The position numbers were made by a program, and so were the translations under genes. DNA of 48,460 bases from assembly GCA_035945995.1 (NCBI GenBank), contig DASYZR010000061.1, positions 1 to 48,460 on the forward strand. The letters are read 5' to 3'. The notes under the pieces are model-generated. The model searched no databases, was not told where the DNA came from, and was given only the letters and a program-made list of their open reading frames with translations. Of the stretch, positions 1-48,460 are shown in pieces. The DNA is from a bacterium. GTDB taxonomy: Bacteria; Sysuimicrobiota; Sysuimicrobiia; Sysuimicrobiales; Segetimicrobiaceae. Numbering within the stretch: the first letter of the stretch is position 1; each line of letters opens with the position of its first letter.

Positions 1-536
1 ACAACCTCTCGAGGTAAATTGGCGCGAGCCAATTGCTGCTCGACTGTGTGATGATAAACTTGGTTATAGTAGTCTGACACATCTGCAACCAGCACGTGTC
101 GGACTTTGGATTCATTGGCCAGAGCTAGCAATCTTTGCCAAAAGGCCGCCCAGTTGAAGGCCGGATCGTAAAGTTGTCCGCCCACGAGAGGCCTTAGTCT
201 GTAGCTAAAGACAATGTTCTCAGTCGTCTTGACTCTGGTGCGCTCGATCTGCCGGCCATACTGGTAGATGAGTGCCGTCAATACCAGGGAATCTATCGGA
301 TCGAGCTGCATTCCAACTCGATATCCGAGGCGATCCTTAGGGATAATTGCGCGCCGACTACTGGCGCTCCATTGATGAGCGCCAAGATCCGTTGCCTCAA
401 TGAATTTCCCTGCCATAGGCCAAGTCGAATACAGAGCTTCAATCTCGAAGGGTCGCGGAAATAGATCGGTGTCGCTCCACTTGCGGAGGTGGGCGATCGC
501 CGAATTCAGAGCTCGTGTCTTGAGCCGCTCCGCCAT
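1..536 (-). CDS. Reverse transcriptase, N-terminal part (defence-associated type), truncated by window edge
   Basis: An open frame of 178 codons runs from an ATG at 536 to the window edge, so only the N-terminal part is visible. The peptide begins MAERLKTRALNSAI. It has the block YRVGMQLDPIDSLVLTAL (about residues 72-89), then VFSYRL (about 110), and then HVLVADVSDYYNQVYHHTV (about 150-168). The last block matches reverse-transcriptase motif A, with the first catalytic Asp followed by an aromatic pair. The YxDD box should lie beyond the edge. The layout of basic helix, IDS/VLTAL and FSYR before motif A is that of the Abi / unknown-group reverse transcriptases linked to phage defence, not of group II intron proteins. 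No strong ribosome site precedes the ATG. The gene lies 34 bases downstream of another minus-strand gene and may be co-transcribed with it. Family assignment is from motif reading, and the exact class cannot be given. Confidence 0.75.
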   Translation of the reverse strand, partial: MAERLKTRALNSAIAHLRKWSDTDLFPRPFEIEALYSTWPMAGKFIEATDLGAHQWSASSRRAIIPKDRLGYRVGMQLDPIDSLVLTALIYQYGRQIERTRVKTTENIVFSYRLRPLVGGQLYDPAFNWAAFWQRLLALANESKVRHVLVADVSDYYNQVYHHTVEQQLARANLPREV

Positions 537-559
537 CACATTGTCACAGTAGGTGCCGG

Positions 560-583
560 GCGAAATCCTGTTAGGGATTTCGC
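560..583. repeat. Perfect 9-bp inverted repeat between the two island genes
   Basis: GCGAAATCC at 560-568 and GGATTTCGC at 575-583 form a perfect 9-bp stem with a 6-base loop. The upstream gene's TAA (573-571) sits in the loop. No T-run follows on the minus strand, so a classic intrinsic terminator is unlikely. It could be an attenuator, an RNA processing site, or part of a structured RNA in front of the reverse transcriptase. Confidence 0.5.
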
Positions 584-1070
584 AACCACGAAATTAGGTC
601 CTCGAACTCATCGCGCGCGGGAGCAGTACCCATCGCCGTAGCGGCGATGGCACGCGTGACCAAGTCTGCTACCCGTTCAGAGTCTGCCAATAGAAAGGGC
701 TCTTCCAATCCCGTCTCATTGATTACTGATTCAACAGCACGCCCGAAGGGCGCAACCACCCACCGGGGAGAGCGACAACCTCTTTCCATGGCTGAAATCG
801 CCCAGCTGGTGTCAACTCCATTCTCCAACTGCAAGGCAACGTCCAGCCAATCGATGCCCCCGTTGGGGAGTAGTTCGTGTGGGGCTAATCTCGCGACCGC
901 TCTTACAATCCATGCGAGATAATTGTGGATCCCGATTGACAAGAAGTCCAAGAAGTTCTCGTAAACGTCATCCCAGCTTACTGGCTGTGGCAAACCTCTG
1001 AGCCACTGTTCCAATGGTGGCTGACGCGTAGATCTCCTCGTATACGGCAGGCTCGTGAAGATGTCTTCCG
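571..1070 (-). pseudogene. Unrecognised protein, C-terminal fragment (start lost)
   Basis: A minus-strand frame ends at TAA 573-571 and codes for a soluble, Trp-rich, acidic C-terminal region (for example PVSWDDVYENFLDFLS and IDWLDVALQLENGVD). The frame stays open to 1329, but from about 1070 upward it is only the antisense of the serine recombinase. The conserved-looking part holds no ATG before the AMERG segment, so the natural start appears to be missing. I do not recognise the family. The mix of helices and W/D-rich turns is reminiscent of C-terminal regions of large SF2 helicases, but no helicase motif is present to prove that. It lies upstream of and close to the reverse transcriptase, so it is its likely operon partner. 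Codon use matches the island rather than the chromosome. Confidence 0.4.
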
Positions 1071-1071
1071 G

Positions 1072-2678
1072 CCGTACGCTCGCTACAGTTCGGACAGACA
1101 GCGGGCAACCTCGATCGAGGATCAAGTGAGCCTCTGTCGGCAGGCAGCTCTCCGTCTCGACTATGCCCTCGCCGAAGATCACCTGTACACGGACCAAGAG
1201 ATCTCTGGGGCCGTGGAACAGCGCCCGGGCTATATGCGGCTCATTGAGGCCGCCAAGAGCCGCCGGTTCGGGGCAATCCTCGTGGAGTCCCAGGACCGTC
1301 TGTGGCGCGATCAAGGCGAGATGCATCACGCTCTGAACCGCCTGCGGTTCTGGGGTATCCGGGTAATCGCGGTCAGCACGGGTGCAGACCTCACTGACCG
1401 CACTGGACGTCTCTGGCGTCCGTCATGGGCTGGAAGGACGAAGCGTTCCTTGAAGACCTGCGCGACAAGACGCGGCGCGGAATGGCAGGCCAGGTACGCC
1501 GCGGGCTCAGCGCCGGCGGACGCGCATACGGCTACCGTAGCGAGCCGATGTACAGCGACCAGCACCAGATCGTCGGATACAAACGTGTCGTAGACTCTCA
1601 GGAAGCCGCGGTCGTGAGGCGGATCTTCGAACTGTACGACTCGGGCTACTCACCGAAGACGATTGTCCACATGCTTAACGAGGAACGCGTTGCACCACCC
1701 CGCCCTTCTCGAGGCCGCCGGCTGATGGGATGGACTTGGACGACTATCAACGGATCGCCCAGGAAAGCTATCGGCATCCTCAACAATCCGCTCTACGTTG
1801 GCAAACTGGCGTGGAACCGAAGTCAGAAAGTACGTGACCCTGATACGGGCAAACGGATGATGCGCCTACGCCCTGAGGGCGAATGGCAGTGGACCTCGGT
1901 GCCGGAGCTTCGGATCATCCCGCAGGACCTGTGGGATCGGGTGCAGGCTCGTCGCCAAGGGCGGCGCCAAGCGGCCGGCCTCACGCCAGGCGCAAAGCCA
2001 AAGTACCTGTTCAGTGGCCTTCTGGTGTGCGGCGAGTGCGGCAGCCACTACACGATCAAGGATCGCGGTTACTATGCGTGCAGCGCCAACGTGAACCGCG
2101 GTTCGGCTGTGTGCCGGAATACGAAGCTGGCCCGGCGCGATCGGGTCGAGGAGATCCTGATTGACTGCATCTACAAAGAACTGTTCTCTCCAGAGACAGT
2201 AGCCTATCTCACTCGCCAGGTCGATGAGGCCTTGGCCCGTCTATCCATCAACCCGGATGAGCAGCGCCGCCGGATCGAGGCGGACCTTCGGCAGGCAAGG
2301 ACAGAGCTGGAGAACGTCCTGACGGCCATCCGCCAGGGACTGACGACTCCAGCGACACGGGGGCTGCTGTTCGAATGCGAGGAGCGCGTTGCCGGCCTTG
2401 AAGCAAGCCTCAGGGACCTGCCCACAAAGCCGCCGCGGCTGGTTTCTCCGCCGTCAGCAGTCGAGAGCTACCTGCGTCAGCTCCGGGAGACGATGGGCAC
2501 GGACGCGGAACGCGCGCGGAGACTCCTGGCAAAGCTGATCGGACCGGTCACGCTTCGGCGCGACGGAACGCATCTCGTGGCAGAGGTTCAAGGGAATCTG
2601 GAAGCGCTGTTGGGATTGGATGACCCTGCTACGGCGAGTCTCTATGGGGGTAATCATGGTGCCGGGAGGGGGATTTGA
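1072..2678 (+). pseudogene. Large serine recombinase, frameshifted
   Basis: Resolvase/invertase-type recombinase that would excise or integrate the element. The N-terminal catalytic block YARYSSDRQ lies at 1075-1101, with the nucleophilic Ser in SSD, followed by SIEDQ and ILVESQDRLWRD. After GADLTDRTGR the frame changes near 1410-1415. The downstream frame reads LASVMGWKDEAFLEDLRDKT, which is the expected continuation, so a single base appears to be missing (ctctgg where ctcctgg would restore the frame). The recombinase domain follows, then a zinc ribbon (CGECGSHY at about 2029-2052, later CSANVNRGSAVC) and a coiled-coil tail. No start codon is in frame before YARYSS. An ATG at 1061 is one base out of frame, so a second deletion or a truncation is possible. 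The stop lies inside the tRNA-Leu gene. A sequencing error cannot be excluded. Confidence 0.8.
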
Positions 2679-2742
2679 ACCCCCACGGGTTGCCCCACAC
2701 GCCCCTCAAACGTGCGCGTCTGCCAGATTCCGCCATCCCGGC
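2657..2742 (-). tRNA. tRNA-Leu (anticodon GAG)
   Basis: The reverse strand folds as a class II tRNA. The acceptor arms are GCCGGGA and TCCCGGC, followed by A and an encoded CCA. The anticodon stem is CACGT/GCGTG with loop TTGAGGG, giving anticodon GAG. A long variable arm (TGGGGCAACCCG) and a T-arm with GGTTCAAAT are present. Length is 86 bases with CCA. The 3' end faces the island, and the recombinase frame reads about 22 bases into it, so this is the probable integration target. Identity as leucine rests on the anticodon and the long variable arm. Confidence 0.95.
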
Positions 2743-2753
2743 ACGACCATCAT

Positions 2754-2778
2754 GCCCTGCACCGGCAGCAGGCAGGGC
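2754..2778. repeat. Hairpin in the tRNA-Leu 5' leader
   Basis: GCCCTGC (2754-2760) and GCAGGGC (2772-2778) form a 7-bp stem with an 11-base loop, between the tRNA promoter and the mature 5' end. It would be part of the pre-tRNA leader removed by RNase P. Confidence 0.4.
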
Positions 2779-2793
2779 GTAAAATGCTTCCTC

Positions 2794-2822
2794 ATTATAG
2801 GAACCCCAAAATAGGGTGTCAA
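2794..2822 (-). promoter_or_regulatory. Consensus sigma70 promoter of tRNA-Leu
   Basis: On the minus strand TTGACA (2822-2817) and TATAAT (2799-2794) are separated by exactly 17 bases, a perfect consensus pair. Transcription would start near 2787, about 45 bases before the tRNA. Confidence 0.9.
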
Positions 2823-2857
2823 TCAAATGGATGCGCGCGGACCGCGGGCCGGATCCG

Positions 2858-3391
2858 CTAATGGCCGACGGTTGGAATCGGCCCTGTGTTCGGCGCAGTC
2901 GGAGCGGCGGGCAGGGGCGGCACGACGTTCACGTTCTGTGACGGGTCGAGCGACCGCACGACGTATAATCCCGGCCCGATCTGATAGACCTGGATCGTGC
3001 CGCTATACGGCACGATGAGCAGATACGATCCGACCTGCAGAAGATGGATCGTTGTCGGAAGGCCGGGACCGCCGGGCGATACGGACGATACGGACGACGA
3101 TAAAGGATACACGGATACGCCCGGGCCGTTCACAAGGAACGTCGGCGATCCGGACGGTGCCGATGCCGGCACGCACGCCGCTCCGCCCGTGGCGGCCGGC
3201 GGCGGGGCGGCGGACGATCGCACGACCGGAGTGCCGGCCGCCGATACCCCGACGGTAAAGACCGTGAGGCTCGACGTTGCGGCCGGCACGCAGCCGGACG
3301 GCGCGGAGGCGGAAGCGGCACCGGACCACACGGCGACTGCGGCGACCAGGGCCGCCCAACCCAGACTGACGCGCCGAAACCGTTTCGTCAT
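2858..3391 (-). CDS. Secreted Ser/Val/Pro-rich hypothetical protein
   Basis: 177 residues. The N-terminus has a basic stretch (MTKRFRR), a hydrophobic core at about residues 10-28 and an ASA-type cleavage region, a typical Sec signal peptide. The mature part is rich in Ser, Ala, Val and Pro, with two Cys (in SGCVPA and GAACVPA) and a C-terminal segment of alternating hydrophobic residues ([10 protein letters not shown], then [12 protein letters not shown]) that could form a small beta sheet. I recognise no family. The start overlaps the stop of the upstream phosphoribosyltransferase gene by four bases (ATGA), so it is probably translated with it. It is the last gene of the long minus-strand run before the tRNA promoter. 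Function is unknown, and an envelope or exported role is inferred only from the signal peptide. Confidence 0.6.
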
Positions 3392-4431
3392 CGTTCGCGC
3401 AGCCGCGGCGAGGACGTCCGGCCGGGAACGCGTCCCCGCTTGGCCATCGGCTTTCCGTTGATTTCGCGCAGGTCCATGGTCATGTCGATCGGCGGCGCCG
3501 AACTGACGTAACTTCCCACGCCGAATGCATCGGCTCCTGCGTCCGAAAGCTCCGCGACCCGCTCCGGCGTGAGCCCGCCGGAGACGAAGATGCGGACGCC
3601 GGGGTGCCCCGCGAGATCCAGCCGCGCCCGGACCTCGCGCACGAGGTCCGGCGTCACGCTGCCCCGCTCTTTCGGCGTGTCAAGCCGGACGGCGGCGAGA
3701 TGACCCCCCATCGCCTGGGCGACGCGCAGCGCTTCCACCGCCTCGTCGGCAAACGTATCCACGAGGACGAGACGCGGGGCTCCGGCCGGCATCTGCTCGT
3801 GGTAGGCGGCCGCGGCGCGAAGGGTATCGCCGACAATCAGGATAAACGCGTGGGGCATCGTCCCGACCGGCTCCTGCCCGGCCAGCTTCGCACCGAGCAC
3901 GCACGCGGCGCCCCGCATCCCGCCCGCGATCGCAGCCTGCTCGAGCACCGGCGCGACGGCGGGGTGGACGTGGCGCGCGCCAAACGAATACACCGGCTTC
4001 TCCCCGGCGCTCTGCACGATGCGGCGCGCCGCCGCGGCCCACCCGCTCGGCTGGGCCAGCATGCCGAGGATCACCGTCTCGTACATCCCGAAACGGGCGT
4101 ACGGGCCTTCGATCCGCATGACGACCTCACGCCCGGCGAACGGCTCGCCCTCGGCGAGGGATTCGATCCGGACACCGGCGTCGCGCAGCAGGTATCGGAC
4201 CTCGTCCACGCCCACCAACAGGCCGTCCCGTGCCGCGAAGATCTCGGCGACGACCGGCGTGTCGGCGAGTCCCAGCGAACGAAGGATCTCGAGCGTGCGG
4301 ATGAAGTAGACGTCGGTCGTGGCGCCCGACAGAATCTCCGCGTGCGTCGCGCTGTGGAGGCGGGCGCGGCGGTCGGCGGTCAGGCGCTCGACGTCTTCGT
4401 TTGAGGCGAGCGGCCGGGGGGCGTCGGCCAC
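3388..4431 (-). CDS. pncB: Nicotinate phosphoribosyltransferase
   Basis: 347 residues, from a GTG. The enzyme joins nicotinate and PRPP to nicotinate mononucleotide with ATP, the entry of the NAD salvage (Preiss-Handler) pathway. Visible family signatures are HAEILSGATTDVYF (residues 30-43), the active-site region SFGARHVHP (149-157), GTMPHAF (190-196), LVDTF (223-227) and the phosphate-binding VSGGLTPE (283-290) with FGVGSYV (303-309). The length and the compact N-terminus fit the shorter, archaeal-like branch of the family. The basic C-terminal tail (about residues 330-347) is not a family feature. The gene is 8 bases after secG and overlaps the next gene by four bases. Its substrate could also be another pyridine, but nicotinate is the standard assignment. 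Confidence 0.85.
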   Translation of the reverse strand: MADAPRPLASNEDVERLTADRRARLHSATHAEILSGATTDVYFIRTLEILRSLGLADTPVVAEIFAARDGLLVGVDEVRYLLRDAGVRIESLAEGEPFAGREVVMRIEGPYARFGMYETVILGMLAQPSGWAAAARRIVQSAGEKPVYSFGARHVHPAVAPVLEQAAIAGGMRGAACVLGAKLAGQEPVGTMPHAFILIVGDTLRAAAAYHEQMPAGAPRLVLVDTFADEAVEALRVAQAMGGHLAAVRLDTPKERGSVTPDLVREVRARLDLAGHPGVRIFVSGGLTPERVAELSDAGADAFGVGSYVSSAPPIDMTMDLREINGKPMAKRGRVPGRTSSPRLRER

Positions 4432-4439
4432 GGCAGCCG

Positions 4440-4670
4440 CTACCGGCCGAAGTGGACGAGCACCAGATAGAACGACGTCAGACCGAAGACGATCGCCAGC
4501 ACCGACGTGATGCGCAGGAACATCGTCTCCCGCGGTCGGGGTCCGTGGAACAGCCGCGCTCCCCCGCCGCCGATCGCGCCGAGGCCTTCGCCCTTCGGGC
4601 CCTGCAGCACGATCACGCCGACGACCGCGGCCGCGGCGATCAGATGAATGATCAAAACGGCTGTACTCAC
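4440..4670 (-). CDS. secG: Preprotein translocase subunit SecG
   Basis: 76 residues, from a GTG with GGAGGTG upstream. It is the small accessory subunit of the SecYEG protein-export channel in the inner membrane. Two membrane segments (about residues 3-22 and 52-73) flank a Gly-rich loop with GAIGGGGARLFHG, the usual SecG pattern. Family length is about 70-80 residues. A position directly after the gap-pgk-tpiA run is common in Gram-positive and related bacteria. A separate promoter lies in the 118-base gap in front of it. Confidence 0.9.
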   Translation of the reverse strand: MSTAVLIIHLIAAAAVVGVIVLQGPKGEGLGAIGGGGARLFHGPRPRETMFLRITSVLAIVFGLTSFYLVLVHFGR

Positions 4671-4732
4671 CGTGCCACCTCCACCGATGCGGCCCGCGGC
4701 CTCCTCACTCGAGGCCGTCTGGGCGCCCCCTC

Positions 4733-4762
4733 AGGGTAGCACAGCCCGGAGCGGCTGTCCAA
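4733..4762 (-). promoter_or_regulatory. Probable sigma70 promoter upstream of secG
   Basis: TTGGAC (4762-4757) and TACCCT (4738-4733), 18 bases apart on the minus strand, lie in the only long gap (118 bases) between tpiA and secG. It would allow secG, pncB and the secreted protein to be expressed apart from the glycolytic genes. Confidence 0.5.
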
Positions 4763-4788
4763 GCGGAACGGCCCGCCGGCCGCGGCCC

Positions 4789-5610
4789 TCACGGCGCATC
4801 GACGCGGCGGGATGCTCCGCGGGCGCGATCGGCGGTGGCCGCGACGATCGCGGCAAACGCGCCGGCGTCGAGACTGGCGCCGCCGACGAGCGCGCCGTCG
4901 ACGTCGGGCTGCCCGAGGAACTCGCGGATGTTGTCCGGCTTGACGCTGCCGCCGTAGAGCACCCGCACGGCCTCGCCCGCCGCCCCGCCGCGGTGCGATC
5001 CCACCGCCCGGCGAATCAGCGCCGCGACCCGATTGGCTTCGTCCCCGGTGGCGGTGCGGCCCGTGCCGATCGCCCACACCGGTTCGTAGGCGACGACCAG
5101 CGGCACGTCCGTCCGCTCACCGATCCCGCTGATCGCCGCTTCGACCTGACGGGTCACGAGCAGATCCGCCTGACCGGCCTCCCGCTCCGCCAGCCGCTCG
5201 CCGACGCAGATGATCGGCAGGAGCCCGTGTGAGATCGCCGCGCGCACCTTGCGGCCGAGCGCCTCATCGGTCTCCCCGAAATACTGGCGGCGCTCGGAGT
5301 GACCGAGAATGACACACCGGCACCCGACGTCGAGCAGCATCGGCGCGCTGATCTCGCCCGTGTACGCGCCCTGCGGCTCCTCGTGCATCGTCTGGGCCCC
5401 CAGCAGCAGGGGCGTGCCGGCCAGAACACGGCCGACCACATCGAGCGCGGTCGTGGGCGGGCAAATCACCACATCGACCCCGCGCATCTCGGCGACGGCC
5501 CGGACGACTTCGCGCGCCAGGCGCTCCGCCGGTTCCCGGGTCATGTTCATCTTCCAGTTGGCGGCGACGAGCGGGACGCGCCGGCCGCGGGCGCCGAGCG
5601 GAGACGCCAT
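4789..5610 (-). CDS. tpiA: Triosephosphate isomerase
   Basis: 273 residues from the ATG at 5610. The frame is open much further upstream, but that part is antisense-frame shadow of pgk. It interconverts dihydroxyacetone phosphate and glyceraldehyde 3-phosphate in the cytosol. The active-site residues are present: Asn18 and Lys20 (AANWKMN), His104 (ILGHSERR), Glu176 (AYEPVWAIGTG), and the phosphate-binding YGGSVKPDN near 220. Two bases after the start lies the pgk stop (gap of one base), so the two are translationally coupled. The N-terminus is about 10 residues longer than usual (MASPLGARGRR) and the C-terminus ends in a basic tail, both probably unstructured. Confidence 0.97.
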   Translation of the reverse strand: MASPLGARGRRVPLVAANWKMNMTREPAERLAREVVRAVAEMRGVDVVICPPTTALDVVGRVLAGTPLLLGAQTMHEEPQGAYTGEISAPMLLDVGCRCVILGHSERRQYFGETDEALGRKVRAAISHGLLPIICVGERLAEREAGQADLLVTRQVEAAISGIGERTDVPLVVAYEPVWAIGTGRTATGDEANRVAALIRRAVGSHRGGAAGEAVRVLYGGSVKPDNIREFLGQPDVDGALVGGASLDAGAFAAIVAATADRARGASRRVDAP

Positions 5611-5611
5611 C

Positions 5612-6793
5612 CTACGCGTCCTGCAGGGCCGCCACGCCGGGCAGGACCTTGCCTTCCATGAATTCCAACGTCGCCCCCCCGCCGGTGCTGATGTGACTGA
5701 TCTTGTCGGCGTACCCGAACTGTTCGACCGCCGCCGCGGTATCGCCGCCCCCGACGACCGACTCGGCGCACGACTCGGCGACCGCCTTGGCGATGGCGCG
5801 CGTGCCGCCGGCGAAGTCCGGGATTTCGAAAACGCCCATCGGGCCGTTCCACAGGATCGTGGCCGCGCCGGCGATCGGCGCGCCCATCGCGGCGACCGTC
5901 CGCGGGCCGATGTCCACCCCGATCCACCCCTCCGGCACCGCGCGGGCGTCGACGACGCGCGGCGCGGCCCCCGCCTCAAGCTTCTGGGCGGCCAGAACGT
6001 CAACCGGCAGCACCATCGTGACCCCCCGCTCCTCCGCCTCTCGAAGCAGATCGCGGGCCAGGCCGAGCTTCTCGGCTTCGAGCAGTGACGCGCCGATCTC
6101 GGCCCCCGTGGCCTTGAGAAACGTGTAGCACATCGCCCCGCCGATCAGCATCGTCGACGCGAGCCGCAGCAGGTTCCGGATCACGTCGATCTTGTCCTCG
6201 ACCTTCTTGCCCCCGAGAATGACGACCAGAGGACGGGCCGGCCGGTCGAGGACCTTGCCGAGGGAGACAAGCTCGCGCTCCATCAAGAGGCCCGCGACCG
6301 CGGGCAGATAGTGCGTGATGCCCACGGTGCTGGCGTGCGCGCGGTGGGCGGTGCCGAACGCGTCGTTGACGTAGACGTCCGCCAGCCGGGCCAGCGCGTG
6401 CGCGAACGCGGGATCATTCGCCTCCTCGTCGCGGTGAAACCGCAGATTCTCGAGGACAACCACGTCGCCGGGGCGCATCGCGAACACCTGATCTTCCACC
6501 ACCGGGCCGACGCAGTCGTCCACCTTCTTGACCTGCCGGTGCAGGAGCTCGCCGAGCCGCGCCGCGATGGGATCCATCCGCAGGTCGCCGTCCGGACCTT
6601 TCGGCCGGCCGAGATGCGAGGCCAGGATGACCATCGCACCGTGATCGAGCAGATACCGGATCGTCGGCAGGGCCGCCTGGATACGCTGGTCGTCCATGAT
6701 GCGGCCGTGATCCAGGGGCACGTTGAAGTCGACGCGCATAAAGACGCGCTTGTCCCGGACGTCGACGTCTCGCACCGTCTTCTTGGTTGTCAC
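5612..6793 (-). CDS. pgk: Phosphoglycerate kinase
   Basis: 393 residues, from a GTG 19 bases after gap. It transfers phosphate from 1,3-bisphosphoglycerate to ADP, the first ATP-forming step of glycolysis. Signatures are FMRVDFNVPLD (18-28), HLGRPKGPDGD (60-70) for the substrate-binding basic patch, and VVGGGDTAAAVEQFG near 345-360 for the nucleotide-binding C-domain. Length is normal for bacteria. It lies in the order gap-pgk-tpiA, all co-directional. Confidence 0.97.
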   Translation of the reverse strand: MTTKKTVRDVDVRDKRVFMRVDFNVPLDHGRIMDDQRIQAALPTIRYLLDHGAMVILASHLGRPKGPDGDLRMDPIAARLGELLHRQVKKVDDCVGPVVEDQVFAMRPGDVVVLENLRFHRDEEANDPAFAHALARLADVYVNDAFGTAHRAHASTVGITHYLPAVAGLLMERELVSLGKVLDRPARPLVVILGGKKVEDKIDVIRNLLRLASTMLIGGAMCYTFLKATGAEIGASLLEAEKLGLARDLLREAEERGVTMVLPVDVLAAQKLEAGAAPRVVDARAVPEGWIGVDIGPRTVAAMGAPIAGAATILWNGPMGVFEIPDFAGGTRAIAKAVAESCAESVVGGGDTAAAVEQFGYADKISHISTGGGATLEFMEGKVLPGVAALQDA

Positions 6794-6812
6794 CGGACCG
6801 GGCGCGGGCGCA

Positions 6813-7817
<1,005 letters not shown>

Positions 7818-7866
7818 CGGCCCGCCTCCCCGTTGCACGTCGGCTCTGTTTTCCCCTCGATTGACC

Positions 7867-8235
7867 CTACCCGGCCTCTTCCGCCTCCGGCGGCCGGCCC
7901 CGCCACACCAGGCCGAGCAGATCGCGGCGGATGAAGCCGACGTTGTTGAAGATCCGAATGCTGAACGCGATCACGGCGCCCAAATAAATGTCGAGCCCGA
8001 GCAGGTCGCCGAGCGCCGTCAGCGCCGCCGCGAACACGGTGTTCACCACGAACCCCGAGAGAAACACCCAGAGGTCAAACCGCCGCTCGAACTGCGCGCG
8101 CATCCCGCCGAGGATGGTGTCCACCGACGCGAGGATCGCGATCGCGCTGTACTTGACGTAGCCGAGCGGGACTTGGACGGTCACCATCAGGCCGAGCGCC
8201 AGGCCGGCCAGGAGCCCCAAGATCGGCAGCCACAC
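7867..8235 (-). CDS. sbp: Small basic family membrane protein (DUF1290)
   Basis: 122 residues from the GTG at 8235. The longer upstream frame is a shadow of the DUF881 gene. Three to four membrane segments are visible: about residues 2-20, 26-42, 48-68 with [12 protein letters not shown], and 78-98. The family motif region [19 protein letters not shown] lies at about 26-44, and [11 protein letters not shown] near the end. DUF1290 (Sbp) proteins sit beside DUF881 genes in Bacillota and Actinomycetota division/cell-wall neighbourhoods, which matches here, with a gap of 5 bases. The molecular role is not established. The C-terminal tail is acidic. Confidence 0.85.
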
Positions 8236-8240
8236 CGCGC

Positions 8241-8996
8241 CTACCCCCCCTCGCCGGCCGGCTTCGCGAACCGGTGGACGAAGCCCCCGCTGTAGGCCGG
8301 CACCAGCAGATCGGTCCCCACCGTGACCGTCACCGGAAAGTCGAAGGCCCGCAGCTGGGCGAGCACCCCCCCGCGCACCTGGGCCGCGCCCATCAAGGCC
8401 GCGGGGTCGCCGATCGCGACGACCCGGTACGGCGGCGCCATGCGCCGCGTGTTGCAGAGAATCGTCGTGCCGACGCACGACAGACCGGTGGTGCTCATGA
8501 TCCGTTCGTCGTTGACCGCAATCGCCTCGGCGCCGGCGGCCCACAGCGCATTGACCACGTCCCGGACGTCGGAGTAATGCACGAGGACCAGATTCGGATC
8601 TTCCCCGGGCCGGAGCGGACGTCTGCTGTCGGTAACGGTGATCACCACTCCCGGCCCCCGGACCGGGGTCAGCCCGGCGGCGGTCCGAAGCGTGGCCAGG
8701 TCCTCGGCCAAGGCCGCCGTTACGCGGCGGTCCGCCGCGGCGCGCTGCTCCTGCCCGGCGATCTCGCCGCGGAGCTGGCCGATCTCCTGGCGCATCGCCG
8801 CCTGACGCTCGTCCTCCGCGCGATACCGGTACGCCACCTCGCCGAGGCGCCCCGAACTGACCTGCAGCCCCGTTTCGATGGACTGCTCCGTGCGGGATTG
8901 CACGGCAAACACGAACCCGACCGCCACGGCGACCGCCGTCAGCGCGATCTGCCACCGGCGCAGGCCGGCGCGGGCCACGACATCCCAGAATCTCAT
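8241..8996 (-). CDS. DUF881 family protein (YlxW/YlxX-like)
   Basis: 251 residues. One N-terminal membrane segment (about 16-34) is followed by a coiled coil (about 50-100, Arg/Glu/Gln-rich) and the DUF881 domain. The domain shows GPGVVITVTDS (about 115-125), the NLVLVHYSDVRDVVNALW block and AEAIAVNDERI (about 160). The family usually lies near ftsQ or in division-linked clusters with the small basic protein. Topology suggests an outward-facing domain anchored by the N-terminus. The start ATG overlaps the stop of the upstream kinase gene (ATGA). The function is unknown in any organism as far as I know. Confidence 0.85.
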   Translation of the reverse strand: MRFWDVVARAGLRRWQIALTAVAVAVGFVFAVQSRTEQSIETGLQVSSGRLGEVAYRYRAEDERQAAMRQEIGQLRGEIAGQEQRAAADRRVTAALAEDLATLRTAAGLTPVRGPGVVITVTDSRRPLRPGEDPNLVLVHYSDVRDVVNALWAAGAEAIAVNDERIMSTTGLSCVGTTILCNTRRMAPPYRVVAIGDPAALMGAAQVRGGVLAQLRAFDFPVTVTVGTDLLVPAYSGGFVHRFAKPAGEGG

Positions 8997-9868
8997 GGGG
9001 ACGCACCGGCCGTGTCCGACAGCCTGCCGTGCTCACGGCCGGCGGGGGTCACGCGCAGCACGCCCCACTGCACGGACGACACGGCGTCGCGCGAGACGTC
9101 AGGTGCGAGGACGGTCAACCGGTGCAGCTCCGGCTCGACGAGAAGGACGGTGCCCATCGCCCTCATGGTACCACGACGGCCGGCCAAACCAACCAGAAGG
9201 TGACGCAGCGCATCCGGCGGCACGTCGGCCGGCACCCGGGACGGCGCCACCGGCGTCCCCGCGTAGACCGGGGACCGCTCCGCGATGAGGCGGCGCAGAT
9301 CGAGGACCATGGGCCGGGCGCGCTCAAAGTACTCGGCAAACTTCCGCTCGCGAAACGCGCGGCGCTCCGCCGCGGAGCGGGCGCGGACGGCGGTCTCGGG
9401 GTACAGGCGATGCACGGTGATTCGCGGCGACAGGCGGACCAGGATGGGTTCGACCTCGCGATCGCGCTGGATCGCCACCACATGACGGGGGGACAGGCGG
9501 CGGATCTTCCGGAGTTTGGCGGCGACCGCGGTCGTGCCCGCGACCCAGCCCGTCGTGTCGACCACCACGATCTGCGCCCCCTGCCGCCGGGCCCGCGCGG
9601 TCAACTCGCGTGTCCCGTCCACGACGTACCCGTACACCCGCTGCGGTGAGGTATCGCCGACGAAGTACAGGGCGCTCGGCGGGACGTCCGCCATGTGCCG
9701 CACCGGCCCCCGGACCACGCCGAGGCCCACCGTCGCAGGCGGACCGAGATCGGATTGCCCGATGTCCGCGTCGACGATCGCCGTCCGCAGCCCGGCGCGG
9801 ACGGCGGCGCCGGCCAACGCCGTCGCGGTGGTCGTCTTGCCCACGTCCACCGCCCCGAGCATCATCAC
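8993..9868 (-). CDS. Clp1/Grc3-like polynucleotide 5'-kinase (P-loop)
   Basis: 291 residues from the GTG at 9868. The Walker A motif GAVDVGKT lies at residues 5-12, with IVDADIGQSDLG (about 32-43) and VVVDTTGW (about 98-105), the pattern of the Clp1/Nol9/Grc3 RNA or DNA 5'-kinase family. The C-terminal region ends in a small beta domain (about 235-285). The start is uncertain. The frame stays open upstream and reads LSETWPAAARAVVASPGVV before the P-loop, which looks like genuine family sequence, and no standard start codon is available there. A CTG at 9922-9920 overlaps the preceding ATPase subunit D stop (CTGA) and has GGAGGG upstream. Such kinases are known from archaea and eukaryotes in RNA processing, while bacterial members are little studied. 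The substrate here is unknown. Confidence 0.75.
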   Translation of the reverse strand: MMMLGAVDVGKTTTATALAGAAVRAGLRTAIVDADIGQSDLGPPATVGLGVVRGPVRHMADVPPSALYFVGDTSPQRVYGYVVDGTRELTARARRQGAQIVVVDTTGWVAGTTAVAAKLRKIRRLSPRHVVAIQRDREVEPILVRLSPRITVHRLYPETAVRARSAAERRAFRERKFAEYFERARPMVLDLRRLIAERSPVYAGTPVAPSRVPADVPPDALRHLLVGLAGRRGTMRAMGTVLLVEPELHRLTVLAPDVSRDAVSSVQWGVLRVTPAGREHGRLSDTAGASP

Positions 9869-9918
9869 GACCCCGGGCGATGCGACGACGGCGCGCGCCG
9901 CCGCCGGCCATGTCTCGC

Positions 9919-10557
9919 TCAGTGCTTGGACGCGCCCTCCAACTTCTGCTTGATCCGCTTCAACCGAAACACGTCCTCCCGCGCACGTTGCTCGAGCACG
10001 TCGCGGATGTACCGGATTTCGCCCCGAATACGCGGGATCACCACTTGTTCGAGCGCGTTGACCCGCCGCGTGGTCTTCTTGATCTCTTCACCGATCTTGC
10101 GCAGGGTAATTTCGGTCCCGGCGACATCCAGCAGGGCGGCCACGACGTCTTCGAACCGGTCCGCGCTTTCGATCGTGCGCGCCGATACGGCGGCGGGGTC
10201 GGCGTTGCGCGCCAGCGGCGTCCGGTGAACGCCGTCCGCGACGATCGTGGGGATCCGCGTGCCCCACACGTTCTTGGTATCGATGCCCACCTCGAGCCGG
10301 CGCGGATCGCCGAGGGCCGCGGCCTCGAGCGTTTCGCGCCCTTCCACCGCTTTCGCCAGCCCCAGCAGCGTGTACGACTCCTCGGCGGACTTCGTCAGCT
10401 TCTCGCGGGCGGCGAGCGCCCGCCGCACGATGTTGAAAAAGTCGGCCACGAGCGCATCCCGCTTTTTCTTCAGGAGATCGACGCCCTGCTGCGCCAGTTT
10501 GACCTGGTTCTGGCGCTGCAGGAGATTCATCCGGGTTGGGCTGATCGTCTCAGCCAT
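9919..10557 (-). CDS. atpD: V-type ATP synthase subunit D
   Basis: 212 residues, the central-stalk rotor shaft of the V/A-type ATPase. The N-terminal signature ISPTRMNLLQRQNQVKLAQQ (residues 5-24) and the long helical termini (about 10-75 and 150-205) are typical. The middle is a short beta hairpin region. It is the last subunit gene of the operon, 39 bases after subunit B, and its stop overlaps the probable start region of the kinase gene downstream. Confidence 0.95.
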   Translation of the reverse strand: MAETISPTRMNLLQRQNQVKLAQQGVDLLKKKRDALVADFFNIVRRALAAREKLTKSAEESYTLLGLAKAVEGRETLEAAALGDPRRLEVGIDTKNVWGTRIPTIVADGVHRTPLARNADPAAVSARTIESADRFEDVVAALLDVAGTEITLRKIGEEIKKTTRRVNALEQVVIPRIRGEIRYIRDVLEQRAREDVFRLKRIKQKLEGASKH

Positions 10558-10596
10558 TGGAGCGTCCCCCTACGAACGTGATTGCCGTCTGACTCC

Positions 10597-12012
10597 CTAC
10601 GGCGCTTCGCCGGGCCGGAAGATCTTCTCCACCTGCTCGCCGTAGTAGTACTTGTCCACGTGGTCCCGGCTGATCCGGGTCAGCGCGCTCTTGGGGAACA
10701 CCGACAGCAGCTTCCAGCCGAGGGTCAGCGAGTCCTGAAGCGAGCGGTCGGCGTTGCCCTGGTTGATGAATTCCTTCTCGAAGGCATCCGCGAACTTGAG
10801 GTAGAGCCGGTCGTTCTCCGTGAGGGCCTCCTCGCCGATGATGGCGACAAGACGGCGGAGGTCGAGGCCCTGCGCGTACGCCGAGTAGAGCTGGTCGGCC
10901 ACCTGCCGGTGATCCTCGCGCGTGCGCCCCTTGCCGATGCCGTTGTTCATCAGGCGCGACAGGCTCGGGAGCGGATTGATCGGCGGGTAGATGCCCTGCC
11001 GGTGCAGGGGCCGGTTGAGCACGAGCTGGCCCTCGGTGATGTAGCCCGTGAGGTCCGCGATCGGATGCGTGATATCGTCATCCGGCATCGTCAGGATCGG
11101 GAACTGTGTGATGGTGCCCTTCTTGCCCTTGATGCGGCCGGCGCGCTCGTAGATGCTCGCGAAATCGGTGTACATGTACCCCGGATATCCACGGCGGCCG
11201 GGGATTTCTTCGCGCGCCGAGCCGATTTCGCGAAGGGCCTCCGCATAGTTCGTCATGTCGGTGAGGATCACGAGCACCTGCATGTCCAGCTCGTACGCGA
11301 GATACTCGGCCACGGTGAGCGCGGTGCGCGGCGTCATGAGGCGTTCGATCGTCGGGTCGTCGGCGAGGTTCATGAACACGACGCTGCGGGCCAGCGCGCC
11401 CGTCGATTCGAACTCGTGGATGAAGAACGCGGCCTCCCGCTGCGTGATCCCCATCGCGCCGAACACGACGGAGAACTGCTCGGCCTCGCCGAGGACCTTC
11501 GACTGGCGGGCAATCTGCGCCGCGATCTCGTTGGCCGGCAGGCCGGCGCCCGAGAAAATCGGCAGCTTCTGGCCGCGGACGAGCGTGTTCATCACGTCGA
11601 TCGTCGAAATGCCGGTCTGGATGAACTCGGCCGGCTTCTCCCGCGCCACCGGGTTGATCGGTGCGCCGAGGATCGGCAGCCGCTTTTCGGGGATGATCGG
11701 CGGCAGACCGTCGATCGGATCGCCGAGGCCGTTGAAGCGCCGGCCGATCATCTCGCGGCTGACGCCGATGCGCGCGACGTCTTCGCGCAGGCTCAACGAG
11801 GTCTTGGCGAGGTCCATCCCGCGGGTCTCTTCGAAGACCTGGATGACCGCGTTGCGCTCGGAGACCTCGATGACCTGTCCGCCGCGCACGCTGCCGTCCT
11901 GCACGTGGATCTCGACGATCGCGCCGTACGCGAGGTCGCGTGCCCCCTCCACGAACAGCAGGGGCCCCGAGATGTAGTTGATGCTGGTGTAGCGCTTGGT
12001 GGCCAGGTCCAT
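10597..12012 (-). CDS. atpB: V-type ATP synthase subunit B
   Basis: 471 residues, the non-catalytic subunit of the A3B3 head. As expected for B subunits, the place of the P-loop reads [15 protein letters not shown] (near residues 145-160), without the GKT. The N-terminal beta barrel, the block [29 protein letters not shown]-type region (about 245-275) and [19 protein letters not shown] (about 285-303) are well conserved. One base separates it from the subunit A stop (TGACATG), so translation of the two is coupled, fitting their equal stoichiometry. Confidence 0.97.
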
Positions 12013-12013
12013 G

Positions 12014-13816
12014 TCAGCTCCTCCGTCCTGCCCCGTCCCCGACTGCCCCGCCCGCGGGGGCCGCGGCGCCCTGGGCCTGTGCGAACGTCTGGTGGACGCC
12101 CTCGAGAAACTGCCTGAGCGTGTCGGGGAACTTCTCGTTCGGCACTTCCTTGAAGCGCGCGATCTGCTCGTTCTGTGGCAGGTTGAGGACCTCGTCGATC
12201 GTCATGCCCCGTTGGAGGCCTTCGAGCGATGCCTCGTAGAACGCCCGGATTCCCCGAATCATCCCGAACGCCTTCTCGAGCGAGCAGGACGCGTCCACGT
12301 CGCTAAACGCGCTCTGCTGCAGGTAGAACTCGCGGATCATGCGGCCGGCCTCGATCACCATACGCTCGGCGTCCTGCAGCGCGTCCGGCCCGACCAGCTG
12401 CACAACCTCCTGCAGGCCGGCTTCACGCGCGAGGATCGTGCTGAGCCACGTCCGCTGTTCGGCGAAGTCCTCCGCGACCTCCTTCGCATACCACGGCGCG
12501 AGCAATGCTTCGTACAGGCTGTACGAGCGGTTCCAGTTGATCGCCGGAAAGTGCCGGCGGTAGGCGAGCTGCGCGTCGAGCGACCAGAAAGTGCCGACGA
12601 TGCGGAGCGTGCTCTGCGTGACGGGCTCGGACAGGTCGCCGCCGGGCGGCGAGACGGCGCCGACCACGGTGACGGCGCCCACGCGTTCGTCCTTGCCGAG
12701 GACGACGGCGCGGCCGGCCCGCTCGTAGAACGCGGAGAGGCGGCTGGCCAGGTACGGCGGGTAACCTTCCTCGGCCGGCATCTCCTCCAGGCGCGAAGAA
12801 ATCTCGCGCAGTGCCTCGGCCCACCGGCTCGTGCTGTCGGCCATCAGCGCGACGCGGTAGCCCATGTCGCGGAAGTACTCGGCCATCGTGACCCCGGTGT
12901 AGATGCTGGCCTCGCGCGCGGCGACCGGCATGTTGGACGTGTTGGCCACGAGAATCGTGCGCTCCATCAAGGGACGGCCGTTGCGCGGGTCCTCGAGCTC
13001 GGGGAACTCGGTCAGCACGTCCGTCATCTCGTTGCCGCGCTCGCCGCAGCCCACGTAGACGATGATATCGGCATTGGACCACTTGGAGAGCGTCTGCTGC
13101 ACCACCGTCTTGCCGCTCCCGAACGGGCCCGGGACCGAAGCGGTGCCGCCCATCGCCACCGGGAAGAGCACGTCGAGGATGCGCTGGCCGGTGATAAACA
13201 ACTCCGTCGGATCCAGCTTGCGCGCGGCCGGCCGCGGCACGCGCACCGGCCACGTCTGCATCATCCGCAGCTCCGTACCGTTCGCCAGGCGCGCGACGAC
13301 ATCGGTGACCGTGAACTCCCCGTTCTTGATCTCGGCGATCTCGCCGGCCGGCGCGTCCGGCGGCACCATGATCCGGTGGGCGTAGGAGTATTCCTGGACC
13401 TCCCCGATCACGTCGCCCGGACCCACGTTGTCGCCGGCCTTGACGCTCGGCCGGAAGGCCCACTTCTTAGTCCGGTCGAGGGAGTCGACGATGACGCCGC
13501 GCGAGATGAAGTCGCCCTGGGCGTCGCGGATCTTGTCGAGCGGCCGCTGGATGCCGTCGTAGATGCTGCTCAGCATCCCCGGTCCGAGCTCGAGCGCGAG
13601 CGGGGCTTCCGTCGACTCGATCGGCTCGCCGACGTAGAGTCCCGAGGTGTCCTCGTAGACCTGGACGAACGCCGTGTCGTGGTCGAGCCGGATGATCTCG
13701 CCGATCAATTTTTCTTTGCCGACGCGCACGATATCGTACATCCGCGCGCCGGCCAGGCCCTGCGCGATGACCGCCGGACCTGAGATTCGTGTGATCTTGC
13801 CGGTTGGTGCCGTCAT
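12014..13816 (-). CDS. atpA: V-type ATP synthase catalytic subunit A
   Basis: 600 residues. It carries the catalytic nucleotide site of the rotary ATPase. The Walker A motif GPFGSGKT is at residues 230-237. The V-type-specific bulge domain lies between about 110 and 200, with [10 protein letters not shown] and [34 protein letters not shown] and [19 protein letters not shown] follow. The last 20 residues are a Gly/Ala-rich tail ending GAGRRS, and its DNA contains a CCCCGC-CC-GCGGGG palindrome, so this end may be a recent low-complexity addition. Gene order F-A-B-D matches Thermus and archaea. Confidence 0.98.
12046..12059. repeat. Short GC palindrome in the atpA 3' end
   Basis: CCCCGCCCGCGGGG, a 6-bp stem with a 2-base loop, inside the codons for the Gly/Ala-rich C-terminal tail. 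It belongs to the group of similar palindromes found at 15237, 27299, 28219, 35896, 36424 and 44886. Confidence 0.45.
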
Positions 13817-13888
13817 ACGTTGTCCTCCGTTCGCGTCGGTCGGCCGCCGCGCGGGGAGTCGCGGGACGAACTCGTTAGATCCCGTCTC

Positions 13889-14206
13889 TCAGCGCAACTT
13901 GACCGCGAATCCGATGTGCTCCTTCACCAACCTGGAAATGTAGGCCTCGCCCGACTCGAGGTGCGCGCGCGCCGGGGGCAGCGGGACGACGAGCGGCAGG
14001 TCGCGGCCCCGCAGCAGCCGGCTGCGCGCCTCGTCGGTCCCCCGGAGGAGATCTTCGTTGACGGCCACCAGGCCGTACCCGGCCGCCGCGTAGTCCCGGA
14101 TCAGCTCGAGCGCCTGCGCGGGCGTGCCGGCCTCGCGGACCTCCACGCCGGCCAGCCGGAATCCGGTGGCGGTCTCCGCGTCGGTGATCACCGCCACCTT
14201 ATACAT
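13889..14206 (-). CDS. atpF: V-type ATP synthase subunit F
   Basis: 105 residues, a small CheY-like fold subunit bound to the D rotor shaft. MYKVAVITDAETATGFRLAG (1-20) and the GYGLVAVNEDLL segment (about 63-74) match the family. Family length is about 100-110. It overlaps the subunit C stop by 8 bases and precedes subunit A by 72 bases. Confidence 0.93.
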   Translation of the reverse strand: MYKVAVITDAETATGFRLAGVEVREAGTPAQALELIRDYAAAGYGLVAVNEDLLRGTDEARSRLLRGRDLPLVVPLPPARAHLESGEAYISRLVKEHIGFAVKLR

Positions 14207-15224
14207 GCACGATCTCCTGCCGCGCGACGTCGGCCGGGAGCTCGAGCTGCCGGGCGTGCGCGATCACCCGAAGGTTGGCCACCTCGGCGGCCTTCTTCGT
14301 GAGGTACCCGATCACGACGTCCAGGCCGAGCTGATCGCCGAGCAGCATCTGCGCCGCCATCTTCTGAAATCCCCGGTCGATCAGGCGTTCCATCTCCAGC
14401 AGATTCTCCGTGCCCGACAGGTCGATCCCCAGCACCCTGGTGCCGGCCACGTCGGCGACGCTGGTCTGCGGGTCGGCGAGCGTGAGAAATCGATCCCGCG
14501 AGATCGCCCCGCCCAGGACGAAGAACCGCTCCCGCTCCTCGCGGGACAGCTCTTTGATCCGCCGGAGCTTGAGCGCCGTCTTCAGGTTCGTCACGGTGAC
14601 CTCGGCGCTCAGAAACCGGCGGAAGCTCGCGTCGCCGTCGCCTTCCCCGTCGGCCACGCGGTACCCGTACTGGGCGTAGGCCCGGTCGAGCGCCAGCTCG
14701 ATATCAAGCAGGCTACCGCTGCGCTGCGCGGCGTCCACGCCTTCGCGCAGCGCCCGCCCCAGGGGATGCATCCAGGTCTGCAGCGTGTCGGCGATGGCGC
14801 GCAGGTCGGGCTGCTGGAGCAGCTCCCGCAACCGGACCTCGCTGAGCGATCCCCCCGGATACAGCGTGGCGAGGATCTCATCGTCGCTCTTGCCGGTGTG
14901 CCGGCCCCGCACGATCGCGCGGATGTTCTGGAGATCGTAGCGCAGCAGCACGACCTCGATCTGACGGCGCTCCGCGCCGTCGGCGAAGCTCAGGATGCGG
15001 CGGCTGGCGTGGTAGAAATTTTGCGACAGCGCCTCATCGACGGCGCGCACGCCGGTGAACCGGCTCAGCGCCTCCTGCAGCTCCACGTTGTACGGGGTAT
15101 CGCCGAGACCCTGGATGATCGCGCCGACGTCCGGCGCCGCCAGCAGCTCCTCGATGCGCGACGGGGGCAGCAGCTGTGATTTCATAACCTTGACCCGGGC
15201 GTTGATATACGAAAAATCACCCAT
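14199..15224 (-). CDS. atpC: V-type ATP synthase subunit C
   Basis: 341 residues, the funnel-shaped subunit that docks the rotor shaft onto the membrane c-ring. It is nearly all helical, with the family start MGDFSYINARVKVMKSQLL (1-19), LLRYDLQNIRAIVRGRH (about 92-108) and a repeated three-helix layout. The block KTALKLRRIKEL (about 214) and the C-terminal GYLTKKAAEVANLRVI are typical. The 8-base overlap with subunit F suggests coupling. Confidence 0.93.
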   Translation of the reverse strand: MGDFSYINARVKVMKSQLLPPSRIEELLAAPDVGAIIQGLGDTPYNVELQEALSRFTGVRAVDEALSQNFYHASRRILSFADGAERRQIEVVLLRYDLQNIRAIVRGRHTGKSDDEILATLYPGGSLSEVRLRELLQQPDLRAIADTLQTWMHPLGRALREGVDAAQRSGSLLDIELALDRAYAQYGYRVADGEGDGDASFRRFLSAEVTVTNLKTALKLRRIKELSREERERFFVLGGAISRDRFLTLADPQTSVADVAGTRVLGIDLSGTENLLEMERLIDRGFQKMAAQMLLGDQLGLDVVIGYLTKKAAEVANLRVIAHARQLELPADVARQEIVHV

Positions 15225-15236
15225 CGCGTTCGCCGC

Positions 15237-15253
15237 GACCCCGCGCCGGGGTC
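15237..15253. repeat. Short GC palindrome after the subunit E stop
   Basis: GACCCCGCGCCGGGGTC is a 7-bp stem with a 3-base loop. On the minus strand it begins at the TGA of subunit E (TGACCCCGG...). The same stop-adjacent placement is seen at 27323-27340 and 44886-44904. Confidence 0.45.
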
Positions 15254-15836
15254 ACCGGTTCCACAGGATCTCCGCCACCCGGGAGACCATCTCGCGCCGC
15301 GCGCGGGCCAGGCGGCTCGCCAGCGTATTCTCGACCACAACGCGCCCGTCTGCGGCGGCCACCCGGACGCCGTCCGCCACGTCGGCGGCTTCGCGGACCT
15401 CGGCGTCCAATCCGAGTTCGCGGCTCGCGTCCCGCACCGCCTCCACGTCGCCGCGGGCCACCTCCACCGTGGCGCGGCCGCCGGCGACGCCGGCGGCCGC
15501 CTCCCGCAGCAGCGCGCGCAGCACCGCGCCGCGCCGGACGGGGTTCGCGGCGGCGGACCGGAGCTCGGCCTCGGCCTGTTCGAACACCCGCCGGATCGCC
15601 TCGTCTTTCGCGGCGAGAACCACGGCCGCGGCGCGCAGGCTCGCCGTGCTGGTCGCCCGGGCCCGGGCCTGGGCCCGCTCGCTGTCGACGCGCCGCCGCG
15701 CGGCCGCTTCGATCTCCTCGGCCTCGCGCGCGCCGGCGGCGACGACTTCGGCGGCCTTGGCCTCCGCCTCGCGGAGCGCCTGATCCGTCTCGACCCGCGC
15801 TTCCTGCTCGAGGAGCTGAATCAGTTCGGTTCCCAC
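15252..15836 (-). CDS. atpE: V-type ATP synthase subunit E
   Basis: 194 residues from a GTG. It is the peripheral stator subunit that pairs with the H/G subunit. The first 100 residues are a long Ala/Glu/Arg-rich helix, and the C-terminal domain carries VEVARGD.EAV and the family block DGRVVVENTLASRLARARREM (about 160-182). Family length is about 185-200. It lies 21 bases after subunit K and 27 before subunit C. Confidence 0.92.
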   Translation of the reverse strand: MGTELIQLLEQEARVETDQALREAEAKAAEVVAAGAREAEEIEAAARRRVDSERAQARARATSTASLRAAAVVLAAKDEAIRRVFEQAEAELRSAAANPVRRGAVLRALLREAAAGVAGGRATVEVARGDVEAVRDASRELGLDAEVREAADVADGVRVAAADGRVVVENTLASRLARARREMVSRVAEILWNR

Positions 15837-15857
15837 TCGGCTGCTCCGGCGCGCCGC

Positions 15858-16181
15858 TTAGATCTTGCCGTACAGGAAGAACGCGATGACGAACCCGAAA
15901 ATGACGAGCGTCTCCGGGATTACGAGCAGGATCAGCATCGTGCCGAACATCTCCGGCCGCTCGGCGATGACGCCGGCCGCGGCGCCGCCGATGCGGGACT
16001 GCGCGAGGCCGGTCCCGACCGCGCCGAGACCGATCGCCAGGCCGGCGCCGACGCCCAACAGCCCGGCGCCCGTGCCGACGCCGGCCGCGGCGGCCGCCTG
16101 CTGGGCACCCGCGCCCAGAGCAAACAGCATCACGCCGGCGGCTGCAAGACCGAGGACCTGCCACACTTTACGAGACTTCAC
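15858..16181 (-). CDS. atpK: V-type ATP synthase membrane subunit K (c-ring)
   Basis: 107 residues from the GTG at 16181, which overlaps the subunit I stop (GTGA). A signal-like hydrophobic N-terminus (about 8-30), as in the Thermus homologue, is followed by the Gly-rich ion-carrying hairpin. The helices are about 36-62 and 80-103, with GIGAG-type packing motifs. The ion-binding carboxylate is Glu90 (IPETLVIFG). Gln61 (GLAQSRIG) lies 29 residues before it, followed by Thr91. That arrangement occurs in both proton and sodium rings, so ion choice is not settled by reading. The much longer open frame upstream is a shadow of subunit I. Confidence 0.93.
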   Translation of the reverse strand: MKSRKVWQVLGLAAAGVMLFALGAGAQQAAAAAGVGTGAGLLGVGAGLAIGLGAVGTGLAQSRIGGAAAGVIAERPEMFGTMLILLVIPETLVIFGFVIAFFLYGKI

Positions 16182-18133
16182 GCCCCACCCCCAGTGCGCT
16201 GAAATGGCCGGTATGGATGACCGGTGTCCTGGTAGTACTTGAATTTGGAGAAAAACTCGACCCAGTTGAGTCGCGCGGGCTGCAGGATGTGCCCGATGAT
16301 CGTCAGCCCGAAGAACATCAGGTGCGCCACCGCGCCCACGAAGATGCCGAGGATCAGCACCGGCACGCGGCCGCCGATCGTGTTCGCCACCACGGCCAGG
16401 GCGAGCGAGGCCACGCCGACGGCGAAGATTCGGGCGTAGGAGATGATCGCCCCAAACGTGGAGATGGACTCCATGATCCACATCAGGCTGCCCAGGCTGA
16501 ACGAAAGCAGGAGCGAGAGTAGAAACAGCACGGCGCTGCCCAGCATCACCGGGCTGAAGAACGACGCCGGCAGCACGTGCACCTGGGTCGCCAGCCACAG
16601 GAATACGGTCGTGCCGCCGGTCAGCATCGCGGCCGCCTCCAGAAACTCGGTGCGCTCCCGATGCCGCACCGCCTTCATCATCTCGAGAAAGAGGCCGAGG
16701 TAGACCTGCGCCAGACCGAAGCCGACCGACAGGTACAGGTAGGTGTTGATGCCCTCCAGACGGTCGAACAGCGGATGAAATCCCGGCACGAGCCGCTGCG
16801 GGAGATCGCCGAAGAACTCGCCGAACACCAGGCCGAACAGGAACGTGAACCCGGTCATCCAGCTGAGCAGCGCGACCACGCGCCGCATTACCATCGGCGT
16901 CAACGTAAAGCCGAAGTCCATGCCCGCCAGGATGACCCGCCACGCCTTCCCCGTCTTCGCTTTGCCGGCGAGCCAGAGGGTGATCGCGAGGAGGAGCAGC
17001 CCGTACCCGACGTCGCCGATGATGAGGCCGACCCACAGGGGCATCGCGATCGCGAAGAAAATCGTGGGATCGAACGTTCCGTACTTCGGCGGATCGAAGA
17101 TCGCGAGGAAGAGCTCGAAGGGCTTGAGCCAGCCGGGATTGTCGAGCAGCACCGGCACGCTCTCCGCGTGATGCACCGGCGCCGGTTCGTCGTACACCAT
17201 GACGTCGGCGCCGAACCGCCGGCGCAGCCCGTCCCGGACGGCCGCGACGCGCGCGGTCGGCACCCACGCGTACAGGATGAACGCGTAGCGCGACTGCGGC
17301 GTCTGCGCCATCAACTCGTAGCGGTGGACCGCGTCGCGCGCCACGACGGCGATGGCGGTCACCTCCGGCCGGTAGCGGCGGCTCATCTCCATCAGGTCGC
17401 CGCGGAGGGCCTCGATCTCCCCCGGCAGCAGCCTCGCCCGTTCTTGGAGCAGCGCCACCGCCTGCGCGAGCGGCATGCCCCGCACGCTCGCCGGCAGCCG
17501 CAGCTCGGTCGCCCCGGCGCGGGTGAGGACGGGCCGGACGGCGTCGCCGTCCCGGCGTGCGAAGGCCGCCACGACGGCGAGCCGGTGCGTGTCGAGCGGA
17601 CGGCTGACGACCTCGACGCGCCCGTGCGTGGCGCTCTCGAGATCGGCGCGCAGCGCCTCGAGGGCGCCGGGCTTCGCTTCGAGCAGAAAGCCCGTCGCGT
17701 CCAGCGCGCGGCTGCCTTCGAGCGGCGCGAGCAGCGGGGCGAGCACTTCGATGGCGCGCCCGTACGCCTGCAGAATCTCCTGCTCTTCCTCCGCGTCGAG
17801 TAGCCGCCGGGTGAGGTCCTTGGCCCGGCCCTCCACCGCGTCGAGCCGGGTGCGCAGCGCCTCCGGCGGTTCCGCGGCGAACGGCTCGGTGGCGACCGGG
17901 GGGATCTCGAGCGGGGGCAGCAGGGCGAGGGTCGCCTCGGCGCGCGTGCGGACACCGTCGATCGCGTCGCGCGCCGCCTGGTCGCGCTCGCCGAGCGGCC
18001 GGGCCGCGATGCCCGGCTCGACGGGCCGCACGTGATCGATGTGCAGGGTGCCCAACGCCTGGACGGCGTCCACCACGTCGCCCTGCAGGCGGCGCGGGCC
18101 GAGCACCGTTACGCGGCTCATCGTGACGATCAT
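16178..18133 (-). CDS. atpI: V-type ATP synthase subunit I
   Basis: 651 residues, the stator membrane subunit that forms the ion half-channels against the c-ring. The N-terminal half (1-330) is a soluble arm with helices and two alpha/beta modules. The C-terminal half has seven to eight membrane segments, including PTIFFAIAMPLWVGLIIGDVGYG (split around 355-378), GLVFGEFFGDLP (about 440) and the final conserved block EFFSKFKYYQDTG near the end. The start ATG overlaps the stop of the H subunit (ATGA). An alternative start at Met5 is possible. Confidence 0.95.
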   Translation of the reverse strand: MIVTMSRVTVLGPRRLQGDVVDAVQALGTLHIDHVRPVEPGIAARPLGERDQAARDAIDGVRTRAEATLALLPPLEIPPVATEPFAAEPPEALRTRLDAVEGRAKDLTRRLLDAEEEQEILQAYGRAIEVLAPLLAPLEGSRALDATGFLLEAKPGALEALRADLESATHGRVEVVSRPLDTHRLAVVAAFARRDGDAVRPVLTRAGATELRLPASVRGMPLAQAVALLQERARLLPGEIEALRGDLMEMSRRYRPEVTAIAVVARDAVHRYELMAQTPQSRYAFILYAWVPTARVAAVRDGLRRRFGADVMVYDEPAPVHHAESVPVLLDNPGWLKPFELFLAIFDPPKYGTFDPTIFFAIAMPLWVGLIIGDVGYGLLLLAITLWLAGKAKTGKAWRVILAGMDFGFTLTPMVMRRVVALLSWMTGFTFLFGLVFGEFFGDLPQRLVPGFHPLFDRLEGINTYLYLSVGFGLAQVYLGLFLEMMKAVRHRERTEFLEAAAMLTGGTTVFLWLATQVHVLPASFFSPVMLGSAVLFLLSLLLSFSLGSLMWIMESISTFGAIISYARIFAVGVASLALAVVANTIGGRVPVLILGIFVGAVAHLMFFGLTIIGHILQPARLNWVEFFSKFKYYQDTGHPYRPFQRTGGGA

Positions 18134-18483
18134 GCGCGCTCCCCGAGGACCTCGCGCACCACGACCTCCACGGCTTGGGCCCGGTGCTCGTCGGCCTGGC
18201 GGCGGATCTCCGCGGCGGCGGCTTCGGCGTGATGCAGGACTTCTTTGGCGATGCGATCGGCGTCGCGCGCCGCTTCCGCGGCGGCGGCCGCGCTCAGGTC
18301 CCGGGCGCGGTCGCGGGCGCGTGACCGCATCTCCTCGGCCTTCCGCTGCGCGTGCTCGAGGCGCCGCGCCGCTTCCGCGTGTGCCTCGGCGACCTGGCGC
18401 TCGAGCTCCTGCTCCTTCTGCGCGATCTCGCGAAGCAGGGCTTCGCCCGTGGGGCGATCAGGGGTCTCGTGCTGAGGGCTCAT
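18130..18483 (-). CDS. atpH: V-type ATP synthase subunit H/G-like (peripheral stalk)
   Basis: 117 residues from the ATG at 18483. The product is almost entirely one charged helix rich in Glu, Arg, Ala and Gln (about 15-105), with VVREVLG near the end, as in the stator subunits called H in archaea and G in Thermus. It pairs with subunit E. It is the first gene of the operon, about 90 bases after the predicted transcription start, and overlaps subunit I by four bases. Low-complexity coiled coils are hard to assign by sequence alone, so context carries much of this call. Confidence 0.85.
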   Translation of the reverse strand: MSPQHETPDRPTGEALLREIAQKEQELERQVAEAHAEAARRLEHAQRKAEEMRSRARDRARDLSAAAAAEAARDADRIAKEVLHHAEAAAAEIRRQADEHRAQAVEVVVREVLGERA

Positions 18484-18579
18484 CGCGCGTGCTCCTGTCT
18501 CGCACAAAAAAACACCGTCCGTAGACCGAGGTTGAGCCGTGCGCCGGCCCGCGGACGCGTGCCACTCACTGCGGCCAAC

Positions 18580-18608
18580 ATCGTAACAACCCCCCAAAAA
18601 CGTGTCAA
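18580..18608 (-). promoter_or_regulatory. Sigma70 promoter of the V-ATPase operon
   Basis: TTGACA (18608-18603) and TACGAT (18585-18580) with a 17-base spacer on the minus strand. It lies in the 194-base gap between nuoN and the first ATPase gene. Predicted start is near 18573, leaving a leader of about 90 bases with an A/T-rich CACAAAAAAAC tract. The -10 box is identical to that of the nuo operon. Confidence 0.8.
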
Positions 18609-18677
18609 GGCTAACGTGTCGAGGCCGCCGCGCGGACGGACGCGCGGGCGCTCCACCGCCGCCTGGGTCGCCCCGGG

Positions 18678-20132
18678 TCAGAGCTTCAGCAACAGCGACG
18701 CCGCCTGCGCGAAGCGGACGAGGGCATCGGGGAAAAGCCCGGGCACGAGCGCTCCGGCCGTGGTGACGGCCAGGACCGCCCGCAGCAGGGGCGTATCGAC
18801 CGGCGGCGCGGGGGCCTCCGGCGGACGGTCTTCGCCGGGAGTCTGCCACATCGCCCGGATCACGCCGACGTAGTAGTACAAGGACACCACGCTGTTCAGA
18901 ATGCCGGCGATCGCCAGCCAGAGAAAGCCGGTCTGGATCGCCGCGGAGAAGAGAAAGACCTTGCCCCAGAACAGCGTCGTCGGCGGAATCCCCGTGAGCG
19001 CCAGCATGAACGTCCCCATCGCGCCGGCCGCGAACGGCGAGCGCCGGCTCAGGCCGGCGTAGTCCTGGATCGCATCCGACCCCGTGGCGCGTTCGACCGC
19101 GATCACGACGGTGAAGGCGCCCACGTTCGTAAACACGTAGGCGAGCAGGTAGTACAGCAGGGCGGAGACGCCGGATCCGAGCACGCCCGGCGCGGTCGAC
19201 ACCGCGACCACGCCGATCAGCATGTAGCCGGCGTGCGCGATCGCGCTGTACGCGAGCATCCGCTTGATGTTCGGCTGCGAGAGCGCGAGCAGGTTGCCGA
19301 GGCTCATCGAGAGCACGGAGAGGGCCGCGACGATGCCCACCCACGCCGGCTGCGGCAGCGCCACGTACAGCATCCGCACCAGCGCCGCGAACCCCGCGGC
19401 CTTGCTGGCCACGGACAGGAACGCCACGATCGGCGCGGGCGCCCCTTCGTACACGTCCGGCGTCCACTGGTGGAACGGCACGGCGGAGATCTTGAACCCG
19501 AACCCGGCGAGCACGAGGACCACGGCCACGACGAGGAACGCCGGCGGGGCGGTGCCGAGATGCGCCGCCAGCTGATAGATGTTCGTCGTCCCCGCGGCGC
19601 CGTAGAGGTAGGTGAATCCGTAGAGCATCACGGCCGAGGCCGCCGCGCCGTAAAAGAAGTACTTGAGGCCGGCCTCGCTGCCCTTGCGGTCGCCTTTGAG
19701 CGAGCCGGCGAGCACGTACGAGATCAACGAGACCCACTCGATCGCCAGGAAGAGCACGATGAGGTCCGCCGCCGCCGCCATCACGGCCAGGCCGAGGATG
19801 ATGAACACGATCAGCACGTAGATGTCGCCCTCGTTCGCCGCCCGGCGGCCGCGGAAAAATTCCATCGTGGCCGCGGTGACGAGGATGCCGCTCGTGATCG
19901 CGATGATCTTGAAAAACGCCGCGAACGGATCGATCGCGTACGTGTCGTAGACGGCCAGATAGTGCTCCCCGCCGACCAGGGCCGCCGACGGGATCAGCGC
20001 CACGGCGAGTCCCCCGATCGCCGTCCAGCCGACGAGCCGCTGGTCCTCCGGCCCGACGATCAGATCGAGGACGAGGAGCCCGAGCGCCAGCGCCCCGAGG
20101 ATCAGCTCCGGCAGCAGCGGTCTCAGATCCAC
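18678..20132 (-). CDS. nuoN: NADH-quinone oxidoreductase subunit N
   Basis: 484 residues from a GTG 16 bases after nuoM. It is an antiporter-like membrane subunit of respiratory complex I, one of three ion-pumping modules. About 14 membrane segments are visible. The family blocks are EWVSLISYVLAGSLKGDRKG (about 132-151), FKISAVPFHQWTPDVYEGAP (about 213-232) and AYSAIAHAGYMLIG (about 286-299). The conserved Lys of GFGFKISAVPFH is present. It ends the nuo operon. Confidence 0.96.
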   Translation of the reverse strand: MDLRPLLPELILGALALGLLVLDLIVGPEDQRLVGWTAIGGLAVALIPSAALVGGEHYLAVYDTYAIDPFAAFFKIIAITSGILVTAATMEFFRGRRAANEGDIYVLIVFIILGLAVMAAAADLIVLFLAIEWVSLISYVLAGSLKGDRKGSEAGLKYFFYGAAASAVMLYGFTYLYGAAGTTNIYQLAAHLGTAPPAFLVVAVVLVLAGFGFKISAVPFHQWTPDVYEGAPAPIVAFLSVASKAAGFAALVRMLYVALPQPAWVGIVAALSVLSMSLGNLLALSQPNIKRMLAYSAIAHAGYMLIGVVAVSTAPGVLGSGVSALLYYLLAYVFTNVGAFTVVIAVERATGSDAIQDYAGLSRRSPFAAGAMGTFMLALTGIPPTTLFWGKVFLFSAAIQTGFLWLAIAGILNSVVSLYYYVGVIRAMWQTPGEDRPPEAPAPPVDTPLLRAVLAVTTAGALVPGLFPDALVRFAQAASLLLKL

Positions 20133-20148
20133 GCGCGGCCTCCGCGTC

Positions 20149-21657
20149 TCATCGCACGAGGCTCAGGATGCCCGCCATGGCCGCGTTCAGGGTTCCGACG
20201 ACCGGCGCCGGGTACAGACCGATCGCGATCATGAGGACGGCCAGCGGCGCGAGCGTCCAGGCTTCCCGGCGGTCGAGATCCGGCAGCCCGGCCCACCGCG
20301 CGTTGAACGGCCCCCAGAAGATCCGGTACATCGCCCACAGGAAGTACGCGACGGTGATCACCACCCCGACGAGCGCGAGCACGGTCAGCGTCGGGTAGAT
20401 CTGGTACGCGCCGAGAAAGATCGAAAATTCCGCCACGAAGCCCATCAGGCCCGGCAGGCCGAGCGAGGCCAGCACCGCGAGCATGGTGACCCCCGTGTAC
20501 ACGGGCAGGCGCTCCCAGAGCCCTCCGAAGTCGTCCACGCCCCGGGTGTGGGCGCGATAGTCGTAGAGCACCCCCACGAGAAAGAAGAGCGCTCCGGTGA
20601 TCACGCCGTGGGCGAGCATCTGCATCGTCGCCCCGTTGAGGGCGATCGTCGCCGCGTTCCGCAGGGCCGGCTGCCCCTGCGCCGCCGCGGCGGCCGCGAC
20701 GCCCAGCATGACGTAGCCCATGTGGTTGACGCTCGAGTAGGCGATGAGCTTCTTGAGGTCCGTCTGCGCCATCGCGACGAGCGCGCCGTACACCGCCGCG
20801 ATCGCCGCGAGCACCCCGACCAGGCCGGCGAGGACGTGGAACGCGTTCGGCAGCAGCGGCAGCACGATGCGCACGAACCCGTACGTCCCGAGCTTCAGGA
20901 GCACGGCGGCGAGCAGGACGCTGCCGGCGGTCGGCGCTTCGACGTGCGCGTCCGGAAGCCAGGTATGGAACGGGAACATCGGCACCTTGATCGCAAACCC
21001 CAGGAAGAACCCCCAGAACGCCAGGGTCGCGAGGTGCAGGTCGCCGGCGAGCGGCTTCTGCTGGAACAGCGTCACCATGTCGAACGTGCGCGGCGAGGAG
21101 TGGAAGTACACGATCAGGATCGACAGCAGCATCGCCAGCGAGCCGACCAGCGTATAGAGGAAGAACTTGATCGCCGCGTAGACCCGCCGCGGTCCGCCCC
21201 AGATGCCGATGATGAAGTACATCGGGATGAGGCTGACTTCCCAGAAGACGTAGAAGAGGAAGAAGTCCAGCGCGAGGAAGACGCCGAGCAGGCCGGTTTC
21301 AAGCAGGAGAAACAGGATCATGTACTCCTTCGGCCGCAGGTCCACCCGCCACGAGTAGATCACGCAGAGCACGGTGAGCAGCGTCGTCAGCAGGACGAGC
21401 GGCAGGCTGAGCCCGTCGACGGCCAGGTGATACGTGGCCCCCAGGCTCGGAATCCATCGGATCTGCTCGGTGAGTTGGAACGTGCCGGCGCGGCCGAAAT
21501 CGAAGGCGCCCGCCGCCCAGACCGACGCGAGCAGGTCTGCGAGCGTGGCGGCGAGGGCCACGACCCGGATCGTGCGCACCTGCTCCCGCGGCACGGCGAG
21601 CAGCGCCGCCATCCCGGCCACGGGGATCCACAGCACGAGACTCAGCAGGCCGCTCAC
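20149..21657 (-). CDS. nuoM: NADH-quinone oxidoreductase subunit M
   Basis: 502 residues from the GTG at 21657, which overlaps the nuoL stop (GTGA). The frame is open far into nuoL, but that is a shadow. It is an antiporter-like pumping module of complex I with about 14 membrane segments. Signatures are DFFLFYVFWEVSLIPMYFIIG (split near 125-145), FAIKVPMFPFHTWLPDAHVEAP (about 215-236) and KKLIAYSSVNHMGYV (about 285-299). The essential Glu (FWE) and Lys (AIKVP) of the pump are both present. Confidence 0.96.
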   Translation of the reverse strand: MSGLLSLVLWIPVAGMAALLAVPREQVRTIRVVALAATLADLLASVWAAGAFDFGRAGTFQLTEQIRWIPSLGATYHLAVDGLSLPLVLLTTLLTVLCVIYSWRVDLRPKEYMILFLLLETGLLGVFLALDFFLFYVFWEVSLIPMYFIIGIWGGPRRVYAAIKFFLYTLVGSLAMLLSILIVYFHSSPRTFDMVTLFQQKPLAGDLHLATLAFWGFFLGFAIKVPMFPFHTWLPDAHVEAPTAGSVLLAAVLLKLGTYGFVRIVLPLLPNAFHVLAGLVGVLAAIAAVYGALVAMAQTDLKKLIAYSSVNHMGYVMLGVAAAAAAQGQPALRNAATIALNGATMQMLAHGVITGALFFLVGVLYDYRAHTRGVDDFGGLWERLPVYTGVTMLAVLASLGLPGLMGFVAEFSIFLGAYQIYPTLTVLALVGVVITVAYFLWAMYRIFWGPFNARWAGLPDLDRREAWTLAPLAVLMIAIGLYPAPVVGTLNAAMAGILSLVR

Positions 21658-23546
21658 CAGACCAGCCTCACGACGACGATGACCACCACCCCGAGGAAGA
21701 CCAGCAGCAGGTAGGTCTCCTCGCGCCCGGTTTGGACGTAGCGGAGCCCCAGCCCAACCTGCCGTGCCAGCCAGCCGGCGAGGTTGACCAGCCCGTCGAC
21801 GACGTAGCGGTCGAAGAGGCCGGCGAGGCGCACGACCACGCCGCCCGCGCCGAGGAAGACCCAGCCGTAGAGGTCGTCCACGAAGTACCGGCGCACGAGC
21901 AGCGTGTACAGCCACGGCAGGGCGCGCCGGATGTCGTCCGACGGCACCCACCGCCAGGCGTAGATGGCCGCGGCGGCGAGCCAGCCCGCGACGGCGATCG
22001 CGATCGAGAGCAGCAGCAGCCCCAGGCCGGCCGGCGGGGGCTCCGCGCCGGGGAAGTGGATAAATCGCGCGAACGGATTGCCGAACGACTCGGCGCCCAC
22101 CCAGCCGAGGAAGACCGCGAACACCGCGAGGATCGCGAGCGGCACCACCATCACCGGCGGGCTCTCGTGCGGCCTGTCCCCGGCCGGGGGCCCGGACGCG
22201 TGCTCCTGGCCGTGCCCCGCGGCGGCCCCGCCGCCGCGATACGTGCCGGCGAACGTGTACCAGACGAGGCGGCCCATGTACAGCGACGTGAGAAACGCCC
22301 CGGCCGCGCCGAGCAACCACAGCACGCGATCCTGCGCGAACGCCGCCGCCAGCACCTGATCTTTGCTGAAGAAGCCGGCAAACGGCGGAATGCCGGTCAG
22401 CGCGAGCGTGGCCGCGAGGAAGGTCCACGCCGTCCACGGCATCGCGCGGGCCAAGCCGCCCATCTGCTTGATGTTGTTCGTCGCGACCGCGTGGATCACG
22501 CTGCCCGCGCCGAGGAACAGGAGCGCCTTGAAGAACGCGTGGGTGATGAGGTGAAACATCCCGGCGGAGTAGCCGAGGACCCCGAGCCCGAGCATCATGT
22601 AGCCCAGCTGGCTCATCGTCGAGTAGGCCAGCACGCGCTTGATGTCGTCTTCGACCACACCCATCGTCGCCGCGAAGAGCGCGGTAATCCCGCCGACGTA
22701 AGCGACGACCGTGAGCGCGGTGTGGTTGGGCGACAGAAGGAACAACGGGTACGTGCGCGCCACGAGGTACACGCCGGCCGCCACCATCGTCGCCGCGTGG
22801 ATGAGCGCGCTGACCGGGGTGGGGCCTTCCATCGCGTCCGGCAGCCAGACGTGCAGCGGCACCTGCGCCGACTTGCCGACCGCGCCGCCGAACACCAGAA
22901 CCGCCGCGGCCGTGAGGAGCGGCCCCGTCAAGGCACCGCCCTGGATGCCGCGGAACACCTCGTCGAAGCGCAGCGACCCCGTGTGCAGGAAAATGATGAG
23001 GATCCCGATCATCATCGAGAAGTCGCCGACCCGGGTGGTGATGAACGCCTTCAGCGCCGCGCGCGCGGCCGCCGGGCGCTCGAACCAGAATCCGATCAGG
23101 AGGTACGAGCAGAGGCCGACGAGTTCCCACCCCGCGTAGATGAAGAGAAAGTTGTCGGCGAGGACGAGGAAGAGCATCGAGAACTGGAACAGCGACATGA
23201 AAGCGAAGAAGCGCGGGTAGTGCGGGTCGCCCGCCATGTAGCCGACCGAGTAGATCGTGATCAACGAGGCGACCACGCCGACCATCGCCAGCATGATCGC
23301 GCTCAGCGGGTCGACGACGAACCCGACCGTGATCGGCCGGCTGCCGAGCACGGCCCAGGTGTAGATGAGATCGGCGCGCGCGCCGCCCAGGACTTCGCCG
23401 AGCACCGCGAGTCCGCCGAGCCCCGCTAGGACGATGCCGGCGATGGAGACGTAGGCCCCCCGGCCCGGCAGGCGCGGCCCCGCGAGCATGATGAGCGCGA
23501 ACGCCGCCAGCGGCAGGAGCGGGATGACCCACGCGATCTGCGTCAC
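21654..23546 (-). CDS. nuoL: NADH-quinone oxidoreductase subunit L
   Basis: 630 residues from a GTG. It is the distal pumping module of complex I, with about 16 membrane segments and the lateral C-terminal helix. FIYAGWELVGLCSYLLIGFW (about 133-152), KSAQVPLHVWLPDAMEGPTPVSALIHAATM (around 225-255, read in parts) and DIKRVLAYSTMSQLGYM (about 307-323) are classic. A variable His/Gly-rich loop near 440-465 (AAAGHGQEHASG) is the region where homologues also differ. It is 7 bases after nuoK. Confidence 0.96.
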   Translation of the reverse strand: MTQIAWVIPLLPLAAFALIMLAGPRLPGRGAYVSIAGIVLAGLGGLAVLGEVLGGARADLIYTWAVLGSRPITVGFVVDPLSAIMLAMVGVVASLITIYSVGYMAGDPHYPRFFAFMSLFQFSMLFLVLADNFLFIYAGWELVGLCSYLLIGFWFERPAAARAALKAFITTRVGDFSMMIGILIIFLHTGSLRFDEVFRGIQGGALTGPLLTAAAVLVFGGAVGKSAQVPLHVWLPDAMEGPTPVSALIHAATMVAAGVYLVARTYPLFLLSPNHTALTVVAYVGGITALFAATMGVVEDDIKRVLAYSTMSQLGYMMLGLGVLGYSAGMFHLITHAFFKALLFLGAGSVIHAVATNNIKQMGGLARAMPWTAWTFLAATLALTGIPPFAGFFSKDQVLAAAFAQDRVLWLLGAAGAFLTSLYMGRLVWYTFAGTYRGGGAAAGHGQEHASGPPAGDRPHESPPVMVVPLAILAVFAVFLGWVGAESFGNPFARFIHFPGAEPPPAGLGLLLLSIAIAVAGWLAAAAIYAWRWVPSDDIRRALPWLYTLLVRRYFVDDLYGWVFLGAGGVVVRLAGLFDRYVVDGLVNLAGWLARQVGLGLRYVQTGREETYLLLVFLGVVVIVVVRLVW

Positions 23547-23553
23547 GGCACCG

Positions 23554-23865
23554 CTACCACTTCATGAGGTTGATCTCGTCGACGTAGATCGTCTCCAGCG
23601 TGCGGTAGGCCGTGAGCACCAACGCCAGCCCGACCGCCGCCTCGCAGGCGGCGAGCGTGATCACGATCAGCGCGAAGATCTGCCCCTGCATCGCGCCCGG
23701 CGCGACGAACCGGTTGAACGCCACGAGGTTGATGTTCGCGGCGTTGAGCATGAGCTCGATCCCCATCAGAATGGCGACGCCGTTGCGGCGGGTCACGACC
23801 GCAAACAGCCCCAGCGCGAACAGGAGCGCGCTGACGACCAGGTAGTGCGTCAGCCCCGGCGCCAT
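23554..23865 (-). CDS. nuoK: NADH-quinone oxidoreductase subunit K
   Basis: 103 residues with three membrane helices. MGIELMLNAANINLVAFNRF (about 33-52) is the core motif of the family, including the membrane Glu of GIELMLNA. A second conserved Glu appears in ACEAAVGLAL. Length is that of the family (about 100). It is 7 bases after nuoJ and before nuoL. Confidence 0.95.
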   Translation of the reverse strand: MAPGLTHYLVVSALLFALGLFAVVTRRNGVAILMGIELMLNAANINLVAFNRFVAPGAMQGQIFALIVITLAACEAAVGLALVLTAYRTLETIYVDEINLMKW

Positions 23866-23872
23866 CGGCCGC

Positions 23873-24367
23873 TCAGTCCTCCCGCCGCGCGATCAGGATC
23901 GCGCCCATCAGCGAGACGAGCAGCACGATCGACGTGCCTTCGAAGACCAGGATGTTCTGGCGCAGGAAGCTCTGCCCGATCGCCCCCGGCGTGTAACTCG
24001 GCAGCGTGCCCGTCCCGGGCACCCAGCCGGTCCGGACCGCGACGGCGATGAGCAGCACCGCCATCGCCGCGGCCACCGCCGCGCCCACGACGCCCTGCTC
24101 GTTGCGCTGGCGGAAGCCGAGCCCGGTGCCGCCCTCCGTCAGCATGATCGCGAACAGGATCAGCACGGTGATCGCCCCGGCGTAGATCAGGACCTGGATG
24201 CCGGCCACGAACTCCGCGTTCAGCAGGATGTACAGCCCGGTGACGCCGAGGAAGGCGGGCACGAGCGCCGCCGCGCTGTGCACGATGTTGCGGCTGGTGA
24301 CGACCACGGCCCCGGCGCCGAGCGTGATCGCGGACAGCAGGTAGAAGGCGATGGCCTCCCCGCTCAC
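23873..24367 (-). CDS. nuoJ: NADH-quinone oxidoreductase subunit J
   Basis: 164 residues from the GTG at 24367, overlapping the nuoH stop (GTGA). Five membrane segments are visible. NIVHSAAALVPAFLGVTGLYILLNAEF (around 27-53, read in parts) and the conserved VLIYAGAITVLILFAIML (about 59-76) identify the family. A C-terminal extension with TGWVPGTGTLPSY precedes the last helix. Confidence 0.94.
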   Translation of the reverse strand: MSGEAIAFYLLSAITLGAGAVVVTSRNIVHSAAALVPAFLGVTGLYILLNAEFVAGIQVLIYAGAITVLILFAIMLTEGGTGLGFRQRNEQGVVGAAVAAAMAVLLIAVAVRTGWVPGTGTLPSYTPGAIGQSFLRQNILVFEGTSIVLLVSLMGAILIARRED

Positions 24368-25341
24368 CGCACCACCACGAAGAACGCCGTCACGACGAGG
24401 TTCAGGACCGCCACGGGGATCAGCACCTTCCAGGAAAAATTGAGCATCTGGTCGATGCGGAAGCGCGGGTACGTCCACCGCACCCACATGAACACGAAGA
24501 CGAGGGCGTACAGTTTGATCAGGAACCACACCAACGGCGGCAGCCACGGCCATCCCCGCCAGCCGCCGAGGAACAGCGTCACGGCCATCGCCGCCATCGC
24601 GAACATCTCGCCGTACTCGCCCATCTGGAAGAGCGCGAACCGCATGCCGCTGTACTCGGAGGAGTACCCGGCGACGAGTTCGCTCTCCGCTTCCACCAGG
24701 TCGAAGGGGATGCGGTTCACCTCGGCCGTGGAGGCGACGAGGAAGATCAGGAACGCCACCGGCTGCACCACGATGTACCACAGGCGGGCCTGGCCGTTGA
24801 CGATGGTGACCGTGGACAGCGAGCCGGCCATTAGCGCGACGGTCACGAGCGCCAGGCCGATCGGAATCTCGTAGGTGACCATCTGCGCCGCCGCCCGCAG
24901 GCCGCCGAGCAGCGCGTACTTGTTGTTCGACCCCCACCCCGCCATGAGGATTCCGACCACGACGAGCGACGAGGTGGCCGCGAAGTACAGCACCCCGATG
25001 TTGAGGTCGCGATAGATGAGCGGGCCGGACCGGGTGGTGCCGAACGGGATGACGACGTAGTCGAGGAGCGCCGCGAGCGGCACCACGATGACCGCGCTGG
25101 CAAAGATCAGGCGGTCCGCGCGGCTCGGCACGATGTTCTCTTTCTGCATGAGCTTGAGGGTGTCGGCGAGCGTCTGCAGCAGCCCCTGCGGACCGACGTG
25201 CTTCGGCCCGAGGCGGCTTTGCATCCAGGCGCTGATCTTTCGCTCCAGCAGCACGCCGAACATCACGCCGATGAACGCGACCGCCGAAAAGATGATGATC
25301 GTTCCGACGATCGCGCGCAGAACTTCGGACGTCCAGGCCAT
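24364..25341 (-). CDS. nuoH: NADH-quinone oxidoreductase subunit H
   Basis: 325 residues. It is the membrane subunit that holds the quinone channel and joins the peripheral arm to the membrane arm. LLERKISAWMQSRLGPKHVG (31-50) and PQGLLQTLADTLKLMQKE (51-68) are the hallmark N-terminal motifs. FDLVEAESELVAGYSSEYSG (about 215-234) contains the conserved acidic cluster facing the quinone site. Length is typical. It directly follows nuoA with a gap of 15 bases, where nuoB, C, D and I would be expected in the usual order. Confidence 0.96.
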   Translation of the reverse strand: MAWTSEVLRAIVGTIIIFSAVAFIGVMFGVLLERKISAWMQSRLGPKHVGPQGLLQTLADTLKLMQKENIVPSRADRLIFASAVIVVPLAALLDYVVIPFGTTRSGPLIYRDLNIGVLYFAATSSLVVVGILMAGWGSNNKYALLGGLRAAAQMVTYEIPIGLALVTVALMAGSLSTVTIVNGQARLWYIVVQPVAFLIFLVASTAEVNRIPFDLVEAESELVAGYSSEYSGMRFALFQMGEYGEMFAMAAMAVTLFLGGWRGWPWLPPLVWFLIKLYALVFVFMWVRWTYPRFRIDQMLNFSWKVLIPVAVLNLVVTAFFVVVR

Positions 25342-25356
25342 CGCCGCCGCGGTCTC

Positions 25357-25713
25357 CTACACCCACTCCAGGGCGCCGCGCCGCCACGCGTAGACCAGGC
25401 CGAGCACCAGGATCACGAGGAACACCAGCATCTCCCAAAACGCGAGCGCGCCGAGGCTGCGGGCGACGACCGCCCAGGGATACAGGTAGATGATCTCCAC
25501 GTCGAAGACGACGAAGACCAGCGAAAACAGGTAGTACCGCACGTTGAACTGCGACCAGGCCTGCCCGATCGTCGGCACGCCGGACTCGTACGTCTCGAAC
25601 TTCTGCGGATAATTGCTGCGGGGGGAAATCAGCCAGATGATGAGGAGCGGGAGCGCGACCATCCCTGCGCCGACCAGCGCAAAGATGGCGACGTAGCCCC
25701 AATCGAGCAGCAT
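25357..25713 (-). CDS. nuoA: NADH-quinone oxidoreductase subunit A
   Basis: 118 residues from the ATG at 25713. A longer in-frame start 14 codons upstream gives a Gly-rich, non-family N-terminus, and GGAAGGGGGG lies before the ATG. Three membrane helices are visible, with the conserved loop KFETYESGVPTIGQAW (about 37-52) and RYYLFSLVFVVFDVEIIYLYPW (about 58-79, read in parts) including the FDVE motif. In most NuoA the loop reads YECG. Here Cys is replaced by Ser (YESG), as is also seen in some bacteria. It is the first gene of the nuo operon. Confidence 0.94.
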   Translation of the reverse strand: MLLDWGYVAIFALVGAGMVALPLLIIWLISPRSNYPQKFETYESGVPTIGQAWSQFNVRYYLFSLVFVVFDVEIIYLYPWAVVARSLGALAFWEMLVFLVILVLGLVYAWRRGALEWV

Positions 25714-25836
25714 CGTCGTCCCCCCTTCCGGCCCGGCTCCGCGGCCGCGCCCCACGGCGCCGCAGTACTCCTAGGCCGGGTCGAGTGCGTGGACGCGTGG
25801 CGCGTTCGCTGGAGTCGTCGCGTGGGCGCGTGGCTG

Positions 25837-25866
25837 ATCGTAGTATGCGCCGCCGCCGAGTGTCAA
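25837..25866 (-). promoter_or_regulatory. Sigma70 promoter of the nuo operon
   Basis: TTGACA (25866-25861) and TACGAT (25842-25837) with an 18-base spacer on the minus strand. The -35 box contains the TGA stop of yvcK, so the promoter starts inside the end of the upstream gene. The leader to nuoA is about 117 bases and has no clear terminator. Confidence 0.7.
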
Positions 25867-27344
25867 CCCTTCCTGGCCCGCTCGTACGCCGGGGCCGCGG
25901 TCGCGACGCCGTCCCCGCGAGAATCGCCGAGGAGCGGCTGCGGAGGCGGGATCCGGCGCAGCTCCGGCGAGACGGTCGACAAGAGGCGCAGCAGGACGGC
26001 CGTGACCTTGCGCGCGTCGTGGCGGACCAGTCCGTCCTCGCTCAGCAGATCTTCCGCCACGCACCGGCAGCCGAGCGCCTCGACGGCCGCGACGTCGGCG
26101 CCGACCGGCTCCGCCCGCTCCTGCGCGTATCGCGCGAGTAGCGACGGGCTGCGCGGCGGCCGCGTGTTGACGAGCACGTAGTGGAACAGCCCGCGCCCGC
26201 CCTCGTCGAGCAGGACGCGGACGTGGTCGGAGGCTTTGAACCCGCGCGTCTCGCCGTGCTGGGTCATCACGTTGCAGATGTACGTCTTGACCGCGGGCGC
26301 GCGCCGGATGGCGTCCACCACGCCGTCCACGAGCAGGTTCGGCAGCACGCTCGTGTAGAGGCTGCCGGGCCCGAGCACGATGAGGTCCGCGTCCGCGATC
26401 GCCTCGAGCACGTCCGCGAGCGGCGGCACCGACGCCGGCCGGAGGTAGACCCGGCGGACGGTCTTGCCGGCCCCGGTGATCGCCGATTCCCCGTCGATCG
26501 CGGTGCCGTCGTCGAACTCGGCGCAGAGGGTGACGTCGTGCAGCGTCGTCGGGAGCACGCGCCCGCGGATGGCCAGCACCTTGCCGCTCTCCTTGACCGC
26601 GGTCTCGAGGTCGCCGGTCACCTGCGACATGCTGGCGATGAACAGATTGCCGAAGCTGTGCCCGTCGAGCTCGCCGCCCTTGAACCGGTGCTCGAACAGC
26701 CGGGTCATCAGCGGCTCCGCTTCGGCGAGGGCCACGAGACAGTTGCGGATGTCGCCCGGCGGCAGGATGCCCTGCTCGCGCCGCAGCCGCCCCGAGGAGC
26801 CGCCGTCGTCGAAGACGGTCACGACCGCGGTGATGTTCGTCGAGACCTTCTTCAGGCCGCGCAGCAGCGTGCCGAGGCCCGTCCCGCCGCCGAGCGCCAC
26901 GATCTTCGGCCCGCGCTGGAGCGCGCGCTGTTGGACCAGCAGCTCGACCAGCCGCGGATCGCCGCGGGGCAGAAACACGTCGACGATCGACCGGATCGTC
27001 GCGCGCAGCCCGTAGGCGATCAGCCCGAGGCCGGCGAGCAGGAGCACGGTCCCGCCCATCACGGGCGAGAGCACGTGGCCCGTCACGGCGTACGCGACGT
27101 CGGCCGCCCGGATGACCGCAAGTTCCAGCACGCCGAGCAGCTTCACGTCCACGATCAGCGCCACGCCGGTGCTGACCAGCAGCACGCCCAGGGCGATGAC
27201 GACGATGTAGCGCTTTATGCCGAGGCCCGGCTCTAGCCACCGGATCCAATACCGCACCGTGTTGCGCAGGCGGTGGGTCCCGCGGCCGGCGCGGCCGTGC
27301 CCCGCGGAGTCGGGGCCGTGCCGCCCCGCGGAGTCGGGGCTCAT
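25863..27344 (-). CDS. yvcK: YvcK family protein (gluconeogenesis factor) with membrane N-terminus
   Basis: 493 residues. The YvcK/CofD-like domain begins near 145, with the nucleotide-binding VALGGGTGLGTLLRGLK (149-165), VTVFDDGGSSGRLRR (about 174-188) and GDIRNCLVALA. YvcK binds UDP-sugars and influences cell-wall growth on gluconeogenic carbon sources in Bacillus. The N-terminal 130 residues hold two membrane helices (about 45-63 and 96-114), which many shorter homologues lack. The first 23 residues are a low-complexity repeat (PDSAGRHG, PDSAGHGR) coded by two identical 18-base palindromes, so they look like a recent insertion. The start overlaps the rapZ stop (ATGA). whiA, the usual third gene, is absent. 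Confidence 0.92.
   Translation of the reverse strand: MSPDSAGRHGPDSAGHGRAGRGTHRLRNTVRYWIRWLEPGLGIKRYIVVIALGVLLVSTGVALIVDVKLLGVLELAVIRAADVAYAVTGHVLSPVMGGTVLLLAGLGLIAYGLRATIRSIVDVFLPRGDPRLVELLVQQRALQRGPKIVALGGGTGLGTLLRGLKKVSTNITAVVTVFDDGGSSGRLRREQGILPPGDIRNCLVALAEAEPLMTRLFEHRFKGGELDGHSFGNLFIASMSQVTGDLETAVKESGKVLAIRGRVLPTTLHDVTLCAEFDDGTAIDGESAITGAGKTVRRVYLRPASVPPLADVLEAIADADLIVLGPGSLYTSVLPNLLVDGVVDAIRRAPAVKTYICNVMTQHGETRGFKASDHVRVLLDEGGRGLFHYVLVNTRPPRSPSLLARYAQERAEPVGADVAAVEALGCRCVAEDLLSEDGLVRHDARKVTAVLLRLLSTVSPELRRIPPPQPLLGDSRGDGVATAAPAYERARKG
27299..27340. repeat. Two identical 18-base palindromes, 24 bases apart, in the yvcK 5' end
   Basis: GCCCCGCGGAGTCGGGGC occurs at 27299-27316 and again at 27323-27340. 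The 24-base period keeps the yvcK frame and gives two copies of the peptide PDSAG. Each unit can fold as CCCCG/CGGGG. The second copy lies directly against the rapZ stop codon (27343-27341). Confidence 0.8.
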
Positions 27345-28270
27345 TCTTTTCGCACGTCGCGGTGCTTCAGCCGCACGGCGTAGCCGAGGGAGCGGATGAA
27401 GCGCGCCAGGTCCTCGCCGATGACGACCGACCGGTGCTTCCCGCCGGTGCAGCCGACCGCGATCGTCAGGTGCGATTTGCCCTCCGCCGTGTAGCGCGGC
27501 AGGAGATACCCGAGCATGTCGTGAAGCCGCCGCTGGAATTCGCGCGTGTCGTCCGAGCTCAGCACGTACTCGCGCACCTCGGGACTGCTGCCCGGCAGCG
27601 CGCGCAACGTCTCGACGTAGTGAGGGTTTGGCAGAAACCGGACGTCGAACACGAGATCCGCGTCGATCGGGATGCCGTACTTGTAGCCGAACGACGTCAC
27701 GCCCACGGTCAGGGTGCGGTGCGCGGCGGGCCGCACGAACGCCTCGGCCAGCTCCTCGCGCAGCTCCCGCGCGGTGAGCGCGCTCGTATCGATCACCTTG
27801 TGCGCGCGCTCCTTGAGCGGCTGAAGCCGGCGCCGCTCGCTGCGGATGCCGTCGAGGACGCTGCCGCCGAGCGGGTGCTTCCGCCGCGTCTCTTCGAACC
27901 GTCGGACGAGAACCTCGTCCGACGCGTCGAGAAACAGGATCTGCGCGCGGATCCCCATCCCCGCCAGCGCGGCCAGCGCGGCGTCGAGCGAATTGAAGAA
28001 CTCGCCGCCCCGTACGTCCATGACCAGGGCGACCCGGCGGATGCGGCCCTGCGACTCACGGACGATCTCGGCGAACTTCGTCACGAGCGCCGGCGGCAGG
28101 TTGTCGACGCAGAAAAACCCGAGGTCCTCGAGCGCGTTCGTGGCCTGGGACTTGCCGGCGCCGCTCAGGCCGGTGACGATCAGGAACTCGATGTCGTCGG
28201 TGGCGGCCGGTCCCGCCTGCCCCGCGCCAGATGGGGCGCCAGCGGGAGGCGCAGGCTGGAGCGACTTCAT
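27341..28270 (-). CDS. rapZ: RapZ family nucleotide-binding protein
   Basis: 309 residues. Walker A GLSGAGKS lies at 34-41, with FFCVDNLPP (52-60) and a conserved C-terminal half with TSFGYKYGIPIDADLVFDVRFLPNP (split near 192-216) and GCTGGKHRSVV (about 273). In E. coli RapZ guides RNase E to a small RNA of amino-sugar synthesis. In other bacteria the role is less clear but is tied to cell-wall precursor control. About 25 residues before the usual start of the domain are Pro/Ala/Gly-rich and contain a 19-base palindrome in the DNA. It overlaps its neighbours on both sides by four bases. Confidence 0.93.
   Translation of the reverse strand: MKSLQPAPPAGAPSGAGQAGPAATDDIEFLIVTGLSGAGKSQATNALEDLGFFCVDNLPPALVTKFAEIVRESQGRIRRVALVMDVRGGEFFNSLDAALAALAGMGIRAQILFLDASDEVLVRRFEETRRKHPLGGSVLDGIRSERRRLQPLKERAHKVIDTSALTARELREELAEAFVRPAAHRTLTVGVTSFGYKYGIPIDADLVFDVRFLPNPHYVETLRALPGSSPEVREYVLSSDDTREFQRRLHDMLGYLLPRYTAEGKSHLTIAVGCTGGKHRSVVIGEDLARFIRSLGYAVRLKHRDVRKE
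28219..28237. repeat. 19-base GC palindrome in the rapZ 5' end
   Basis: GCCCCGCGCCAGATGGGGC, with arms GCCCC/GGGGC. It matches the hisB palindrome at 44886-44904 at 17 of 19 positions. It codes for part of a Pro/Gly/Ala-rich N-terminal extension of RapZ. Confidence 0.6.
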
Positions 28271-28608
28271 GCGTCGGCCACGAGGCGCGAGAGGATGAAG
28301 CTCGCGACGCTGAGGACGATCGCGCCGACGAACGCCGCGAGCACGCTCCGGAGCACCAGCTGGTGGGTCACCCAGGCGACGATGTACAGCATGAAGGCGT
28401 TGACGACGAATGTGAACAGGCCGAGGGTCAGAATATTGAACGGCAGGGTCAGGGCCAGCACCACCGGCCGGATCACGGCGTTGACGATGCCGAGTACGAG
28501 CGCGGCCAGCACCGCCCCGCCGAAGCTTGCGACCTGGACGCCGGGCACGATCAGCGCCGTGAGATACAGCGCCACGGCGTTGATCAGCCAGCGGATCAGA
28601 AACCCCAT
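28267..28608 (-). CDS. Phage-holin-4-like (Phage_holin_4_2) membrane protein
   Basis: 113 residues with four membrane helices (about 5-24, 28-47, 55-77 and 86-108). The pattern [29 protein letters not shown] (about 39-49) and the [18 protein letters not shown] block (about 58-75) matches the YvlD / phage-holin-4 superfamily of small chromosomal membrane proteins. Despite the name these are not phage genes in this setting, and the function is unknown. It heads a holin-rapZ-yvcK unit with four-base overlaps. Its ATG lies very near a predicted transcription start, so it may be read leaderless. Confidence 0.85.
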
Positions 28609-28616
28609 GTCACCCC

Positions 28617-28622
28617 ATTATA
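28617..28622 (-). promoter_or_regulatory. Extended -10 promoter for the holin-rapZ-yvcK unit
   Basis: TGGTATAAT on the minus strand has a perfect -10 box (28622-28617) with the TGn extension. No good -35 is present at 17 bases, as is allowed for extended -10 promoters. The predicted start is only about 2 bases before the ATG at 28608. Confidence 0.6.
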
Positions 28623-28660
28623 CCAGGACCGCCCCCTGGGCGGCCCGGCGCGGGCGCGGG

Positions 28661-29527
28661 CTACAGCCGGGCGCGGACCAGCTCCGGCACGGCGCTGACG
28701 AGCGGCGCCACGGCCACCCCCGCGGCCTCGAGCGCTGCGACCTTGTGCTCTGCGGTGCCCTCTGTGCCGGAAATCACCGCCCCCGCGTGGCCCATCCGCT
28801 TGCCGGGCGGGGCGGTGCGGCCGGCGATGTACGAGACGACCGGTTTTTTCAAGTCGCGGGCAATGTGGCGGGCGGCGTCCTCCTCGGCGCTGCCGCCGAT
28901 CTCCCCGATCAGCACGACGGCCCGGGTGCCGGGGTCGGCGCCGAACCACGCCAGCGCCTCGACAAACGACGTCCCGACGACCGGATCGCCGCCGAGGCCG
29001 ACGGCGGTCGATTGCCCCAGCCCCGCCTGCGTGAGGCCGGCGACGACTTCGTACGTCAGGGTGCCGCTGCGCGAGACGACGCCCACGGGACCCGGCGTGA
29101 ACAGGTGCCACGGCATGATCCCGACGCGGCACTGTCCGGCTGTCGTGACGCCCGGCCCGTTGGGCCCGACCAGCCGCACGCCCTGCCGCCGGGCGTAGGC
29201 TACGATCTCGATCGCGTCGTGCACGGGCACGCCCTCGGTAATGATCACGACCGGGTCGAGGCGCGCCGCGATCGCCTCGAGCGCCGCGTCGCGCGCGAAG
29301 CGGGCCGGCACGAACAGCACACACGCGTTGGCGCCGGTGGCCCGCACCGCCTCGTCCACGGTGTCGAACACCGGCACGTCGTGAACGCGCATCCCGCCCT
29401 TGCCCGGCGTCACGCCGGCCACGACCGCGGTCCCGGCGTCGAGGCTCTGCTTGGTGTGGAAGGCCCCCTGGTACCCCGTGATCCCTTGGACGAGCAGCCG
29501 GGTCTCCCGGCCGACCAGCACGGCCAC
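28661..29527 (-). CDS. sucD: Succinate-CoA ligase, alpha subunit
   Basis: 288 residues from the GTG at 29527, sharing one base with the sucC stop (TAGTG). With SucC it converts succinyl-CoA and NDP plus phosphate to succinate and NTP. The CoA-binding N-domain shows [15 protein letters not shown] (11-25), and VGPNGPGV is at 120-127. The catalytic phosphohistidine is His247 in [12 protein letters not shown]. Length is normal (about 290). Confidence 0.96.
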
Positions 29528-30648
29528 TACCGCCCGCCTCCCCCGGCCTGCCGCGCCAGCGCCACGGCGGTCCTGGCGCCGGCCTCCGGGTCGGTGCCCG
29601 CGGCGAACCCCGCGTCGCTCAGGATGCGCCGGGCCTCCGCCTCGTTGGTGCCGGTGATCCGGATGCTCGCCGGGACGCGGGGCGGATGCTGCACGATGCC
29701 GCGCGCGATGTCATCGCCGCGCGTGATCCCGCCGAAGATGTTGATGAACAGGGCCCGCACGCCGGGTTTCCGCTGCACGAGGTCGATCGCCGTCTGCATC
29801 CCTTCCGCGCTGGCCCCGCCGCCGACGTCGAGGAAGTTGGCCGCGCGGCCGCCGACGTGCGCCAGAAGGTCGAGCGTGCTCATCACGAGGCCGGCCCCGT
29901 TGCCGATCACCGCGATGTCGCCGTCGAGCTCGACGTAGGCCAGCCCGTGGTCGCGGGCCTCGCGCTCGAGCGCCGTCATCTCCTCCGCGGGGGGCCGGTC
30001 GCGGTGCCGGTACGCGGCGCTGTCGTCGAGCACGAGCTTCGCGTCCACGCAGAGCAGGTGGTCCCCGACCCGCGCCAGCGGATTGATCTCCGCGAGATCG
30101 GCGTCCTCTTCCCAGTACAGCCGGTAGAGGGCGGAGGCGATCCGCGCAAAATCGTCGAGCAGCGATCCGGTCAGCCCGAGGCGCCGCCCCAGTCCGCGCG
30201 CGGCGAACGCCGGCACCCCGAGGCACGGATCCACGTCGAGCCGCGCGATCTTCTCCGGCGACTCTTTGGCGACGGTCTCGATCTCGACCCCGCCGGCGGC
30301 CGACGCGATCCCGGCGACGCGGCGCGCCGCGCGATCGGTCACGAAGGCGAGGTAGTATTCGGCTGCGATGTCGGCGGCCTCGACGACGAGCACGCGGCCC
30401 ACCCGCTCGCCTTTGATGTCCATCCCGAGGATCGCCCGCGCGTGCGCCTCGGCCTCGGCCGGCGTGGCCGCGAGCCGGACACCGCCGGCCTTGCCGCGCC
30501 CGCCGACCAGCACCTGCGCCTTCACGACCACGGGATAGGTGACGGGGAGCCCGCGGACGGCCTCCGGCCGGTCGATCACGTGGCCGGCCTGCACCGGCAG
30601 GCCGTACCGCGCAAAGACGTCCTTGGCCTGGTATTCGTGCAGCTTCAT
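29527..30648 (-). CDS. sucC: Succinate-CoA ligase, beta subunit
   Basis: 373 residues, the ATP-grasp subunit. Signatures are [18 protein letters not shown] (1-18), [18 protein letters not shown] (about 43-60) for nucleotide binding, EINPLA (near 190), [11 protein letters not shown] (about 251-261) and [13 protein letters not shown] (about 308-320), the site that meets the phosphohistidine helix. It is 3 bases after mdh and just before sucD, so the TCA steps from succinyl-CoA to malate are in one transcript. Confidence 0.96.
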
Positions 30649-30651
30649 CGG

Positions 30652-31590
30652 TTACAGCTTGAGGAGCGCGACGCTCTCGCGGATGCTGGCCACCGCGGCG
30701 TCGAAGGCCGTGCGCTCGTCCGCGGCCAGCGGGACTTCGAGGATGCGTTCGATGCCGGCCGCGCCGAGCACGACCGGCGTCCCGACGTAGAGGTCGCGCA
30801 CGCCGTACTGGCCGCTGAGATACGCGGAGACCGGCAGGACGCGGCGGCGATCGAGGAGGATCGCCTCGACCATCTGCGTGATGGCCGCGCCGGGCGCGAA
30901 GAAGGCGCTCCCGGTCTTCAACAAACTGACGATCTCCGCCCCGCCCTTGCGGGTTCGTTCGACGACCGCTGCGATTGTGTCGGCCGGCAGCCACTGCGCG
31001 AGCGGCAGCCCCCCGATCGTGGCGCGGCTGGCGAGCGGCACCATGTGGGTGTCGCTGTGCGCGCCCACCACCATCGCCGCGACGTCGAGCACCGACACCC
31101 CGGCGGCCTCGGCGATGAACGTCCGAAACCGGGTCCCGTCGAGCGCGCCGCTCTGGCCCATCACGCGCTCGGGCGGGAACCCGCTCGTCTTGTAGGCGAG
31201 GTAGACCATCGCGTCGAGCGGGTTCGTCACGACGATCAGGCAGGCGTCGGGCGACCGCTTCGTCACCTCCTGCGTGACGCCGCGCACGATCCCGGCGTTC
31301 ACGGTCAGGAGGTCCTCGCGGCTCATGCCCGGCTTGCGGGCCACGCCGGCGACGATGACGACGACGTCGGAACCTTCGGTCTCGTCGTACCGGTTCGTGC
31401 CGGTCACCCGGAGGTCGAATCCCTCGATGGGACCGGCCTCGCCGAGGTCGAGCGCCTTGCCCTGCGGCATGCCCTCGATGACGTCGACGAGGACGACGTC
31501 GGCCAGCCGCCGGGAGACGATCCACTGCGCCGCCGAGTGTCCGACGTTGCCGGCGCCGACGATGGAGACCTTCGCGCGGGTGCGTGCCAC
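30652..31590 (-). CDS. mdh: Malate dehydrogenase (LDH-like type)
   Basis: 312 residues from the GTG at 31590. The longer open frame above is a shadow of sdhB. It oxidises malate to oxaloacetate with NAD. VSIVGAGNVGHSAAQW (8-23) is the dinucleotide fold, with Asp36 (VLVDV) for NAD. Substrate Arg residues lie in AGVARKPGMSRED (81-93), and the catalytic His178 in VVGAHSDTHMVPL. Arg in position 85 and the GVARKPG form point to malate rather than lactate. It lies between sdhB and sucC. Confidence 0.95.
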   Translation of the reverse strand: MARTRAKVSIVGAGNVGHSAAQWIVSRRLADVVLVDVIEGMPQGKALDLGEAGPIEGFDLRVTGTNRYDETEGSDVVVIVAGVARKPGMSREDLLTVNAGIVRGVTQEVTKRSPDACLIVVTNPLDAMVYLAYKTSGFPPERVMGQSGALDGTRFRTFIAEAAGVSVLDVAAMVVGAHSDTHMVPLASRATIGGLPLAQWLPADTIAAVVERTRKGGAEIVSLLKTGSAFFAPGAAITQMVEAILLDRRRVLPVSAYLSGQYGVRDLYVGTPVVLGAAGIERILEVPLAADERTAFDAAVASIRESVALLKL

Positions 31591-31613
31591 CGGAGACTCC
31601 CCTCTCCCGACCG

Positions 31614-32366
31614 CTACGTGCCCCGCGGCTCCTTCCGCCCGCCGAAGGCGCGGAGCAGCGCGCGCCACGGATCGAACTGATCGTCCGCCACGCGCTCCTT
31701 CAGCGGGATGATCGCGTTGTCCGTGATGTGGATGTGCTCGGGGCAGACCTCTTCGCAGCACTTCGTGATGTTGCAGTAGCCGATCCCGCCCTTGCCCCGC
31801 AGCAGGTCCGTGCGCGTCAGCGTGTCCTTGGGATGCATCTCCAGCGCCGCGATCCGCACCATGAAGCGCGGACCGTAGTACCGGTCGGTGCCGCCGTGCT
31901 CGCGGAGCACGTGACAGACGTCCTGGCACAGGAAGCACTCGATGCACTTCCGGAACTCGAAAAGCCGCTCCACGTCGTCGGACGACATCCGGTACGGCGT
32001 CGGCTCGTCCGGCCGCGGCGTGAACGGCGGGATCTCCTTGTTCACACGGTAGTTCCACGAGACGTCCGTCACGAGGTCCCGGATGAGCGGAAACACCTTG
32101 ATCGGCCGCACCGTGATGGGCGCGCCGTGGAACGCGTCGACCCGGGCCTGGCACATGAGACGCGGCTTGCCGTTGATCTCGGCGCTGCACGACCCGCATT
32201 TGGCCGCCTTGCAGTTCCAACGGCACGCCAGCGTCGTGTCGTGGTGGGCCTGGATGTAGTGGATCGCATCGAGGACCACCATGCCTTCTATCGGCGGGAC
32301 GGCGTACTCCGTGAGCGTTCCGCCCGAGGCGTCGCCTCGGAAGACGTGGAAGATCTGATCAGCCAT
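31614..32366 (-). CDS. sdhB: Succinate dehydrogenase iron-sulfur subunit
   Basis: 250 residues. It carries electrons from the flavin subunit to the membrane subunit. The plant-type [2Fe-2S] ligands are Cys52, Cys57, Cys60 and Cys72 (NCKAAKCGSC ... LMC), with an extra Cys48. The [4Fe-4S] and [3Fe-4S] ligands are in CIECFLCQDVC (141-151) and CNITKCCEEVCPEHI (198-212). The form of these motifs is that of the Sdh1-type enzymes of Actinomycetota. It is 30 bases after sdhA and has GGGAGG upstream. Confidence 0.95.
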   Translation of the reverse strand: MADQIFHVFRGDASGGTLTEYAVPPIEGMVVLDAIHYIQAHHDTTLACRWNCKAAKCGSCSAEINGKPRLMCQARVDAFHGAPITVRPIKVFPLIRDLVTDVSWNYRVNKEIPPFTPRPDEPTPYRMSSDDVERLFEFRKCIECFLCQDVCHVLREHGGTDRYYGPRFMVRIAALEMHPKDTLTRTDLLRGKGGIGYCNITKCCEEVCPEHIHITDNAIIPLKERVADDQFDPWRALLRAFGGRKEPRGT

Positions 32367-32396
32367 CTCGGCTTTCGTCCTCCCGCCCGGCGCGGT

Positions 32397-34133
32397 TCAT
32401 GTGGTCTTGACGGCCGTCTCGCCCTGCACGAGGCGGGCGAGCTCCGGCGGCATCTGCGGCACCGGGCGCGCGCGGACCGCCATGCGGTCCCCCTCCCTGA
32501 CGACGATCATGTTCCGCCGGCCCCACTCCGGGCTCTGGTCGGGGAAATCGAGCCGCCAGTGCGCGCCCCGGCTCTCCTCGCGCTCGATCGCGGAGCGGAA
32601 GATCGCTTCGGCCAGCGTCAGCATGAAGCGCACGTCCCGGCACTCGTGCCATCCGGGATTGTAGAGCAACGAGCCGCCGGCGCGCAGGCGCTCGGTCCGC
32701 CCCTGCAGGGCCAGGATCTTCTCGAGTCCCTGACGGAGGCCCTCGCCGGTGCGCGCGATCCCCGCGTGCTCGGCCATGACCGCCTGCAGCTCGTCGTGCA
32801 GGACGTACGGATTCTCCGTCCCCCCGCTTTCGAACGGCCGCTGCAGCAGCCGCCGCTCCTCGCCCGCCTGGGCATCGTCGACGCCCGGCGCCTCCGCCAG
32901 CCCCTGCGCATACTGCGCCGCGTGCTCCCCGGCGCGCTTGCCGAACACGATGAGGTCGCTCAGCGAGTTGCCGCCGAGCCGGTTGGACCCGTGGAGTCCG
33001 GCGGCCACCTCGCCGGCGGCAAACAACCCCGGCACGGTCGTGACTCCGGTCCCCGGCTCGACCCGCACGCCGCCCATGACATAATGGATCGTCGGGGCGA
33101 CTTCCATCGGAGACTTCGTGATGTCGATGTCCGCCAGCTTGAGGAACTGCTCGTACATGCTGGGCAGCTTCTTCTTGATGAAGTCCGCGCCCCGCTGGGT
33201 GACGTCGAGCCACGCGCCGCCGTGCGGTGTCCCGCGGCCCGCCTGGACCTCCTTGTAAATCGACCGGGCGACAACGTCCCGGCTGCTGAGGTCCTTCTTC
33301 TTCGGATCGTAGCGCTCCATGAAGCGCTCGCCTTCCGAGTTGCGGAGGATCCCGCCTTCGCCCCGCACCGCCTCGGTGACGAGGATGCCGCGGACGCCGG
33401 GCGGCCACACCATGCCGGTGGGGTGGAACTGCACCATCTCCATGTCCATCAGTTCCGCCCCGGCCTCGTAGGCCATCGCGCACCCGTCGCCGGTGCAGTC
33501 CCACGAGTTGCTGGTCACCTTGTACAGCTTGCCCCAGCCGCCGGTGGCGAACACCACGGCCTTCGCGCGAAACATGACGAACCGGCCCGTCTCCTTCCGG
33601 TAGCCGAACGCGCCCGCGATCCGGTCACCGTCCCGGAGCAGGCGCGTCAACGTCACTTCCATGTGCACGTCGATGCCGCAGTGGATCGCCTTTTCCTGGA
33701 GCGTGCGGATCAGCTCGAGCCCGGTCCGGTCGCCGACGTGGCAGAGCCGCCGGTACGTGTGCGCGCCGAACGGCCGCTGGAGAATCCGCCCGTCCGGCGT
33801 CCGGTCGAAGAGCCCGCCCCAGCGCTCCAACTCGTAGACGCGCTCGGGCGCTTCGCGGGCGAAGATCTCGACCATGCGATAGTCGTTGATCAGCTGCCCG
33901 CCGCGCATGGTGTCGGCGAAGTGCACTTCCCAGTTGTCCTGCGCGTCCAGGTTGCCGAGCGCGGCGGCGATCCCGCCCTCGGCCATCACCGTGTGCGCCT
34001 TGCCGAGCAGACACTTGCTGATGAGGCCGACCGACACGCCGGCGTCGGCGGCCGCGATCGCGGCGCGCAGTCCGGCGCCGCCCGCGCCGACGATCAGGAC
34101 GTCGTACTGATGCGGTTCGTACCAGTCAGCCAC
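32397..34133 (-). CDS. sdhA: Succinate dehydrogenase flavoprotein subunit
   Basis: 578 residues from a GTG. It oxidises succinate to fumarate. The FAD fold is at VLIVGAGGAGLRAAIAAADAG (10-30, read in parts). The His that carries covalent FAD is in KAHTVMAEGGIAAALGN (about 46-62). The substrate site includes the MVQFHPTGMVWPPG block (about 232-247), and the FAD-binding end is GLHGSNRLGGNSLSDLIVFG (about 375-394). Family length is 570-650. It lies between sdhC and sdhB in the order C-A-B. Confidence 0.96.
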   Translation of the reverse strand: MADWYEPHQYDVLIVGAGGAGLRAAIAAADAGVSVGLISKCLLGKAHTVMAEGGIAAALGNLDAQDNWEVHFADTMRGGQLINDYRMVEIFAREAPERVYELERWGGLFDRTPDGRILQRPFGAHTYRRLCHVGDRTGLELIRTLQEKAIHCGIDVHMEVTLTRLLRDGDRIAGAFGYRKETGRFVMFRAKAVVFATGGWGKLYKVTSNSWDCTGDGCAMAYEAGAELMDMEMVQFHPTGMVWPPGVRGILVTEAVRGEGGILRNSEGERFMERYDPKKKDLSSRDVVARSIYKEVQAGRGTPHGGAWLDVTQRGADFIKKKLPSMYEQFLKLADIDITKSPMEVAPTIHYVMGGVRVEPGTGVTTVPGLFAAGEVAAGLHGSNRLGGNSLSDLIVFGKRAGEHAAQYAQGLAEAPGVDDAQAGEERRLLQRPFESGGTENPYVLHDELQAVMAEHAGIARTGEGLRQGLEKILALQGRTERLRAGGSLLYNPGWHECRDVRFMLTLAEAIFRSAIEREESRGAHWRLDFPDQSPEWGRRNMIVVREGDRMAVRARPVPQMPPELARLVQGETAVKTT

Positions 34134-34166
34134 GAGCCCGTCTCCCTCTCATCGCGGTCGCGCCGG

Positions 34167-34895
34167 TCAGAACACTCGCGGATCGATGATCACGCCGGCC
34201 CCGAGCAGCCGGACGTACACGTCGGCCAGCCCGACCGAAAACAGGCTGAGCCACGCCCACGCGGCGTGGTGCGCCGTCAGCCGGCCGACGCCGGTGCGGA
34301 GCCGCGCGCGCAGCGCGCCCCCCCGCGCGCACGAGTAGCAGTCGAGGTTGCCGCCCGCCAGGTGCCGGAAGGCGTGGCAGCCGAACGTGTAGCCGGAGAG
34401 CAGGACGACGTTCGCGAGAAAGAGCAGCGATCCGAGATGCACCGACGGCCGGCCGCCGGGGAAGAACGTGTCGATCGCGTCCTTCCATAGGAAGAGCAGC
34501 ACGATGATGGCGGCGTAGAGAAAGTACCGGTGGAAGTTGCTGAGGATGAACGGAAACCGCGTCTCGCCGGCGTAGCCGCCGCGGCGCTCCGGCACCATGC
34601 AGGAGACCGGATCGAGAAAGTATGAGCGGTAGTACGCCTTGCGGTAGTAATAGCACGTGGCGCGGAACCCGAGCGGCGCCCAGAGCACCCAGAACGCCGG
34701 CGAAAGGGGGATGCCGCTGACCCGGACCGGCGGCGAATAGAAGGGCGAGAGGTAGGGGGCCACATACCCGTGCCCCTGCAGCGCCACCCAAATCGAGTAG
34801 ATGCCGAACGCCGTGAGCACCGTGACCGTGGCGGCCGGCTGCAGCCACCACGGAATTCCGGCCGCGTATGAACGTTCGACCGCCTGCTCGCTCAT
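34167..34895 (-). CDS. sdhC: Succinate dehydrogenase membrane subunit (Sdh1-type, candidate membrane FeS site)
   Basis: 242 residues from the ATG at 34895. A TTG at 34961 with AAGGAA upstream would add 22 residues and remains possible. Five membrane helices are visible (about 20-40, 63-80, 123-138, 153-172 and 210-228). The block [19 protein letters not shown] (75-93) and the motif [18 protein letters not shown] (172-189) are characteristic of the single membrane subunit of the actinobacterial Sdh1 type. Cys173, His174, His178, Cys186 and Cys189 are placed like metal ligands, and mycobacterial Sdh1 has been described with a membrane-embedded Rieske-type cluster. The adjacent sdhA and sdhB fix its role. 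Quinone type cannot be told. Confidence 0.8.
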
Positions 34896-34982
34896 GGGAA
34901 CCGTCCGGGTTGGCCGACTCGGCGATCCGAAGAATCTCTCTCCACGGTTCGGGTCATACAAGGGGGTTTCCTTCTCCGCGGC

Positions 34983-34991
34983 ATACTATAC
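34983..34991. promoter_or_regulatory. AT-rich centre of the divergent sdh / protease promoter region
   Basis: The only AT-rich stretch between the divergent sdhC and protease genes is ATACTATAC. It offers TACTAT on the plus strand and TATAGT on the minus strand as -10 boxes. No good -35 box is seen for either, so an activator or another sigma factor may be needed. Weak call. Confidence 0.3.
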
Positions 34992-35027
34992 GCCCGGGCG
35001 CGAAGGGCTCCACAGCGGAGGACGCCG

Positions 35028-35876
35028 GTGAACCTCAGCAATCTCTTCTGGATTCTCTTCCTGATCTCGTTCATTCAACCGATTCTCCAACGCCAGTGGC
35101 AGCAGGTCGCGCGCCTGCGGGCGCTGCAGGGCCTCGAGCGCGCGCGCGGGAGCCGCGTGATCGCGCTGATCCACCGGGAGGAGACCGTCGCGCTGCTCGG
35201 CATTCCGATCGCCCGCTACATCGACATCCAGGATTCCGAGGATCTGCTGCGCGCGATCCGTCTCACGCCATCCGACCTGCCGATCGACGTGATCCTGCAC
35301 ACGCCGGGCGGACTCGTGCTGGCCGCGGAGCAGATCGCGCGCGCGCTGGCCGACCACCGCGGCCGGGTTACCGTCTTCGTCCCGCACTACGCGATGTCCG
35401 GGGGGACGCTGATCGCGCTCGCCGCCGACGAGATCATCATGGACGCGCACGCGGTGCTCGGTCCGGTCGATCCGCAGATCGGCCAGTACCCCGCGGCATC
35501 CCTGGTCGGGGTCGCGGAGCGCAAGCCGATCGAACGGGTGGACGACGACACGCTGATCCTCGCGGATGTGGCGAAAAAGGCGCTGCGCCAGGTCCACGCC
35601 GCCGTCGTCGAGCTGGCGGCCCGCCGCCTCGCGCCCGAGCCGGCCGCGGCCCTCGCCGACCAGCTCGCCACCGGGCGGTGGACGCACGATTATCCGATCA
35701 CCGTGACGGAAGCGCGCACGCTCGGTTTCACGGTGTCGACGGAGATGCCGCGCACCGTCTACCAGTTGATGGAGCTGTACCCGCAGGCGGGACGGCGGCG
35801 GCCGTCCGTCGAGTACGTGCCGCTGCCCTACCGGGGCCCGGCCGCCCCACTCCCGCGCGAGGGCGAGCGCAAGTAA
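35028..35876 (+). CDS. SDH-family Clp-fold serine protease, membrane-anchored
   Basis: 282 residues from a GTG with GGAGGA seven bases upstream. One N-terminal membrane helix (about 4-20) is followed by a ClpP/crotonase fold. [22 protein letters not shown] (about 85-106, read in parts) contains the oxyanion Gly pair, and the nucleophile is the Ser in [12 protein letters not shown] (about 121-132). A conserved Lys pair ([10 protein letters not shown], near 185) is placed as the base. This is the serine dehydrogenase proteinase (PF01972) family, related to SppA and to stomatin-linked proteases. The substrate is unknown, and membrane protein turnover is a guess. It is followed by icd on the same strand after 62 bases. 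Confidence 0.85.
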
Positions 35877-35910
35877 CCCGCCGGCGGGCCCGCGACCCCG
35901 CTTCGCGGGG
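35877..35910. repeat. Two GC palindromes after the protease stop
   Basis: CCCGCCGGCGGG (35877-35888) begins at the base after the TAA stop, and CCCCGCTTCGCGGGG (35896-35910, 6-bp stem, 3-base loop) follows. No T-run is present. They belong to the short palindrome group of this window and could stabilise or attenuate the protease-icd transcript. Confidence 0.6.
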
Positions 35911-35938
35911 CGGGACGGCCGGCACGAAGGAGCCCGTC

Positions 35939-37201
35939 ATGGCGAAGATCACGGTGAAACGTCCGCTCGTCGAGATGGACGGCGACGAGATGGCGCGGAT
36001 CATGTGGCACTGGATCCGCGAGCGGCTGATCGTGCCGTACCTCGACGTCGACCTCAAGTACTACGATCTCTCGATCCAGCGGCGCGACGAGACCGACGAC
36101 CGGATCACGGTCGATGCGGCGCACGCCGTGCGCGAGCACGGCGTCGGCGTCAAGTGCGCCACGATCACGCCGGACGAGACGCGGGTCAGGGAGTTCTCGC
36201 TCAAGCAGATGTGGCGGAGCCCCAACGGGACCATCCGCAACATTCTCGACGGCACCATCTTCCGCGAGCCGATCATCTGCCGCAACGTCCCGCGCCTGGT
36301 CCCCCAGTGGGACAAGCCGGTCGTCGTCGCCCGCCACGGGTTCGGCGACCAGTACCGGGCGCAGGACTTCCGCTTCCCGGGGCCCGGCACGCTCACGCTC
36401 GTGTTCACGCCGGCCCCCGACCACCCCGCGGGCGGGGCCCCTGGTCACCCCGCAGGCGGGGCGGGAGGGCAGGCGGCGATTACGCGGGAGATCATCAAAG
36501 CCGACGGGCCGGGCGTCGCCCTCGGCATGTTCAATCTCGACGGCTCGATCCGCGGGTTCGCCCGCGCGTGCTTCAACTACGGGCTCGGCCGCGGGTACCC
36601 CGTGTATCTGTCGACGAAAAACACGATCCTCAAGGCCTACGACGGGCGCTTCAAGGATATCTTTCAGGAAGTCTACGACGCCGACTTCCGCGCGCGGTTC
36701 GAGACCGCCGGCCTCACGTACGAGCATCGCCTGATCGATGACATGGTCGCGGCCAGCCTCAAGTGGACCGGCGGGTATCTGTGGGCGTGCAAGAACTACG
36801 ACGGCGACGTGCAGTCCGACGCGATCGCGCAGGGCTACGGGTCGCTCGGCCTCATGACGTCGGTCCTCACGTCCCCGGACGGGCGGGCGGTCGAAGCCGA
36901 AGCGGCGCACGGCACCGTCACGCGCCACTACCGCCTGCACCAGCAGGGCAAGCCGACGTCGACGAACCCGATCGCCTCGATCTACGCGTGGACCCGCGGC
37001 CTGCAGTACCGCGGGAAGATGGACGGCACGCCGGCCGTCGTCGACTTCGCCCTCGCGCTCGAACGGGTCTGCGTCGAGACGGTCGAGAGCGGCAAGATGA
37101 CGAAGGACCTCGCCGTGCTCATCGGGCCGGACGAGCCGTTCCTGACGACCGAGGCGTTCATGGGGGAGATCGAACGGGCGCTGAGCCGCCGCGCCGGCTA
37201 A
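35939..37201 (+). CDS. icd: Isocitrate dehydrogenase (NADP type, eukaryote-like subfamily)
   Basis: 420 residues from the ATG at 35939. The longer upstream frame is a shadow. It oxidises isocitrate to 2-oxoglutarate. [20 protein letters not shown] (1-20), the substrate-binding [13 protein letters not shown] (89-101), GDQYRAQDF (136-144) and the [10 protein letters not shown] block (near 322) match the homodimeric subfamily shared with eukaryotic enzymes. Residues about 160-179 ([20 protein letters not shown]) are an unusual insertion between two beta strands, coded by two palindromes 24 bases apart. The surrounding sequence resumes normally, so the enzyme is probably active. It is the TCA gene missing from the minus-strand block. 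Confidence 0.95.
36424..36461. repeat. Two palindromes, 24 bases apart, inside icd
   Basis: CCCCGCGGGCGGGG (36424-36437) and CCCCGCAGGCGGGG (36448-36461) lie within the icd frame, repeated with a 24-base period that keeps the frame and gives two HPAGG peptides. The period equals that of the yvcK pair. Confidence 0.75.
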
Positions 37202-37203
37202 CG

Positions 37204-37254
37204 CGGCCTCGACCCCGACACCGGCCCGGAGCGCCGGCGGCGGTCTCGAGGCCG
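37204..37254 (+). terminator. Long GC hairpin after icd
   Basis: CGGCCTCGA (37204-37212) pairs with TCGAGGCCG (37246-37254), and the interior is GC-rich and can pair further. It starts three bases after the icd stop and lies in the 91-base gap before the prenyltransferase. There is no T-run, so it may be a weak or factor-dependent terminator. Confidence 0.35.
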
Positions 37255-37292
37255 GAACCGACCGGGAAATCGCTGCGTCGGAAGACCCAGTG

Positions 37293-38066
37293 ATGCTGCT
37301 CGGCCTCCTGTACCGCGTCTACGAAAGCCGGCTCCTCAGACGGCTGCGCCGCGGGCCGCTGCCGCGGCACGTGGGCCTGATCCTGGACGGCAACCGGCGG
37401 TACGCGCAGGAGGCCGGGCTAAGCACACGTGACGCGTACCAACGGGGCGCGGACAAAGTTGACGACGTCCTCGAGTGGTGCGAGGCGCTCGGGATTCCCC
37501 AGGTCACGGTCTGGGTGCTGTCCATCGAGAACCTGGAACGCCCCGCCGACGAGGTGTTGCCGTTGCTGGGGGTCATCGAGCAGAAGATCGGCGACCTGAC
37601 GCGGCATCCCGCGACGGCCCGCAGCCGGCGCCGTATCCGCGCGGTCGGCCACTTCGAGGCATTGCCCGCCTCGCTCCGCGGGGCGATCGCCGGCGCGGAG
37701 CGCGCCACCGCCGGCCACGACGGCTGTCTCTTGAACATCGCCGTCGGGTACAACGGGCGCCAGGAGATCGCGGACGCCGTCCGGTCCCTGGTCCGGACGC
37801 ACTTCCGGCCGGGCATGACGGCCGAGGCCCTGGCCGGCCACTTCACTCCGGAAGAGATCGGGCGCCACATGTACGCCGGGGGCGCCGACGATCCCGACCT
37901 GATCATCCGCACGAGCGGGGAGACGCGCCTCAGCGGATTCCTGCTGTGGCAGAGCGTGTACAGCGAGTACTACTTCTGCGATGTCTACTGGCCCGCGTTC
38001 CGCCACGTCGACTTCCTGCGGGCCCTGCGCAGCTACCAGCAGCGGCAGCGGCGATTCGGCCGGTAG
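37293..38066 (+). CDS. uppS: Isoprenyl transferase (undecaprenyl diphosphate synthase family)
   Basis: 257 residues from the ATG at 37293 (an adjoining in-frame GTG at 37290 is equally possible, GGAAG upstream). It adds isopentenyl units in cis to make the lipid carrier for cell-wall synthesis. The first P-site is GLILDGNRRYAQEAG (about 28-42) with the catalytic Asp in DGNRR. Later motifs are VTVWVLSIENLERP (about 71-84), NIAVGYNGRQEI (about 149-160) and the C-terminal RTSGETRLSGFLLWQSVYSEYYF (split near 207-229). Chain length cannot be inferred. It converges on the cobalamin adenosyltransferase with a gap of two bases. Confidence 0.92.
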   Translation: MLLGLLYRVYESRLLRRLRRGPLPRHVGLILDGNRRYAQEAGLSTRDAYQRGADKVDDVLEWCEALGIPQVTVWVLSIENLERPADEVLPLLGVIEQKIGDLTRHPATARSRRRIRAVGHFEALPASLRGAIAGAERATAGHDGCLLNIAVGYNGRQEIADAVRSLVRTHFRPGMTAEALAGHFTPEEIGRHMYAGGADDPDLIIRTSGETRLSGFLLWQSVYSEYYFCDVYWPAFRHVDFLRALRSYQQRQRRFGR

Positions 38067-38068
38067 CC

Positions 38069-38629
38069 CTACCGCGCCTGATGCCACTCCACGTCCGGAC
38101 GGCCGGCGGCGTGGTTCGCGGCCCGCGCCAGGACGAACAAGAGGTCTGACAGCCGGTTCACGAATTTCAACAGGTCGGGGTTCACCGGTTCGCGTGCGGC
38201 GAGGCTCACGATCTTGCGCTCGGCGCGGCGGGCGACCGTGCGGGCGTGGTGCAGGGCCGCGGCGGCGGGGGTCCCGCCCGGCAGAATGAAGACCCGCAGC
38301 GGCGGCAGCGCGTCGTCGAAGCGGTCGATCTCCCGCTCCAGCGCCTCGACCCAGGCCGCCGTGACGTGGCTCGCGTGGCCGCCCGCGGCCGCCGCGGCCG
38401 CGGGCGGCGTCGCGAGCTCAGACCCGAGGTCGAACAGGTAGTGCTGCAGGCGCTCGAGGACGGGGTCGATCGACGCGGGCGTCCCGGCCGCGCGCGCCAC
38501 GCCCAGCACCGCGTTCAGCTCGTCGACGGCGCCGTACGCGCACACCCGCGGATCGTCTTTCCGGACGCGCCGGCCGCCGAACAGGCCGGTCTCTCCGGCG
38601 TCCCCCGTCTTCGTATAGATCCGTGTCAC
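38069..38629 (-). CDS. Cob(I)alamin adenosyltransferase (PduO type)
   Basis: 186 residues from the GTG at 38629, which overlaps the S9 peptidase stop (GTGA). It attaches the adenosyl group of ATP to cobalamin. The ATP-binding N-terminus TRIYTKTGDAGETGLFGG (2-19) and AYGAVDELNAVLGVAR are followed by the RRAERKIVSL helix (about 140) and NRLSDLLFVLARAAN (about 160-174), the PduO/MMAB signature. An Ala-rich loop (PPAAAAAAGGHA, near 84) is unusual. The cobalamin-dependent partner enzyme is not in this window. Confidence 0.92.
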   Translation of the reverse strand: MTRIYTKTGDAGETGLFGGRRVRKDDPRVCAYGAVDELNAVLGVARAAGTPASIDPVLERLQHYLFDLGSELATPPAAAAAAGGHASHVTAAWVEALEREIDRFDDALPPLRVFILPGGTPAAAALHHARTVARRAERKIVSLAAREPVNPDLLKFVNRLSDLLFVLARAANHAAGRPDVEWHQAR

Positions 38630-40710
38630 TCGTCGGCGGCGACGGCGTCCCGGGCGCCGGGGGCCGGCGGGGCGGCGGCCGCCGCGGGAGCGAGATAGGT
38701 GCGGAACCACTCCACGATGTGCCGGAGGCGCTCCAGGCGGTGGCGCGGCTGTCCGTTGCGCGAAAGGTCGTGGCTCTCGTTGGGGAACCGCACAAAGAGG
38801 GTCGGCACCCCCTGCTTCTTCAGCGCGACGAACAACTGCTCGCCCTGCTCGATCGGGCAGCGGTGGTCCTGCTCGTTGTGGAGAATGAGCAGTGGCGTGC
38901 GCATCTGGCGCACGTAGGTAATCGGTGACCGTTCGAGGTAGAACTGCGGCGCCTCCCACGGATCGCCGGGATACTCCCACATCCCCTTCATGTACGCGAG
39001 GTCGGACGTGCCCCACTGGCTGTAGGCGTTGCTGACGCTCCGCATCGTCACCGCCGCCCGGAACCGCTGCGTGTGGCCCACAATCCAGTTCGTCATGAAC
39101 CCGCCGTAGCTGCCTCCGGCGACCCCGAGACGCTCGCCGTCGATCCAGGGGTGCGCGGCCAGCGCCGCATCCAGGCCGTGCATGAGGTCTTCGTAGTCTT
39201 TGCCGCCCCAGTCGTGGCGCGTCCCGGCCGTGAAGGTCTGCCCGTAGCCCTGGCTGCCCCGGGGATTGAGATAGACCACGGCGTATCCCTGCGCCGCCAG
39301 CACCTGAAACTCGTGGAAAAACGCGTGGCCGTACGCGCCGTGCGGCCCGCCGTGGATCTCGAGAACGGCCGGTACCGGCTCCCCGTGGATCGGGTTGGTC
39401 GGACGCATCACCCAGCCTTCGACTGTCCAGCCCTCGGCGGTTTCGAATTGCATCCGTTCCGGCCGCGCGAGCGCGATCGGCCGGAGGACCGGTCCCGTGA
39501 GATCGGTCACGCGCCGGAGGTCGCCCCCGAGATCGCACACCGCGATCTCGCCCGGCGTCAGCGGATCGCTCTCGATGCAGGCGGCCCGCCGCGCGGTGCG
39601 GTCAAACGAACAACCGATCAATTCGTGCGCCCCGCGGGTCTCGAACCGGAACGCGCGGTCCGGCGGCGTCCCGCTCACCCCGGCGCCGTCCTCCGGCGCC
39701 GCGATCGAGGCGATCTGCGTGCTGCCGCCGTCGGTCACCATGAAGAACACCCGCCGGCCGTCCGCGGCCCACCACAGCCCGCCGGAGGACGGGTGGGCCC
39801 GCGCATCGGTGATGATGTGATGGCCGACGCTGCGATCTTCCTGGGCGGTGAGACAGACCGGGCCGCCGCCCGACGCCGGCACGGTCCACACGCCCCAATT
39901 CGTCGCGCCCCAGGAGGCGTTATCGTGCCCCACGCACGCGAGCAGCCGGCCGTCGGGCGACCATGCCGGCGCCTGCAGGGGGCCCAATCCCGCGGTGAGC
40001 CGGCGCGGCGTCCCGCCATCGCCGGCGCCGATGACCCACACGTCGCTTGTGTTGCTGAGATCCGCGTCCGGGGACGCGTTGGCCGTGTAGGCGAGCAGCG
40101 CGCCGTCGGGCGACCACGCGGGACTCAGATGATCGTAGTCGCCGGCCGTGACCCGGCGCGCGGGGCCTCCGGTGGCGGAGACGACAAAAATCTGCTTCCA
40201 ACGCCCGTCCCAGAAACCTTCGCCGTCCTGCTTGTAGCGCAGGCGCGAGATGACTCTGACGTCGGATTCAACGCCGGGGGCGGCGGCGCCGCTCTCGCTG
40301 CGCGCGCGATCCGCCTCGGGTTTTCCCACGAATGCGATCGAGCGGCCGTCCGGGGACCAGACCGGATCCGCCGGCGCGAGCTTGCCGGACGTGAGCGGGC
40401 GCGCCTCGCCGCCCGTCGTGGCAATGACCCACACCTGTTTGTCGCCGCCGCGGTCGGACAGGAACACGAGCCGGGTGCCGTCGGGGGACCAGCGGGGGGA
40501 GGTCTCCTTTGCCGACGCCGTGGTGAGTTGGCGCGGTTCCCCGCCCGCCGCCGGCACGACCCAGAGGTGGGTGCGGTACGTGTTGGCGTCGGGGTCGGCG
40601 CGGGTCACCGTGAAGGCGATCTGCGTCCCGTCCGGAGACAGTTGCGGATCGTTGAGCACCGGGATGGCGAGGAGATCGTCGATGGTCATCAACCGGGTTG
40701 GTACGTTCAC
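38626..40710 (-). CDS. S9 family peptidase (acylaminoacyl-peptidase-like)
   Basis: 694 residues from a GTG with GCGGAGG upstream. The N-terminal half (about 10-410) is a beta-propeller made of repeated WSPDG blocks (PRWSPDGTRLVF, PVWSPDGRSIAF, PAWSPDGALLAY, PAWSPDGRLLAC). The C-terminal alpha/beta hydrolase has the nucleophile in GVAGGSYGGFMTNW (about 528-541), Asp in HNEQDHRCPIEQG (about 610) and His in FPNESHDLSRNG (about 640). No signal peptide is seen, so it is probably cytosolic, cutting short peptides. The Pro/Ala-rich tail is not part of the fold. Confidence 0.92.
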   Translation of the reverse strand: MNVPTRLMTIDDLLAIPVLNDPQLSPDGTQIAFTVTRADPDANTYRTHLWVVPAAGGEPRQLTTASAKETSPRWSPDGTRLVFLSDRGGDKQVWVIATTGGEARPLTSGKLAPADPVWSPDGRSIAFVGKPEADRARSESGAAAPGVESDVRVISRLRYKQDGEGFWDGRWKQIFVVSATGGPARRVTAGDYDHLSPAWSPDGALLAYTANASPDADLSNTSDVWVIGAGDGGTPRRLTAGLGPLQAPAWSPDGRLLACVGHDNASWGATNWGVWTVPASGGGPVCLTAQEDRSVGHHIITDARAHPSSGGLWWAADGRRVFFMVTDGGSTQIASIAAPEDGAGVSGTPPDRAFRFETRGAHELIGCSFDRTARRAACIESDPLTPGEIAVCDLGGDLRRVTDLTGPVLRPIALARPERMQFETAEGWTVEGWVMRPTNPIHGEPVPAVLEIHGGPHGAYGHAFFHEFQVLAAQGYAVVYLNPRGSQGYGQTFTAGTRHDWGGKDYEDLMHGLDAALAAHPWIDGERLGVAGGSYGGFMTNWIVGHTQRFRAAVTMRSVSNAYSQWGTSDLAYMKGMWEYPGDPWEAPQFYLERSPITYVRQMRTPLLILHNEQDHRCPIEQGEQLFVALKKQGVPTLFVRFPNESHDLSRNGQPRHRLERLRHIVEWFRTYLAPAAAAAPPAPGARDAVAADE

Positions 40711-40740
40711 CGCTCGTCCCTCCGCGACAGGGATACGTTC

Positions 40741-40768
40741 GAGCGCTTCGCCGGTGCGAAAAGCGCTC
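40741..40768 (-). terminator. Hairpin between the his operon and the S9 peptidase gene
   Basis: GAGCGCTT (40741-40748) and AAGCGCTC (40761-40768) pair, with further CGC/GCG pairing inside. It lies in the 73-base gap after the metallophosphoesterase stop and before the peptidase start. No T-run is present, so this is a candidate only. Confidence 0.35.
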
Positions 40769-40783
40769 CCTCCGGATGCGCTT

Positions 40784-41518
40784 CTAGGTCCCGGCGGCGA
40801 GCCGGCGCGACAGAACCGGGGGGAGCCCGAGCGCCATCATCTTCGCCTGCGTTTCGGCCACCGGATACGCCAGCCGGTGGAGCGCCGCCGTGCGGGCGTC
40901 ATCGTCGAAGATCATATAGGCGGCGCGCGAATCGCCGTCGCGCGGCTGGCCCACGCTGCCGGCGTTGATGATGTACCGGGCGGCCGGCAGAAGACGCACC
41001 GGGTGTCCCCGCCGCAGGTCCTGCCCCCGGATGCGTCCGTCCGCGTCGCAGACGAAGACTCCCGGCAGATGGGAGTGCCCGACGAGGCACACGGTGAAGG
41101 TGCTTTCGGCAAACACGGCGAGCGCGGTGGGCAGATCCAGGATGTACTCCTCCACCGGTTCACGCGGGCTCCCGTGCACGGCGAGAAACGTCGGGAACTC
41201 CAGCCGGTCGGGCAGCGCGGCGAGGAAGGCGCGGCTCTCCGGCGTCAGCACCCCGGCCGTCCACTCGATCGCCGCGCGGGCCAGCGGCGAGAACGCCGCC
41301 GTATCGAGCAGGCCCACCGCCCCGCGATCGTGGTTCCCGGCAATGACCGCGGCGCCGAGGCCGCGGACGCGGTCCACACATGCGTTGGGATCGGGCCCAT
41401 AGCCCACCACGTCGCCCAGACACAGGTAGGCGTCCGGCGACCGGCGGCCGGCGTCCGCCAGCACGGCCTCGAGGGCCTCGAGATTCCCATGGACGTCCGA
41501 GAAGACCGCGTAGCGCAC
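40784..41518 (-). CDS. Calcineurin-like metallophosphoesterase (YfcE-type)
   Basis: 244 residues from the GTG at 41518, 14 bases after hisIE. The metal ligands of the fold are present: Asp8 and His10 (FSDVHGNLEAL), Asp36 (CLGDVVGYGP), Asn62 and His63 (AGNHDRG), a later His in LAVHGSPREP (about 120-129) and GHSHLP (near 164). Members cleave phosphodiesters or phosphomonoesters, and the substrate here is unknown. Sitting last in a his operon that lacks a recognised histidinol-phosphatase, it might fill that role, but no member of this fold is known to me to do so. Confidence 0.85.
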   Translation of the reverse strand: MRYAVFSDVHGNLEALEAVLADAGRRSPDAYLCLGDVVGYGPDPNACVDRVRGLGAAVIAGNHDRGAVGLLDTAAFSPLARAAIEWTAGVLTPESRAFLAALPDRLEFPTFLAVHGSPREPVEEYILDLPTALAVFAESTFTVCLVGHSHLPGVFVCDADGRIRGQDLRRGHPVRLLPAARYIINAGSVGQPRDGDSRAAYMIFDDDARTAALHRLAYPVAETQAKMMALGLPPVLSRRLAAGT

Positions 41519-41532
41519 ACGAGCCCCGTTCC

Positions 41533-42180
41533 TCAGCGTCTCCGCCGGGCGAGCTCCGCGAAGACCTGCGCGGGATCGATACCCTGGTAGATGAGCAGGG
41601 CCAGCGAGTGGAACCAGAGGTCGGCCGCTTCTTCCACGAGCCGCCCCGGCGTCTCCTTGCGCGCCGCGCGGACCACCTCCGCCGCTTCCTCCATGACCTT
41701 CTCGTTGAGCCGGGCGAGGCCTTCGGCAAAGAGGCCCGCCGTGTACGACCCGGCCTTGGGTGCGCGGCGCCGATCGGCGAGCACCGCCGCCAACTCCACG
41801 AGGATCTCGGGCCCCGGCTCCCCGGACGCGCCGCCGTCCGCTTCCACGAGGCGGCCGCCGGGTGCGACGGTCCGGAAGAAGCACGACCGCCGGCCGGTGT
41901 GACAGGCCGGGCCCGTCTGCTCGACCTTCAAGACGATCGCGTCGCCGTCGCAGTCGCCGCGGACGTCGACGACCCGCTGCGTGTGACCGGACGTTTCGCC
42001 TTTTCTCCAGAGCCGGCGGCGGCTGCGGCTCCAGTACCAGGCCTGGCCCGTGGCCAGCGTGCGTTCCAGGGCCTCCCGCGTCATGTGCGCGACCATCAAC
42101 ACGTCGCCGGTGTGCGCGTCCTGGGCCACGACGGTCACCAGCCCCGACGCGTCGTACGTGATCCTGTCGGCGTCGCTCAT
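41533..42180 (-). CDS. hisI: Bifunctional phosphoribosyl-AMP cyclohydrolase / phosphoribosyl-ATP pyrophosphatase
   Basis: 215 residues, catalysing steps two and three of histidine synthesis. The HisI domain (about 1-110) has [19 protein letters not shown] (48-66) and the metal-binding CDGDAIVL (about 76) with [12 protein letters not shown]. The HisE domain (about 125-210) is helical, with [23 protein letters not shown] (split near 148-170) and ADLWFHSL. The ATG overlaps the hisF stop (ATGA). Confidence 0.95.
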
Positions 42181-42956
42181 CCCAGGAGGCCCTCCACCGC
42201 CGGCCGCACCGGAACTCCGGCCGCCGCCATCGCCGCCTTCACCGCGGCGATGCTGTAAGTGCGATAGTGAAACACAGAGGCGGCCAGCACCGCGTCCGCG
42301 CCGGCGTCTCTCGCGGCCTCCACGAAGTGCGCCGGCGTTCCGGCGCCGCCCGAGGCAATCACCGGCACCCGCACGGCGCCGGTCACGGCCCGCACGAGCT
42401 CGAGATCAAAGCCGTCTTCGCGGCCGTCGTGATCCATGCTCGTCAGCAGGATCTCCCCGGCCCCCAGCGCCGCGGCGCGCGCGGCCCAGGCGACCGCGTC
42501 GAGGCCCGCCGGCCGCCGGCCCCCGTGCGTGTAGACCTGCCACCGGCCGGTCCCGGTGCACCTGGCGTCGATCGCGACGACGATGCACTGACTGCCGAAC
42601 TCCGCGGCGCCGTCCCGGATCAGGTTCGGCGTCCGCACCGCGGCGGTGTTGATGCCCACCTTGTCGGCGCCGGCCCGCAGCATCCGGCGAAGATCGCCGA
42701 CCGTCGCCAGTCCCCCGCCGACCGTGAACGGGATCGTCAGCACCTCCGCGGTGCGCCGTACGACGGTTTCCATGATCCCGCGGCCTTCGTGGCTGGCCGT
42801 GATGTCGAGGAACACCACCTCGTCGGCGCCTTCCCGATCGTAGACGGTGGCCAGCTCGACGGGATCCCCGGCGTCACGCAGGTTCACGAACCGCGTGCCT
42901 TTCACGACGCGGCCGTCCTTCACGTCGAGGCACGCGACGACCCGGCGCGCCAGCAT
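42177..42956 (-). CDS. hisF: Imidazole glycerol phosphate synthase, cyclase subunit
   Basis: 259 residues from the ATG at 42956, which touches the hisA stop. An in-frame GTG one codon upstream is an alternative. It is a TIM barrel that closes the imidazole ring with ammonia from HisH. The catalytic Asp11 lies in [13 protein letters not shown], and Asp130 in [23 protein letters not shown] (about 217) is the phosphate site. Confidence 0.96.
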
Positions 42957-43693
42957 CACGGACCCTCCGCGGCGTCGCCCGCCGCCGTCAGCAGGGCTTC
43001 GAGCCGGACGCTGCCCTCGTAGAGCGCGCGGCCGACGATCGCGCCCTCGAGACCGGCGGACTCGAACGGCCGAAGCCGGCGCACGTCCTCGACCGACGTC
43101 ACGCCGCCGGCCACAATGACCGGAACGCGCACCGCGGCCAGCACCTCCGCGAGCGAGGTGAGGTCGGGACCGCCCAGCATGCCGTCGCGGCGCGTGTTCG
43201 TGTAGACAATCCGCCGCACGCCGGCGTCCGTCACCCGCGCGGCGGCGTCGGTCGCGCTCAGGTCCGTCACGGTCGTCCAGCCTTCGGTCACCACGCGTCC
43301 GTCGCGGGCGTCGATCGCCGCGGCGATCCGGTCGCCGAAGCGCGTGCAGGCGTCCCGCAGGAGGTCCGGGGAGCCGATCGCGGCCGTGCCGAGGATAACC
43401 CGGGCCGCCCCCGCGGCGAGGAGGCGTTCGATCGTCGGGAGATCCCGCACCCCGCCCCCGACCTGCACCGGCACCGCGGCCGAGGCGAGCACCCGCTCCA
43501 CGGCGTCCGGGTTGCCGGGCCGGCCGCCGAACGCCCCGTCGAGATCCACGACGTGGAGCCACCGCGCCCCCGCCGCCGTCCAGCGCTGCGAGGCGGCGAC
43601 GGGATCGTCGTAGACGAGCTCGCGGTCGCGCGCGCCCTGGATCAGCCGGACCACCCGGCCGCCTCGGATGTCAACCGCCGGCAGCACCAACAC
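42956..43693 (-). CDS. hisA: Phosphoribosylformimino-AICAR-P isomerase
   Basis: 245 residues from the GTG at 43693, giving the usual start (M)[11 protein letters not shown] with catalytic Asp8. It overlaps the end of hisH by 23 bases. It is a TIM barrel related to HisF, with [17 protein letters not shown] (about 76-92), the second Asp in TDLSATD (about 136-142) and [15 protein letters not shown] (about 190-204). It performs the Amadori isomerisation before ring closure. Confidence 0.95.
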
Positions 43694-44297
43694 CCGCCGT
43701 CCACCTCGCAAAGTTGCGCAAGATCTGCTCGCCGACCGCGCCGGACTTCTCCGGATGAAACTGCGTCGCCCAGACGTTGCCGGTTCCGGCCACCGCCGCG
43801 ATCTCCGTGCCGTACGACGCGGTCGCCGCGACGAGCGCGGGGTCCGGCGGGGCGCAGTGATAGGAGTGCACAAAGTAGACGTACGCGCCGGACGCGATCC
43901 CGTCGAGGAGCGGCGACGGCCGGTCGACCCGCAACTGGTTCCAGCCCATGTGCGGCACCTTGACCGCCGCGGGCAGACGCACGACCCGGCCCGGCAGCAC
44001 GCCGAGACCGCGGTGCAGGCCGCCCTCGCTGCTCTCCTCGAACAACAGCTGCATTCCCAGACAGATCCCGAGGAACGGCCGGCCGGAGCGGAGGTACTCG
44101 ACGATCCGGTCGGCGAAACCGCGCCGGCGGAGTTCGGCGATGGCCGGACCGAACGCGCCGTCCCCCGGCACGACGAGGGCCGCGGCGCCGTCGAGGTCGC
44201 GCGGATCGTCGGTCACCCGCACCTCGAGCCCCTGCCGGCGAAGCCCCATGCTGATGCTGTGGAGGTTGCCGGCCCCATAGTCCGCGATCACGATCAC
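43671..44297 (-). CDS. hisH: Imidazole glycerol phosphate synthase, glutamine amidotransferase subunit
   Basis: 208 residues from the GTG at 44297, overlapping the hisB stop (GTGA). It hydrolyses glutamine to feed ammonia to HisF. The triad is Cys79 (FLGICLGMQLLFE), His and Glu in QFHPEKSG (near 185-192). PGDGAFGPA (44-52) holds the oxyanion region. Length is typical. Confidence 0.95.
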   Translation of the reverse strand: MIVIADYGAGNLHSISMGLRRQGLEVRVTDDPRDLDGAAALVVPGDGAFGPAIAELRRRGFADRIVEYLRSGRPFLGICLGMQLLFEESSEGGLHRGLGVLPGRVVRLPAAVKVPHMGWNQLRVDRPSPLLDGIASGAYVYFVHSYHCAPPDPALVAATASYGTEIAAVAGTGNVWATQFHPEKSGAVGEQILRNFARWTAGVGAAGG

Positions 44298-44908
44298 GCC
44301 AGCGTTCCCTTGGTCGACGGGATCCCGGTCACGCGGGGATCCCGCTGCGTCGCCCGATCGAGCGCGAGCGCCAGCGCCTTGAACGCGGCCTCGATCACGT
44401 GGTGGCCGTTTCGTCCGTGGATGAGCATCAGGTGGAGCGTCAGGCCCGCGTTCATCGCGAAGGCGCGAAAGAATTCCTCGGTGAGGTCGGTGTCGTAGGC
44501 GCCGAGGCGCTGCCGCGCCACCGGCACCGCGTAGTGCAGGTACGGCCGGCCGCTCACGTCCACCACGGCGAGGACGAGGGCCTCGTCGAGCGGCGCGTAG
44601 GCCGACGCGTAGCGGAAGATGCCGGCACCGTCGCCGACGGCGTCTTTGAAGGCGCGGCCGAGGGCGACGCCCACGTCCTCGACCGTGTGGTGGGCGTCCA
44701 CCTCGAGATCCCCGGACGCCGCCACGGACAGGTCGAACCGGCCGTGCCTCCCGATCTGCTCGAGCATGTGATCGAGGAACGGCACGCCGGTCGCGAGATC
44801 CGCCCGGCCCGTGCCGTCGAGGTCCCAGCGCGCCTCGACCTTCGTCTCGCCCGTGCCGCGCGAGGCGCGTCCCGTGCGGCCGTTCGCCCCGCGCGAGACG
44901 GGGCTCAC
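44294..44908 (-). CDS. hisB: Imidazoleglycerol-phosphate dehydratase
   Basis: 204 residues from the GTG at 44908, overlapping the hisD stop (GTGA). It is the manganese dehydratase of histidine synthesis. LDGTGRADLATGVPFLDHML (about 29-48), the metal-binding VDAHHTVEDVGVALG (about 67-81) and the C-terminal GRNGHHVIEAAFKALA (about 170-185) are the two His-rich metal motifs. The phosphatase domain of enterobacterial HisB is absent. The first 20 residues (SPVSRGANGRTGRASRGTGE) are low-complexity, coded partly by a 19-base palindrome directly behind the hisD stop. Confidence 0.95.
   Translation of the reverse strand: MSPVSRGANGRTGRASRGTGETKVEARWDLDGTGRADLATGVPFLDHMLEQIGRHGRFDLSVAASGDLEVDAHHTVEDVGVALGRAFKDAVGDGAGIFRYASAYAPLDEALVLAVVDVSGRPYLHYAVPVARQRLGAYDTDLTEEFFRAFAMNAGLTLHLMLIHGRNGHHVIEAAFKALALALDRATQRDPRVTGIPSTKGTLA
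44886..44904. repeat. 19-base GC palindrome in the hisB 5' end
   Basis: GCCCCGCGCGAGACGGGGC lies directly after the hisD stop (44907-44905), inside the first codons of hisB. It resembles the rapZ copy at 28219 (17 of 19 positions) and the yvcK copies at 27299 and 27323. Confidence 0.65.
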
Positions 44909-46209
44909 GTGTCCAATCCTCGGGCGGTGACCGCCAGCACGTGTGCCGGGAAGTCTTCGTACCGGCCGAGCCGCTCGACGACGGGCCGGACCGCGGCGAG
45001 GCCCCGCGCATCGAGCGCGGCGACCGAGGTGGCTTTGAGATAGCTCAACACGGTGACCCCCGAGGCGACGCGGGCGAACCCGCTGGTCGGCAGCGCAGCC
45101 GGGACGCCGATCGCGTAGTTGGCGGCCGAGAACGGCGTGTCCTGACCCAGCAGCACCTCGCCGGCATGCCGCACGCCGGCGAGGGTGGCGAGCGGATCGC
45201 GCGTGGCGATCTGCAGGTGTTCGGGCGCGTAGAGGTTGACGAAGGCGACCGCCTCCTCCATCGAGCGGGCCACGACGGCGCCGCCGTAGTCGCGCATGGC
45301 CGCGTCCGCAAAGGCGCGCCGGCGCTCCGGCAGCTGCGCCAGGTAGCGCGGCAGGTGCTCCTGGACGTCGGCCACCAGCGCGTCCGACGCCGTAACGAGC
45401 AGCGCCGCGGAGTCGCTGCCGTGCTCCGCTTCGTTCAACAGGTCGAGCGCGAGCCGGTCCGCGTCGGCGCCCTCGTCGGCGAGGATCATTGACTCGGTTG
45501 GCCCGAGGACCGACAGGAGGCGCACCCCCCGCGACTGCACCGCGATCTGCGCCGCCGTGACGTAGGGGTTGCCGGGCCCGCCCAGCAGGCGGACGCGCGG
45601 CAGCGTCGCCGTCCCGCAGGCCAGCCCGGCGATGCCCGCCACCCCGTTGCACCGGAACACCTGCGGCCCGCCGAGCAGGTCGGCGGCGACCAGAATCGCC
45701 GGATCCACGCTGCCGTCCGGCCGGGGCGCCACCACGACCGCGATCTCGTCCACACCGGCCACGACGGCCGGGGTGACGAGGGTCACGAGGGTCGACGGAA
45801 ACGTACCCTTGCCGCTCGGGACGTAGAGACCGGCCGCGTCCACCGGCGACCATTTCACGCCGGTCGTAATACCGGCTTCGAGCTCGTCGAGGACGAGCGA
45901 CGGGGGCCGCAGCCGCTCGTTATAGCGGCGGGTGCGCTCGATCGCGGCGACCAGCGCCGTCCGCAGTCCGTCGTCGATCGCGTCGTGCGCGCGCCGCACC
46001 TCGTCGCCCGCGACCGCGAGCCCCTCCGGCGGCAGCGCCACGCCGTCGTACCGTGCCGTCGCCTCCACGATCGCGGCATCGCCGCGCTGCTCGACGTCCG
46101 CGATGATGGCGCCGACGTGGGCCATCCGCGCGGGATCGAAGATTTCCGCGCTCGAGCGGCGGAGAATCCGCTGCAGGCGCTCGGGCGAGGCGTCGGCCAA
46201 CCGGATCAC
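44905..46209 (-). CDS. hisD: Histidinol dehydrogenase
   Basis: 434 residues from the GTG at 46209, chosen because it overlaps the hisG stop (GTGA) as at neighbouring junctions. A GTG two codons upstream is an alternative. It is a zinc enzyme that oxidises histidinol to histidine in two NAD steps. Signatures are AGLYVPSGKGTFPSTLV, LLGGPGNPYVTAAQ, the ligand-bearing SVLGPTESMILADEGAD and LLNEAEHGSDSAALLV, and YAPEHLQI near 330. All key Glu/His positions are present. Confidence 0.96.
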   Translation of the reverse strand: MIRLADASPERLQRILRRSSAEIFDPARMAHVGAIIADVEQRGDAAIVEATARYDGVALPPEGLAVAGDEVRRAHDAIDDGLRTALVAAIERTRRYNERLRPPSLVLDELEAGITTGVKWSPVDAAGLYVPSGKGTFPSTLVTLVTPAVVAGVDEIAVVVAPRPDGSVDPAILVAADLLGGPQVFRCNGVAGIAGLACGTATLPRVRLLGGPGNPYVTAAQIAVQSRGVRLLSVLGPTESMILADEGADADRLALDLLNEAEHGSDSAALLVTASDALVADVQEHLPRYLAQLPERRRAFADAAMRDYGGAVVARSMEEAVAFVNLYAPEHLQIATRDPLATLAGVRHAGEVLLGQDTPFSAANYAIGVPAALPTSGFARVASGVTVLSYLKATSVAALDARGLAAVRPVVERLGRYEDFPAHVLAVTARGLDT

Positions 46210-46928
46210 GTCCACGGGGTCCCTCCGTCTACGCCGGGCGGCGTGAGTCCCTCGGCGGGGGACGCCGGCCGGGCCACTGCGGCGCGCAGGCCGTCGATCA
46301 CCGACGCGACGGCGCCGGCGCGGCTGCGCAGGCTGACGCGGTTGACCACGAGGCGCGCCGTCGACGGGAAGAGCTCGGCCACTTCGACGAGGCCGTTCTC
46401 GCGCAGCGTGCGTCCGCTCATCACGAGATCCATGATGCCGTCGGCCAGGCCGACCTGCGGCGCCAATTCCACGGTCCCGTTCATCGGAATGATCTCGACC
46501 GGCCGGCCCCGGCTCCCGAAGTGCCGTTCGGTGATCCGGGGATACTTCGTGGCGATCCGGAGCGGCACGAGGCGCTCCCAGGTCCCGGCGAGCGGCTCGG
46601 GAAACGCCAGCACGCCGCGGCACGCGCCGAAGCCGAGGTCGACCAATTCGTAGACGTCGCGGCCCTGCTCGAGCAGCACATCCTTGCCGGCCACGCCGAG
46701 GTCGGCCGCGCCGTGCTCGACATAGGTGAGCAGATCGACGGGCTTGGCGATCAGGCACCGGATCGCCGGGGTCGTGCCGGGCACGATGAGGCGGCGGCTC
46801 GTGCGCCAGGCGTCGCCGTCGACGTATCCGGCCGCCTCGAGCGTCTGCATCGTGTCGTCGAGCAGGCGGCCGGACGGCACCGCGATCGTCACGAGGTCCG
46901 CGCCGCGTGGGTCGCGCGCGCGCGTCAT
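46206..46928 (-). CDS. hisG: ATP phosphoribosyltransferase, short form
   Basis: 240 residues. It commits PRPP and ATP to histidine synthesis. VTIAVPSGRLLDDTMQTLEAAG (13-34, read in parts), ADLGVAGKDVLLE (about 75-87) and the PRPP loop ELAPQVGLADGIMDLVMSGRTL (near 153-174) identify it. It lacks the C-terminal regulatory ACT-like domain, so it belongs to the short form that needs HisZ, which is encoded directly upstream with an ATGA overlap. About 10 N-terminal residues are extra. Confidence 0.95.
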   Translation of the reverse strand: MTRARDPRGADLVTIAVPSGRLLDDTMQTLEAAGYVDGDAWRTSRRLIVPGTTPAIRCLIAKPVDLLTYVEHGAADLGVAGKDVLLEQGRDVYELVDLGFGACRGVLAFPEPLAGTWERLVPLRIATKYPRITERHFGSRGRPVEIIPMNGTVELAPQVGLADGIMDLVMSGRTLRENGLVEVAELFPSTARLVVNRVSLRSRAGAVASVIDGLRAAVARPASPAEGLTPPGVDGGTPWT

Positions 46929-48214
46929 GACACCGTCTCGCGCGCCACGGTCCCGGCCGCCACCCCGGCGGCGAGGTCCGCCACGGGCACGGTGCGCTCG
47001 GGGGCCTCGCCCTCCCGGACGCGGGCCGTTCCGTTGCCGACCAGGATCGCACGCGGCACACCCCGCCGCGCCGCCTCCGCCGCCACCTCGTCCCAGGACC
47101 GGTCAAGCACTTCCAGCACGACGGCGAGGCCGTGCGCTCGAAGCGCCCGCGCGCAGGCCGCCGCGCCGCCGCGGCATCCCGGCTCCCACGCGACCATCGC
47201 GTCCGGCGCCCACTCCGGCGCACCGCCTCCCGGACCCTCCGCCGTCTCCGCGGCCAGCACCCGCTCGATCCGGACCGCGAACCCGGTGGCGGGCAGCGAC
47301 ACCCCGAACCGCTCGAGCAGGGCGTCGTACCGGCCGCCGCCCAGCAGCGGCGCGCCGAGGGACGCCGTGTGCCCCTCGAAGACGATGCCGGTGTAATAGT
47401 CGAAGTCGCGAATGATGCTCAGGTCGATCGTCACCGTGTCGGCGACTCCGTGCGCCGTGAGCGCCTCGACGAGGGCCTCGAGATCCCGGACGACGGCGCG
47501 GCCGGCCGGCGTGTGCACCAGCCGGCGGGCGTCCTCCAGGGCACCGGCGCCCCGCAGGGCCGGCAGGGCCATGAGGGCGTCGAGGCGTTCGGCCGGCGCG
47601 CGGTGGCGCTCCAGCAGATCGCGGAGGCCGACGAAGTCCTTCTGGTAGAGGAGGGCCCGCACGTCGGCGGCGTCCGCCTCCGAGAGGTCCAGGCCGGCCA
47701 GCACACCCTGCAGAAATCCGACGTGCCCGAGGCTCAGGGTGAACGCCGGCGCCTCGGCCGCGCGGAGGGACGCGACCGCCAGCGCCACGATCTCGGCGTC
47801 GGCGTCGACGCCCCGCGCGCCGATCAATTCGCACCCGACCTGCGGGAACTCCCGGAGGCGCGCGGAACCGGCCTCGCGGCCGCGGAAGACCTGACCGGCG
47901 TAGGCTGTGCGCAGGGGCAGCGGCTCGTCTCGAAGCCGCGTCGCGACGAGTCGCGCGACCGACGTCGTCATCTCGGGCCGCAGCGCCAGCAGCTCGCCGC
48001 CGCGGTCGACCAGCTTGAACAGCCGGTCCGCGGCGCCGGCGCCCTCGCCCAGCACCAGCACGTCGAGGTACTCGAGCGTCGGGGTGGCGACCTCACGGTA
48101 CCCCCAACGCGCGGCTTCCGCGAGCACGCCGCCGGTCGCCGCGCGGATGCGGGCGGCCTGCCGGGGCAGCCAATCGCGGGTCCCGGCCGGGATCAGTTGC
48201 CAGCGCTCGCGCAT
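46925..48214 (-). CDS. hisZ: ATP phosphoribosyltransferase regulatory subunit
   Basis: 429 residues. It is a paralogue of histidyl-tRNA synthetase that binds and regulates short HisG. The class II core has PAGTRDWLP (9-17), a motif-2 form YAGQVFRGREAGSARLREFPQVG (about 104-126, read in parts) and GGGRYDALLERFG (about 298-310). A C-terminal anticodon-binding-like domain (about 335-420) is kept. The genuine HisRS signature is weakened and the operon context (before hisG) supports HisZ. The ATG is preceded by GAGG, which sits in the loop of a small CTTTA/TAAAG hairpin (48216-48231). Confidence 0.9.
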   Translation of the reverse strand: MRERWQLIPAGTRDWLPRQAARIRAATGGVLAEAARWGYREVATPTLEYLDVLVLGEGAGAADRLFKLVDRGGELLALRPEMTTSVARLVATRLRDEPLPLRTAYAGQVFRGREAGSARLREFPQVGCELIGARGVDADAEIVALAVASLRAAEAPAFTLSLGHVGFLQGVLAGLDLSEADAADVRALLYQKDFVGLRDLLERHRAPAERLDALMALPALRGAGALEDARRLVHTPAGRAVVRDLEALVEALTAHGVADTVTIDLSIIRDFDYYTGIVFEGHTASLGAPLLGGGRYDALLERFGVSLPATGFAVRIERVLAAETAEGPGGGAPEWAPDAMVAWEPGCRGGAAACARALRAHGLAVVLEVLDRSWDEVAAEAARRGVPRAILVGNGTARVREGEAPERTVPVADLAAGVAAGTVARETVS

Positions 48215-48257
48215 ACTTTACCTCGATAAAGCGATAGAGTAATAAAGCACTCCGGCC

Positions 48258-48286
48258 ATCCTAACACGGGAACCGCGATCCGTCAA
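48258..48286 (-). promoter_or_regulatory. Sigma70 promoter of the his operon
   Basis: TTGACG (48286-48281) and TAGGAT (48263-48258), 17 bases apart on the minus strand. The predicted start is near 48251. The short leader is AT-rich and carries two GCTTTAT copies. The -35 box ends only about 10 bases from the insertion-sequence repeat. Confidence 0.7.
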
Positions 48287-48296
48287 CGGCGCGATC

Positions 48297-48358
48297 TGCC
48301 TCATAAATAATGTTACCGGGCGAAGTCCTGATGCCTCATAACCCCTGTTACCGAGGGC
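48297..48358. repeat. Two direct repeats (35-base period) at the IS end
   Basis: TGCCTCATAA plus TGTTACCG is found at 48297-48318 and again at 48332-48353, each with a 4-base spacer between the two blocks (ATAA, then CCCC). The period is exactly 35 bases. Such repeats at an element end usually bind the transposase. Confidence 0.7.
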
Positions 48359-48370
48359 GCAGGAGGCATC

Positions 48371-48460
48371 ATGGGCCCGCAGAGCATCCGCGAATACATC
48401 GCCTCCCTCGGACCACGGTATCGCGCTGCCCCGAAAACCGCCAAGAGCCGGATGCTGGAT
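48371..48460 (+). CDS. Transposase, N-terminal 30 codons (truncated by window edge)
   Basis: ATG at 48371 with AGGAGG at 48361-48366. The peptide begins MGPQSIREYIASLGPRYR and continues to SRMLD at the edge. The pattern of REY, a basic RYR and a K..R.LLDE-like helix is the start seen in DDE transposases with an N-terminal helix-turn-helix (IS481-like / unclassified integrase-core group). Only 30 residues are visible, so the family is tentative. Confidence 0.6.
   Translation, partial: MGPQSIREYIASLGPRYRAAPKTAKSRMLD

Follow-up and report, generated by a model that had tools for sequence, protein, structure and literature searches.

A DRT8-family reverse transcriptase gene, cut by a contig end, on a serine-recombinase island at a tRNA-Leu(GAG) gene

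DRT8 has been described as a reverse transcriptase (RT) system with a PD-(D/E)XK domain (PMC12596737), and its mechanism is listed as unresolved (PMC13213688, PMC13314766). RTs of the Class 1 UG/Abi type possess an alpha-helical repeat domain, and in the members studied so far DNA synthesis requires no nucleic-acid template (PMC13174585). AbiK and AbiP2 are known to synthesize DNA in a protein-primed, template-free manner, with Tyr44 of AbiK itself serving as its primer (PMC9508834). Here we describe a further DRT8 RT, encoded at the very edge of a bacterial contig of which we analyzed a stretch of 48,460 nucleotides (referred to in its entirety as the window). The system itself is already known, and since the gene is incomplete, the finding is a modest one. 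It adds a host group to those of DRT8, in which none of the 42 other genomes of the host phylum that were searched carries this RT, and it adds a tRNA-Leu gene that is re-used as an island site. In our main reading, to which we assign a probability of roughly 70%, a serine-recombinase island inserted at tRNA-Leu(GAG) carries, as its cargo, a Drt8-family RT with a Class 1-type mechanism. The features of the locus are as follows.

3..536, minus strand: 5' third of a Drt8-family RT gene, covering the fingers and motif A (PADLOC Drt8, 1.3e-53; alignment A1; tree)
571..1020, minus strand: gene A, about 149 amino acids, a possible partner or an unrelated island gene (codon-position GC)
1075..2678, plus strand: large serine recombinase, broken (Pfam Recombinase and Zn_ribbon_recom, the C-terminal domains; tblastn)
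2657..2742, minus strand: tRNA-Leu (GAG), putative attachment site of the island (ARAGORN; same layout in genomes G025, G026, G027, and G032)

On the minus strand (positions 3-539), the RT is encoded by a frame of 179 codons without a stop, which extends past the left edge of the window (contig C61). Base 1 of the window is the true start of the contig (G000:C61:1); hence, the gene is cut by the end of the assembly, and no stop codon is present there. As a start, the ATG at position 536 is preferable to the GTG at 539, since the related proteins begin at about that point, and the portion encoded from this ATG comprises the first approximately 178 residues. Motif A (HVLVADVSDYYNQVYHHTV) is intact, and so are E31, R73, E98, R101, S111, R113, D152, Y157, and H163 (numbered from M536), the residues that 21 or more of the 22 family members share over the stretch covered by the fragment. 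In this copy, the YxDD box (motif C), the end of the palm, and the helical domain at the C-terminus lie off the contig. A profile search of the whole G000 assembly with Drt8 yielded a single match (E=1.5e-52; profile positions 2-166 of 493), and neither a second match to this profile nor the YxDD part was found on any other of its contigs.

To assign the RT to a family, we compared it with the PADLOC, NCBIfam, and Pfam profiles. PADLOC returned Drt8 as the best model (181 bits; profile positions 2-166 of 493), a similarity that, judged from the profile score, lies far beyond chance; RT_UG21 (44 bits; 3.2e-12) and Drt5 (36 bits) followed, leaving Drt8 with a lead of 137 bits. The only NCBIfam match was a weak one to Drt5, far under its cut-off, and Pfam RVT_1 gave almost nothing (E=0.14) since the fragment possesses just the fingers and motif A. 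Group II intron, retron, and DGR RTs were not the best match in these searches, in which PADLOC returned DRT/UG models only and NCBIfam only the weak Drt5 hit. All eight full-length relatives had Drt8 as their best PADLOC model, and it was the sole model to reach its cut-off for the 10 relatives scanned from viral or prophage contigs; across both sets, the Drt8 scores ranged from 333 to 587 bits. RT_UG21, the second-best profile, shares the same general architecture but differs clearly in score, both for the fragment (44 versus 181 bits) and for the full-length relatives (at most 193 versus 407-587 bits).

In a maximum-likelihood tree, the window RT fell into a six-member clade with L043, L044, L047, L003, and L005 (support 100/99). 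This tree was computed from 176 shared columns of 22 Drt8 RTs and holds no non-Drt8 RTs; it is the HMM scores that set the window RT apart from other UG groups. All five nearest relatives have RYVDD or RYADD as motif C, and the four among them with uninterrupted genes possess a long C-terminal region. With the best profile, the tree placement, and motif A with its flanking conserved residues in agreement, we regard membership of the window RT in the known DRT8 family as settled at the level of sequence, on what appears to be a fairly unusual branch: it shares only 24-46% identity with relatives in several phyla, its subclade relatives are found without the described PD-(D/E)XK partner (PADLOC Drt8, PDLC03783, for the RT), and the copy itself is cut by the contig end. 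The first-pass annotation had proposed a minus-strand RT with motif A, of the UG/Abi type and a defence class; the open frame, the motif, a best profile that is itself an RT family, the DRT/UG models, and the position inside the Drt8 RTs all agree with this. Its further suggestion of a new defence system is not upheld, since the RT belongs to a family that has already been described.

Relatives of the window RT occur in distant hosts. The full-length relative L003 (41-42% identity) stems from Eisenbergiella, in whose phylum six of 398 genomes, that of L003 included, hold relatives of the RT; others are found on plasmids of Rhizobium, Aminobacter, and Caballeronia. Phage records held no relative. 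On viral and prophage-type contigs a scan with the single sequence recovered none, but a profile scan did. This profile scan, like the profile search of solved structures reported below, was fed by alignment A2, in which the row for L044 has shifted coordinates and is without its C-terminus; alignments A1 and A3 and the tree are independent of that row.

The RT is foreign to this genome and was brought in on a mobile island at a tRNA gene. The GC content is 53% at the RT, compared with about 66-75% in the neighboring core and about 70% where this core adjoins the island, and the recombinase gene ends within the tRNA-Leu(GAG) gene; the tRNA-linked island in a core region, as it had been noted in the first pass, thus stands. 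Intact homologues of the recombinase (538-548 amino acids) end in the same tRNA-Leu(GAG) in G026, G025, and G032; G027 contains a further homologue at this tRNA, G033 a possible C-terminal remnant, and G028 and G029 possess the tRNA without a recombinase. No duplicate of the 3' end of the tRNA was found within the window. Several assemblies break at this tRNA, which is expected if the island located there differs or repeats. Since same-genus genomes remained unmatched at the tRNA region, misbinning of the contig was considered; it was rejected because GAPDH is single-copy in G000 and finds its nearest counterparts in the same genus (84-86%). Large serine recombinases related to one another have repeatedly integrated at tRNA-Leu(GAG) in several genera of the bacterial family (window 2657-2742; L107, L108, L109, and L112). 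The cargo at this site varies, and in L108 one of its proteins weakly matches PADLOC RTasPolA (a DNA polymerase).

The recombinase of the window is broken. A tblastn search with the intact 548-amino-acid homologue of G026 splits at a frameshift at about position 1413, and near position 1075, where the N-terminal homology lies, no in-frame start codon is present. Since the recombinase of the island is defective, its RT cargo may be decaying as well. One might therefore view the RT gene as truncated or dead, a remnant left behind on a decaying island, and the frameshifted RT gene of the plasmid relative L005 would be in keeping with such a fate. However, the 178 visible codons contain no stop, the conserved residues are retained, the gene is ended by an assembly gap and not by a stop codon, and the frameshifts could be assembly errors. 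We consider such a remnant unlikely, and the RT may well be an active enzyme in this genome.

With regard to the PD-(D/E)XK protein, RTasPDDEXK was located directly 3' of the RT in one branch only of the loci that we gathered (L058/L059/L060, L061, and L062/L067). It is missing from the whole genomes G310, G428, G257, and G043 and from plasmid CP090202, which represent the nearest relatives, and from G000 as assembled, in which the downstream side of the RT is off the contig. The neighbors of the RTs of the window subclade vary by locus; the upstream genes differ in every relative, and no conserved gene was found downstream of the RT in the nearest relatives. Since RTasPDDEXK is missing from the genomes of these relatives and the other neighbors vary, the RTs of the window subclade probably act without this partner, the window's own downstream side being off the contig. 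A canonical two-gene DRT8, with a PD-(D/E)XK effector positioned past the contig edge, would conform to the published description (PMC12596737) and to the three prophage lineages in which RTasPDDEXK directly follows the RT. Yet the partner is confined to the separate L058/L061/L062 branch and is missing from the relatives' genomes and the rest of G000, and the nearest relatives possess no conserved downstream gene in its place; this arrangement is hence distinctly unlikely. Tentatively, the six-member clade of the window RT could represent a partner-less DRT8 branch. In contrast to the two-gene DRT8 described to date, it would provide defence through a single gene whose product makes DNA without a template, and in this host it may have recruited an unrelated helical protein, A. 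With such a subclade, one could examine whether DRT8 can do without the PD-(D/E)XK protein.

Gene A lies on the same strand as the RT gene and ends 34 bases ahead of its start; given this short gap, the two genes may be co-transcribed. The minus-strand frame is open from 571 to 1329, but its codon-position GC is coding-like only to about 1020, with the recombinase antisense beyond. The values for gene A (0.60/0.46/0.59) resemble those of the RT (0.60/0.42/0.57). Homologues of gene A were found neither in Pfam, PADLOC, NCBIfam, PHROGs, and the PDB nor in plasmids, viral contigs, and 11 genomes of the family, and its modelled structure is all-helical and of low confidence (pLDDT 49). Apparent homologues beside tRNA-Leu were rejected as the antisense of recombinase genes, and gene A was likewise rejected as RTasPDDEXK, for it has no PADLOC match. 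A new two-gene variant, with the helical 149-amino-acid product of gene A as the dedicated partner of the window RT, would fit the shared strand, the distance of 34 bases, and the coding-like codon-position GC that matches that of the RT. We regard it as improbable, because no relative of gene A was present near any Drt8 RT or elsewhere in the data searched, and the upstream gene is a different one in each relative of the subclade.

For a view of the complete fold, the Eisenbergiella relative L003 was modelled with AlphaFold2 from an alignment with the window fragment and 13 RTs of viral contigs. The model (mean pLDDT 90.4) comprises fingers and palm, followed by approximately 230 residues of helices. 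Foldseek placed it closest, among solved structures, to DRT6 (TM 0.62/0.64), DRT4, AbiK, UG15, AbiA, and AbiP2, with DRT9 and group II intron RTs ranking below these. A profile search of solved structures by sequence, using A2, gave DRT4/UG15 first, with DRT6 and the 541-residue RT 7r08 (AbiP2) in the top group. Since the fold of the relative is nearest to DRT6, DRT4, and AbiK, and the Class 1 RTs studied synthesize DNA without a template, template-independent synthesis of the Class 1 type appears to be the likeliest mechanism for DRT8, for which it offers a clear prediction; at TM values of 0.5-0.6 and 13-15% identity, the likeness does not prove the same chemistry. DRT6 and DRT4 (UG12/UG15), the nearest solved folds, share with the modelled relative an RT domain and a C-terminal helical domain but are separate families by HMM, with 13-15% identity. 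AbiK and AbiP2 resemble it in that palm and fingers lack a thumb and are accompanied by a helical domain; the priming tyrosine of AbiK, however, was not recognized in the DRT8 relatives, whose alignment shows no conserved Tyr at any obvious equivalent position in the N-terminal part.

In the Class 1-type mechanism that we favor, the RT would form an oligomer in which a C-terminal helical-repeat domain, in place of a thumb, closes the palm and fingers. Upon phage infection it would make single-stranded DNA without a nucleic-acid template, with a protein hydroxyl as the probable starting point, and the DNA product would block growth of the phage or stop the infected cell. An RNA-templated (Class 2-like) RT is very improbable: DRT2 and DRT9 use a nearby non-coding RNA, some DRT families depend on a neighboring RNA, and the region downstream of the window RT is off the contig, but the spacers are short (34 bases between gene A and the RT, and 7 bases between the RT of the Eisenbergiella relative and the gene before it), no Rfam match was obtained, and the modelled fold is closer to Class 1 than to DRT9.

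Relatives are found beside SIR2-HerA or on prophage-type contigs. In L043 (1804-8339), a SIR2-HerA defence pair and an unassigned gene of 255 amino acids precede a Drt8 RT of the window subclade. On the Rhizobium plasmid (L005:8971-10514), the Drt8 RT is divided between two frames, one annotated as an RT and the other as a hypothetical protein, owing to a frameshift or a sequencing error. Two loci distant from each other (L003:393-2925 and L045:5506-7846) have a Fic-domain gene next to the Drt8 RT; that of L003, separated from the RT by a gap of 7 bp, was called by eye from its HPFADGNGR motif, and that of L045 by Pfam. On the viral-type contigs L058 (4776-8318) and L061 (311-3871), a tyrosine-integrase-like gene (by eye), the Drt8 RT, and RTasPDDEXK stand in a tight row, the ends of the genes overlapping; together they form a compact, mobile cassette of DRT8. 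On an Aminobacter plasmid (L006:6672-12680), a HerA-like ATPase, the Drt8 RT, and a retron type VII-A1 RT-DUF3800 protein adjoin each other, placing two defence RTs in a row.
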